NCBI GenBank assembly: GCA_963920765.1
Contig: OY987249.1
Location: 6,864,188 to 6,928,187 of the forward strand
DNA: 64,000 nucleotides
Direction of reading: 5' to 3'
DNA from: Ulota crispa
Lineage: Eukaryota > Streptophyta > Bryopsida > Orthotrichales > Orthotrichaceae
The position numbers were made by a program, and so were the translations under genes. Shown here piece by piece: positions 1-64,000 of this stretch. Within the stretch, counting starts at the first letter, position 1; every line of letters starts with the position of its first letter. The notes below the pieces were generated by a model. It was not told the origin of the DNA, did no database searches, and worked only from the letters and a program-made list of their open reading frames with translations.

Positions 1-1040
1 GACTCAGACTAAACTTGATACTTTTGAATTTGGTTTGAGGTGACTATTTTGGATTGAGGTGGAGTACAAAATGGTACCTTTGTTTTTCCCAAATTAATGA
101 ATATGACGTTTTGTTGTATTTGATGGACAATCCACAATTTTGAATATGATGTCTAAGAGTGTTCCCATTGTAGCTTGTAAAATGCTCTAATGCACACCAA
201 AATGGATGAAAAAGAGATTCCTTACTAGGAGTTGCTTGGGTCAAGCTAACTTTGTTTGTAAAGTTGTCCAACCCTTCAATTTACCCTTCAATACGAGGTT
301 AACACAACTTTCTTATCTAAATATATGTCTTGATGGAACAACCTTTGAGATTCAAAATTAGATGAGTCTTGGTTGGTCGAGTGCATGTTTGTTAGGTGGG
401 TATAGTGAAGGTGATGGGATCCCTTGGGCATGGAAGTGTGATGAACCCTTACTATGACACGGGCATGTAGAAAATTGCATTAGGGATGCTCTAACACTTC
501 ATATAGATCATTTGGTCTTCTCATTTGGTCAACCACTACGTTTTACCTTGAAAAACATTAAGTAAATTTAACCATTGCTGCTTTGGATGCCATGTAATTT
601 TCAAGTGGTAAATACCAAAGGGCATGCACTAGTTGGATAGAGGTAAATAAGGTTGGAGCAACCATGGACTTTGAATGCATGTGGGACAATCCTTGGTGGG
701 GATGCTAATGATTTGGATAGGGAACTTGCACGGAGAGCAAGTATTGCTTGGTTAGAATATAGTTCAAAGAGAAAATGCATTAGTTGATTAAAACACTCTC
801 TTAGAAGCAACTTTATCATGAAAAATAAAAATAAAGATTTTACATTCATATCAAATTGGAATAAGTTGGATAGTAATAGTAATTTTCATTCAGTTGCTTG
901 TGCACTTTATGTCTCTATGAATGGGAATTTCCAATGTTATCTTTGTGAACTAAAGGTTTTAGGTGTTAAAGTAATCAATGTTAAAATAAGGTACATTTTT
1001 GACTAATTGTTGCTCTAAGAATTCATCCAAACTAACAAAA
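1..1040. other. AT-rich intergenic DNA, no gene seen
   Basis: No reading frame of convincing length or composition, no recognisable protein motif and no clear terminal repeats were found. Short open frames here are what AT-rich DNA gives by chance. Confidence 0.6.
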
Positions 1041-1049
1041 AATATGCAA

Positions 1050-1090
1050 ATATATACATATATATACATATATATATATACACACACACC

Positions 1091-1147
<57 letters not shown>
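1050..1147. repeat. (TA)n / (CA)n microsatellite
   Basis: Dinucleotide tract, first mixed TA/CA and then almost pure TA. It produces Tyr/Ile-rich open frames on both strands that are not genes. Confidence 0.95.
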
Positions 1148-1149
<2 letters not shown>

Positions 1150-2690
1150 TTATTGCAAAATCCAAAATTTGCTTGATTTCAAAATTTTCTATTTTTTACT
1201 AGATCTATTGTTGCTTGACTTGCTTCTATGCCTAGAAGGTTATAAATACTTTTTCTTTTTCATGTAAGTGCTCTCTCTTTATGTCATTGATTGCAAATAT
1301 TCTTGTCAGATAATAATTTTTTCTATTCAATAGAAAGCAAAACTACAAACACCTTAGGTAAAAGAAAATCTCACTTACTTGACAAATTGAGTTGTAGTGT
1401 CTACAATGACAACTTTGCCACTACCATAGTATGCTTTTGTAATTTTTGTTATAAAAAATGACTCACTAAATCAATAGGCATTAATGTTTTGTCTACTTGT
1501 TTGGTTTGTAGTTATTTTGTTTTTATAAAAAAAGATCAAAGTGGAAAAGATTTGTTTGTTTGCAGTTGAAGGCATAAACATTAACCCAACAAAAAAGATC
1601 ATGAAAAAAATAAAACTGCATGTACTTGGGTTTGCTTAAGAATTTCTTATCATGTGAATTTAACTATATCAATACTAGCATAAGCACTTGTTGGTCCAAC
1701 GAGACCCAAAATAATTTCAGGCCCAGTCATGCAAAATCTTTCCATCACAAGAAAATAATTCTTACTTTTTATCTGCGCACTCCCATATCAAACTTTATTC
1801 AAAACATTCCCTTGCAATAAAACATTTTTTGTTCTATATCCATAGAGTTTTTTACCCAAACAATAAAAGGAAAGTCACTATTTTCTCATGCAAAAAAACA
1901 TTTTTTATTTTTTACCTTTGCAATTTTTTACCCATGTAGTAATTATTCACACAATTATTTTAGTTTTTTATCCATGCAATTTTGTTACATTATTTACTCA
2001 CGCATTTTTTTATGCATAATTTTTTTCTCATGCAAGATTTCACTTACGCAAGTTTTTAACCCAAGAATGTTTTTACCCATGCTGGTTTATTTATACACGC
2101 GGTAAGAATATCGTGGTAAAAGCATCGCCAAAAGGGAAAACTGAATTTTGTTATATATATATGTAGATAAAGTAAGTAAAACCTCATTGCATGAAGTAAT
2201 ATTTGCATTGCTTTGCGATTGCGCTTTCCAAATGGTAAGCAAAGATTGTATATAACCTTGAACTCAAATTTTTGGCCTTTGTAATCTAAGAGAATAGTTT
2301 CTATTCCTTCATCCATTTTGAACCAATTCCTGTGGTTGGTGTGCCATAGAAATGCAGATAAATTAAGTCAATTTTGCAAACACAACATTTATAGTGTAAC
2401 AAAAATCAAATCATATACTGTAAGGGCAATTCTATAGTATAAGTTGAGGTTGGTTGTTTCCAACATCTAACACTCCCAATGCTTGCTAGACTCTGGTTGG
2501 TTGATTTTTTTGAAAATTGATTTTTTTGAAAATATTATCCAGGTTTTTCCGTGAGGAGATGAAGCTTATTTTCAAAACATATCTCATTATTTAAAAGAGA
2601 GAATTTGACACAACCATAATTTAAGAAATTGAGTCTTCTGAAAAAAAGAGGCCAAGTCTTTAGGTCCAACAAGGTTGACCTTTAATCAAG
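1148..2690. other. AT-rich intergenic DNA with diffuse CCATGCAA-like repetition
   Basis: No gene recognised. Between about 1840 and 2090 short words related to TTTTACCCATGCAA recur in degenerate tandem fashion, which suggests an old simple repeat. Nothing else stands out. Confidence 0.5.
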
Positions 2691-2693
2691 TAC

Positions 2694-3440
2694 TTGGCTT
2701 CAGGGTTTCACTTTCATTGGGGGATCTCGGATGTTTCCCAAGTTCCTGACGTCAGGTTTTTACTTTCATCAAGGGGTCTCTCAATGTTTCCAAAGTTCTT
2801 CATGTCAGAATTTCACTTTCATCTCACTTTCATTGAGGAATCTCCCAATGTTTCCAAAGTTCCTGGCATGAAGGTTTTACTTTTATCAAGGGATCCTCGA
2901 TGTTTTTGAAGTTCTTGACGTCATGGTTTCACTTCACTACAAAAGGAATTGTCCAAAATGACAAAAATATGTCCAAATCAACATGGCTAAATTTGCAAAA
3001 ATTGTCCAATTTGACAGTCATTTTAGACACATTTAGTCAATTCAGACATGTCCATTTGAACACAATTTCTTGTAATGCTTTCATCAAAGGATCCCTCGAG
3101 GTTTCCCAAGTTCCTAATATTAGAGTTCTACATTGATCAAGGGATCTCCTATGGTTGCCCAAGTTCTTGGCATCATGGTTTCACTTTCATCGGGGGATTG
3201 CCCAATGTTTCCCAAGTTTATGGCGTCAAAGTTTCACTTTCATCGGGGGATTGCCCAATGTTTCCCAAGTTTATGGCGTCAAAGTTTCACTTGCATTAGG
3301 GGATCCCTCGATGTTTTTGAAGTTCTTGATGTCAAGGTTTTACTATCATTGGGGGATTCCTTGATGTTTCCCAAGTTCCTAACATTAGAGTTTCACTTTC
3401 ATTGGGGGATCCCTGATGTTTCCCAAGTTCCTAGCTTCAA
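2694..3440. repeat. Minisatellite, unit about 50-60 bp
   Basis: About a dozen degenerate copies of a unit of the form GTTTCACTTTCAT(C/T)GGGGGAT followed by CCAATGTTTCCCAAGTT and a GTCA/TCAA end. Two neighbouring units near 3174-3292 are almost identical, so part of the array is recent. Long open frames in all three + frames simply reflect the repeat. The array is interrupted at 2935-3077 by a CACTA-type element. Confidence 0.9.
2935..3077. mobile_element. Short CACTA-type non-autonomous transposon (MITE)
   Basis: The element starts CACTACAAAAGGAATTGT and ends ACAATTTCTTGTAATG, which are inverted repeats matching the CACTACAA(G/A)AAA termini of plant CACTA (CMC) transposons. It is flanked on both sides by the 3-bp direct repeat CTT (2932-2934 and 3078-3080), the target-site size of that superfamily. 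At 143 bp it has no coding capacity. It sits inside the minisatellite, so it is younger than the array. Confidence 0.82.
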
Positions 3441-5340
3441 GAATTGTGACCCAATAATCCAATATTCAATGTAAATGGTTTGGCAAGGCCATTTTTAGAT
3501 TAAGTTTTGTTTTGTTGTTCTTGTAAGGATTTGTTTAGTCTGTAGATGAAATGAGTAAACAAATAAAAAGTTCTTGGTAGTCACTGATTGCACCCTTTGG
3601 CTCTATTGCTTTTGTAACATCATCATCTGTCGTGTTGAGACCTTTGAGCTATGCCTCCTTTCTAGTCTTGAAGTTCAGTTGTGTTTTACAAATGAATGTG
3701 GTTCTTCAACTATGTTTTCATGTAGCGATACAATCATACTTGAATTTTCATAATGTGAGTTCTTCAACATTTTTTTATTAAGGTGGTTGCAATTCCTGCA
3801 CAATTTTTCAATTATGTTTTTAATTGTGTATTCAAAGCTACATGGACATTTCCTTTGAGAAGATAGAATGCTCACTTACCAAATGTGAGCAAAGTTTACA
3901 AGTTGGATCCTTGACTGAGTACCATGTCCAGCTCATCATGAAGTGGCATCAACAAATCTTCCAATGTGCTTCAGTGTAGGCTTATAGGAAGATGAGAAAG
4001 CAGAATTGTTAAAAAGAAAGTGATATTATGTAATATAAGAGAATATTAAATGCAAATTTTGTAAGTGCGGGCAACTTCTTACGACAAAAATGACCACTTA
4101 CCTAGTCTACAATAATTTATGATACGTATTCATACTGCAAATTGATGCCTATGCTTGCAACTCTAGAAGCAATATTGCAAGCATAAGTTTCATCTATTTG
4201 TCTCAGTAATCCCTCGCCTTTATGGAGGCCCTCCAGCATCTCAAAGATGGGCTGGTACAAAGTCTCTAGAAGGCCTAACAACAAAGAACTGCACGTTATG
4301 GTCATCACCCCAAAAATACCAAAAGGAAGAGCCGAGTTGAAGCTCTCGATCTCTAGTGGGATAATGTCGGGGATCTCTTGATACAATTGCTAATAATATA
4401 GTGCACATCCAAGGATTCATTTTTTGACTTTGGATTTTGCACTATACATTGGGAGATCTCCCAATACAATGGTGTAAATTTGTGCACGGCCAAGGAACAA
4501 TTGTAAAAGATTTTAGTTTGCTCTAATCATCTAGAAATCTCATGATTTGGTGCATCTGGAGATTTTTGGTATTTATGAATTCTGGACTTTCTAAAGTCCA
4601 AAAGTAGTTAAATATGGCATCTTGGCCTCAAAGTCATTATTATGTTTTCATAGAGTATGATTATTTGTTAGAAAAAAAACATTCTTTTGAGATGGTCAAC
4701 TCCATAAGATGGGATCATAATAATACTAGTGGCCCTACTTAGTCTATTTCTTATCTCTTTCCTTTTACAACTTTCAATCTTTACTCAGATGACCTCCCAA
4801 CTTTGATGTTTAGGCATTTACACTCAAAAAAATTGACCCCATTACACTCTTCTTAAGATGGGAATTGCAAACTTGGGGCCATTCTCAAAGCCATTTAGGT
4901 TGAAACTTGAAAGTTGGGTAGAAATGACTCCACTTTTTCAATAATGGCCTTCCACTCCTAGTGTAAAGCAACCCTAAGACCTTCTAATTCTCTTCTTCTT
5001 CAAACCAACTAATCATACTACTAAAATCACAATGATTTTTGTAATATCACATCTTGCTTTATAATATCACATATCACATTATGAATACAACTTTAAAACT
5101 TAATGAACTTTTTACTTGCATTCTATCTAACATATGAAAATCCTATTAAAATTCTAACAATAAAATTATAATGAATATTATAATGAATAGCGTAGCAAGT
5201 GCCAACCGCTAAAATTTGATTAAAATCAGGAGTTTTGAGAAAGTTCATAAAACGGCTCATGACATTACACCACTCGTGATTCTCCAACACCCGCCAAGCA
5301 ACTCCGACACCCTCATGAGTGGGCCGGCCTTTGGTTAAAG
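3441..5340. other. AT-rich intergenic DNA, no gene seen
   Basis: No convincing coding frame, splice-linked exon set or terminal repeats were recognised. Composition is typical of the intergenic DNA in this window. Confidence 0.55.
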
Positions 5341-5640
5341 TAGCGTCTCAAACAACCTTCGCTAATATGAGATTTCGTACTTTCGAAACGGCGTTTGGCC
5401 CCCGAGGATGAGCAAGGGGGGGCAGCGGAGTACGACTTTGACCCAGCCGCTCACCCAAACCGCACTGATCACTGCGCATGTGCTTTGTAGCCAGACTGAT
5501 CCGCATTGCATCAAGCACGTCCCTTCCAGAAAGCCTGCACTTTGACCAACCTCGTCGAATCGATGTGGCGGCGCTTAACTTCGTTACAGCAATCTGCAGC
5601 AACTCTCTTTTAGCACCTACCTACCTCGGTATGTAGTAAT
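5341..5640. other. GC-richer island upstream of the TBL gene, unexplained
   Basis: About 300 bp with clearly higher GC than its surroundings and an 84-codon open frame on the minus strand (5348-5602). The frame shows no family motif that I recognise. It could be a gene fragment, an upstream exon or a distal promoter element of the TBL gene. I do not call it a gene. Confidence 0.3.
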
Positions 5641-6345
5641 TCATACGACTGAAGCCCGGCTGCTCACGGAGCATACCTACTTTTTCTAACAGACAGACAC
5701 CTTAGCAGTTAGCACGCCATAACATTCTATAATGGAATCGTAGATCCAAAGTCAAGTGCAAGTTAGAGTATAGTTACAGCTCTTCCATCCGACATGTTGA
5801 TCTGTGGTGTGGAAGTTCAGTTACTTGGGTACGTACTGATTTTGCCGAGAGCAAGCAGATAGACAGAAATTGCGCTTCTTTTCCGATCGACCCAATAGAA
5901 TGTCGAGTTGGAAAACCTTGGCGTGCTGAGATTGATGTATTTGCGATTGTGGACCAGGAAACCCATCAATCATACAGAGTAGTAAGGGAAGTGATTGCAC
6001 TTGTAGGCCAATTTTAAGAGAAGTTCTTCGTACTGTGCAGCCATTTTCGAGATTTTGGACTTCAGAGCATTTTTGTAACATGTATAGAATGTTACAGTAC
6101 TGAGGCCAGGTCAGCTCAGAAGCATATCGAGAATTGCGAGGGAAAACTTGTCACAGACACAGATGCGTTTGTCAAGAGGTGGTTTGGTGATGAGTGCAGC
6201 CTGGTGCTGCTATTAAAACTAGCTAGAAATAGAGTGGTGTCGAGCTAGAGGACGTTTCATTGCTGCTGTAAAGCTGGAGGTTTTGAAAACAGACAGACAG
6301 GCAGGCAACGGCAGTGTGCGTTGAAGGGAGGAAAATTTTGTGACC
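5641..6345 (+). promoter_or_regulatory. Presumed promoter and 5' leader of the TBL gene
   Basis: Non-coding stretch directly upstream of the TBL start. The start at 6346 lies in an almost ideal plant/eukaryotic context (GACCATGGG). An alternative in-frame GTG six bases upstream would not be used in a plant. No clear TATA box could be fixed, and the extent of the 5' UTR is unknown. Confidence 0.45.
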
Positions 6346-9300
6346 ATGGGGTCGTTTAGTGGCAATGGCGGTCAACAAGTGAGCTGGGTGAAGGTGCCAA
6401 TTTTTTGTTTAGTCGCTATATGTGTAGCATTGGCCATGGACGCGCTCATAGCTCCCTTGGTGACTAGCGGCGGAGAGAAAGCCTTGTCCAACGATCCTTC
6501 ACGAGAGATCATTCGGGATCCATTGAAGATTAAAGCAGGCGTGGTTCCCGAGGTGGTAGATCGACCGAAGATCAAAGATGCAGAGTTGCATGACGACGTG
6601 GAATTGGAGCCAGCAGCGATGAGCAGCAGCAACAGCAATGGAACCCAAGTGGTGCTTCAGCTTCCTTCTCAGCAAGGTAAGACGATGGCGAGCTTCAGTA
6701 ATGCAATATGCGAGAGGTAGCAAGTTTTACCAATAGGCAAATTTTAGGGAAAAATTCATGGATATCTCTGAAGTTTGCAATCCTTGCATACATACCCCTG
6801 CTATTTCAGAAATGGCACATATGCCCTTGCACCAAAATAGGTGATTGTTTTGTAGTGCATGCCACTTCCCTTCTTCCTTTGTGCGTACATTGTTTCTTTT
6901 TTGTTTCATTACATTCCCTTCTTCAACATTGGACACAAAGTTGATTGCCTTTTTGGCTTTTGGGGCCACATCCTAGGACACCACTAGGCGGTGGTTTTTA
7001 TTAGTAATGAAAAATTGTGAATGGCACCGGAATGGTGTAACATTAGTCATGAAAGAAGTACAAGAGCAACAAGTAAATGCCTGAAAATTTATGGTCCAAG
7101 GGTATTTGTGCAATTTTCTGAAAAAAATAGGGATATCTATGCAAAAATTGCAAACTTTAGTGGTATCCATGAAATTTTCCCTAAATTTTAACAAGGCATA
7201 ATCTTGGGGAGGAATTGTTCTATAAGTCATTGAATAGACCTACTGCCGATGTTTTGATTATCGTGAGGGTAGCTAAAGCTGTTGCTTTGCTGCAGAGATG
7301 GAGTGCAATCTGTTTCAGGGCAAATGGGTGCAAGAAGAGTCCAGGAAGACGCTGTACAAATTCGCCACGTGTCCCGTCCTGTCGAAACCGCAGAACTGCC
7401 CCGGCAATGGGCGCCCGGACTCTGGCTTTCTGAACTGGAAGTGGAAGCCGAACGGCTGCCAGCTTGCTGACTTCGACCCTGTGGCGTTTCTGGAGCTCAT
7501 GCGAGGCAAGACCTTGGCTTTCGCAGGCGACTCCTTGACGCGCAATCAGTACGAATCCCTCTTGTGTGCACTCTGGCAGGTAAGGAAGCGCCCTCTTCAC
7601 TAAGGTAGGAGGCTCATGAATGGAGCATCTCAGGGCTGAAACTGAATTCTGGGGAGGTGAAACTTTTGAAATATTCTTCAGTAAACTTTCCTTGAAAGAC
7701 AAGAAGAATTGGCATCTAACGTAACTTTCATATTTTGTTTTGGAGCTTTGTGTAATTAGTCATGAAACTTTGAAGTAGAAGAGCCATTGGGATCTAAATT
7801 GGTGCACCTCCTCAAATGTACATTCTTGTACATTGTTGAAGGGCTATGAAAAACAACATGTACAAACAAATTTCATTTGAGGTGCACCACTTTAGAGTCT
7901 GTGCACTTTTAGGACAAGCCCTCCTACCTTAACTATTAGGAGCAGTTCACACTCCGTCCCAAGTCTGAGTTGCTTACATGGAAGCATTTTTTGAAAATTT
8001 TGACGTCAAAGGAGGTGGGGTTTCACTTATGATTTGAGTCTGAAACCATTTTGCTAAACCCAACTTTGAGCCCCAAGTCCCTTCAACATTTTTGTGTAAA
8101 ATATTCATGGCTTTATTTAGCACTCCTTTTTGCCCTTAGTAACCTAAAAAAATTTGGATCTGGAGCTGGTATGGGACTTACATAAATGGGACGAGGGACG
8201 TAGTGTGAACCGTCCCTTAGTGTTCATGTCTGATAATTCATGTAGCTAGACGGAAGTTACTCCATTACCTTTGAACTACCGAAAGCACACTAAGGTAGGT
8301 ACACCCAATGGCGTGGGTGTACCCAATGCCACTCATATGTTAGGCATGAATTCATTTCTCACATAAGATCTAAGCCATCTTTAGATGGCTTACCTTCTGA
8401 ACTCAAAAGGTAAGCCATCTAAGGATGGCTTAGATCTTATGTGAGAAATGAATTCCTCCTTGACATATGAGTGGCATAGGGTACACCCACATCATTGAGT
8501 GTACCTACCTTACAGCGGCAAAAAAAGAACTCGCTTTTCTTTCTCCCCAGCTCACAACGCGACCACTGTGGTGGTTTTGTGGACAATCAGACTTGTATGT
8601 GTTTTCTTTGTTTTATGATTGGAGAGCCAATATGGAAGTTCACCCTTGCTCACATTTTATTTGAAACTGTACTCTAAAGCATGGACCTAAGATCTGATAT
8701 TCTCCATCAAGGATGAATTTCCATGGTGACATTGGATTTGCAAAAACAAAGACCAACAAGTTTGCACTTTTCTCCATTTTCCTTTGCCATACCCAACATG
8801 GAAGTTAGCTAGGGCCTACTTCCATGCTACATTGCAATTGGACAAAGTGACTAGTATCCCTGCCTTTAGAAAACTTAGATCCCAAAACTCCCTTGCTTCT
8901 CTAGAAAAAAACTTGTCAAATCACCATTTCCAATTGTATGATTTTTTTTAGCACACTTCTACAACTCAATAATTTGTTTGTTGTTGTTTCCTTGCTTCTC
9001 CAATTTTAGAGACCACCATAGAAATCAACCATGATTGTCATATTGGACCAACCCTAAATCACTTGTCTTGTCTAGCACAACAACAAATGATCAAAACACA
9101 TACACATGCAATTTTTGTTTGTTATTCTTTTAAGATCTAGGCATAGATGCAACCTTGCATCTGTGCACTAACGTCCGCACCCTAATTCTATTATGGAACT
9201 TCACTCAATCTGGATTGTCCACTTGTCCTGTCTTCTAGCCTAAACTCACCCAAAGTAACAACTATGAAGTTGACATTTGCCCTAAGAGAATTTGATAGCT

Positions 9301-11722
9301 TTTTGTAGTTGCGTTGCAAACAGAGGAATGTTGGCGTTTCAAGTGTAGGTAGGTGATGGGTTCAACTTGCAAAGCTCACGATCGGCACTCTCTTGATATG
9401 TCACTATTGATTTTGTGAGCACTGATCCAGCAGGGTTTTAATTGTGGATCGACAGGTGGTGACGCCGGTGATGCGAGGCACCAGGATGGCCATGCGATAT
9501 GAGTTCAGGGAGTACGGCTTCACGGCGGTGCGCTTTTGGTCGCCATGGCTGGTGGACGTGACCACGGATGCCATCGACATCGCATCGAATGACCTGAGCA
9601 AGCTGCACCTGGACACCTTGGATTCTGTTTTCTCGAAGAGCCTGGCCAGCATCGACGTCTTTGTGGTGGCCACCGGGCACTGGTGGGGTACCAAGCCCGC
9701 TGTGTTCGTGAACGGATCCTCCGTCGTGGGCTGGCAGAAGTGGTGGAACAACACCTCTCCCAATCCCATGGATTCCATGACGGCCTTCGCCCTTACCATG
9801 AAAATGGTCTTGAACTCCATTTTGGCACACCCGGCATACAAGTGAGCATTTTCACCACCTGGCTTTGCAATGAACTCTGCCATTGGTTCATTGGCACGTT
9901 CCAAAACTTGCTCTCATCTGAGATCTTCACCGCTTCTAGTTTTCAAACAGAAAATTTGGTTGTGCATCTCATTTTTCAGCAATTAGAAACTTGCCAATTC
10001 AACCAAGATTCTCTAATATTTGATCTCAATGCAATCCACTTCAACAGAAGCATCAACCAAGCATGCGATATGGAGAGCATGGTTGTACATCACGATCTTG
10101 GCTCTCTTCAGAGTTGTGGTGTCTTTTTTTCAGATCCTTCATCAAAACATGATTATGCATTATTTACCCTTCAAAAGTTTGTTCGGAATACTTTGCTTTA
10201 CTAAAATTACTTCTCCAGGGCTCTAATTCGTGTTGCCTAGCCTACAGTAAGACCTCGTCACACTCACTTTTAACTTTTAAGCATAAATGGTCCTTTGTAC
10301 TCGAGGGTGGTATTCATGTTGTAGACTTATAAACCTTTTCCCTTGCCGTATCTATTTGGTCATAGAAATCCAAATCCTTAACAAAATAACACCTTTCATT
10401 CTCGTCACTCTTTTTACTCAATTTTCACTCATGTGTTAGAACATTGTTAGGCTTGTTTGCGAACTCTTGAATTTGGTTGTTTGCGATGCAGGGGGTTGAC
10501 GATACTTCGAACATATTCGCCGGATCACTACGAAGGAGGGACGTGGAACACGGGCGGTTCTTGCACGGGCAAGACTAAGCCGCTGACGGACGCCGAGCTA
10601 CCGCGAAACAAACACTTAGACGCAGTGTACGCCCACCAAATGGCCGCGGTGAAGGAAGCCAACGCCACGGAGGAGAGGCTGCTTGTGATGGACGTCGTGA
10701 AACCGTTTCTCCACCGAGCAGACGGACACGCGGGCCCTTACCGCGACAGTAACCCCAACAAAGTGGTGAGTACCAAGTTATCAACCATTGGCACGCTTTG
10801 TAAATGCCTCTAGTAACACTCCATAACATTATTTTTGTATTTCATTTATATTTCATTTTTACTTTATTTTAAATTTTGGTTCAATCCCAACTCTACAAGT
10901 TGCAGTGGGGCAAAATTAATCACCAAAGAAAACCTCAAGTGACTAATTGAAGTAACTAAAACAAGTAGGACCTTGGATTGAAGTTGGGTTTCACTTATTG
11001 CTTATCTCAGCACAATCCCATCTTCCCACCTTCTTGACGCTGCAACTTTCAAAAAGTGCTGCCACACATGTATTTTGTAAGTTAATGTTTAAGAGGGACA
11101 TGGAACATAATGTAAAGTTACCAAGTCCCGATTTTCAACTCAAAGTATGAGGGACAACTCACATTGTGTCTCATGTTTCATTTGTGCAAGTTCCACCTTA
11201 TCGTAAGATTCCAGCTTCATTAGGTTATAGAGGGAAAAAAAGAGTTCTATAAAAAACCAAGAATCTTTTATGTAAAAACGTTGGTGGGACTTAGGCTAAA
11301 AGTTGGATCTAGCAGTATGGTCAATGCAAATCTTGAATGGATTTCCAACCTTCTTGGCGCCAAAACTTCTTCCAAAAAAAGTTGCCACTTAAGCAGTATG
11401 CATTGAATTAGAACATGAAATTTGGACGTAGCATGAAATGCCAAATCCCAACTTTAACTCGCAACCAATTGGATTGTGAGATTTCAGCGAGACTTAGAAC
11501 GTAGTGTAAACCCTGGCTCGTACATTGAAAAGGTCAATAAACTTTGAATTTGCCAAGCTGGCTAAAACGTAGCAATGGTTGAGTACCTTGCAGGTGAAGC
11601 GTGGGAAGAACGGCAGACCCCCTCCCCAAGACTGCCTGCACTGGTGCATGCCTGGACCCATCGACACTTGGAACGAGTACTTGCTTGCCATGCTGAGGCG
11701 TCACTACCGTAAGAAGCAATGA
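6346..11722 (+). CDS. TBL: TRICHOME BIREFRINGENCE-LIKE (TBL) polysaccharide O-acetyltransferase
   Basis: Five exons join in phase: 6346-6676, 7296-7579, 9456-9841, 10492-10765 and 11594-11722, giving 467 aa. One hydrophobic segment near residues 18-40 ([15 protein letters not shown]) marks a Golgi type II membrane anchor. It is followed by a variable stem and then the PMR5 N-terminal domain from C114 (CNLFQGKWV). The GDS catalytic motif is at 188-190 ([10 protein letters not shown]) and the DxxH motif at D438-H441 (DCLHWCMPG). Both are the Ser-His-Asp elements of plant GDSL-like acetyltransferases that move acetyl groups onto cell-wall glycans. The middle region ([26 protein letters not shown]) resembles the TBL19-22/27 branch, which acetylates xyloglucan, but the substrate is inference. 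Intron 1 (6677-7295) and intron 2 (7580-9455) carry several MITEs. No defect seen. Confidence 0.93.
6747..7182. mobile_element. GGGAAA-type foldback MITE, copy 1 (TBL intron 1)
   Basis: Inverted-repeat element of 436 bp. It begins GGGAAAAATTCATGGATA and ends with the complement TATCCATGAAATTTTCCCT. The arms share the words CTGAAGTTTGCAA and AGGGTATTTGTGCAA with four other copies in the window. It is flanked by the 8-bp direct repeat AAATTTTA (6739-6746 and 7183-7190), which points to a hAT-like or Mutator-like origin. It occupies most of intron 1. Confidence 0.88.
7603..7929. mobile_element. AGGTAGGAGGC-ended, TA-flanked MITE (TBL intron 2)
   Basis: Element of 327 bp with terminal AGGTAGGAGGCTC and complementary CCCTCCTACCT ends. 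It is flanked by TA on both sides, the target of Tc1/mariner-like elements. The interior is the reverse complement of the element at 47959-48281: both carry the words GAGGTGAAACTTTTGAAATATT and TAGATGCCAATT in one orientation or the other. This makes the two a confirmed repeat family. No coding capacity. Confidence 0.82.
7945..8210. mobile_element. GTTCACAC-ended inverted-repeat element (TBL intron 2)
   Basis: About 266 bp bounded by GTTCACACTCCGTCCC and the complementary GGGACGTAGTGTGAAC. The ends resemble those of the elements at 34722-34832 and 56783-56895, but the interior is different. A target duplication could not be defined. Confidence 0.55.
8293..8510. mobile_element. AGGTAGGTACACCC-ended, TA-flanked foldback MITE (TBL intron 2)
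   Basis: Near-perfect palindrome of 218 bp flanked by TA. The ends are AGGTAGGTACACCC and the complementary GTGTACCTACCT. The arms pair along almost their whole length (TAAGCCATCT and AGATGGCTTA near the centre), so a transcript would form a long hairpin. Confidence 0.85.
9040..9300. repeat. Dispersed repeat shared with PPR intron 1
   Basis: This stretch near the end of TBL intron 2 is related in the same orientation to 38205-38415, near the end of intron 1 of the PPR gene. Shared words include ATGCAACCTTGCATC/GACGCAACCTTGCATC, CCTAAACTC(A/G)CCCAAAGTAACAAC and CTAAGAGAATT. Both copies end about 40-150 bp before a splice acceptor. Nature unknown; no terminal repeats were defined. Confidence 0.6.
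10766..11593. repeat. TBL intron 4 with two diverged tandem segments
   Basis: Two related blocks, roughly 10970-11160 and 11285-11470, share ACCTTCTTG(A/G)CGC followed by AACTT and AAGT(T/G)CTGCCA-like words. This looks like an old tandem duplication within the intron. No exon-like sequence was noticed. Confidence 0.4.
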
Positions 11723-12910
11723 AAAATGGGCCGGGTTTTCCGTGTTGCAACGGTCGTTGTCCGGACGGAGAGCCTTGTCCCAACTTGGTAATTTTGCAGG
11801 CGAAGTACGAAACAGAGATGCAACCAAGTGATCTTATAAAAAGAGTCATATGTTTAATTTAAGAAGGGATAGAGAAATAATTTTGGTTTTTCGGTTTTTT
11901 TTGGTGTTTCCGTACTTTGGTATTTTTGGTTGTTTGCTTGGTCATATGACACGCACCCGAGAATGCAAGGATGCAAGGAGGTAAGGAAAAAATGGATAGA
12001 ATCATTCATGTGTGCACGTTCATCTAGCAAATTTTAGTATTAGCAACTTTCATCCAAATTTTGGTGAACTTGGAGATTGTGTAGGAGGGATTTGACAATT
12101 TCATTTTTTTTTCTCCCAATTATTTTTAGTGGTATGGTAGTCAATGTCAGAATGAGGTAAGATTGTGACAAAATGTTTCCTAAAAATGCTTCCATGTTAT
12201 AGAGGTAGATTGATAATGTAGATTCCCATTCATTTCTAGGTGAAAAGAGTGTTAGAAAGGCTCTCTAGAACCCCACTGATTTCAAGTGGGTTTTTTCTCA
12301 CAGTGAGCTCTCAAATGGGTAAAATAATTACTTCATGTACTGAAACTTTGTTCGGGATTGAGTTTATTGGGGGGTTTCAGAATTTGGCAAGGTCATTTCT
12401 CAAAAAGCGTTCATGTGGAATAAGATTTCTGTTTGTATCACATATATATGTACACTTGTGGGAAGGAATGTACTCCGTTCTTGAACTTGAAAGACTTGAG
12501 CGTCAGATTTTATTTACATGCGTATCTATCAAATGGTTTTAGTTTTCATCAGTAGCATCAAAGGTTTCTTTGAAATTATTAGATTGAATGGAATAAAGTT
12601 TGTTGTGTTCACAGTAGACGCAAGCAACAAACATGGCGGACTTGTCACTTTAATTCATCATTAATAAAAAAATTCTTATTCACAAAAGTTGCATCTAATT
12701 CTCATATGTTTATAAAGTGAAACATAGATTTATAAATGCAACCCAATTGTTTTTGAAGATGTTTCACTTTGAATTGCCTACCATGTATACATAAAGAGCT
12801 TCCATATACATTTTTGTATGAAACAATGCTTTTAAAGCGAGAACAACTTTTAAAACACATAAAACTTACTACTTTACCATGACCCCAATTTGCAAATCAT
12901 CAAATAGTTG

Positions 12911-13676
12911 TTAACCCCTAAGCACCCAAGCTGATTTCACCAAAATCAGGGTTTTTGGAAACCAAAAGTTTTGATGCATTGTATCTTGGTCAATCAAATG
13001 ATTCACAAAAAGTGACCATTGAAAATACTGGAACACCTACTCAGAAGAAGGCTTGCAAATTTTGGGAACAATTCACCGCAGGAGATGAGAAATTATAACA
13101 TTTGATAAAACAACATGTAATGACAAAATCTCATTTTTTGGGAGGTAGTTGCTATTTGATGATTTTTACAAAATTTTGTAAGTCTTGGGTTCATCTCAAA
13201 TTTTGTGAGGAGCAAGATTAGCTGTGAATGCACACACTTGTAAATTATTGAAGATTGCACTTCTTTTTATGTCAAGTTTTAGGGCTTCAAATGGCTATTG
13301 CATGGAAAACAATGACCGGTGGTGACGGTTGCCATAATAAAGATCTAGAACATGCTTGAACCCTTGCCAACAACTTTCTTGCTACCACAAAGCTTACACA
13401 AGGAAACTTGCAAGGGATATTGACTAGTTGCAACTTGTAAAATGCTACTTGCCACCATGCCCCTGTTGCCCAGTATGGTGTTTTACCAAATCAAATCTTT
13501 TGCAACGCTTGTACAACAATTTGGCTTTCCTCACCATTACTCCATTGACATGGACAACTTGAATGCCTTCATAATTGTAGTTTGTAGCAAGACCAAAAAG
13601 TTAGTTCTAGTGCCTCAAAACAAGGTTTTAAATCAGGAGAGGCAATATAAGAGACGTTGAGGTGTTCAAGGGTTAA
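12911..13676. mobile_element. TTAA-flanked element of about 766 bp (copy 1 of a two-copy family)
   Basis: Begins TTAACCCCTAAGCACCC and ends GGTGTTCAAGGGTTAA. It is related along its full length, in inverted orientation, to 45708-46478. Common words include ATTCACAAAAAGTGACCATTG, TGGCTATTGCATGGAAAAC and TCTAGAACATGCTTGAA. No transposase-like frame is present. The TTAA ends suggest insertion at TTAA, as in piggyBac-like elements; that assignment is inference. Confidence 0.75.
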
Positions 13677-13751
13677 CCCCTAAATGCCCACAACACCAGA
13701 ATATGGTATTTTTAACACTTGAATTCAGCAGCATGGGCATTTAGGGATTAA
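13673..13751. mobile_element. 79-bp mini TTAA palindrome abutting the previous element
   Basis: Runs from TTAACCCCTAAATGCCCA to the complementary TGGGCATTTAGGGATTAA and shares its first TTAA with the end of the neighbouring element. It is either a tiny deletion derivative or a solo terminus pair. Confidence 0.6.
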
Positions 13752-14000
13752 GGAATCTGAGAGGAATCGTCAAGGAACCTCCAAGAAATGTCAAGAATCT
13801 CCGAGGAATCTCAAAGGACGAGAGCAAGGAACAGCCAAGGAATAGCACAAGCAACCGCGTCGGATTTGAAAAACGTACCAATCCCAAGGAAGAATTCTCA
13901 CCGGAAAACGAAGGAATCTCCAAGGAATCGTCGAGGAATCGCCAAGGATCAGCAAAACGTACCAATTGACAGAAGAAACTGTTCCGCAACTCGAGCGTAA
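13752..14000. repeat. AAGGAATC-rich short repeat
   Basis: The word AAGGAATC(T/G)C/TCAAGGAA recurs about ten times with irregular spacing, giving Arg/Ser/Asn-rich frames on either strand. No gene motif seen. The remaining DNA up to the next gene (14001-15079) holds nothing that I recognise, apart from presumed promoter sequence close to 15080. Confidence 0.6.
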
Positions 14001-15079
14001 GGTAGGCGCACTCATAAGCGTGGAAATAAGGGTTATTGGAGTAGGTAAAACAATTGACTAGCTTTGAAAAAAATGCTGTATGTTAGGATAAGGAAATCAA
14101 AAATATTGGCATCAATTTCAAGGTTCCAACTCCAAATATTTGTCCACAAAGATTTTTCAAAGTCCAAAATTACTGAAATTGTAAGAACCATGAGTAAGAG
14201 ATGTTAATCACAAGGCTTGTTGGTTTTTAAATAGTGAGATGGGTACTCAAAACCTCATGCTAGTCACCCACAACCATAACCATCACTTAGTCATCCACAA
14301 CCATTTGTTTTTTTTATTGATTAGCCTTGTCACTGTCAAGTGACAGGCATGGGGACGCAACGCTTATGGATGCTGCTACCTTACATGAATTCCTGACCAT
14401 TCAAGGCCGGGCCACACAGGCCAGAATTGCTAGTTCAAACCAACAATTTGTAAAAAATAGGTGGCGGTTCTTACACGTTTGTGAAAAAGTAGATTCTTTA
14501 ACTTTCAAGGGCTCACTTTTCTAGTCTATACACTGACAAAATTGCTAGTTTTGAGAATTCACAAACTGCCCCATCTCAAACCTCCTGCACTAGAATGGTG
14601 GAGAGGTTATCTTTAAGTGAACAATAGATGAAAGTTTGGAAAGTAGCTATCTCCCAATTTTCCAAAAATACAAGTTACTTCTTATCTATTCCAAATTGCC
14701 AGTTTTGTGGCTATGTGGCCCCGGACAGTGTTTGGGAATTTTTTTGAATTTCACCAGCTACAAACGGACAACCAATTTTTTGCTTGACAGTGCTGGATCT
14801 TTTTCTAAATTTACATACTAAGGTACTATATTTAGAATTTTTGGTAAAATTCAATCAATTTTTTGCCGACAATTTCAAATGCAACCGATTTATTTCCCAA
14901 CTCCACCGACTAACAATGAACTAGCAGCCAGTTTTTCCCGCACATTGGCCCTGGCATCAGTAGCAGAAATGTGATCGCCGCAGAATCGCAGGTTCCACTT
15001 CAATCAAAATGACTTCACTTACCGAACACCGACGCAGGAATCCGACGCAGGAATCGTTGTAGCGTCGTCGTCAGCCGCG

Positions 15080-18000
15080 ATGACGAGTCACACGCCGCTC
15101 TGTTCCTATTGTACTCTTCACAATCCTTGCAGCCTTTCCACTAAGTCGCATCACAACACTCACGTCAGCTCCTCGACATCGTTAAGTTCGCCATGGACGA
15201 CATCGTTGTCGCTACAATTTTCTCTTCGCCAGGAGCTGAGAAGGCGCACGATTCAGAGCACTCGGAGGTTATCTGGATCACGACCACCTCGCTCGTATGA
15301 TTCAGTCGCCGTGAGCTCCAGTCCTCAATTCGGTATGTGCTATCACTCATCTATCTATACTTATCTATACTACTAAGTGGGAAGATTTCTCAAAGTGCGC
15401 CCTTTTCTAAAATTTTCTAGAATTTTTTGTTGTAAGTTTGAAGTAATAAAGGACACCCAACACCAAGTGCCCAATAACCATGTCCATTTTCAAAATTTTG
15501 TAGAACTTTTTGTTTATACTACTAAGTGGGAGGATTTCTCTAAGTGCGCCTTTTTCGAGAACCTTTTAGAAATTTTTGTTGTAAGTTTGAAGTAACAAAG
15601 GACGCCCAAGACATATAACATCAAGTGCCCTACAACCATGTCCATTTCCAAAATTCTGTAGAACTTTTTGGTGGAAGTTGAAATAAGAAAGGATGCCCCA
15701 AATATAAAACACCAAACGCCCGCCAACCATTTGCTAAAAATTAATAAAATGCCAAGCGCCTCCTAGCAAAATATAAAAGAGTAGCATTGTGGTGAAAGCA
15801 ATTGGTATTTTTAGTTTCAAAAAAGGACCAATATGATAGTGCATGTGAATTAGATTCTACATCAATTGTGAGATATTGATTTCTTGTATTTGTATAGTAC
15901 ATCAAGATTAGATTTTAGACCAATTGATTTGTGGGGATATCAATTTTTTGTAAAATTGAATGTTGCATTACTCATACATGTCCTACTCACGCAAAGCGTG
16001 TGCCATGAATTTTGAAAACTTTGTTTCGGAATGAAATTCTGAGACGTCCGTTGGTGCGCAAGTTTAGGGTTGGTTCAGAGTGAAGTGGAGAGGACGAGGA
16101 AGCAGATCTTTGAGGACGGGTTTGCCATTTTCCCAGGATTGTGGAGCAAGGCGGAAGTGGACGAGGTTGATGATGATGATGTGTTGGTAGTAACTCAAGA
16201 GCAAGAGAAGGTGTTGAAATCGTTCTTGATGGATCCTGTTGATGTCTTTTCTCAGCATCAGCAATGGCTGCACGCTCCAGGACATCGATGCACTGATGCC
16301 GCCACTTCGCCTGAACCGTATTGGCATCATTCTTGGCAGGTGCGTGTCCTCTGATGTTTTGAAACCCTAGATCATCAAACTCTAAACCTGAGCGTTTCTA
16401 AATTGACTGCTGAGCTGACCGTTTTGACGGATATTACGAGGCCGAGTGTTTTATGTCTTTGGATGCATAACATACAGATTCAAAACAAGTATAAGGTAGT
16501 ATGCTCTAAATGCAACAAACGTGCCATAGGTAGCTCATGAATGGACATGAAGTGGTCCTTGAAGTAATAGAAAAAAAGGTGTATTTTATTGCAAGAGTCA
16601 ATCACATTTCTTGGTTTCTCCTCTCTCTTTACACTTTACAAGTTGTCACGGGACAGTTTATGAAGGGTTTAGAGTCACAAAAAATTTGAAAAATCATCAA
16701 TAAATTGATTATGCTTCAAAAAAATATGAAAAAAATTGTGTTACATTTGCCATCCCTTTTCTCTTTGCCTGAAAATTAGACAAAAAACCTTCATGTCGTG
16801 GAAGCCCATGAAAAGGCAAATCAGCCCTTAAAGTGACAATTTTCGAGCATACTACCTTAGTAAGTATAAATTTAAACTTCGTGGTAGAATCTAACGAGGA
16901 CATGGTGATGCTTTTGTTAGATGGCTGGCATAGAGGGTGAAACTTTACAGAGACCGTCTTGGAGTGCAACTCTTGTTGTGTCTCTCTCAGGTTTGTGATC
17001 AGGCCAAACTCGTCCGTGCATCAAATTCTAAGATGGCCTTGATTTTAATACTACCTGCATTCAGTGTTTAGTGTGTGGATTATGACGGTTAACCCTAAAT
17101 GGAACCAGGATTCGTGGTTTGAAATGACCAATTCAGCACTTTTGATGACACCATAATCACCAGAATTAGTGAAGAATGTTTCATGTACTGGTCGGCAAAA
17201 ATACAAATACTGAATAAAAAAAGGTGCTTGTATGACCTAATAAAGATTTCTAATATAACCAGTACGCACAATGTGGGGTTTTTTATTCCTTTAGGGGTTA
17301 AAGGAGCATGTGATGGTTAATACAATGAAGGTTGGGCACAGTGCAGATCAGACCGCTAAGACGTTTTGTGGAGGAGTGGCAGTGTTTCCGAGAAGTCATT
17401 GGATTATGAATGACAAGATTGCGGATTCTATTTCTGACCGATCGTCATTTCCACAACCTTATGACGTACCTGCTGCTGCTCCCATGGAAGTATTGTTGCT
17501 AAACCCCCTGCCAATTTTTATTATGATTTTCCAACTGAGCTTTGAATGGATTAGGGAGCGTCAGTAGTGGAGCCAAAACGCATTTGTTTGAAACGATCTT
17601 AACCCCTTAAGGATGTTGTTGTTTTGTATACGCTCTTTCGTGTTGTATACGGATGGGGCACTTGTGTAGCACATGAATTCCATTAGAGCTATAAATTTCA
17701 ATCCAAGTCAGACATATTACTGGTCAGCTAGAAATTTTTGGGGGATTTTTGGCATTTGTCATAATGCCATTTCTTCAAGTACTAAATCGTCTTTATATGA
17801 ATATAGCCAACACTTTTGGTAGGCAATATCCTTAAGGGGCTAATGTAGTTGAACTGAGAATCATGTGGTTATTCCTGCTTTTCTATAGAAGCATCATTTT
17901 ATCTTTTTGTTTTTGAGTGATGCAGCTGAGACTTGCGTGTGGAGATATGGTGTTGCTCCACCCATTGTTAGCATACACTATTGCACCGAATGCTTCTTCA

Positions 18001-21000
18001 TCTTCGACCCGATTGCTTGTGTTTCATCTAGGGGATGCAACATCAAATCAAGTCAAATCAAGGTTGATCTTAGTTCTCAAAGATTCTCTCTCTCACACTG
18101 TCTAGCATTTGGTGGTCACATAAACCTTAGATAGGCATTTCTTTTATATGAGAAAAGTAGAAACATTGTTATGAAGCAACGTGCGTTTTTTGCAATGTCA
18201 TCCCGTTCTACTGTTAGAATCTTTAAGATTGCATATACTTTGCTTCTAATTTGGATATGAAGAAGTAAACAATCGGTCACCCTCTTTCCTATATATTGGA
18301 TGGTCTTTTTGTGCAAAAATCACATGATGAAGCTTCATACCATCGTACAATTTTTCATAAATTTGGTGTCTGAATAGTTGTAGTGTAGTGGTTACCTTTT
18401 GCGAATACTTTGCGAAGTGTAGTCTGTGTTGGAAAAGATTACAAGAAGTTGGAACTGTTTCCTAGAAGTGCAGAATTGGCGAGGAGAAGCACATGTGGAG
18501 CGGGTGGCACTCAATGGAAAATTTCTTGATGGATCGAACTACTAGTGTTGAAGAGGAGATGGTGCAGTTGCAGATTGAAGAGGGAAAAGCACAACTTGGT
18601 GGCTGGCACGCTACTATGGAAGGCTTGCCAAGTGGCCAAGAGAGTTTAGCAACTAGTCCGAGTACCCGAACTGCACCTCGAGATCTTCTAGCTTGGCACC
18701 TCCGAAACTCCGCTCTCCAATTTATGCAAGGTGAGGACGTCAAAGTGGTTTGAAGTTATTTCTTCAGTGTTTACGCAAGACTTGAGAACTATATATGTAT
18801 ACAAGTATACTGCACCTGTGTGTGACTTTTCTATGTTAATTTTCACCTGCCCTTTCCCTACCTTTTCCTCTCCCTCCCCCTTCCCTTCCAATAGAGAGTT
18901 TCAAACTTATGATGCTTTAAAATATTAAATTTGAAAAATGTAATGATTTTTCTCAATTCCAATGACTTTTCACCTTCCAATTAGGTGCCTTTTCTTCTCC
19001 CTTTGTGACGTTTCACCACCTTTTTCCTCTCCTTTCCCTCTCTCTATTAGAACTTGTGGTGTTAATAGAAAATTATGGCATGACACGTCATTATATCATG
19101 AGACATGAGATAGAAACATATGATAAGACAGCCTTTATAATATAGATTCTCTTTGTCTCATAATAAGTGGCCCATTGGAAACTTGTGTTCTTCTCAATAA
19201 TTTTGAGTAGATTGTATGGAGGGTTATTAGGCCCAATTTTAAAGTAGGTTGCAAGGAACACATACAATTGTTCATCACTATTTGATATAATATTTGGGCG
19301 CTTATAAATAATTTATTTTATATTATGACCGATGAAATTGGAATAAGAAGACATGAGGATCCAATGGGCCACTTATTGCTAGACAAAGAGAGTATATATT
19401 TAACTGGAATATTACAGATGGAGAATGGAGTAATGGCCTAAGTATGCTGCAGCGGCGAGCAGGACTACGCCCAGCTTGTTACTGGACAGCACTTCAGGTG
19501 CAAGCACCAGTCCCCTTGAACTCATTTGAACCAACATCATGTGCAACTAAGAGTGAGGGAACAAGCTTTTTAATAATCCACATGCAATTGTATGCAACTG
19601 TAATGTAGTTGAGGTAACGATTCTTGAGGTAACTTGAAACCTTGTGATGTCAAGTTGATTTTTGAGTATGCCACATAGAAGCCATGTAAACGCCAGCCAC
19701 CTCTTCATGCTCATTATTGTTACTCACACTATTGTAAGACCAACATTGAACGAAGCAGAATGAATTAACAATGATTTCTACAACAACCAAGGTGCAGAAT
19801 TTCTTGTTGTCTGAATCTGTGCAATGTAAAGTGGTCCTTACATGACCTTCTAGCTTAAGTTCACGGGCCAGTCTTTGTTAAAATCTTTCTGCTCACGCAG
19901 CTTTTCTTCTCAAAACAAGAATGTAAGGTTGGCAAATTGAGCTTGCTTCTTTCAATTACAGATGGATTTCCTTACTAGTTTGGTTTCTCTTTTGAGCATG
20001 AAGGACATATCTCAGTTGTAGTTTACAAGCAAGTCATTACAAGTCATACGGTTCCGTTAAGTTCGAATTTCTATTCGTCAATAGATTTTTTATTTTATTT
20101 GTAGGATGTGCTTGAAATTCTTCAGCTTGCTTTATATAACTAGGCAAAATGTTGTGTCCATCAGGCAGGTCGGTGTTGCATGAAAAGCGCCCCAGCAAGC
20201 CAACTACGTGGCCGAGCAGGTCGAAAGTGCACGTTGGAAGATGGTGAGAGGTTCCTGCTTCGAGCCATTGAGGTAACCTGCCTAATGCACTACCTCCACA
20301 TGCTTGTATGTTAACAAATAATTGGCAAAAAAGCTCCTTAACATGTTATTCATTAAATTGGGAAAAAGCTTCCATATTGGGACTTTTCATTTTTAAGAGT
20401 TTTTAGTTGATTTAGAGTGAATATTATGATGATTTAATCAAGACTTTACATCAACAATGAAATATCTTACAGGAATTATCAAAAAAACTCACTTCAAATC
20501 ACCAAAATATTCTCACAAATGCAACATTTAGCATTCCCAAAATACGTTTTGGGAAAGCGCTTTTTCCCAAACTAATGAATAATGCGTTCCTTGGTTTTTC
20601 CTTTAACTTCTTTACCAAGAACCGAAGTTGCAACAAGATTCCTTTCCAACTCTTCCACCTTTATTCCACATTTAACTAAATCTTGACAGTCCAAAGTCCA
20701 AATTCTGAAAAATCACGCAGTTATATTAGAAGTCCAGAGCTCAAGATTTGAAATACCATTCAAAAATTCTACAACTTTTGTTGATCTGTGCTTTTTTTAT
20801 AAATTGTATGGGGAGATCTTTCAGTAGAAGTCTAATCCGTGCTTAGAGAGTTTAGCTTTAGAGAATGTGCCATGCCTTTGCCATGTTCAAGTAATTTCAA
20901 ACTATGAAGGCAAATCTAAACTATACATACTTTCATAAATAAATATGCGATATTTTGCACTGAAATTGAGAAACAGACTCTGATTGATTCCATGTATATT

Positions 21001-21402
21001 ATTTATTTTTGACTTGCGTGGTTATAAACTGCACGACAGATGGCACCTGGCTGGCCACTTGCATATGCTGAACTGATGAGGTGTCTGGCACTCATGGTGA
21101 GTGTTGTTTCGCATTTTAATGTATTGTGGAGCTCATTTTAGTTGTTTAGACACAACACGCTAGTTTTATATATTCTATTTTCTCAAGTAAGGAATATTTT
21201 TAAATGATTTTACATAATTGTTGACATGACATGTGGATGGGCATGTCAGGGACGAGGAAGGGAACAAGAGATTCCTAGAGTGATGGAGTTGATGAAACAT
21301 CGTTGCAAGTTGGAGCAATTGTGCCTTCGATATCCAACGGATTCCGAGATATTACAGACTTGCTGGAATGATTGTGAAGCTCTTTGCCACAAATTCTTGT
21401 AA
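15080..21402 (+). CDS. PhyH-like (2OG-oxygenase fold) protein with TPR-like C-terminus
   Basis: Exons joining in phase: 15080-15332, 16068-16339, 17295-17489, 17926-18062, 18474-18730, 19418-19497, 20165-20272, 21040-21096 and 21250-21402, about 503 aa. A further exon at 16951-16990 (reading GVQLLLCLSQ) is likely, and the segment just before it is unresolved. The first 84 residues are Ser/Thr/Arg-rich without acidic residues early on, as in a plastid transit peptide. Residues 85-110 (FEDGFAIFPGLWS) match the start of phytanoyl-CoA dioxygenase-like proteins. GGVAVFPRSHW and CGDMVLLHPLLAYTIAPN match the later core strands, but the position of the distal iron-binding His reads Tyr (LAY rather than LAH). 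No HxD pair was found in the resolved exons, so it may be catalytically inactive. The C-terminal 180 residues contain TPR-like helices (GERFLLRAIEMAPGWPLAYA). Function unknown. Confidence 0.6.
15361..16010. mobile_element. Possible degenerate Helitron-like segment with tandem repeats (intron 1)
   Basis: Starts TCTATACTACTAAGTGGG, similar to plant Helitron 5' ends. A unit of about 155 bp is repeated imperfectly from about 15364 to 15690 (shared AAGTGGGA(A/G)GATTTCTC, GTTGTAAGTTTGAAGTAA and AACCATGTCCATTT). Near 15988 there is a short hairpin, CACGCAAAGCGTG, reminiscent of the Helitron 3' hairpin, but no CTAG-like end follows it. The assignment is tentative; the tandem repeat itself is certain. 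Confidence 0.4.
16494..16857. mobile_element. AGGTAGTATGCTC-ended, TA-flanked MITE
   Basis: 364 bp with inverted ends AGGTAGTATGCTC and GAGCATACTACCT, flanked by TA (16492-16493 and 16858-16859). It lies in the unresolved part of the PhyH-like gene. If the element and one TA are removed, the flanks form TATA|GTAAGTATAA, a near-perfect splice donor, so it may have landed at an exon edge. Confidence 0.78.
17089..17301. mobile_element. TTAA-flanked element at the 5' edge of the third resolved PhyH-gene exon
   Basis: Runs from TTAACCCTAAATGGAACC to TTCCTTTAGGGGTTAA, 213 bp. Its right terminal repeat contains CCTTTAG, the best candidate splice acceptor for the exon starting at 17295, so the first two codons of that exon would be transposon-derived. 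A second acceptor in the same phase exists just outside the element (TTAAAG|GAG). Confidence 0.7.
17599..17843. mobile_element. TTAA-type element between PhyH-gene exons
   Basis: Left end TTAACCCCTTAAGGATGTTG, right end CAATATCCTTAAGGGGCTAA, about 245 bp. The right terminal TTAA has decayed to CTAA. It lies in the intron between the exons ending at 17489 and starting at 17926. Confidence 0.65.
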
Positions 21403-22365
21403 CTGTGAAAAGTTTTTCTCGAAATGACCACCTTGAGTATCATGATTTAAGGTATGTACACTTGAGAGCATCCAAATGAGCAGAAAAGTTGGGTCTGGGG
21501 CCGTGACCCCCTATATAGCTTCAAGAGATCTTCAAGGAGAATTGAGCATATGAGAGCAAGTTGCCTCATCTCTTGTTGGTAATCAAACAAGGATTTAAAG
21601 GCATCTTGTGCATGTGTTGTTTGGACATTGTTTGAATAAAGTATAAACTTATATTAGTATTGATCAAGGGTGTGTCTCTTACCATCGTCAGATCAATTGT
21701 TTTAGGCAAGAACTTTTAAGCTTTGCTTATGGATAAGGGTTGCATTTACGTTTAGTTCACTCATGTGGGACTTCAAGGAATGCAACATAAATTTCCATGT
21801 TATTTGTTTTTAGCAAAGCAATGCAATGCAGCAACAAATGAGACAAGAAAGTGAATTAGTCTGAAAGTTTGGAACTATCGAGTACATTGACAAGATTTTT
21901 TACATTGCTTTTTAGGACATGTTCAAATATTCAAGTTAGCATCGTAACTTTTGCAAACATTTTGTTGAATTTGAGAGATGTCTTAAATTCTATGCACCCT
22001 AGCCAAGATTCTTGACTTCTAGCCACATGCTTTGCATTTTGCTTTTCAAATATTTTTTTGAGTGTTGCTTTACAATGAAAAAGCAAGGTTGAGGTTTTGA
22101 TGTTGTAGAAAGATGAGGGGAGAGGCCAATATAAAATAAAATCTCAAAGTTTTGGCCCTTTTGTTGGTTTTCATGGAAATCTAGGTTTTGCTAGTTTGTT
22201 GGCTTTCTTTGAAGATCAAGAGGACTTTTAATCCCCAATTTTGACAAACCCTCTATCCTATTCAATCTTGACTTCCACTATTAAGCAAGCCTAGCCCAAG
22301 AACATGAAAACTACTCATGGAGGCAAAATATGCAAGAAAACCATCAATGGTGAACAATAATCTCC
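21403..22365. other. Intergenic DNA, nothing recognised
   Basis: Includes the presumed 3' UTR and terminator region of the PhyH-like gene. No ORF, inverted repeat or known motif stood out. Confidence 0.5.
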
Positions 22366-23205
22366 TTGACCCCTAAGGGACCAAGCTTGTTTTTTTCTTG
22401 AAAATTACTCAAAATTGTCATTTCTAGTCATTTGATCCCAAGAAAAAGTTTGTTCTATTTTGTACAAATCTTATTGTAGGATTTTGCATTGGATTTATGC
22501 AAGAAGATATGGTGAAAGTTTTGTGATGCTTGACCACACAAATTGAGAGATACAATCCATTGAAATCATATAAAAATTCTTTTAATCTTTGTCCAAAATT
22601 TTAAGGTCCCTTTCATAGCATGTTGTGAGCAATTTTTGCACTATTGATGCTGAAAAGATTTATCCAACATACTTTGAATCATGTGAAGAATATCTCTACA
22701 AGTTTTTATGGTCCATAAAGACATGAAACATGTACCAACATTTCTAACATGCACTTGAAATCCAGACTACTTTGAGGATTTTTGCAAATTTGAACTTCAT
22801 AAAATAATATTGAAAAATAAAAATCCAGAGAGCGCACTAGAAGATTGTACCTACCACAAAGAATGACAAAAAACCCAAATCTCTAGTAGCTATTGCAATT
22901 CAAAAACCAATGTATTTATCTAAAATACTTATAGTTTGGTCGCATTTCAATGAAGGGTTTTGCCTTCGTTGGTTGCCCGTGGGAAAATTTAAGGATAATT
23001 GGCTTGCACAATTTGTCCTTCGATAACTTATTTCTCCAAAATTCTCCATAATTATTGAATTGCAAATTGATTTCAATAAAAACTATATTCTTGCGTAGCT
23101 CTTGCAAGAAAATATTGTAGAGAAAAAAAAACAAAAAAATTGGTCAAAAATTCCAATGTTATGTGCTTGCTCAAAATTGAAGGATTTTGGTCTTTTAGGG
23201 GTTAA
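22366..23205. mobile_element. TTAA-type element of about 840 bp
   Basis: Left end TTGACCCCTAAGGGACCAAG, right end TTGGTCTTTTAGGGGTTAA, complementary over about 18 positions. No transposase frame. Its right TTAA is only 7 bp from the stop codon of the minus-strand ORF that follows. Confidence 0.65.
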
Positions 23206-23212
23206 AAGCTTA

Positions 23213-25270
23213 CTATTGATTAATTTTCTCCACTGTTGTTAACCAATTAGGTTGATATATCCCATTTATTACAATATTCTTTATTACATTTGTTTCTAAT
23301 GTTCCTTGAGAAGGTAAGCGGACTAGCTTCCATCGTGTTAGGTATACATCATAAATTACAAAAAAAAGTTGAGATAAGCTTACTCTAAATGCAATCAAAT
23401 CACCATTGCTATAAACCTCATATTTTATAAAGCCCTTTTGAAGCGGATTATTGAATAATTTGTATAAATATGTCACAGGCATAATACCATTTACAACAAG
23501 AGAAAATTTTCCATTAGGAGTACCATCTTCATTCAATATGACTTCTATAAGAACAAGTGGATTATCCTTATCACATATACTTAGTGTTGCTTCACGAGTT
23601 ATTGCATATATTTTATCATTTGCTACTTTAACAAGTTTAGGTGCTTCTGGGATCCTTATGTTTCCTAAACCATATAATAAAAACTTACATTTCAATTGTT
23701 GGTGCCTCTTCCCTCTACAATTAATGTAAAAAATAGATGGTACTTCATCATCCATGTATTTTGTTGGAGAAGGTATCAGTTGTAATCCTCCAAAATAAAT
23801 CCCGTAGTTTAAAATTACACAATTTCCACATCCTCTTTTATTTTGAAAATGATTAGTTTTGGCATTTTCAACATGATCAATCATTTTCCATGCCTTATCA
23901 ATAGAGCTATATGTTGCAACATTGACAATGTGTATAGGTCGCATTTTTGGTGCTTCTTTTCCATTTTTTATTGCATGCCTAGTTTTATAATTTGATTTTG
24001 GCTCAACTTTCTCACATCCAAGAATAAAAAGTTGATAGTTTTGATCTTTTGAGTTTGAAAAGCTCAAATTTCCAAACTTTTCTTTAAATATTGAATGCGG
24101 AAGAGGTGGTAAAAATAAGTATTCATGTGTCAAAGGATTTACAATGGTAAGCAAGCTTTGGTTTTTCTCTTCTATACTAGGATGTTTATTTTCAGTTTCA
24201 TAAACTACCCATCTATGATTTATGAAAATTCTAGCAATTGCTGGACTTTCACTATCTAAAACTAATAGTCCGTTATTTGCAGCAATTATTTTTGTAATAA
24301 TATCAGACTCTATCCATCTCAAAGATGGCATTAAAGTCCATCCTTGTTCATTGTACTTTTTACCAATGTCATTTACATCATTGTTGTTTTTATAATCAAA
24401 AGCTACAATTTCATTTGTTGATGTTAAAACAACAGGAAAGTATTTATTGTATACTTTTGAAACACTATCCATATACATTAGAGGATTCCAAATTTTTGCA
24501 TTTGTATCAAACATATTTTTTTTACTTCCTACAATATTCCAAGCTTCTAAAAGCTGTGACTCAGAAAACATATGCATGCAAAGACCAATCAAATGTGGAT
24601 TAGTCATGTCCCTCCATTGTCGTGGTATGGGTTTATTCAAATAAGTTAATGCAATGTTTGTTAATTTAGAGTCTGAACGAACTTGTTGCTTATTGTTGCT
24701 TGTAAGTATTAAACTAGAATCCACTCTAAAAGGTTTATTATTAACAGTGCCTTTAAGAATTCTACTCATTGCCATACTTTGAGCATTTGCATTTTTTTGT
24801 GTCACATCCGATTTACTCCATCCTACCTTTTTTATTCTAAAATTTTTCACCTTGATTAACAAATTTTTGGCATGAGTTACTTTTGATCTTATTGTTTCCA
24901 AATATGCTACGTTTTCACAAGTTGGTGTATTTGTTTCAATTTCATGAGTCATATTGTTTTGAGCATTAGCTTGAGAGAGATCCATGCATTGATCTTCATC
25001 CAAAACATAACCATCACTTTTACTTTTGTGAGATGGTAAAGATTTTTCAATAGTTTTGGGACTTTGTAGAAGTTCAAGCCCAAAGGTGTTACTACTATCT
25101 ATGAATGTAGGATCAAAAAGTTCAACAATATTAGAAGTAGAATTAAAATAATTGTCTCCTATTTCATATGGTGTTCTTGTATCATCTAGGTCTTGCCCTA
25201 AATTTGCATCTGTTATTTCTCCTATTGTTCCACTATCTATGTCAATTTCATTCAATTCACACATCAACAT
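23213..25270 (-). CDS. F-box-associated / beta-propeller-like protein (intronless ORF)
   Basis: A single uninterrupted 685-codon frame, very AT-rich and rich in Asn, Lys and Ile. Residues 1-200 look disordered, with a basic patch near 130-155 (VKNFRIKKVGWSK). Residues about 212-260 (PRQWRDMTNPHLIGLCMHM, then LEAWNIV) resemble a degenerate F-box. Then come GLLVLDSESP (334-343) and TIVNPLTHEYLFLPPLP (375-391), the typical 'NP(L/A)T..(F/Y)..LPPLP' signature of plant F-box-associated beta-propellers, and further propeller-like strands (VNVATYSSIDKAWKMI). If so, it would be a substrate adaptor of an SCF ubiquitin ligase; this is inference. The first 14 bases overlap the end of the upstream ORF in another frame. 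Confidence 0.5.
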   Translation of the reverse strand: MLMCELNEIDIDSGTIGEITDANLGQDLDDTRTPYEIGDNYFNSTSNIVELFDPTFIDSSNTFGLELLQSPKTIEKSLPSHKSKSDGYVLDEDQCMDLSQANAQNNMTHEIETNTPTCENVAYLETIRSKVTHAKNLLIKVKNFRIKKVGWSKSDVTQKNANAQSMAMSRILKGTVNNKPFRVDSSLILTSNNKQQVRSDSKLTNIALTYLNKPIPRQWRDMTNPHLIGLCMHMFSESQLLEAWNIVGSKKNMFDTNAKIWNPLMYMDSVSKVYNKYFPVVLTSTNEIVAFDYKNNNDVNDIGKKYNEQGWTLMPSLRWIESDIITKIIAANNGLLVLDSESPAIARIFINHRWVVYETENKHPSIEEKNQSLLTIVNPLTHEYLFLPPLPHSIFKEKFGNLSFSNSKDQNYQLFILGCEKVEPKSNYKTRHAIKNGKEAPKMRPIHIVNVATYSSIDKAWKMIDHVENAKTNHFQNKRGCGNCVILNYGIYFGGLQLIPSPTKYMDDEVPSIFYINCRGKRHQQLKCKFLLYGLGNIRIPEAPKLVKVANDKIYAITREATLSICDKDNPLVLIEVILNEDGTPNGKFSLVVNGIMPVTYLYKLFNNPLQKGFIKYEVYSNGDLIAFRVSLSQLFFVIYDVYLTRWKLVRLPSQGTLETNVIKNIVINGIYQPNWLTTVEKINQ

Positions 25271-26423
25271 AGGTTTTGCAATCTAATGATCTAATTGAGT
25301 CCATGTTTGACCCATTTAAACCAAAATGCAACAATGTATCAAAATCCAAATTTGATGTATATGGGTTGAAAACATTCAATACATCCATTTTATGAATGTT
25401 TGATATATGCAAATCAAAAATTGATGTACCTAAATCAAAATGTGATATATCAATATCATCAAGTGAAGGAAAGTTTTTCACATTGCCAAATTCATTTATT
25501 GAATGTTCATGATTTCTACTAGAATCATCTATTGGAGAACTAGGCCGTTGAGAGGGCGATCCAAAAAATGAGTGGTTAGGTGCTACCATATTCAACTCCA
25601 TTACTTCATCATCATCTTCCTCCATATTTATAGGGACATCTAGTGTTCTACTAGTCACCCCAAAAATCGTATTAAGAATGTCTTTAGGCCGAGGTAAATT
25701 GTTGAGACCTTGTTTGTCAATGGTTTTTTTTTTCAAATCTCTTGGTTTATTTTTGTAGATTGATGTATTAGATCTATCAAAGCGATTTTCTCTTCTACTT
25801 GAACGAAGTTTGCGTGGAACACAACTAACTCCATATTGAGAACGGTCATTTCGAGAATCTAATTGCATTTCATCTATAGTACTAGTTAATAATTGAGAAC
25901 GTGTTGTATTAGAGTTGTGTTCATTAGTAAGATCAATTGTTTCATTATTTGTGTTGTGTTCTTGTTGGTGTTGATTTACTCTTCCATGTTCATTTCTAAT
26001 ATTATTTTCTAAAAGATCAAGATTACCAAAATTAACAAGACCAAGATTAGCAAGTCTTAAATTTGGCGATCCTTCATGAGGTGTCTTACAAGAACCATAT
26101 TCATTGATAAAATTAGTTGTTTCGTTGTTTTTTCTAAACAAAGGTAGGCGTTGCCTATTGGTTCTTTCATTTTCTTGTTTATTTTTTCTTTCATTTTCTT
26201 GTGTATTTTTCATTATACTTTCTACAAAACTGAGGCTAAAGGGACTCAAAGGACCAGGGTCACTAAGTCCTATTACATTATTTTCAATTGTAGGAAAAGG
26301 ATCAACTTCTAAATTCTCAATAAGATCATCTTCAAGTCTAACTACATTATCTTCAACTCTAGAAAAAGGATCTTCCTCTGAACCATTAGAAAGGCCATCC
26401 ACATCTTGCAAAACGTGTTCCAT
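25257..26423 (-). CDS. Asn-rich, acidic, probably disordered protein, 388 aa, unknown
   Basis: Frame read from the ATG at 26423; the open frame extends slightly further upstream without an ATG. The first part is acidic (EEDPFSRVEDNVV), followed by a charged Asn/Lys/Arg-rich region. A basic nuclear-localisation-like segment (RKLRSSRRENR, then KPRDLKKK) is near residues 208-245, and an acidic stretch MEEDDDEVMELN lies beyond it. No family recognised. It ends within the first codons of the next ORF (overlap ATGTTGATGTGTGA), with the same extreme AT composition and residue bias. The two may therefore be parts of one gene separated by a frame change or an unannotated short intron, or a true overlapping pair. 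Confidence 0.4.
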   Translation of the reverse strand: MEHVLQDVDGLSNGSEEDPFSRVEDNVVRLEDDLIENLEVDPFPTIENNVIGLSDPGPLSPFSLSFVESIMKNTQENERKNKQENERTNRQRLPLFRKNNETTNFINEYGSCKTPHEGSPNLRLANLGLVNFGNLDLLENNIRNEHGRVNQHQQEHNTNNETIDLTNEHNSNTTRSQLLTSTIDEMQLDSRNDRSQYGVSCVPRKLRSSRRENRFDRSNTSIYKNKPRDLKKKTIDKQGLNNLPRPKDILNTIFGVTSRTLDVPINMEEDDDEVMELNMVAPNHSFFGSPSQRPSSPIDDSSRNHEHSINEFGNVKNFPSLDDIDISHFDLGTSIFDLHISNIHKMDVLNVFNPYTSNLDFDTLLHFGLNGSNMDSIRSLDCKTYVDV

Positions 26424-29400
26424 GACTATCCTATAATCTATACTACACTTGATACTATCAAAACAAAAACACACATATTCTTTTTATAAATGACATTTGT
26501 CAATTAGTTTGTTTTGTTTTTTGAATTATTTAGTAAGTTAGACTAACAAAATACAAACACTCAATACCTAATCAAGTTTACAATTAGTTATCTAAGTTAT
26601 GGATTAGTTTCTTTTATTACTTTTATGATTGACAATTTCAAATTTTGTCTTAATTTCGAGTCCTAAAAAAATTCAGCATGAGTATGAAATTCAAGAGTAA
26701 TAGTTTAAGAACAGAAGAAAATTAAAGATTATTGCCACGTAAAAAGTAAGAAAAGAAATAATAAAAAGCAGCTGTGTTTTTTTAAAATTTAGTTTGATTT
26801 TCTTTTCATGTGTGTAATCAACTAAATCAAGTTTTTGATCTTCTATCTCATACAAAAATAATAATAACAGTCTAATCCAAATTTGGTGAGATTCAAGTCT
26901 CTAATTATTAATACCAAAAATCAATAATAAAACATCACAATTAAATATAGATTGAAATTTTCAGATTTGTGATAGCTATGGTTAGTTTTATATCAAGAAC
27001 ACCCTTTGCATATTATCATTCAAATACTGACGTACATGCAACAAAATTTGTGGATTGCTCAAAATTCATTGGATTTATATATGTTAATGCTATTAAAGTC
27101 TCTATCAATATGATTACATGGTTGAAAGAAATTTTATGTTTTTCATTTGTTGTACACGATAACAAATAAACTTACTACCGTCAATTTTCTAAACTCTTAA
27201 GAACATTATTCTAAGATTTGGATACTGCAATAATAACTTAAAAGTTTTTTCAATAAAAAGAACAACCAAAATTCTCTCTAGACTAAAATCCTAAGCCGTT
27301 AATCATCCTTATTTACACAACTTTAGTCCTAATCTTGAAGTGTTTACAAATGATATGAATATAAGCAATTTGATTCACTTCATCTTTACATTTAACACAT
27401 TTTTTTTTAATATTTAATTTTTTGATGTTTAAGAATGTAGTTCTCAAAAACACCATGAAACTACTCTTGTTTTGTTTTTACGAGAATTTTATGTGAATTC
27501 TTTAAAGTCACGGTGTTCAAGATACCATGTTATTGTAACTTTATCTGTTAGGTAAACCACCTTTAATTCTTGCCTTATGATATAGCTTTATAATGTTTTC
27601 AATTGTATCCACATTCTGCTTCACTGATTAAATTTCTATTCTTTTGTAGAAGCTAAATAATTGAGCAAAACTCTTTTAGAAGTTGTTACATATGAAAATT
27701 ATCAATATACCTATATTATAAAGTGTTGGTTGTCTATCATAATGTTCAAAGACGTAATATTCAAAGTTCTCTATTAGCATGAGAAGTTCAAAATTCTCTA
27801 TTGTAAAGAATTGGGTGTCTATACGTCACTCAAAATTTGAAACTTCAAGGGAGGGAAAGGAAAAGGTGGAGAAAGGGAGGGTGAAAAGTCACCTCAAAAG
27901 TCACCAACATGGTGTAAAGCACTTGAAAGGCATATATGTAAAGAATAATCACAAGTTGAAATAGGCTATTATGTTAAAACAATTGAACAACCATGACTTT
28001 TCATAAATTTTCCTATTTTTGACAAATCTTGTAGATAACATATTATCAAGGACTTCATTAGCCTCCTTCAATTCATTGTGTGCATATTGAAAATTTAATC
28101 ATCATTTCTTTAGAATTATCTATCACAAAATTTTAAAGTATCATAAATTTATGAAAAATAAATAGATTAAAAATTTGAAACATAAAATTATCATATAAAA
28201 CTAGAATTATCATCAAAAAGAAAAATTTGTTGTGTACATTGTCAAAACATCTCATGTACTAAGAACCTTTATAACATTTTAAACACACAATAAATTGTTA
28301 TAAACAATATAAATCTCAATTTACATGAAATTTAAGAATAGGTCACCAAAAGTTGTGCTAGATTTTTGATAATGATCAAGTCAAGCTAATCACAATGGAT
28401 CAGTTACTTGGTATTTTTTGTATTGAAAACTAATTAGGGTTTACGCATTTATTTGATGGTTAAACGTAATTACATTCATCTATGAACTATGAAGAGATCC
28501 CTTCCAAAGAAGTGACTCACTCTTCCTTTTTCACTTTAATTTGAATACTCTTTCTATTGCTACCATGTGATAGTTGGTTATTATGTAAGAAGGGTATGAT
28601 CAAGGAGCTCTTTGTAGCCAAAGTGTTATGTTGTTAGATTGGTACCAAGTATCATTTTAAGGCTTGATTTCTAATTACAAAGTCATAAAGTTGGAAAATG
28701 AGACTACTTATAGGATACTAGGATGTACCACCTAGTTGATACTAATACTCAAGTATGGTAGAAGTCACAATCCTAGCACAATCTTTGTGTTAGAATTAGC
28801 TAATGGGAATTGCTATATGCACCACATCCTTTTAACTATTCTACCACACCAACTACATATGGCCAAGCATATGGCAAGTATTTATGATAGTATAGTAGGT
28901 CTAAACCACTAACAAAACTCTAAATTGAAAATACAACCTAACATAGAATCTACAATTTTCAACTCTAGATCCCGCTTATTGTATAGATTAAAAGATCTAA
29001 ATTAGGCTAAGTTTAATTTAGATTTTTTGATTGATACTATGAGCAAGATCTAGAGTTGAAAAACAAGACTGAAGTTAAAATTGATATGTCAAGTTCCACA
29101 CCCATGACCACACAATTTCACAAATGAGCATGCAATACAATTGTCAAAAAGCTACAACCTAATACAAAGAATTTTTTAATTCCAATTATTGACCGAGAAT
29201 CATTATGAGGGAAAGAAAATTCATTTGTGAATGACTTCTAATTTGTATAACAAAGACATTCCAAATGAAATTAGCCCAAAAACACATTTAGATTTTATAA
29301 ATGATGAAAATTCAATAGAAGGGCCCTAACTACCTAAGGGAGTGCCCAAGGGAGATCTTCACTTTAATCTCAACTTGTGTTTCATGTTTTTCCAATGTGG

Positions 29401-30526
29401 TAACTTGTCATAGTCTCTTTAGTGACACTATTCATCACGCTTTTTGGTTTGCAAGAGGTATGCTTGCAATTTAGCTCCCACCAAAAATAATTGAAATGTA
29501 GTATGGAGGACATCAAAACTGAACATTGAAGTTGACTTTAGACTATAACGTCTCCTAAAATAAAAGAATAAAAAAAGTCAATTCATTACCTTCAACAAGT
29601 TTTCAAAGTTTGTTGGATACCAAAATTTTGGTGCCTTGGGTATTTAGGGGTTAAAACATCAAAAATTTAAAATTCTCCAATGTAAAGAAATTCAAAATTT
29701 AGAATTCAAAATAAAGGGAGGGAGAGTGTGGGGAGGGAGAGCAAAAGACAATGAAACAAAGGGTGAAAAATCACTAGGAATCAAGAGAGAGTTTAGAAAA
29801 GGCTTAACAAGGCGTACTAGTTATAAACAAGGATAGAATTTCAAGTAACTGCAAATAGAGGCCAACACCATTATAAAAATAGTGCCAATCCAACCTTTGG
29901 TATTCCCAAGAGACATGATCTCTTCTCACCAACCTTTTTTTTTCGAGAGTGCCAATTTTCACCAGTAGACTTCCGTCCCTCCAATTTTGCTCCAATGTGG
30001 AAGGGACAAGGGGCACTTTGGTGCCAAAAAAAAAGCTGCTTCTCACCACTTTTTTCTAACATAACACTTCACCTCTACTACAATTTCCCTTTACAATCTC
30101 AAAAACAAACCTACTTCGAATGATGTAATTAAGCAATGATGATAATGTGAACGCACCTCAATTGTTCGGTAATTTTGTACCCTTATTTGTAAATCCCACT
30201 AAAGGTTTAAAAATTCTGTAGAATTTTGTTTATAATGCAATTTTATTTTTCGAAAAAGAACATGTACCAAATGACAAAATTCAAAAATTACAATTCACCA
30301 GAATTTGGTGTATCAAGTAATATAAGAAATGATTTACACAAAACGAGCACCTACCGTACCAGCATGTGGAAAGAAAATCAGTCGTCTACGACCCAAAATT
30401 ACTCATCCACATCCATCGATCGTTCACGCCGCAAATTTTTTCATCAACATCCATCGATCGTCCAGAACGTGAATGTTTTCATCCACATCCATCGATACGA
30501 TGTGCATTGTGCAGACGAGCGAGCGT
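26424..30526. other. Very AT-rich intergenic DNA, no gene seen
   Basis: About 4 kb without a coding frame that I can support. Around 27830-27900 and 29710-29770 there are purine-rich GGGAGGGA/GGTGAAAAGTCAC words that also occur as complements at 18830-18900 and 19000-19060, so a dispersed repeat is likely. A TTAA-type right terminus (TATTTAGGGGTTAA) is at about 29645-29658, but I could not find its left partner. Confidence 0.5.
30400..30510. repeat. Three tandem copies of a CATCCATCGAT-containing unit
   Basis: CATCCACATCCATCGATCGT, CATCAACATCCATCGATCGT and CATCCACATCCATCGATACG occur at roughly 45-bp spacing immediately downstream of the NPF stop codon, thus in its presumed 3' UTR. Confidence 0.75.
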
Positions 30527-33500
30527 TCACGCTTGCGACTCTCCGCGAGCGCCGCGTCGTCGTAGCGGCAGAGCTTCCGCGGGCTGCGTCGCGGCTATGG
30601 CGTCGTCATCCTCGTCAACGTGAAACGCCGACACTTGCTTGTACCGGTACAAATACGCACAGACGAGGAAGAAGAGGAAATTCACGAAGCTAAGAAGCGC
30701 CAGCAGCCAGTAGAACAAATCCAAGCGGCTTCGGTTGAGGTTGTCGATGAGCCACGGCTTCGTGCGGCCGTTGTGGCTGGTGACACGGTTCACCACCGTG
30801 ACGAGCACGGAGCTCAGAAAGTGACCGCACGCGATGGTGCTCAAGTAAATGGCGGTGCCTAAGCTTCGCATGCGATCAGGCGCTTCGCCGTAGAAGAATT
30901 CCAGTTGCCCGATCTGCGTGAAGATCTCGGTGCTTCCACGGAGAAAGTATTGCGGGATTAGCCAGAAAATCGAGATCGGGACCGTCACCTTCGGCAAATC
31001 CATGAGCCCGTGAACCCGCGCTACGTTCACTCGCTTCACCTGCAAAAAAATTCTCAGCATCAGAAAATCTCATCACAGGTAATGGCTTGTTAGAAGCGCA
31101 TTCTTTATAGCATTCCAACAAGCTATCACTTGCATGATTTGACCTAGAATTGCGAAGAAATCTCAAAAACCTAAAATCCTTGACGGAATTCTTAGCATTA
31201 TGTTTTCATATCTCAATATTTTAAGTTATTTCGTATTATAGCTCATTTGAAGCACATTTATAGTAAGATGCTGTTCTCAATACGAATCTAAGTATTTTGA
31301 ATGGAAGGCCTTTGGTACTGTAAGATCAAGCGGAGTTAGGGTTGCATTACCTCGACGAAACCAGCGATCACCATAGCAAGGATGGAGAAGACGATTCCTG
31401 TTCCAATGCGTTGCAGTTGAGTAATGCCCTGCGGATGGCCCGTGAATCGCCGCAGGAATGGCACGAGGAATCTGTAGGCAGTGCAGATAAGGCGTATGTT
31501 TTAGGATGTGTAGGTTTCTCAGGTCACATAATAATGCATGAAAATCAAAGGTTTGACATAGGAAAGTCGAACTTGTGGTACCTGTCGTAGAGCGGCAAGA
31601 TCATGAGCACGTTGACAAGCTCGAAGACAGAGAGGGATGCAGGGGGGAAGTTGAAACGAGGACCCATGCTGTGGTCCATGGTGGCGCCTTCTTCCACGGA
31701 GAAGGTTTCCATCTGAGACAACGCCGTCCACACGAGGATGGTGCTCACCCAGATGGGGAACAACCGCAGGAGCATCTTCACTTCTTCCACTTGCGTCACG
31801 GAGCACAGGCGCCATGGATCGGCCGTGGTGCTTCCGCCTCCGTCTTTCAAGCTCTCTGTCACTGCCGCCTTGTCCAGAAACCTGCCACAATTTACACGCT
31901 TCAGCCAAATCTGCACTTCTCTTTCAATGAAAAATGGAGCTACTGACATAGCATCCGAACTCAAGACGTAAGAAAATTGTGTGCAACGTACCGAAACTGG
32001 TCGGTGTGTGCAAGCACCTCCACGTAAGGCTGGCCCTCGGTTGGGCCTTCATACAGCACCAGGCTATCATCGGCATCATCGCCTCGCTTTGCCTTGCGTT
32101 TCCGAACTGCAGCAACCAGGACCTGGACGACGGAGGTCAGAGGACTTCCACGAGGCTGCTTGTATCTGTACAGGGGTGCACCGAAGAAGAACACAACGAT
32201 GGCGAGGACCATCACCGCTGCTGGGATTCCGAATCCCCATCCGAAGCCAACGTTGTCCTGCGTACCAAAACCACATCATCACGCTCAGAGTCGAAGTTTT
32301 ACTAGTGAAACCTACAACGTGAATTTAGATCAAGGGAAACTTTCATGGATACCCCTGAAGTTTGCAATAATTCATAGATACCCCTGCATTTTCCGAAATT
32401 TCACAGATACCCTTCGACCAAAATTTTCAGGTTTTTTTTTATTGTGCATGCTACTTCCCTTCTTCCTTTGTGCGCACAGTACTTCTTTTTGTTATGTATG
32501 CACACAAAGGAAGAAAGGAAGTGGCATGCACAATAAAAAAAAACCTGAAAATTTTGGTCCAAGGGTATCTGTGAAATTTCAGAAAATGCAGGGGTATCTA
32601 TGAAGTTATTGCAAACTTCAGGGGTATCCATGAAATTTTCCCATAGATCAATATGGAGTTGCATGTTATATATGGAGTGTATCTGGACATTGTATTCGTC
32701 CAGATACAACTCCATATATAACATGCAACTCCATATTGATCTGAATTCACGTTCTACCCTACAGAGGTCTAAGCGACGTTTATTCCAGTTACGAGATATT
32801 GTACTAAAGTTGCACACATCACAAATCTAACTGCGAGCGAGCAGGGTACTCACAGGAAAACTGCACGTACTGCAAGAGATCAAAGCGAAGCCAGAAATGC
32901 AGATGACATTCCAACCTGGATGTACACGAACACGGTGACGGACAGAAGAGAGCCGATCGAGATGATGAAGTAGTACCAGTTGAAAAAACTGGACATGTGC
33001 TTCTTCTCCTTCTCGTGGCTCTCGTCGAACTGATCGGCACCCATGGAGGACACGTTAGGTTTGATTCCACCGTTTCCAAGAGCAATCAGGTAGAGTCCCA
33101 CGTACAGCACCGCCAGTTGCGAGGTGCTGGCAGATGGACACGGTAGAGCAGAGTTCACTGGGCACGGAGCGGGTTTCAGCGATGGCAGTGCAGCCGAAAG
33201 AGTCAGAAGAATCATCCCCTGAGTAAATCACACAGCCCATCCACGTTGTCAGACACGTAAACAAAAATAGTACTATACTTTCAGGATTCAGGACTAAAAA
33301 CCAGGTCCTGCAAAGCCAAGCTATGAGACTTTTAGTTGCAAGAGTGACAACTGCAAAAGAAAGATATAGCAAAAGGAAAACTTACCACGACTTGCACGGA
33401 TGCAAACGCAGCGATGGCCCAGAACCGACCCCAGTATGCATCTGCCAGAAAGCCTCCAATGAAAGGAGTGAGGTACAGCGCTCCCACAAAATTAGATACC

Positions 33501-35672
33501 ATATTCGCAGCCTGGGGATTGCTCAAGTGTATTTTCTTGGTGAAGTATGTGACCAGATTCCGTTGCAGCCCCAACGAGCCCATTCGCTCACATATCTCTG
33601 TGGCTGTGTTCCGTCCATGACCCACTCACCAAATTAGCCCCTTGCGCTACACCTTTCCAAAAACAAGTGCTTGGAGATCTTTGCAACTCTCACAAGTGAG
33701 CTTACAAAAACAGGTCTACAAACAAGCAGGTTTCAGCTCTAGCCCACCGAAAGAGAACGTCGTGTGAGTGTAAACGAGCCTTCAGTCAAGCAAAACCATA
33801 TCAAATACTCCATCTGTCCTTCTAGACAGCTCCAAATTCAGAAACATTTCTTGTACCACTACAAAGCTCCCTTTTGCTGATTTCAAACACTGAGAAAGCG
33901 CAATGATCTCATGGGGGCAAGTCAAGTAATTAGAGAGCATTCCTCTCCTAGCAAGCTTGGCCTTGCCATATGAGGTGCCATTGTTGCTACTAATCTTTAC
34001 ATCATCAATAATAAGGAGCTGGCTGGCAGCATGCACAAATATGGTACTTTTTGCATGGAATTTGGGTGCCCCAACAGTGACATCAAAACTAGAGATTTTG
34101 CATACAATTGGTAGATGGTATATTGATTCTAGAATGCATGTGTCATTAGCACAAAGACTAAAAACACAGTTAATCCTTCACAAGGAAGCTTTTTGGACAG
34201 AGGGAGAACTATTAGTTGCGTTTAAGGTTTAAGATTCTAAGCATGCGACGATGAAGAAGATGAAGTACCGAAGATGAGAGGAGCAGCTTTCCAGCCGCCT
34301 GTTCTGCGTCGGTTAGCAATGTGGCCCATTCTGTCCACCGTTCCATCTCCGGTGAGCTGCTCGCTCTCAGCGCTCACTCCAATCGCCTCTTGTAATCTTT
34401 CTTCTTTGCCAGAACCCTGCGCCATCGACATAACAAGTTAATCTCTCCCTCATAGAGATCATCATCAAACTGCACCAAACCCTAAATAACTAGCCTTGGA
34501 GAACTAAAAAATCAAGTTTCAAAGAAGTCGGTAACTTACCATCGTTGTGGTAGTAGTGTCTAGGCTATCATCGGTCCTGAGTGCTATGTATCCACATTGC
34601 CCTTTCCCTGCTCAGAAAACGTCCACACAATGTTAGTTCATAAAAGGTACATGAACATGTAAAATTGCTCAGTTCGTTGGCTGAAGTAGCCAAAAAAATC
34701 AAACCCACGTTCTAAGAATAAGTTCACACTTGTTGTTAAGAGTGGTAGTAGCTAAGTAAAATTAGATGTATTTGGTCACACCTTTAGAATGCATTCATAT
34801 TGCTAATACTCCTCCTAACACCAAGTGTGAACATACTACGGAGTATAAGATTCTACATGGGGTTAGTACTTTGCATAATCTTTTGGAGAAAGAACTGCAC
34901 TAAAGTCAGTGTAGTAACAAACATGCAGATTGCCATGTAGGAATTGCGAAGTCTGACACTTATTGTGAAACTACATGCAAAAAAATAATACACGTATGCA
35001 ATCTTTTGCAAGTGTGCGTGACTTCGACTGCAAAGATTCTCTTCTCTTTTCATTTTCACGATTCTGAGCCCTAAATTCTCACACTAGTACAAACCGTCAC
35101 TGGCCCTCAAAACGGAGTTTTCAAGTTTCGTTTGAAAAATCTCAAGCAAAAACAAGCCTCGCAATCTAACACCCCAAATAGACCTTTAATTACGAGTGCT
35201 AGTGCGCGCATCCTCTCTTGCCAGTTTTTTTTTTTTTTTTGGGTGCAATTCTAAGTCAAAGACGTCACCTAAAAAATACTTTACACAGATGGAGAGTGTC
35301 GATACAAAATCTCTGACAACTCTTGCTAGAATTCTAGCACGCAAAAAAGCTAAACCTAGTAAAGTGCAAGTTTTTCAGCGCGGTTTACAATCCTTTGACA
35401 CGAATTCCCACCCCAGTCCTACAAAGATGATTGTCACTCTCAGAACACAACCGATTTCAACAAACATGCACCTCTCTTAAATTCCTCTAAAATCCAACAC
35501 AGCAACACTTAAAAGAAACACCCAAAAGTCCAGAAAGATGCCCAACCTCTAATTTCCTTCCTCCCCTCAAGCGTCCATACAATTCTTTCGACCGAAACGC
35601 AGCACACTTATAAGTAAGAATTCGTGAAAAAACCCGAGCGAATGGCAGAGTGACGGACTTACCAGACACCAT
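30527..35672 (-). CDS. NPF: NRT1/PTR FAMILY (NPF) proton-coupled transporter
   Basis: Nine exons in phase on the minus strand: 35663-35672, 34540-34607, 34269-34416, 33386-33603, 32916-33218, 31992-32257, 31582-31881, 31351-31471 and 30527-31039, giving 648 aa. The first exon holds only 10 coding bases (ATGGTGTCTG), with a good start context. The proton-coupling ExxER motif is E77-R81 (EICERMG). The PTR signature GNGGIKPNVSSMGADQFDE, the central hydrophilic loop (KRKAKRGDDADDS) and about twelve hydrophobic segments are present, as are DRFLVPFLRRFTGHP and GITQLQRIG. The family imports nitrate, peptides, hormones or specialised metabolites across the plasma membrane or tonoplast. The sequence is closest by eye to the NPF4/NPF6/NPF8 side, but the substrate cannot be told. 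Introns 1 and 5 carry MITEs. It diverges from the PPR gene. Confidence 0.95.
32311..32762. mobile_element. Foldback element in NPF intron 5, interrupted by a nested MITE
   Basis: Left arm 32311-32333 (ACAACGTGAATTTAGATCAA) continues at 32644-32680 after an insertion. The right arm, about 32695-32762, is the complement (AACTCCATATATAACATGC, ATATTGATCTGAATTCACGT). Without the insertion it is a hairpin of about 140 bp. The inserted element is 32334-32643. Confidence 0.78.
32334..32643. mobile_element. GGGAAA-type foldback MITE, copy 2 (nested)
   Basis: 310 bp, near-perfect inverted repeat with ends GGGAAACTTTCATGGATACC and GGTATCCATGAAATTTTCCC. It is flanked by the 8-bp direct repeat TAGATCAA (32326-32333 and 32644-32651), which belongs to the left arm of the older foldback element. 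It lies in NPF intron 5 (32258-32915). Confidence 0.9.
34722..34832. mobile_element. GTTCACAC-ended MITE of about 111 bp, copy 1 (NPF intron 1)
   Basis: Starts GTTCACACTTG and ends CCAAGTGTGAAC. It is about 80% identical by eye to 56783-56895 (shared AAAATTAGATG, GCATTCATATT and CTCCTAACACC). The same intron (34608-35662) has a run of about 18 T near 35225 and nothing else recognised. Confidence 0.8.
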
Positions 35673-36839
35673 GGCTCGTAGAACTCGAGTTAAGCTTCTG
35701 TCAGCTGCAGTAAGAAAGTCCTTTTCCCACAAGAGATTCTAAAGTGACAGGCACTGAGTGTCCTATTACTAAACTAACACGAATTTGCTATAAATCCAGC
35801 ACCCAACTGTAGTTCTGACTCTCTAGGGTTGTCCGAACTCCTCGAATCATCGCTTGTTGCGTGTCTTGTAGTAACGTTTGAGTGTAGAAGTACGAACATC
35901 GCAACAAAAAACACCAAGTTAGGTTGACTACGGCACTCAACGAAAGCTCTGAGGATGGATCCCGAGCTCACAGGGGGGTCGCACTTCCCTTCTTTGCTAC
36001 TTCATTGAAATCAAATACTGCAAACCCTAATCCAAAGTTTACCACTCTGTCCACATCTTTCAAACTCCGAATATGCAGAAGCAAAAGCAGAGTTTGCTAC
36101 GAAACTCGACACTAATAAGATAGTACAACAAATACACGTGCTGGAAGGACTTGAAAAAGAATGTTTGACAAAACAGCACCACGTTTCGTACGAGCTGACG
36201 TGTCGGAGCACTTTTTGCAGTATTATCGGCTTCTTCTTTAGAAACATTATCTTATTCACCAGAACCTCCGAAGTCCGAACGCATCCCAAAGGCTTCGAAA
36301 GGCTTGTTGTGCAGGGTTAAGTACGATCCAACGGAAACGAAGAGGGTCGGTGAATCAGGACGCGAAGTACCAGCATCATCATCAAACCCTAATTCGTGGA
36401 GAGGATATGTCTAGGTAGTGAAACCTTACACTCCAGTTTTGCAAATACGAATTTTTGCTAGTTCGGCTCAGTTGCCCGTGTGACGCTGGCGTGTCGAGCT
36501 TGGTATTGGAGTTACCAACTACGTGAGGGATCACAAGCGGATTTCAAGAAATGTTGTACTCTTTAGGGTTTGAGGCAGAGACGAAACCCTAAACTTAGAC
36601 GTGAAGCGTTCGGGGCACGTAGAATGGAATTGTCGAGAAACTAGTTCGCAATGTTGCACTCTACAGTCTACAGCGTTCGACGCAAGCCCCGAGCTATCAA
36701 CGAATCGAGGAATCAGAAGTGGATTTCAAGAAACGTTGTATTCGTTAGGGTTTGAGGCAGAGACTAAACCCTCAACTTGGACATGAACGGTTCAAACTTT
36801 GAAGCACGTAGAATGGAATTTTCGAGAAACTAGTTTGCA
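35673..36839. promoter_or_regulatory. Divergent promoter region between NPF (-) and PPR (+) genes
   Basis: About 1.17 kb separate the two start codons. AAACCCTAA telo-box motifs occur at 36022-36030, 36384-36392 and 36584-36592; such boxes are common upstream of plant genes for translation and organelle biogenesis. The PPR-proximal part contains a tandem duplication: about 36525-36686 is repeated at 36702-36870 (shared GGATTTCAAGAAA, GGGTTTGAGGCAGAGAC, CACGTAGAATGGAATT and CAGCGTTCGACGCAAG). The second copy includes the chosen PPR start. Confidence 0.6.
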
Positions 36840-39800
36840 ATGTTGCACTCTACAGCGTTCGACGCAAGAACGAAGCCCTATTTATTCTCATTTGTGCAAG
36901 AATACCATCCGAATCGTCCCGTCCAGCGTCACGTCGTTGCTATCCGGTGTGAATCTGACAACGGGGATTCAAGACGACAACACGGCGTGCTTTTGAGACA
37001 TGACGAGATTAAGAAATTAGTGACGCAAGAGGAGATGGCCACGACGATGGCCAGAGTGCCGGCCAAGTACAAGAAGCGGCAGTTCAGCGAGCACGAGCAG
37101 GTGTGGAGCCCTCGCGAAGTGGTGGCCAAGCTGCTGCCTCTCAATCACTGGGATGACTTCGACGCCGTTCTGAACTCCTGGCTCGGCCGCTTCAACCGCA
37201 AAAATTTCCCCGCCCTCATCGCGGTACTTCTCCTTCCAACTACTCCTCTCTCCTTCCGTTCCTAAACCCTAAACCTTAAAGCTAATTCTACCTTGAGCAG
37301 GAATCTCCACCCGACACCTTGTTTTGCACAGTTGCTCTGATCTTAGCAAGACTTTGCTGTAAACTATGTATTTGTGAAAACATTACGTTGACATATGTAA
37401 TTTTCTTTTGAAAGGGAAAACTTGATGAATGCCTCTGAAGTTTGCAATGTTTGTACATATGTCCTTGGTTTTTCAGTTCCTAAACCCTAACCCTAAAACC
37501 AATCTCTGCCTTGAGCAGGAATCTCCAGCCGACACCTTGTTTTGCACAGTTGCTCTGATCTTAGCAAGACTTTGCTCTAAACTTTACATTTGTGAAAACA
37601 TCACGTTGAAATATGCCATTTTCTTTAAAAGGGAAAATTTGATGGATACCTTTGAAGTTTGCGATATTTGTACATATGCCCTTGGTTTTTCAGAAACTGC
37701 ACAACCATAAAATTTTAGGTGTTTGTTCTGTTTTGCATGTCACTTCCTTCTCCCTTTGTGCACACGCTGCTTCTTTCCCCTGTTCTGTTGCATTCCCTAC
37801 TTCAACATTGGTCATGAAGGAAGTGGTGTGCACAATAGAACAAATGCTTGAAAATTATGGTTCGAGGGTATTTGTGCAATTTCTGGAAAAAACCAGGGGC
37901 ATTTATACAAACATTGCAAACGGCATGGGAATCCATCAAATTTTCCCTTCGTTTTTTAAGGCCAACCAAACCTCATGCTACACCAATGGATTAGGTTCCT
38001 TATGTACAATGTAACTTTCTATGTAACTTTCTATTACTGCTTTTTCATGAATTGCCATGGAAGTTTGAACTTGTTCATGGCAATGTTACATTATATCTTG
38101 TTAACAACATATAGTGTAATTTGACAATTGCATGTCAACATCCATTGCCATCCACTAGCAATGGAGGACATTGAGTGTAGTGTGTACTTGTCACCATAGT
38201 TGTCATGTTGGATCACCCCAAATTGCCTGTCCGTCTAGCACAAATGCAAACAATCAATGTATAGATGCCGGCATTCTTTTATAGTTGTGTCAATGACGCA
38301 ACCTTGCATCAGCGTCTACGCTCCCGAGCATGGACTACTGCTCACTTGTCTTGTCCTTTGGCCTAAACTCGCCCAAAGTAACAACCGTACTTGTCACTGA
38401 CATTCTAAGAGAATTCTTAAGCTGGAATGCTATGTTTGCTGAAAACACAGGAAATGACTAGAACAGGAGCGTTAGAGCACAGCCTGCGGGTGTTCAACTG
38501 GGTGAAGAACCAGAAATGCTACCGAGCTCGAACCGACATCTACAACTGCATGATTTGGTTGCACGCCAGGCACCAACGTGCCGAGCACGCACGGGGTCTC
38601 TTTTACGAGATGGAGGAATGGAGGTCAGGTAACTTTGCAGCTGTTTTTTCTTAACAGAGTTAACAAAACCATACAAGATGTTTTTTGAGCTGAACTTATT
38701 GTTTTATCACATGCACTGTTCTTTGCTGATTCTCGTGATATAAAATTTGGCCCTCTTGTGAGTTATATTTTGTACAAATATCGGCTTAAAAATCTTGATT
38801 GGGGTGGGTTGGAGGTCAGGTAACTTTGCAGCTGTTATTTCTTAGCAAAGTTAACAAAGCTATATAAAGATCTTTTTAAAGCTTAACTTTGTGTTTTATC
38901 ACATGCACTGTTCTTTGCTGATTCTGGTGATCTAAAACTTGGCCCCCTTGTGAATTATATTTTCGTACAAATATCGGTTTTAAAAATCTTGATTGGGGTG
39001 GATTGGTGGTACAATCAGGTGCAAGCCGAATGTGGAGACTTACAATGCGTTGATGAACGTGCATGGACGAGCTGGGCAATGGCGTTGGGCTCTGCAAATC
39101 TTTGATGACATGCAACGAGCTTGCGTAAGCCCCTCTTTTTTCCAATCTTCTACTCAACGTCACCTTTTTCCTTCTAGAGGTTTCTAGAAAAACCTACACT
39201 TGGCAAGCTTTGTTGTAAGTATTGCGTTACAATTGTCAAGGTTATAGTGCAATTAGCTGTTCTAGAACGTCTTTGAAGTTGGGTTCTCTACTAGGACAAA
39301 AGCATCGGCTTTTGCTCCCTATCAACACGAAACTTTGATCAAGGAATCAGGTTTATAAAACGGCCAATTCAATTGTTAGTATTCCGAAAAATATTACGTC
39401 TCAAGAACATTGCAAGTTTTAGTCCAAAAGGAGAGAAAATTGGACAGAAGGAAGTCCCCATATGGCTTACTCAAATCCTTTAAATAACTACCAGTTTGGG
39501 CCTGGGGAGGGTTAAGTCACAGTTATGTGAGGGTGTTAGTGTCTACTGCCACGGTCTAACAGAGTTGGAAGGCATTGCAAAAGTATCTCATAACTCAGAA
39601 TCTGCAAAACTACGACACTTATTAGCCATTTTTCGTAGATTTTTCTAGATCCTTCAACAATCCTTGTAGCAACCAATTGTTTGGAACTTTGTGTTTACCT
39701 TTTTTGACAGTTTCTGTTGCAAATCGTACATCTCTGGTTAGTCACTTTCAATAGCTAGTATACTGAAAGTAGTAAAAACTTTTCTGCTGTAGACAGTTGG

Positions 39801-42800
39801 CTAAAAACTAGTTGCGTAATTGTGCTACTTAAAGGTTTAACCAAATGAGCTTCGGCTTGGAGTAACCTGTGTTTCAAACAATGAACAAAGTTAGAAGGCA
39901 TTGCAAAAGTATCTCATAACTCAAAATCTGCAAAACTACTAAACTTATTAGCCATTTTTCATAGGTTTTTCTAGATTCTTCAATGATCCTTGTAGCAGCC
40001 AATTGTTTGGAACTTTTGTGTTTACCTCTTTTGACAGTTTCTGTTGCCAATCGTACATCTTTGGTTAGTCACTCTCAATAGCTAATATACTGAAAGTAGT
40101 AAAAACTTTTCTGTTGCAGCCAGTTGGCTAAACCTTGTGCAAAATTTTGTGTCACTGCATGGTTTTGAAACGCAGATTGCGCCAAGCCGAAGTTCTTACA
40201 ACAACTTGATCAACGCATGTGGAAGCAGCGGCCAATGGTTCAAGGCTTTGGAAGTGTGCAAGCGCATGACTGACAACGGCGTTGGCCCAGACCTCATGAC
40301 ACACAACATCATTCTGTCGGCGTTCAAGTCTGGAGGGCAAGCTCGTCATGCAGTGGCGTATTACAACCACCTCGTGTTGAAGAAAGTGCCTGTGGACCGG
40401 TACAGCCACAACATCATGCTCAACTGCTTGACGAAGCTTGGCCGCTTCGACGACGCCATCAGCCTCTTCAACGACATGCGGAACATGAAGGGCTGTGAAC
40501 CAGATGTTGTCACTTTCAATGCTCTCCTGCAGGTGTTTGCTGTGCGTGGAGAGCTTGTGAAAGCACGTGAAACGTTTGATCGGATGACCGGTAACAAACA
40601 CTTCAACCAATTCTATGCTTAAATCCATTCCTTAAACCCTAGTTTCCTTAAACCCTGCCAATTGTAAACCCATTTTCTCACTCAACGTTTGATCGGATGA
40701 CCGGTAACAACACTCCACCCAATTCTATGCTTAAAACCAATCCTCAAACCCTAGCTTTCTTAAACCCTAACCCCATTTTCTTACTCAAATCCTGCTGATT
40801 GTCATACCTCAGGAAGTTGGGGTTTATACTGATAAAATTCGCACTTATTTTGTTTATTGCCACTCTAATCTCTAAGAGTGCAGGCGAGGGGGGGAGCATT
40901 TAGATCTGAAAATTTGAGGCAAAATATATCACGGCCTAAGAAGATTCCAGACACAATATCTTTTACTTCTGCAAGTTTTTTTTTGTCTTCCACCTCTACA
41001 TGAATTGATTTAGAGCCTTGCACAAAAATCACGAAGCACGCAATGATTGAAATAATCACATGGTTGAAGAATACACAAAAAGAATTGCTTTCTAAGCATA
41101 CTTGGATGTACTTCATCCGAAGCGTTTGGAAAGATCTACTGTGTACTGGTTGGCTGGCTCTCTTAGGGCTGAAGGACTGTAGTACACAACGGAGTTTCAT
41201 TTAATAACTATGGAATGAGCATTCTAGAACAGTTCACCCTTTTCATTGTCTAATCACTGTGGAATAAAATAGAAGAAGAAAAAAAAAACATTTCGATCAC
41301 TGACACGTGGAGTTGAAAAAAAATTCAAGAAAGAATCACTATTTTGAGCTGAAGATTGTGTTCAAAAGAATGAAAGATTCTGAGGGTGTTGTGGGGGGTG
41401 CTCCTCAAGAATATTATGTGACTTTTTCACTACCTGTCGGATCACTGTAGACTTAAATAGAAAAAGAAAAAACATTGAAACATCTGGCACATGGAGTTCA
41501 GAAAAATTCTGAGCAACCTAGTTTGAAGATCATTATAGTGCGCTGACGATTGTGTTTAAAAGAAATGGAGTATGAATAATTCTGAAGATGTTGTAGAGGG
41601 AGCTCCTCAAGAATATTAAGTGGCTTTTTTTCGGTTAAAGTTTTCTCAGTACGAGGATTGCGGTGTTGCTCCTAAAGAACATTACGTGGCTTTTTTGCTC
41701 GGTTTAATTTTTTCAAGAACGAGGACTGTGGTGGTGCTCCTAAAGAATATTAAGTGGCGTTTTTGCTCGGTTTGAGTGTTTACAAGTATGAGGGTGGTGT
41801 TGTGATGTGGCAGGGGAAGGTGTAACTCCCACGATAGTGACGTTCAACACTCTCTTAGGGGCGTACGCATCTCAAGGAATGCACACGGAGGCACTGCAAG
41901 TGTTTGGGCTTATAGTGAAAGCGGGGTTTGAGCCAGACGTGGTGAGTTACTCGTCGTTGTTGAATGCGTTTGGGAAGTCTGGGCATCCAGAGAAAGCACA
42001 GGAAGTACTGGACCTGATGAAGAGGAGATCACGGAGACCGAACCTCGTCACTTTCAATGGCCTGGTGGACGCGTATGCATCTGCAGGGAAGTACGAGCAA
42101 GCTCGAGAGCTTTTGCACGACATGGCTGAAGCTGAGATTGAGCCCAACGTGGTCACGATTTGCTCTTTGTTTGCAGCGTGTGCTCGAGCTCGGTGCCCAG
42201 AGAAAGTTAAAAACGTGTTTCAGGAAGCAAAAATTCGAGGGATTAAGCTCAACACCCCTGCTTTCAATGCAGCTATCACAGCGTATGTGGAATCTGGACT
42301 GCTGGCTGAGGCTTTGGTGTTGCTGGAGGACATGCAAGAAGAAAGGATTCCACCAAACGGAGTCACATTTTTGCAACTCATCAAAGCTGCTGGAACTCTG
42401 GGAGATCACCAACAAGCTAAATATTTGTATGACAAAATGAAGGGCATTCGCGTTCCTTTGACTGTTGAGCCCTGCTCGGCTCTTATCAACGCCTTTGCAA
42501 TGCATGTAAGATCACTCTTTTCACTCTTGGGATTTTTTTGATAAATACCCCTAAAGTTTGCAATACTTGTACAAATGCCCTTGATTTTTCAGAAATTGCA
42601 CAAAGACCTTTGGACCATAATTTTCAAGTGTTTGTTTTTGTTGTGCATGCCACTCCCTTCTACCTTTGTGTGCGCACATTGCTTCTTTTCCATTATGTTG
42701 CGCTTCTTGTTTCAACATTGGTCATGAAGGAAGTGGTGTGCACAACAGAACAAACCGCTTGAAAATTATAGTCTGAGGAGTATTTATGCAATTTCTGAAA

Positions 42801-45503
42801 AACCAGGGGCACCTGTACAAAAATCGCAAACTTCAGGGGTATCCGTCAAAAAATTTCTTAACTCTTTAACGGTAGACAATTTCTTTAAGGCCCTGCCAAG
42901 AAAGTCCTAGAACAGTGTTTACAGTTCCAACCGTATCTATGGTCAGCTATTTTTGGGCACAGACTGATCTGTTGTCCACATCCAGAGATTTTTTTGATTT
43001 GCCAAGAGAATTTTGTGTAAATAAGCTGTGTATAAATGTACATTGACCCAAATGTGGCGTATGAACTGTTAAAGGGTTAGCACAGGCAATCCTTTTGCAT
43101 CAATCCTGTTTAAATCATGACCATTTCGATTCCCTTTTTCAACGATGAAGTTACAGAAATCATCATCCTAGCCCAAAAAAATTCAAAACCAACAATATTT
43201 CTGTGTCAATGTTTATATGCACGCAAATGGTGATAACGTAAACGTCAGTGTGATGTTCGTGTCCTTGACATTAACTTAATATTATCCTTATGTTGATCTC
43301 TTGTTCACTTGGATTAACATTAACCTACTATTAAGAACTTTGTGAATCTAATAGGCGTACAACACATTTATTGAATTTAGTACGAAACGGAGTGCAGGGC
43401 ATGTGCAACGAAGCACGTGAGATATTTGATGAAATGCAGAAGACAGAATGCAAGCCTAACGTGGTGACATACACAAGTCTCATAGTCGCCTACAGCAATG
43501 CAGGTCTGGTTTATATCATATTTCCCTTCTTATTAGTGTGAACAATCCTTTTGCTTGCTTATATCAGAACGTCTGCAATAAAGAATTATAATATTGGTAA
43601 ACATGTACTCATTTGGACAGGGATGTACGACCATGCTCGAGAGGTATTTGAGGACATGCGTGCAGCAGGCATTGCTCCTGACACCATTGCGTATGGAGCA
43701 TTTCTAATGGTTTTGAACAAAGGCGGTCATTCTGAAGAGGCTCTGGCAGTAGGGAAAAACTTACGAGCACAGAGAATCCGTTTTGATGACGTGGCTTATA
43801 CTGAAATGCTGATTGCATGTAACAGGTATTGATTGATCTGATTGCGGTTATGTCTTGTTTGTTGTGAGCTTGTGGGTTGTTATTGTAGGAGCAAATTGGT
43901 TGCTATTTGTTGGATTTTCTTGAACTTTGGAAGAAAGTATGCCATTGCATAATGTGTGTATAATGCTCTCAGAGGTTGTGAACAGGCTCAAGGACTGGGA
44001 GACTGCTCTGGTTGTGTATGAAGATTTGAAACTTGCAGGTTTGCAACTTACGGACATCATGGTTACTAGTCTGCTCTCTGCTGTCGGTAGAAGTGGAAAA
44101 TTTGATCGATTGCACAAGGTACATTTTAGAGTTTTGACATAATGTTGAGACATCTTGACTTTTCACAACAAATGAGGCGAAGTATGTTGATGTCAGCTTC
44201 GTATACTTCAGTATTTTGAATACCTTTTTAACACAGCGGCAATTTTGAAGTAGTTTACAGATCACAGAAAACATAAGGTAACAGCACTGGGTTGCAACCC
44301 TTACCCCAAAAGCCTATAATGTACATAATATGAACATGAGAGTTGAGCTGAGGTCAATTTTGGGTACACCTATAGTCAGTACTATAGAAATTCATAGCTT
44401 ATTAGCTTTGGACACAAAGGGAGGAGGCTTTGCATCTACAGAAACTGTATGCAATTAGATTGAGTAGCTTCTTATTCTTGAAGAAAATCCATGCTTAATC
44501 TTTAGGCTAAGATGTGTTGAAATTTTGTTTCAACTGTCTACAAGATGTATAACAAAAGTTAAATTAACCTTATAGGGACTATGCGCAGATTCTTATTTGG
44601 TTCCTTATAGGTGTACACTGCCCCGTCAAACTAAAAGAGTTGCACTCAAAACTTCCTGCAACATGCCATTGTAATGTAAAATTTAAATGCTGGAGAGGGA
44701 CTCTAATGTAAGTTTTTTCATCGGTAGGACAAATTTTTGAAGAAAATTCATGAAAATAAGTGTGGTGTGAAAGGACTTTGGGCTTTTTGCACGCTAAGTC
44801 CTGACATCTCTCCCTTTTGTTGAATGGCTGCAGGTTTACATTGAGCTTCAACAAGCTGGCCATGTGCCTACCCTGCAGATATTTAACATCATGGTGGACA
44901 GTTACAGTCGAGGCTTGAAGTGGCGAAAGTGTCTGGAGGTGAGATTAAAGTTCTGGAATATTCCCACCTGCATTGAAAAAAGCCAAAAAAACAGAAATTA
45001 ATGAACAATTATAGATGTTTTCAAAAATTTCAATGGCTTTTTAAAATTATGAGTGTGCTGGGTTACAGATTTTGGGGTGTATCAAGAAAGAAAAGCTGCA
45101 ACCGAACTGGCAAACATACGAGCCCATATTTTCATGCTTGGGACAACTGGAGCTTTGGGAGAATTATGTTGAGTTATACGCCGAGGTTTTGGCTCAAGGG
45201 TAAAGTCTTACATTGCTTGATCGCTCCATCATCTTTTTCAGATATTTTCTATAGAAAACGAGCAGAGTATCTTCATAAGTAATGTTGTAAGTTTGGCAAT
45301 TCTTTTTAGAAATTTAATGAGTTTTCTACCGTGATTGATGCAGAATTGAGCCTGATAACAATATTCTAAGAACGACACTAGCAGCATATGGCGCTTTGGG
45401 CATGCAGAGCTGTGCTTCCTCTGTGGAGATTCGTCTTCAAAGATTCCGGAGAGAAAACAAGGCATTTGCTGATAAATGGACACGTGGTTCATCAACTGAT
45501 TAA
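36840..45503 (+). CDS. EMB2654: P-class pentatricopeptide repeat protein, EMB2654-like (plastid RNA splicing)
   Basis: Eleven exons in phase: 36840-37223, 38451-38623, 39019-39124, 40176-40590, 41814-42505, 43398-43503, 43621-43825, 43986-44118, 44834-44938, 45069-45199 and 45344-45503, about 869 aa (Arabidopsis EMB2654 has about 822). The N-terminal body reads RVPAKYKKRQFSE, VWSPREVVAKLLP and NRKNFPALI, followed by about 15 PPR motifs (ARGLFYEMEEW, SYNNLINACGSSGQW, CKRMTDNGVGPDLMTHNI, VTFNTLLGAYASQGMH). This order matches EMB2654/At2g41720, known to be needed for trans-splicing of plastid rps12. No E/DYW domain is present. The start is the least certain part: the frame is open to 36840, which gives a basic, Ser-containing leader compatible with a transit peptide, but a later Met (EEMATTM) is possible. 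Most introns contain local tandem duplications. Confidence 0.94.
37259..37693. repeat. Tandem duplication in PPR intron 1 (two copies of about 217 bp)
   Basis: 37259-37476 and 37477-37693 align end to end (TTCCTAAACCCTAA at the start, TCCTTGGTTTTTCAG at the end). Each copy carries the 5' end of a GGGAAA-type MITE, so the MITE inserted first and its left tip was then duplicated together with intron sequence. The exon-like GAGCAG|GAATCTCC junction inside each copy is not needed by the protein. Confidence 0.88.
37631..37947. mobile_element. GGGAAA-type foldback MITE, copy 3 (PPR intron 1)
   Basis: 317 bp from GGGAAAATTTGATGGATACC to GGAATCCATCAAATTTTCCC, with the family's internal words (GAAGTTTGCGATATTTG, GTCATGAAGGAAGTGGTGTG). 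Its left tip is present twice because of the tandem duplication. No clear target duplication remains. Confidence 0.85.
38205..38415. repeat. Dispersed repeat shared with TBL intron 2
   Basis: Related in direct orientation to 9040-9300 (see that entry). It lies immediately upstream of PPR exon 2. Confidence 0.6.
38620..39005. repeat. Tandem duplication that copies the exon 2 splice donor (PPR intron 2)
   Basis: 38620-38810 and 38811-39005 are two copies of a unit of about 192 bp. It starts GGAGGTCAGGTAACTTTGCAG, which holds the exon 2 end and donor, and finishes with AATCTTGATTGGGGTGG. The PPR frame requires the first donor (GG AG|GTCAGG at 38624), so the second is a decoy inside the intron. 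Confidence 0.9.
39558..40133. repeat. Spaced tandem duplication in PPR intron 3 (copies of about 250 bp)
   Basis: 39558-39806 and 39883-40133 are about 90% alike by eye (GGCATTGCAAAAGTATCTCATAA ... CTGAAAGTAGTAAAAACTTTT ... CAGTTGGCTAAA; first and last words shortened here). The second copy has acquired an acceptor-like CTGTTGCAG about 57 bp upstream of the acceptor used by exon 4. Confidence 0.88.
40571..40796. repeat. Tandem duplication that copies the exon 4 end and donor (PPR intron 4)
   Basis: 40571-40683 is repeated at 40684-40796. The unit begins AACGTTTGATCGGATGACCG followed by GTAACA, i.e. the last 20 coding bases of exon 4 plus its donor. The intron therefore starts with an intact but unused copy of the exon boundary. 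Confidence 0.88.
41380..41800. repeat. Degenerate repeats upstream of PPR exon 5
   Basis: GTGCTCCT(C/A)AAGAA(T/C)ATTA followed by (A/T)GTGGCTTTTTT recurs four times, near 41400, 41600, 41670 and 41735. The last two are spaced about 70 bp apart. Together they lengthen intron 4. Confidence 0.75.
42529..42857. mobile_element. GGGAAA-type foldback MITE, copy 4 (PPR intron 5)
   Basis: Diverged ends (GGGATTTTTTTGATAAATACC and the complement GGGTATCCGTCAAAAAATTT; 20-base limit approximated) but the full set of internal words of the family. It begins only 23 bp after the exon 5 donor. Its right end is overlapped by the next element. Confidence 0.8.
42858..43080. mobile_element. TTAACTCTTTAAC-ended element (PPR intron 5)
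   Basis: Left end TTAACTCTTTAACGGTAG, right end complementary to CTAACCCTTTAACAGTTC, about 223 bp. It is a member of the TTAA-ended group, inserted at the very edge of the GGGAAA-type MITE. Confidence 0.6.
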
Positions 45504-45600
45504 AATTGTGGATTATTTTGTACAATTTTAAGTTTACATGTGAGATACATGAGTTTTTTCTACGGTTGCTTCTACTTTTGAAGGGGTAACTCTTTCTCTA

Positions 45601-46504
45601 AGGTAGGAGGCTCTAAAAGCGACCATGTTCTAAATGCGTTCCCTATTTAGGAATGAGTGACATGTTTCTTTAGATATCTATTACTATCATTGATGAATTA
45701 GGTAGGCTTAACCCGTGAGTGCCGCGGAGATAGTATACTGTCTTTGGGGATTAGAAATGCTTATTTGAGGAACCGGATTTACTTTTTTGATGTTGCTTTA
45801 GACTACAATTATGAAGGTATTCAAGTTGTCTGTGCTAATGGAGTAATGACTAATGGAGCAATGGCAAGGAAAGTCAAATGTTGTACAAGTGTTGCAAGAG
45901 ATTTGATTAAGTGAAACACCATACAAGGCATGGTGGCAAGCAGTGTTTTACAAGCTACAATTGGTCAATATCTCTTGCAAGCTTCATTCTATGTGCTTTG
46001 TGGTAGCGAGAAAGTTGTTAGCAAGGATTCAAGCATGTTCTAGACCTTTATTATGGCAATTGTCACCAACTGTGCTGATCATTGTTTTCCATGCAATAGC
46101 CATTTGAAGCCCTAAAACTTGACATAAAAAAAAGTGCAATCTTTAATAATTTACAAGTGTGTACATTCACACGTAATCTTGTTGCTCACAAAATTTAAGA
46201 TGAATTTGGGGCTTATAGAATTTTGTAAAAATCATCCAAAAGCAACTACCTACCAAAAAATGAGGTTTTGTCATCACATGTTGTTTGATCAAATGTTATA
46301 ATCTCCCATCTCCCACAATTATTTGTTCCCAAAATTTGCAAGCCATTTTCTAAGTAGGTGTTCCACTAGTTTCAATGGTCACTTTTTGTGAATCATCCAA
46401 TTGACTGAGATACGATGCATCAAAGTTATCGATCTCCAAAAACCTTGATTTTGGTGATCATGGGCGCTTAGGGGTTAAATGATTAGTTTATGGACCTCCT
46501 ACCT
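45601..46504. mobile_element. AGGTAGGAGGC-ended, TA-flanked element split by a TTAA element
   Basis: The outer ends are AGGTAGGAGGCTC (45601) and GACCTCCTACCT (46504), both flanked by TA. The inner 45708-46478 is a separate element. The outer element without it is about 133 bp. Confidence 0.72.
45708..46478. mobile_element. TTAA-flanked element of about 771 bp (inverted copy of 12911-13676)
   Basis: Starts TTAACCCGTGAGTGCC and ends GGGCGCTTAGGGGTTAA. Its reverse complement matches 12911-13676 over the full length. Nested in the TA-flanked element 45601-46504. Confidence 0.78.
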
Positions 46505-46540
46505 TAGTACTCTTTTCACATGTCAAGTCTAATAAAAATA

Positions 46541-46952
46541 GGGAATTGATATGTGCACACTGAGGGGTTGATATTTGCACACCCTTTGCGAGGTAGATTG
46601 TAGATTTCTACCATCAAATATCTAAATTTGAGAATTTTGAATTCAGATTTGGACTTAGAGACCATGGTTTAATCTAGAGCCATAAAAAATGTTGCAATTA
46701 AATAACACTCAGTGAAAAAGTTTAGTTAGAAGAAAAAGTGTTACTTTTACTTTTGTTTGTAAAAAAACATAAGCTTTTTCATTGGGTGTTGTTCAATTGC
46801 AAACTTTTTTACAATTCTTGAGTAAACCATGGTCTCTAAGTCCAAATCTGAATTCAAAATTCTCAAATTCAGATATTTGATGGTAGAAATCTACAATTTA
46901 CCTCCCAAGGGGTGTGCAAATATCAACCCCCGGTGTGCACATATCAATTCCC
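46541..46952. mobile_element. Foldback MITE of 412 bp with perfect 8-bp target duplication
   Basis: Ends GGGAATTGATATGTGCACAC and GTGTGCACATATCAATTCCC. The arms of about 150 bp are nearly perfect complements (AGAATTTTGAATTCAGATTT pairs with its complement). The direct repeat TAAAAATA flanks both ends (46533-46540 and 46953-46960). An 8-bp duplication fits a hAT-type element. No coding capacity. Confidence 0.92.
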
Positions 46953-47140
46953 TAAAAATAACATCTATGGCTGTTAATGGAGGGAGAATCACATAATAAT
47001 TTTTGAGGAATTGCTTTAATGCATGAGTTGAATTAGGGAAGTGGATTCCTTTTGTGCACAATCTTGAGCTCATGGAGAAGAAGGCATGCACAGAAGGATT
47101 AGTTTTCACAATAGCAAGGAATGTAACGAGCTTTCAATTA

Positions 47141-47503
47141 TAAACCCTTAAAGGACGGATGGATCACTGTGGCTTGCCCTATCTATAGCAGTCTACATTG
47201 TTTTGCACATGGGAACCACTAGTATTGCTTTAAAAAGTTGGAAAAGTCAACATTGCATGGTGCCCACATGAAAATTGCAAGAAGGGCAGCTTGGGCGCTA
47301 ACACCATGATTTTGAATCTTACCACAATTTGAGTTACAAAAAAATGAATGCATCTCAAGAGGTGATTTTCTGTCTTCCATGATGAACGATGTGTTTAGGG
47401 TCACTTTTGAAAAAAAATCAGATGAAAAACAAATTTTTTTTGAATCAAAGAATATTTTTTCAGAGTGGGAGGACGTTCATAGTCCTCAATGTTTAGGGGT
47501 TAA
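47141..47503. mobile_element. TTAA-type element, copy inverted relative to 50488-50852
   Basis: 363 bp ending CAATGTTTAGGGGTTAA. Reverse-complement related along its length to 50488-50852 (GGACGGATGGATCAC, GGCTTGCCCT, CATGGTGCCC, CTCAAGAGGT). Its left terminus has decayed to TAAACCC. Confidence 0.78.
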
Positions 47504-47632
47504 GACAATTCAAATGTTGATTGTTATTAGAAACAAACAAATTTAGAGCCAAAGCCTTGAATTGAAAATAGGAAATCTATTGCAAAGTACACTCTTGACA
47601 CTTTCTACCAATGTGGTATGTCAAGTTTTCAC

Positions 47633-47852
47633 TTAACCCCTGAAGGGGCCTTGGGTTCTAGATCTACGGTACCAAATATGGTTGCAATCAATATTCAAAA
47701 GTTTGAATTAGCTAGAAATTAAGTGTTATAACCATACATATTGAAGGGTTGTATGATGGTGGGTGCATAATTTTTTTTGGAAAGCCCTCAAAGCAGCTCA
47801 AATAAGTTTGTACATACAGCCGCAAAGGGCTTTTGGGCCGTTCAGGGGTTAA
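47633..47852. mobile_element. TTAA-flanked element of 220 bp
   Basis: Ends TTAACCCCTGAAGGGGCC and GGGCCGTTCAGGGGTTAA (complementary over about 15 positions). No similarity of the interior to other members was noticed. Confidence 0.7.
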
Positions 47853-47958
47853 AGCACAAGAATGTGAGAAGCTCCAACTAGGTAATAATATGGGAAATTG
47901 ACTTGATTTTTGTACAAACATCAGCTTTCCCTTAGATGGTAAGTTTACAAGCCTCCTA

Positions 47959-48281
47959 AGGTAGGAGGCTCTAAAACCATCTGGGCATTAAAACCTTCCA
48001 CTTTCTCAAATGTACACAGTTTGTACATGCTATTTTTATAGGCTTCAAAAATGTATAAGTGAAGTACATTTGAGGAGGTGGACGGTTTTAAAGCTCTATG
48101 TCACTTCAACTTCAAAATTACATAACTATTTCCACAAAACTCCAAAAAATATGAAACAACTTGAGATAGATGCCAATTCCTCTTATCTTTCAAGAAAAAT
48201 TTACTGAAAAATATTTCAAAAGTTTCACCTCCCAAAATCCAGTTTCAGCCCTTAGATGGACGGTTTATGAGCCTCCTACCT
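47959..48281. mobile_element. AGGTAGGAGGC-ended, TA-flanked MITE (inverted copy of 7603-7929)
   Basis: 323 bp with ends AGGTAGGAGGCTC and GAGCCTCCTACCT, flanked by TA. The interior is the reverse complement of the TBL intron 2 copy. Confidence 0.85.
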
Positions 48282-48935
48282 TACCTTACTTTGTCAAGTG
48301 TCTTTTCAACAGCGATCTACCACACCTAGCTTTAATTGTTTAATAGTGTGTAAGGAACTCAAAGATAGTACGTATGCCACATTTAACTAACTTTGATAAG
48401 TTCATGCAATTTCAGACTTTGTATGCAAAAAGAGAGAGATCTTTCAACGTTGAAGGACATAGATGCCGCCATGATTGACATAAATGTGTTGATGTTTTGC
48501 ATATCTATTTCCAGACTTTGGATGGTGCAAAATTAGTCAAATACGTCATACGTCATTAAACCTTCTTCTATCAAAATGACTAAAGAATCCTTGCATTACT
48601 TTTCTTATGGCGTACTAAAAGCAACCATGCCAAGAACTTTGCCTTCAAGTATTCCATCTTACTTAAGTCCAACTATTTTAGTAGTCTATATGTTTGTTGA
48701 ATCTTGTAGGATTTAGATGTTTTTTAGCAGGGGTTTCATGGAAGTTCTACAAGTGAACTATAAAAATGTTCAAAGAGCTAGCAAAGAGAAAAAACACTTC
48801 CTTTTGCAAAAAGTCAAGCTGAAATTTTCCTGCATTCTGATTTTGAGTTTCACAAGGGAAAGTTCGATGTTCTTTGCATTTGTTTTGGGCTTATTTTGTT
48901 TTGTGTGCAGCTTTTTAGTCCACTACTTTTGCACC
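48282..48935. other. Intergenic DNA, nothing recognised
   Basis: AT-rich, short hydrophobic frames only. No terminal repeats or gene motifs seen. Confidence 0.45.
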
Positions 48936-49222
48936 GAATATTGCATTTAGGTTGCCCTATCTTGAAAAAGTTACCTCATGATTTATCACTGGACTATTTG
49001 GCCATTGGGATGCGCATTCAACTCTCTAGGTACTTGGTTTTCACATGATTTACAATTTGAGCATTGCTATTTTGCTTTTCTGCTGCTTAGGTTGTTGTTG
49101 CTAGGTCTTTTAAAAATTGTTTATTGCAATAATTTGATGAATATTATTGAAGCAACAATAAATACTTATATAGTGAAAAATGTTAAGAAATTAGTCTAGG
49201 GCAACCTAAAAGCAATATTCAA
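48936..49222. mobile_element. Inverted-repeat element with ATTTAGGTTGCCCTA ends
   Basis: GAATATTGCATTTAGGTTGC at the left pairs with GCAACCTAAAAGCAATATTC at the right; about 287 bp between. Target duplication not defined. Confidence 0.6.
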
Positions 49223-49695
49223 TGTTGTGAAATGATTGCTTGACAAGAAGGGAGGGTGATGACTCCGTTGCATGCACTAACTTAGAGCATCTCCATCGGT
49301 CCAAGCTCTTTCAAAGTTTTCCATCTGTTTTGGCCAGCCCTCAAGCCCTTGGATCTCCACCCATGCTCTTCAAAAAGGTGGGCTCGCACTCCAACACGTC
49401 CCATAAATAAGCAATTGACCACTTATCAAGGACAGTAGAGGATAAAGTCCACTAAACTTAAGCTCAATAAAGATGAGCAATGGTTTGAAGGGCCCTTGCT
49501 CGACTTGGTAGGACCAAGTTTCTTGAGAGCATATCCACTAGTGACTCCAAACCGCTCAAAGTGGATGAAATGTGCGGCTGCCCCTCTCAAAAGCCTCTCT
49601 TGACACTGTATCCTGCCAAGTCTAGCAAGGGCCCTTCAAGCCACTATTTGTTCACTATTCACTCTAACTTTAGTGGATTATATTCTCTATTTTCC

Positions 49696-50491
49696 TTAAC
49701 CCCTAAAGGACCAACGGTCTCCATGGGGGACAAATGGATTTTAGGCATGTACCTACAACAAATCTATTTTTTGTGATTTTTTGAAACTTTTATTAAAGGT
49801 GTGGAATTCAAATATCTACGTTGGCATCTAATTTTTTCTTTGTTCTAAGATTTATTGAAGAAGTTAAACATGAATTTCCAAAAACGGGCAAGATTGGGCA
49901 GCCCAAAATTTTCTTTAAAGCTTGCATTTNNNNNNNNNNNNNNNNNNNNNNNNNNNNNNNNNNNNNNNNNNNNNNNNNNNNNNNNNNNNNNNNNNNNNNN
50001 NNNNNNNNNNNNNNNNNNNNNNNNNNNNNNNNNNNNNNNNNNNNNNNNNNNNNNNNNNNNNNNNNNNNNNNNNNNNNNNNNNNNNNNNNNNNNNNNNNNN
50101 NNNNNNNNNNNNNNNNNNNNNNNNNNNNNTAGACTTATATATACATAAAGAGCTTTGAATAATTCAATTTTCATTGATGAGATGAAAATTGAATGATTCA
50201 AAGCTCTTTATGTATATATAAGTCTAAAGGACCTATTTCATATTTTTATTTTTTTTAAATGCAAATTTGAAAGAAATTTTTGGGGTGCCCAATCTCGTCC
50301 GTTTTCTAGAAATTCATTTTAACTTCTTCAATAAACGTCAAAATGAAGAAAAAATTAAATGCCCACATAAATCTTTGAATTCCCCATCATCCATAAAATT
50401 TTCAAAAAATCACATAAAGTAGTTTAGCCATAGGTACATGCCCAAAATCCCATTTGTTCCCCAAAAGGAGGCTTGGTCCTTTAGGGGTTAA
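49696..50491. mobile_element. TTAA-flanked foldback element with assembly gap in its centre
   Basis: Ends TTAACCCCTAAAGGACCAA and GGTCCTTTAGGGGTTAA. The 230 bp at the left (to the gap) are the complement of the right end, so the arms run the whole way to the gap. A second, perfect hairpin (50130-50225, AGACTTATATATACATAAAG and complement) sits just inside the right arm. It shares its right TTAA with the next element. Confidence 0.82.
49930..50129. other. Assembly gap (200 N)
   Basis: A run of exactly 200 N, probably a placeholder of arbitrary length. It lies at the turn of a long palindrome, where short-read assembly and sequencing often fail. All reading frames across it are meaningless. 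Confidence 0.97.
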
Positions 50492-50852
50492 CCCCTAAAC
50501 TTCAAGGAGGACAAAAAATGTCCTTCGGCTCTAAAAAAAGATTCTGTGATTAAAAAAAAAGTCGTTTTTCATCTGATTTTTTCAAAAGTGATCATGAACA
50601 CATGGTCCATCATGGAAGACAAAGAATTACCTCTTGAGATGCAGTCATTTTTTTTGTAATCCAAATTGTGATAAGATTTAGAAACATGGTGCTAGCTCCC
50701 AAGCTACCCTTCTTGCAATTTTCATGAGGGCACCATGCATTGTTGACTTTTCGAACTTCTTGAAGCAATACTACTAGTGCCCATGTGCAAAACACTATAG
50801 ATTGCTACAGGCAGGGCAAGCCACGGTGATCCATCCGTCCTTTAAGGATTAA
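50488..50852. mobile_element. TTAA-flanked element, inverted copy of 47141-47503
   Basis: 365 bp from TTAACCCCTAAACTTCAAGG to CCGTCCTTTAAGGATTAA. Related to 47141-47503 in reverse complement. It abuts 49696-50491 with a single common TTAA, as expected when two elements insert at the same TTAA target. Confidence 0.82.
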
Positions 50853-51078
50853 TAAGGGGTCAACTCTGTATTTATGGGGCGTGTTGGAGTGCGAGGCCAC
50901 CTTTTTGAAGAGCATGGGTGGAGATCCAAGGGCTTGAGGGTCGACCAAAACAGATGGGAAACCTTGAAAGAGCCAAAACCAGTGGAGATGCTTTGAGAGG
51001 GCCTGAAGAGTGGAGAGTGGCTGCAGCACTTTTCATCCACTTTGAGCATGTTGGAGTCACTAATGGAGAATGATGCTC

Positions 51079-51331
51079 TTAACTCCTGAGCGCCCAAGGG
51101 GCCATATTATGGCCTCTCGGTTTTGAAATTTTTCCTTGTTTTGACCGTTATAATCTTTTCAATGGTACGGTGAAAGAAAAAGTCCTTTTTGTTGTAGCTC
51201 CGGGCCTATGTTCACTACCCATCGGTACAGTCAACTTTTGTGAATCTCTTTTAGGTACCTAAAAGATTGATTGGAATGAGTTCCAAAGGGTCTAGATTTT
51301 AGTGAACTTGTGCTGAGCGCTCAGGAGTTAA
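51079..51331. mobile_element. TTAA-flanked element of 253 bp
   Basis: Ends TTAACTCCTGAGCGCCC and GAGCGCTCAGGAGTTAA. It inserted right at the margin of the older inverted repeat. Confidence 0.72.
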
Positions 51332-52060
51332 TTCTGGCTTGGCAATCAAGTTTCTTCTCAAGAGACGTGTCGGAGATCCAATTCCACACTGCCAGCGGAA
51401 ACTCCTTTTCAACAATCGATAAAGATTCGTCGCGGTGGAGCACAACAGTGGCCGGTTGACTCGGTTCACAGTACTTGGCCGAAAGTGCGCATCAAAAAGA
51501 GGTCTGTACCGACACCTAGACAGGCCTTCATCTTCGGATGCAAGTGCAAATCGGTAGATTTCACCTGATCATAGTTGCACAAGGTTCGTGCAGCAGGAGC
51601 ACGGAATGACTGATAAATACGCGCTCGTAGCAGCGGTGAGTATCATTTGCATGGCATGCACGTTCGGGACCCGAGCTCGGGCAGTGTCGGATCGAATGAT
51701 TCTGAGTGGGCATGATCGAGGGGCTCCATGTCAAGAGCTCTATTGAACTGTATCGATCTTTTTTCTTGACCTGGAGTTTATTCCTGCCAAATCCGTGTAG
51801 CTCCGGTCAGTGCGAGTTTGGAGCCATGCAGGGCGAGGCTTATCAATTGCCTTGAATCTGGAACTCCACCACCCTACCATTCGTGCTCGGGTTGTAGCTC
51901 CGGTGTACGTACATATTGGAGCTCCAGGACCTGCTTGGCTCAGCCGCTTGTTTGTGCGGGGAACTGAGGCGAGCTCCTAATTCTGAACAGGTATTGCCCA
52001 AACTTCCCATTCGTATTAGATTCACAACGCCATATTCATTAAATTGGGAAAACTAGATTC
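51332..52060. other. GC-richer unique DNA, no gene assigned
   Basis: Composition here is closer to the coding genes than to the repeats, and short open frames exist on both strands (for example 51843-52025 minus). I see no family motif or matching exon set. It may be a gene fragment or regulatory sequence. Confidence 0.3.
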
Positions 52061-52067
52061 CCAAGTT

Positions 52068-52943
52068 GTACAGAGGGGTATAACAAGCTTACAAACTGCC
52101 TATTTTAGGCATTCAATTCTTGTAACAAAATGTAGAGTATGATTGGTACATTTTTGTCAAATTTTTTGTCATTGCATCCTTATGCAATCCCAATCAAGCA
52201 TACCAAATTTCAGTTCCTAAAAATCATAACTCCATTTTTGGTGAATTATTTTGTAAGAAATTCATGGTTTTACATGATAATTGATTGAAAAACATTGGTG
52301 ATGAATTTTTGAGATTTGATTCCATGGATATGTAGAAAACATCCATACGCACATCATCCATGCTAAAAAGAACCCTCTTAAATAACAAAACTTTGAGCTA
52401 CAAATAATTATGTGAATTTTGTGATAGGCCTAAATTTTGTAAAACAATTTTTTTAATTTTTTAACTTGATTTTCATCAAGTAAACAGAATGTCATGTTTA
52501 GAGATACAAACCTAATTACAATATTTGAGTCAAACAACAAATTTTATTTTCATAGAAATTTATATGTTTTACAAATTTGGCCTATCACAAGTTTCACATA
52601 ATCTTTTGTAGCTCAAAGTTTTGTTATTTAAGAGGGTTCTTTTTAGCATGGATGATGTGCGTATGGATGTTTTCTACATATCCATGGAATCAAATCTCAA
52701 AAATTCATCACCAATATTTTTCAATCAATTATCATGTAAAACCATGAATTTCTTACAAAATAATTCACCAAAAATGGAGTTTTGATTTTTAGGAACTGAA
52801 ATTTGGTACACTTGCTTTATATTGCATAAGGATGCAATGACAAAAAATTTGACAAAAATGTACCAATCATATTCTACGTTTTGTTACAAAAATTGAATGC
52901 CTAAAATAGGCAGTTTGTAAGCTTGTTATACCCCTCTATACTT
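52068..52943. mobile_element. Large foldback element with arms of about 400 bp
   Basis: The left arm (from CAGAGGGGTATAACAAGCTT) and right arm (to AAGCTTGTTATACCCCTCT) are complementary almost throughout. Loop near 52440-52560. Internal words TGATTGAAAAACATTGGTGA, GATTTGATTCCATGGATAT and CATCCATACGCACATC are shared with the element at 61177-62145. Confidence 0.85.
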
Positions 52944-53450
52944 CACCTTAAACCCAGCATTTCTCATTAAATTGTTTAGAGTTTTAAACACCAAATTCAA
53001 AGGTATCAGATTTAGTCTTAGCCACTGAGATTTTGTCCCTTGCAAATTCCTCCTCTCAAGTGAGGGCACTTGTACCAAAAAAATGTTGCTAAAACCTAAA
53101 GCTCAATTTAAGGTGATCACCTTAAACCTAGTTTATTCCCAAAATGGGTTTTTTTTCCCAAATTATCGAATATATGGCATTTCACACTTTGTTGCTTATT
53201 TGCAATTGTTGGAAGTGACATGCAATCCACGCCGTTGCTAATATCTGATGCGGAGTATGAGCATCTCCATTCAAGTTGTCCTAGGTGAGATAATAGGAAT
53301 GCTAGCAAGTCGATGGTGATGATGGAAGAGGTTGATAAGGATGAGGTGATATGTGCATTCATTAGTGTGGACATCTCCGGAGAGGGACTTGGTTGTTAGT
53401 TTAAATGAAGCTCTTCTTGTTGAACGGTTGCTTGCAACCTCCAGCAAGAA

Positions 53451-54794
53451 TTGTTGGTTGTGAGGAGAGTATGGTTGGAGATACTGAATGTGCTTGTTCC
53501 TTTGTGGGAGGCTCATTCTAAAGCATCCGCTGCCAAGGATGGGGAGGTGCGAGGCAGTACTACGGGGTTTTTTTTGCACTTTGCATCACTTGCCTCTGGG
53601 CTGTGGTATCGGCGCAAAGTGGTAAGGAGGGGCTATGCGATGTGTGCCCTGTGGAATGCGTTGGAAAACATTGTGTACGATATTGGTGGACTACCATGTG
53701 AGGTTTTTTTGTCACCTTGGTTGTTTTGACCATGGACGTTGGGGGGTGTTCAAAGTCTGCGTACACAAGCACAATACAAACTCTTATTCAGACACTTATG
53801 GGAAGTGTTTTTAATCCTCTATTTATGGTGGTTGAAATGCTTGAGAATGCCATCGTTGGCATGGCAATGGTAAGCAACCTTCGTGAGGTGCATGGAGATG
53901 AAGTCGTTGCTCCGTGGTTTCCATGGAGTAAAGCCCAAGTCAAGATCATCGTGGGGTCTGAAATTGTTGTGAATTTATCATCAAATGTTCACAAAGAAGT
54001 TGCCAAGAGTTTGAATGTCTTTTATGAATCACCACAAGTACAAGATTTTTCTGAGGCAATCGTGGTTGGGGCTAAGGTGGAAGATTCTAGTCAATACAAT
54101 GTTGATCTTACACGTCATGGAGAACTAGCCTTGTTGAGAGCAAATGCGCTTCCACCATATGATCAACTCAAAATTCTTCGAGGGAACTCTACTTTGGGGA
54201 TGATTGTTGCGGCAGTCCAAGCTGTAGGCTACTTGTATGCAATTATAGTTCGTTGCATTCAAGGTCTTTGAGTGAGTCCCGTGGAAGTTATTGCTAGTTG
54301 CATGAACATTGTGGTTCTCATGAAAGTAGTGCTCCATAATTATGCAAGCGTTGGACATAGGCCCTTGCTTGTATACTTGACTTTTGATGAAGAAGCAAGG
54401 TTCATAGCAGAATGCAACAAGGTGAGATATTTTGTTTTCAAAACTAATATCAAAGGTAGGATTATAAGTTGCATAGCAATAGCGGGTCTATCCTTGGTGG
54501 CCGTTTACTTCATTATAAGTTTTAAATGTGTCTCATGTATACAATGCATGGTGCCAATTGTGTTGTTTCAAGGAAGTCTTGTTATGGAGTTAATAGTAGC
54601 ATTTTTAGCTTTTTTTTAGGAAAGATGTACAAGGGGATAGGTTATTTCCATTCATGCTGATGCCCTTCACTGTTTTGTTGAATATGGTGGGGTATGTATG
54701 GGCTTTAGTTGCAAGTTTCAAGTATTGGAAGGTAGAGGAGTTTGATGTTCAATCATCAAGTTACCTTTCACAAGTACTACCATACGTAGGGTGA
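53451..54794 (+). pseudogene. Broken intronless gene for a multi-pass membrane protein, family unknown
   Basis: Open pieces occur in succession: 53451-53729; 53717-54619 in another frame, broken by an in-frame TGA at 54269-54271; and 54624-54794 in a third frame. The middle reads on across the TGA without change of character (MIVAAVQAVGYLYAIIVRCI, then SPVEVIASCMNIVVLMKVVL, HRPLLVYLTFDEEARFIAEC). The last piece (FPFMLMPFTVLLNMVGYVWA) supplies another membrane segment. Repeated 20-residue hydrophobic stretches suggest at least five membrane helices. I do not recognise the family; the proline-glutamate word 'SPVEVI' followed by a helix and 'HRPL' looks like a conserved core. One stop and two frame changes argue for a decayed copy. 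Confidence 0.5.
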
Positions 54795-55587
54795 TTTGAG
54801 GGTTAGTGTAGGATTCATTTGTAAGTTGATAGTATTATGTCATGCAATGACATGATGAATACATATGTAATTTGTTGGACACTTTTTTATTGTTAGAATA
54901 AATTATTCTTTTGGATATGAACCTTAAGTATCTTCATAATGTAATTTGTTTCTTTAAAAAGTTTGTTCAAGAAGTCACAACCCCATGAAGCAAAACTTTG
55001 AGGATTTGGTCCTCAAATTGTACTTTGTAAACCATCAAGGTGTCAAAATGTCATACACTTCTTAAGAATCAAAATCTAAGCTACTTAATTTCACATGATA
55101 CATTCTTCATTGTATAAAACCAAAAATTCTCTAAAAATTGTGCAACAGCCAATATAAGAAGCTAATAGTCTTCATTCAAACAAGCATGCAATTTTCTATA
55201 GATATGCTTAACTCCCTCCCCTCTTTGGTGAAACACATTATTTTATCTCATGACAATCCTTTGTTATCTCTATCTTCCAACAATATTGATGGAAATCAAC
55301 CAACTACACACCAAATCAACGATAGCCAATAGAATCCAAGAGAAGGACACTACACCAACAATGGCAAAGAGAAAGTCAACAAGTAAAAATAAATGTCCAA
55401 AAATGCCAACATTTGATATCAAATTGAACAATAGATCTAATTTTATAGCAATTTTCAGATGGTAAGGTGTCACTAGGACCAATTTCTCTCTGTGTACACC
55501 AAAGTTTGGTTTCTGTTCAGTTGACCTACTGATATGGGATGCCCTCAAGCAGATCAATTTTGACAAAGAGCACCGCCAAGGTGAAGC
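54795..55587. other. Intergenic DNA, nothing recognised
   Basis: AT-rich to 55440, then slightly GC-richer. No gene motif or terminal repeats noticed. Confidence 0.45.
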
Positions 55588-55908
55588 TCACCCGAGCACG
55601 TTTGCAAAACTCCAGTCTTCCACAAGCAAAACAGGCAAACCTTCTGCAACAACAACACAACCCTCTGCTATCAACAGCTGTGCTGAAGTGGTGCACCATG
55701 AGTAAAAGCGCTTAAATTCATAATCCTTTGCTGTCAGCATAAACACTTGAAAGCCATAGGTCTCTTGCATCCACGGGCTCTTATCGAGTAAGGTGGAAGC
55801 ACCCATATCCAATAACTTAAGCGATTCTGCAAAAAACTTCAAAGAGCTTGAGGAAAAAAAAAATCCCATGTAAGAAGATAAGAAATATTGGGATTGCAAA
55901 TTTTTCAT
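55588..55908 (-). CDS. Uncharacterised ORF, possibly the 3' part of the F-box gene
   Basis: A 106-codon frame containing GASTLLDKSPWMQETYGFQV and VVVAEGLPVLLVEDWSF. No family is certain. It lies downstream of, and on the same strand as, the F-box exon at 56343-56567, at a distance an intron could span. A good donor (CACGGACCG|GTAAGC) occurs near 56268 between them, but the frame from the F-box exon does not reach it. It may be a real terminal exon, a relic or chance. Confidence 0.25.
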   Translation of the reverse strand: MKNLQSQYFLSSYMGFFFSSSSLKFFAESLKLLDMGASTLLDKSPWMQETYGFQVFMLTAKDYEFKRFYSWCTTSAQLLIAEGCVVVAEGLPVLLVEDWSFANVLG

Positions 55909-56342
55909 AATTTATTTGCAAAACAAAAATTATTGTGAATTTTGGGAGTCAAAAAGTGTTCTGGACCCATTGCCAATGTCTAAATGTATGCAATTCCGGT
56001 AATAGCCAAAGTACTTTCAGCTCATTACTTCCTACCTCACTTTGAGACATGTGGCATGACTTAAGTGACCCCAACCTTGAAACGGACAGAAAAATGCATT
56101 CCAAAACACCTATTCTTGCTCATGGTGGAATAGCACACCCTACTAGTTGGGTATGGAGCGTTGGTAGAAATGGGTGCTTCCACCTTACATTCAGGATTTC
56201 AAGAGAATATGAACGGATGGAATGTGCTGGAATCGTGACACTGAGGCCATTCATAATGCTTACCGGTCCGTGATGAGCAGCTGACGTGGTGAAGCTCCTG
56301 GTAAAAGCAAGGTTTGGGAAGACGAGAATGCACTAGTTCTAC

Positions 56343-56567
56343 TCATTTGCTTGTGGAGACGGCAGTTCGAAACAACGGCAGCTCGTGCACGTAGCGGTTG
56401 ATCCCGTTGTTGAAGCTCTTGCTCACAGCACACACTCGAAACAGGCTCCGCCACCGAAGACGCCTGAAAATCTTTTGCTGCACCTCTTCTGGCAGCTTGG
56501 CCCAGAAATCCTCCATTTCTCCACCGCCTTCAGTCTCAAGCTCAATTTCTTCACTCTCGGAGGCCAT
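56343..56567 (-). CDS. F-box protein, short or truncated
   Basis: 74 codons from an ATG at 56565-56567. After an acidic N-terminus (ESEEIELETEGGGEME) comes a clear F-box: FWAKLPEEVQQKIFRRLRWR then LFRVCAVSKSFN, with the usual Leu-Pro, Arg-Leu and Val-Cys-Ser-Lys positions. F-box domains bind SKP1 and place the protein in an SCF ubiquitin ligase. The frame stops 30 residues after the domain, with no substrate-binding repeats. Either an unrecognised splice leads to downstream exons, or the gene is broken. Another frame stays open to a strong donor at about 56268, which supports a frame disruption. Confidence 0.6.
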   Translation of the reverse strand: MASESEEIELETEGGGEMEDFWAKLPEEVQQKIFRRLRWRSLFRVCAVSKSFNNGINRYVHELPLFRTAVSTSK

Positions 56568-56782
56568 GGCTAAGCCGATCCCTGTCCTTCAACTCACCTA
56601 ACTAAGACACCACGTCACATGCGATCACCTGTGCTCTTTTACAGAACTGTACCGCATCAACATACCCGACCTGGAAGAGATGGCGCACAAGTTATAAAGA
56701 AAAAAGAGATAGAACACTTGGTAAGAAACGCCCTATTGGTGTTGAAGAAACGGGGATGAAACATGGACAGTGGTCAAGCAAC

Positions 56783-56895
56783 GGGTATGTTCACACGAGT
56801 GGTAGTAGCAAAGGAAAATTAGATGCATTTGGACACATTTTTAGATTGCATTCATATTACTAATGCCCCTCCTAACACCAAGTGTGAACATACCC
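56783..56895. mobile_element. GGGTATGTTCACAC-ended MITE, copy 2
   Basis: 113 bp with perfect 14-bp inverted ends (GGGTATGTTCACAC / GTGTGAACATACCC). Related in the same orientation to 34722-34832 in NPF intron 1. It lies upstream of the F-box exon. Confidence 0.85.
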
Positions 56896-57894
56896 TAAGA
56901 AATGAACAGCCACAAGAACGCGTCCGCAGAACACGGCAGAGAGCACGTCAACAAAATACTGTACTGTACACTTGAAAGGAGTTGCCTACACTCAACCAGA
57001 CCTCTTTTATATGAACTCCAAACCAACAAATTTGAATACCCTGCACACTTGTCACAATATCACTGGTTGTGAGCACACCTTGTCACACATCAAAGTATGT
57101 CATGATAGTTTGCTTTGCAATTTCAAGCAAATAGATTGAAGAGGTCAAGTTATATACAGATTTTCAAGATAAATATTGAGAATGTGTAATTACAAAGTGA
57201 GCAGTTAACGAGGGTTGAGTGATACCTAAAAGGATAACGCATGGGTTAGGCAATGCGGTGAAGAATGAAGATATCCAACTTGGACCCTGAAAAGGTAAGT
57301 CATTCAATATATCTGTCAGTGAAATCCTGATTTATGAGGCAAAAACGGTAAAAAGTAAAAAGAGCGTGTCACCGACAAATCTGCTGCTCTATGTTTAGTA
57401 GTCGGTCGTAGTAAACACTTTGTGTTTTCATGGCGTCCAAGCTATCACCGTGGCCATGAAGTAATCCCAGAGTTACGCTGGCGGGTTCCGTTGACAATTC
57501 ATGCATCCCAGTGTTTCTGATGAATTTCGCGAAAATTACAACGTACCTCACGTTCAGAAAAAACGCCAAGATCGAAACCTATTTTCACCAAGCTCCCCAA
57601 AAGTATTAATAGTACCAACTGTGCTGGAGATCTACAACTCATGGCTCTGCTTGGCATCGTTAATAAAAATTATCATCAAGATTGCATGATAAAAGAAGGA
57701 ACCCTTGGGAGTAAGAATATGAATATGACTTGATTTATATGATGGTCTTTACAAAGTTCCAAATATCATGACAGAGAACCGCTACATGATGCGGTATACA
57801 CTACATGAAACTATGCACTATCAGGCAACTTATGGTCTAAGAGAAACTATTTGCAAAGAAAAATTTCGAAAGGACAGTGAGGCTACTGTTTCAA
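56896..57894. other. Intergenic DNA and presumed RPT3 3' UTR
   Basis: Contains a 66-codon minus-strand frame (57369-57569) without recognised motifs. The RPT3 3' UTR should occupy the right-hand part. No other feature seen. Confidence 0.45.
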
Positions 57895-60229
<2,335 letters not shown>

Positions 60230-60530
60230 GCTTGCAATGGATATGTGCAACGAAACCCTAATGCAAGGTTCGAGTTGAAGCTTGGTGAGCAAAGAGACTC
60301 GCCCTCCGAGTGGAACAAGACGACCCCAACCGCCTTGGATGAAAGAGATGTGTGGATGAAAGAGATGCGTGGATGAAAGAGATGCGTGGATGAATGGGAT
60401 GTGTAGATGAATGAGATGTATAGATGAATGAGATGTGGATGGACGAAAAGGAAACTCCCGACAGAGTGACCCTTCCTTCCGAATATTGACACCCTTACCT
60501 CTATAATTGCACATTTCTGGTAATTGCAGT
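60230..60530 (-). promoter_or_regulatory. RPT3 5' leader / proximal promoter with short tandem repeat
   Basis: Includes the telo-box at 60253-60261 and, at 60338-60442, about seven copies of a 14-16 bp unit GATGAA(A/T)GAGATG(C/T)GT. The region happens to be open in the RPT3 frame, but the RPT3 start at 60229 agrees with family length. The upstream frame encodes only the low-complexity repeat. Confidence 0.6.
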
Positions 60531-60804
60531 GTTTGTACTAGGGGTAGTCACGGCTTCTTGTACAATGAAAAGAGAATGGAGATTGAGAAGTTCTGGAGAG
60601 AAAGAGGAGCCCGTAGGAGCTCATTCTTTGTGAAGATGGTGTGACATCTCATTTGTTTGTTTTGGAGAATGAGAATGGGGATTGATTACTTGCTTATAAA
60701 GGATGCATCAATTATTGCGCTCTTTACCAACAAGAGTAATCATTTCTTGATAAAAACAAGCACAACAAGGTGAAAGGTGGGGTACAACAGGTGAAACTTC
60801 TCTT

Positions 60805-60870
60805 GCTAAACTTCTCACCGCCCCATTCTTCACCTTCGGAGGAGAAGAATGGGGTGGTGAGAAGTTTAGC
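60805..60870. repeat. Short perfect hairpin
   Basis: GCTAAACTTCTCACC(G)CCCCATTCTT pairs with AAGAATGGGG(T)GGTGAGAAGTTTAGC around a 14-base loop. It could be a small foldback remnant. Around 60960-61025 the phrase GTACATCT(C/T)TGAGAAGTTCTCC is repeated in tandem. Confidence 0.7.
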
Positions 60871-61176
60871 ACGCTAACCAAAATAGAAGCCTTGACAACC
60901 AACATCAAAGCTAGACGTTTGTATTATTATTCACCATAGCCGGCCAAGAAAGTGCTGTGACTTCCCTACTGTACATCTCTGAGAAGTTCTCCTTCCTATT
61001 GTACATCTTTGAGAAGTTCTCCTACCCTGTACAATTTCATTTTATTTTAGCATGAACCACATATTAGTGAGAAATTTTTTTGGGCAATTATCTCTTGTTG
61101 AAATTTAAGCACACATTAAAATTCTTTTAAATAAGCACAATAAGGCAATGCAATTAAAAAAAAGTGAGCTTACTCA

Positions 61177-61583
61177 TGTACAATACCCTTGAATAAAGTT
61201 TGTTGCCCTTTGTTTTTCAATTACAGGTCTTGTCATGTTATGATTTGAAATTGAGGTCAATTGGGTTTTATTGATCTTGCATTTTTTTATATCTCATTCT
61301 TGCCCTCAATGTCAACCAAGCTTACCAAAATTCAACCCCAAAAAACTAAAATCCAAATTTTGACAAATTGCTTTGTGTCACATATCAAGATTTTACATGG
61401 TTTGACAAGAAAATTGATTGAAAAACATTGATGATGAATTTTGGAGATTAGATTGCATGGGTGTATAGGTAACATCCATACGCACATCCATATGCACATC
61501 TCGCATGCAAAAAAACCCCTTAAGTAAATAGAAATTGATCTTCATAAGGTTTAGTGTGACATGTGATATGTCCAAATCTTGTG

Positions 61584-61627
<44 letters not shown>

Positions 61628-62145
61628 TTTAGTTAGCTTTTCACTAAATATACACAAAAACATGTTCAAAGTTACAAACTTAGTCATTGTGTATGAGTAA
61701 AATAGCAAAATTTGATTATCAAAAGAGAATATATATTTTATAAGATTTGAACATATTAGATGTCATACTGAACCTTATGAAGATCAATTTCTATTTACTT
61801 AAGGGGTTTTTTTTGCATGGGAAATGTGCATATGGATGTGCGTATGGATGTTACCTATACACCCATGCAATCTAATTTCCAAAATTCATCATCAATGTTT
61901 TTCAATCAATTTTCTTGTCAAACCATTTAAAATCTTGATATGTAACACAAAGCAATTTGTCAAAATTTGGATTTTAGTTTTTTGAGGTTGAATTTTGGTA
62001 GGCTTGGTTGACATTGAGGACAAGAATGAGATATAAAAAATGCAAGATCAATAAAACCCAATTGATCTCAATTTCAAACCATAACATGACAGGACTTGTA
62101 ATTGAAAAACAAAGGGCAACAAACTTTTTTCAAGGCCATTGTACA
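61177..62145. mobile_element. Large foldback element related to 52068-52943
   Basis: Arms of about 400 bp, complementary from GTACAATACCCTTG (left) to CAAGGCCATTGTAC (right). The loop contains the (TA)n tract 61586-61624. It shares internal words with the element at 52068-52943, hence the same superfamily. No coding frame. Confidence 0.82.
61586..61624. repeat. (TA)n microsatellite
   Basis: About 19 TA units within the loop of the foldback element. Confidence 0.95.
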
Positions 62146-62402
62146 CTTCTTCAATGGCATTGAGGCACCCAAAATGCACCTTGCTTATATGGGGTATTGT
62201 GACATTGGGAAAAGAAAAGTTGCAATTAAAATTTCCCTAATGTGAAAAGAGTGAATTTCACTATTTTTGATAGTTTTCACAATTGTCAAAGGCATTATCA
62301 CATTTGCAAGCAATTCCTTGTGACAAAAAAAATGTAATGGTGTGACTACAAAACAATATTGGTGTAAAAACAAAGCATGTGACATTAGAGGGGTATAATT
62401 AA

Positions 62403-62728
62403 GGGAAAGTTTCTTGGATACCCCTAAAGTTTGCAATACTTACATAGATATCCTTATTTTTTCAGAAATTATACAAATATCTTTGGACCAAATTTTTTAG
62501 ACGTTTGTTTTGTTGTACATGTCACTTCCCTTCTTTCTTAGTGCAAATGTTACTTCTTTTTTATTTCATTACATTCCTTTCTTCAACATTGGTCATGAAG
62601 AAAATACTAACATAACAAATAAATGCCCAAAAAATCATGGTCCAAGGGTATTTGTATAATTTCTGAAATAACTGAGGTATCTATATAAATATTTGCAAAC
62701 TTCAGGGTTATCCATGAAATATTTCCCT
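62403..62728. mobile_element. GGGAAA-type foldback MITE, copy 5
   Basis: 326 bp, ends GGGAAAGTTTCTTGGATACC and TATCCATGAAATATTTCCC. Flanked by ATAATTA(A/G) on both sides (62395-62402 and 62729-62736). It has the full set of internal words of the family. Confidence 0.87.
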
Positions 62729-63004
62729 ATAATTAGAGAGGGATGGTGCAGATAGATGGATAGATGAATAGAACATTCGCACCAAAATCATTCATCCAAG
62801 CCTTTGAGAAAGACCCTGTTCAGCATGTTTCCACCAGATTTGCCCGACCTGAAACATTACAGAGTTTCTCGTGTTTCTGGAGCTGTGGCGCCCCGTTGAA
62901 TTTGCAGTAACTACAATAGAACGACGAGAGTGCTACAGAGAGATGAACACATTCAACCGTGACGATAAGCCCTAACCTCCTGCGTCCGATTTTCACAAAA
63001 ATTC

Positions 63005-63949
63005 TGCACTAGAATAATCTCATCACGATCATTTAACATATATATTTTAATTTAAACCAGCAGAGGATTGCGATGGACACTTTGATAGTTTGATTGATCT
63101 TTGACGTTAGTAGTAGAACATTGATAAGTCGACGATTAATTTTGATTTCCATCAATTATGCAGGAAATTCAATAAATTCTGATCCTCATCCTGTCACTTC
63201 GTCTTTTCGATTACTCAAGATCTGGTGAACACTGCTGCAGAAAGAGTAAGGTACAAAGTTTTAATTCGAGCTCAGTTCTCTTGTTTTTCTTGAGGTTTTG
63301 GATAGTCGTACATGTTTGAGTTTAGCTTTTGTAAGAGTTTTGGAGTTAATTATATCTTGTGTTTTATCATTGCATCACGAATTTCATGGCGTGTCCAGTC
63401 ACAGAAATTATTCGATCAGTATTGTGTGGAAATTTGAACGAAGTGCTGGATGAATTGCAGGGGAGCGTCTGCATTAGAATAATTTCATCACGATCAGTTA
63501 CATAAACTTAATTCGAACCAGCTAGAGGATTGCGCATTAGAATGCGATCGACACTTCGATAGTTTGATTGATCTCTGACGTAGTAGAACATTAATAAGTC
63601 GAAGATTATTTTGATCTCCATCAATTATGCAGGAATTCAATGTCGAATTCTGATCTTCATCCTGTCACTTCGACTTTGCGGTTACATTAATCAAGATTCG
63701 GTGGACACTGCTGCAGAACGAGTAAGGTAATACAAAGACTTGGTTCGAGCTCAGCATTCTTGTTTTTCTTGAGAGTTTGGATGGTCATACAATTTCGAGT
63801 GTGGCTTTTGCAAAAGTTTTGTAGTGAAACAGATCTTGTGTTTTATCATCGCATCACGAGTTTCATGGCGTGTCCAGGCACAGAAATTGTTCGATCAATA
63901 CCGTGTGGAGATTTGAACGAAGTGCTGGATGAATTGCAGGGGAGCGTCT
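63005..63949 (+). repeat. Tandem duplication of about 470 bp carrying the start of a gene
   Basis: 63005-63469 and 63470-63949 align end to end (TGCA(C/T)TAGAATAAT at the start, GAATTGCAGGGGAGCGTCT at the end), diverged by roughly a tenth by eye. Each copy includes the same possible start codon context (TTTCATGGCGTGTCCAG). Between 62737 and 63004 I see only presumed upstream sequence. Confidence 0.9.
63386..63505 (+). pseudogene. Truncated first copy of the edge gene's 5' end
   Basis: ATG GCG TGT CCA frame of 39 codons (MACPVTEIIRSVLCG, then NLNEVLDELQGSV). It matches the second copy and then runs across the duplication junction into non-coding sequence and a stop. It is probably a non-functional by-product, or an upstream ORF of the real gene. 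Confidence 0.4.
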
Positions 63950-64000
63950 ATTTTGAAAAAAAACTGAGCGCAACAAATGCGCAACGTCCATCCTTAACCA
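63865..64000 (+). CDS. 5' end of a gene running off the window, family unknown
   Basis: Frame from ATG 63865 stays open to the window end (45 codons): MACPGTEIVRSIPCGDLNEV, then LDELQGSVYFEKKLSATNA. The first 28 residues match the truncated upstream copy, with most differences compatible with coding constraint. Alternatively, TGTCCAG is a splice acceptor and coding starts elsewhere. Product not recognised. Confidence 0.35.
   Translation, partial: MACPGTEIVRSIPCGDLNEVLDELQGSVYFEKKLSATNAQRPSLT

Follow-up and report, generated by a model that had tools for sequence, protein, structure and literature searches.

We observed that a gene at 15080-21402 of the window (the whole 64,000-nucleotide stretch of Ulota crispa DNA analysed here) carries a PhyH-type oxygenase domain in which, by alignment, two of the three iron ligands are replaced. 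Our leading reading, held with about even confidence, is that this nuclear plant gene encodes a degenerate PhyH domain with a helical tail, most likely serving as a non-catalytic binding module. The predicted 509-residue product would begin with a basic, Ser/Thr-rich presequence, followed by the domain of PhyH type and then by a tail that is helical and TPR-like, and comparison with its relatives suggests that this PhyH-derived protein is probably not an ordinary enzyme.

Structure of the gene

The gene forms an open structure of 10 exons and 9 GT-AG introns on the plus strand, with every join in phase. Splicing yields an open reading frame of 1,530 bases, made up of 509 codons plus the stop, and neither an internal stop codon nor a frameshift interrupts it. 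A sequence-only reading of the same DNA had placed the start at 15080 and the stop at the end of 21402 and had joined the exons in phase; the open reading frame agreed with both ends, and the phase was kept at all nine joins. Exon 1 (15080..15332) supplies the start codon and a Ser/Thr/Arg-rich N-terminus (residues 1-84), and was placed by open frame, phase and composition. Exon 10 (21250..21402) supplies the C-terminus and the stop codon, and a possible poly(A) signal, AATAAA, lies on the same strand at 21635..21640, 233 bases past the stop.

We further estimated codon bias in the coding frame. With a small training set (1,320 codons), it was positive in exons 2-7 and 9, and negative in exon 1 (-3.9), in exon 10 (-3.2) and, slightly, in exon 8 (-0.5), with a sum of 18.3. 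The model is least secure at its start and in its last exons, since the codon bias is negative there. By a rough splice matrix, the acceptors of exons 2, 4 and 9 are weak, as is the donor of exon 4. As far as tested the gene appears single-copy, as an 87-residue query from exons 4-5 matched only its own gene genome-wide (E<=0.001).

Two features near the start of the gene were also seen. A short upstream ATG frame, found by eye at 15009-15062 in a different frame from the gene, overlaps a tandem 13-mer, CCGACGCAGGAAT, at 15029-15055. Intron 1 contains two near-identical segments (CTACTAAGTGGGA[A/G]GATTTCTC...) at about 15360-15680, again noted by eye.

Relationship to the PhyH family

When the family libraries were searched directly, the protein was not recognised. 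Pfam gave no match at E<=10 for the 509-residue protein or for two domain pieces, in a search where the HMMER filters drop most weak matches, and one sub-threshold hit, DUF3764 (E 0.43), was obtained with exons 1-2. The NCBIfam and PHROGs searches with the protein recognised no family, the oxygenase part found no match in a PDB sequence search, and the viral contigs and genome contigs searched with the protein yielded no relative. Plasmid searches with the protein or its parts returned 4 records each, none of them significant (best E 4 and 2).

A bridging query, which was a bacterial consensus, found 7 relatives on plasmids, and the 7-sequence plasmid profile matched the plant protein at 42.7 bits. 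A profile of 7 relatives placed human phytanoyl-CoA dioxygenase (2a1x) first among 46 PDB sequences, at E 2.7e-10. A genome profile scan gave at least 593 pattern matches, of which 327 were confirmed and the best 80 of the 327 were kept. The PhyH profile was made from all 80 kept loci and the 7 plasmid relatives, that is, from 87 prokaryotic PhyH-type proteins; the 80 include one 144-residue fragment (L064) and one locus that entered with an over-long upstream part (L003). Against this profile the plant protein scored 50.6 bits, and the best of 2,000 shuffles reached 6.3; with L003 trimmed the corresponding values were 49.8 and 6.6. Five of the 87 relatives were tested against the Pfam PhyH (PF05721) cut-off, and all five passed it.

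These scores indicate that the domain descends from PhyH oxygenases. The sequence-only reading had proposed this ancestry on the strength of three PhyH-like words, and all three are present (FEDGFAIFPG and GGVAVFPRSHW among them). As regards membership of PF05721, the family HMM does not match the protein, and the homology to established members was found with the 87-relative profile. Most of the signal comes from residues 187-312 (exons 3-6), and the FEDGFAIFPG stretch contributes 2.5 bits.

The likeness to PhyH (PF05721, human 2a1x and the bacterial 'phytanoyl-CoA dioxygenase family protein') is homology at the profile level, strongest in the C-terminal half of the domain. The plant protein shares the G..PxSH, GD....H....N and final W motifs and the first His of HxD. 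However, it has Ser for the Asp and Tyr for the distal His, it falls below Pfam detection, and a presequence and a helical tail have been added.

Of the 45 columns that show conservation in 80% or more of the relatives, the plant protein keeps 19. Apart from the ligands, the altered positions include the Asn, which is now G208, the Gly of PGxH, which is now R214, and the second Arg. These changes, along with the weak splice signals at exons 2, 4 and 9 and the negative codon bias of exons 1, 8 and 10, would suit a decaying gene, in which an ordinary plant PhyH enzyme has its catalytic residues drifting under relaxed selection and the frame is intact by chance or because the decay is recent. However, ten exons are joined through GT-AG introns throughout without a stop or a frameshift, and the fold-level motifs (G102, G207, P213, H216, G252-D253, N268 and W300) are kept. 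We consider decay unlikely.

The iron site

The three columns of the triad (H, D and H), which bind the iron in the PhyH family, are each present in 87/87 relatives, a count that overstates the invariance of the family because both the motif and the seed used to pick these relatives were canonical, with the best 80 matches kept, so that unusual bacterial members could be missed. In the plant protein the same columns hold His171, Ser173 (in WHHS) and Tyr263 (in LAYTIAPN), and the PF05721 triad HxD...H is thus changed at two of its three ligands. Exon 2 (16068..16339) encodes the N-terminal PhyH part with FEDGFAIFPG and ends in YWHHSWQ, the HxD position, where H171 is kept and S173 stands for the Asp. 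Exon 5 (17926..18062) encodes CGDMVLLHPLLAYTIAPN, with Tyr263 (codon TAC) for the distal His, and Arg275 near the 2OG position.

The distance from H171 to the LSD strand is 27 residues (21-29 in the relatives), and that from H171 to Tyr263 is 92 (84-102 in the relatives). The placement of HxD rests on the MAFFT alignment and on this spacing, since the local profile match begins only at residue 187. The residue that follows Ser173 is Trp, where Gly is usual (83/87 relatives). A 'CTD' in exon 2, suggested by one BLAST pairing as the HxD site, was rejected, its spacing of 39 being outside 21-29.

We then evaluated 792 splice models, in which exons 2 and 4 were separated by no more than a single exon and the starts of exons 1 and 2 were fixed. 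None of the 792 had an HxD/E 20-45 residues ahead of AVFPRSHW, and the codon of Tyr263 in exon 5 was altered by none of them. The Tyr at the distal position, on which the sequence-only reading had remarked, was confirmed against a His in every relative. That reading had also found no HxD pair, and none was seen within that range in any model; however, the site is not simply absent, as it aligns with H171-H172-S173, with the first His kept and the Asp replaced by Ser. The loss of iron ligands is thus larger than had been claimed, extending by alignment to two of the three.

Four further genes found in this genome (L090, L091, L092/L094 and L093/L095) belong by Pfam to PhyH, the family of the domain described here, but the HxD (as HQD or HND) and the distal His are kept in 4/4 of them, with the triads read by eye from single exons. 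In L093/L095 (G000:C4), the PhyH match continues across a single TAG, which may mark an intron, and contains WHND and the distal His.

The Arg that follows the distal His is the residue that binds 2OG. The first Arg from +9 on is found at +11 in 81/87 relatives, at +12 in 2 and at +9 in 4, and Arg275 of the plant protein stands at +12 from the distal position. In the MAFFT alignment it is Thr274, not Arg275, that falls in the Arg column, which is off by one. Arg275 could, from its position, be the 2OG Arg. The second invariant Arg (87/87 relatives) is His in the plant protein.

Since H171 is kept and an Arg is found at +12, as in 2/87 relatives, the protein might also be a working 2OG oxygenase, with H171 as the sole protein ligand of the iron, water filling the shell and the tail holding the substrate, in the manner of AspH (aspartate/asparagine beta-hydroxylase). 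We presume kinship between AspH and the plant protein no further than the oxygenase superfamily, and we take the H725A variant of AspH, in which the first His is kept, to be the nearer analogue. AspH also combines a 2OG oxygenase domain with TPR and lacks the carboxylate ligand (PMC8252765, PMC12816917), and its TPR domain aids substrate binding (PMC12816917). With one His, as in H725A and H679A, AspH is still active (PMC8252765). However, these one-His cases are engineered, and H725A is the less active of the two, its turnover having been below 5% when first assayed; the Km for 2OG is up ~100-fold (H679A) to 200-fold (H725A) (PMC8252765). Native AspH, moreover, keeps two His and has its TPR at the N-terminus, the reverse of the domain order seen here, and the plant protein has Trp after Ser173 where most relatives have Gly. 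A one-His enzyme is, on these grounds, quite unlikely. UTX/KDM6A likewise joins TPR to a 2OG oxygenase domain (PMC12816917), but its domain is JmjC rather than PhyH, its TPR is N-terminal and it is catalytic.

Splicing around the catalytic region

The gap between 16340 and 17294, in which the sequence-only reading had left the exons to be fixed, contains an exon that was missed there. This exon 3 (16921..16990) encodes MAGIEGETLQRPSWSATLVVSLS, the strand preceding the G..PxSH motif, and was placed by its phase and by the PhyH profile score. Exon 4 (17347..17489; DQTAKTFCGGVAVFPRSHW...) most probably starts at 17347 and not at the rival acceptor 17295, and GLKEHVMVNTMKVGHSA would then be intron. 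The donor of exon 3 at 16990 (WSATLVVSLS frame) is in phase with the acceptor at 17347 and out of phase with that at 17295. On the PhyH profile, exon 3 with 17347 gave 52.0 bits, and the model that skips exon 3 and uses 17295 gave 45.8 (6.2 lower).

Other models were examined and rejected. When RVKLYRDRLGVQLLLCLSQ was taken as the frame of exon 3, the score on the PhyH profile was 46.0 bits against 52.0. Eight splice models scored up to 1.2 bits higher; their exon-2 donors at 16180-16210 lose the WHHS segment, and an HxD/E was found in none of them.

It could be that the catalytic stretch is wrongly modelled, with exon 3 skipped, with exon 4 starting from 17295, or with the ligands in an unrecognised exon. 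The rough splice matrix points this way, scoring the acceptor at 17295 at 4.6 and that at 17347 at -1.5, and splicing exon 2 straight to 17295 keeps the phase. However, exon 3 with 17347 gains its 6.2 bits on the PhyH profile and fits the spacing of the family, the HxD/E is missing from the range searched in all 792 models, and the Tyr belongs to exon 5, an exon that the models leave untouched. We regard such an error as distinctly unlikely. An isoform that skips exon 3 would be in phase and is possible.

The tail and the N-terminus

The PhyH domain ends within exon 6 (18474..18730), which carries W300, a residue conserved across 84/87 relatives, and the same exon runs on into a linker and the predicted helical tail. 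Since exon 6 holds the PhyH end and continues into the tail without a break in phase, a single transcript for the PhyH part and the tail is favoured. Two genes with separate transcripts would fit the lack of Pfam support for the tail and the negative codon bias of exons 8 and 10, but with the domain end and the linker in one exon, and the phase kept at each of the five junctions that link exons 5 to 10, this is very improbable.

The tail continues through exon 7 (19418..19497; DGEWSNGLSMLQRRAGLRP), exon 8 (20165..20272; ending in LEDGERFLLRAIE) and exon 9 (21040..21096; MAPGWPLAYAELMRCLALM), each of TPR-like appearance. The residues from DGEW to GLRP, along with MAPGWPLAYAELMRCLALMG, fit the TPR pattern by eye. 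The TPR-like tail of the sequence-only reading stood up only weakly. Pfam gave no match to the tail at E<=10, and its TPR model was likewise unmatched by the whole protein. A single TPR consensus scored 0.6 bits on the tail, a value reached by 201/5,000 shuffled tails. A TPR consensus run against the PDB gave, among the alignments listed, only engineered repeats, and it was set aside. In the PDB, the best matches of the tail were to the OGT TPR domain, in three registers at E 0.36, which is not significant, and unrelated chains followed at E 0.78. The tail may thus be called weakly TPR-like.

The N-terminal 84 residues include 32 Ser/Thr, 9 K/R and 2 acidic residues. A transit-like N-terminus had been claimed, and it agrees with these figures by composition only; the presequence would be compatible with plastid or mitochondrial import, the two not being separated. 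Among the matches listed in the open-licence literature, there was no plant protein combining PhyH and TPR.

Possible function

The ordinary Fe(II)/2OG cycle requires the iron triad. With the Asp and the distal His lost, the normal cycle would most likely be impossible, and a binding role is argued because two of the iron ligands are gone. In the non-catalytic binding module that we favour, a small acid or a peptide may sit in the former active-site pocket, where one His and perhaps the 2OG Arg remain, and the tail would bind a protein partner in an organelle. The scaffold role and the plastid location put forward by the sequence-only reading are inferences. The same reading had called the protein a pseudo-oxygenase. 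This is likely in view of the two lost ligands, but it is not compelled, since the first His is kept, an Arg stands near the 2OG position, and the engineered one-His variants of AspH do work (PMC8252765). That the protein is a natural Fe(II)/2OG oxygenase working on one His ligand with a tail-held substrate, and so does in nature what the one-His AspH does by design, seems improbable.

If orthologues share the Ser and Tyr replacements, the gene would represent a pseudo-oxygenase of PhyH descent in a plant, extended by a helical tail, and would offer a clean test of the reuse of the oxygenase fold without a metal, or of one His sufficing in nature. If orthologues retain the triad, the loss would be lineage-specific and of minor interest.

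Genomic setting

The genome is of 275 Mb in 157 contigs. Open frames near the gene match the PC-esterase, POT/PTR, PPR and proteasomal-ATPase families, which fits the gene content of a plant. On the minus strand, two adjoining open frames at 23213-25282 and 25257-26483 (689 and 408 residues), overlapping by 26 bases, had no Pfam match at E<=0.001. A run of N at about 49930-50130, either a gap or a withheld stretch, appears as X in the frames of both strands. Tandem duplications, both imperfect, are found at 36525-36868 (about 182 bases) and 38615-39010 (about 192 bases).
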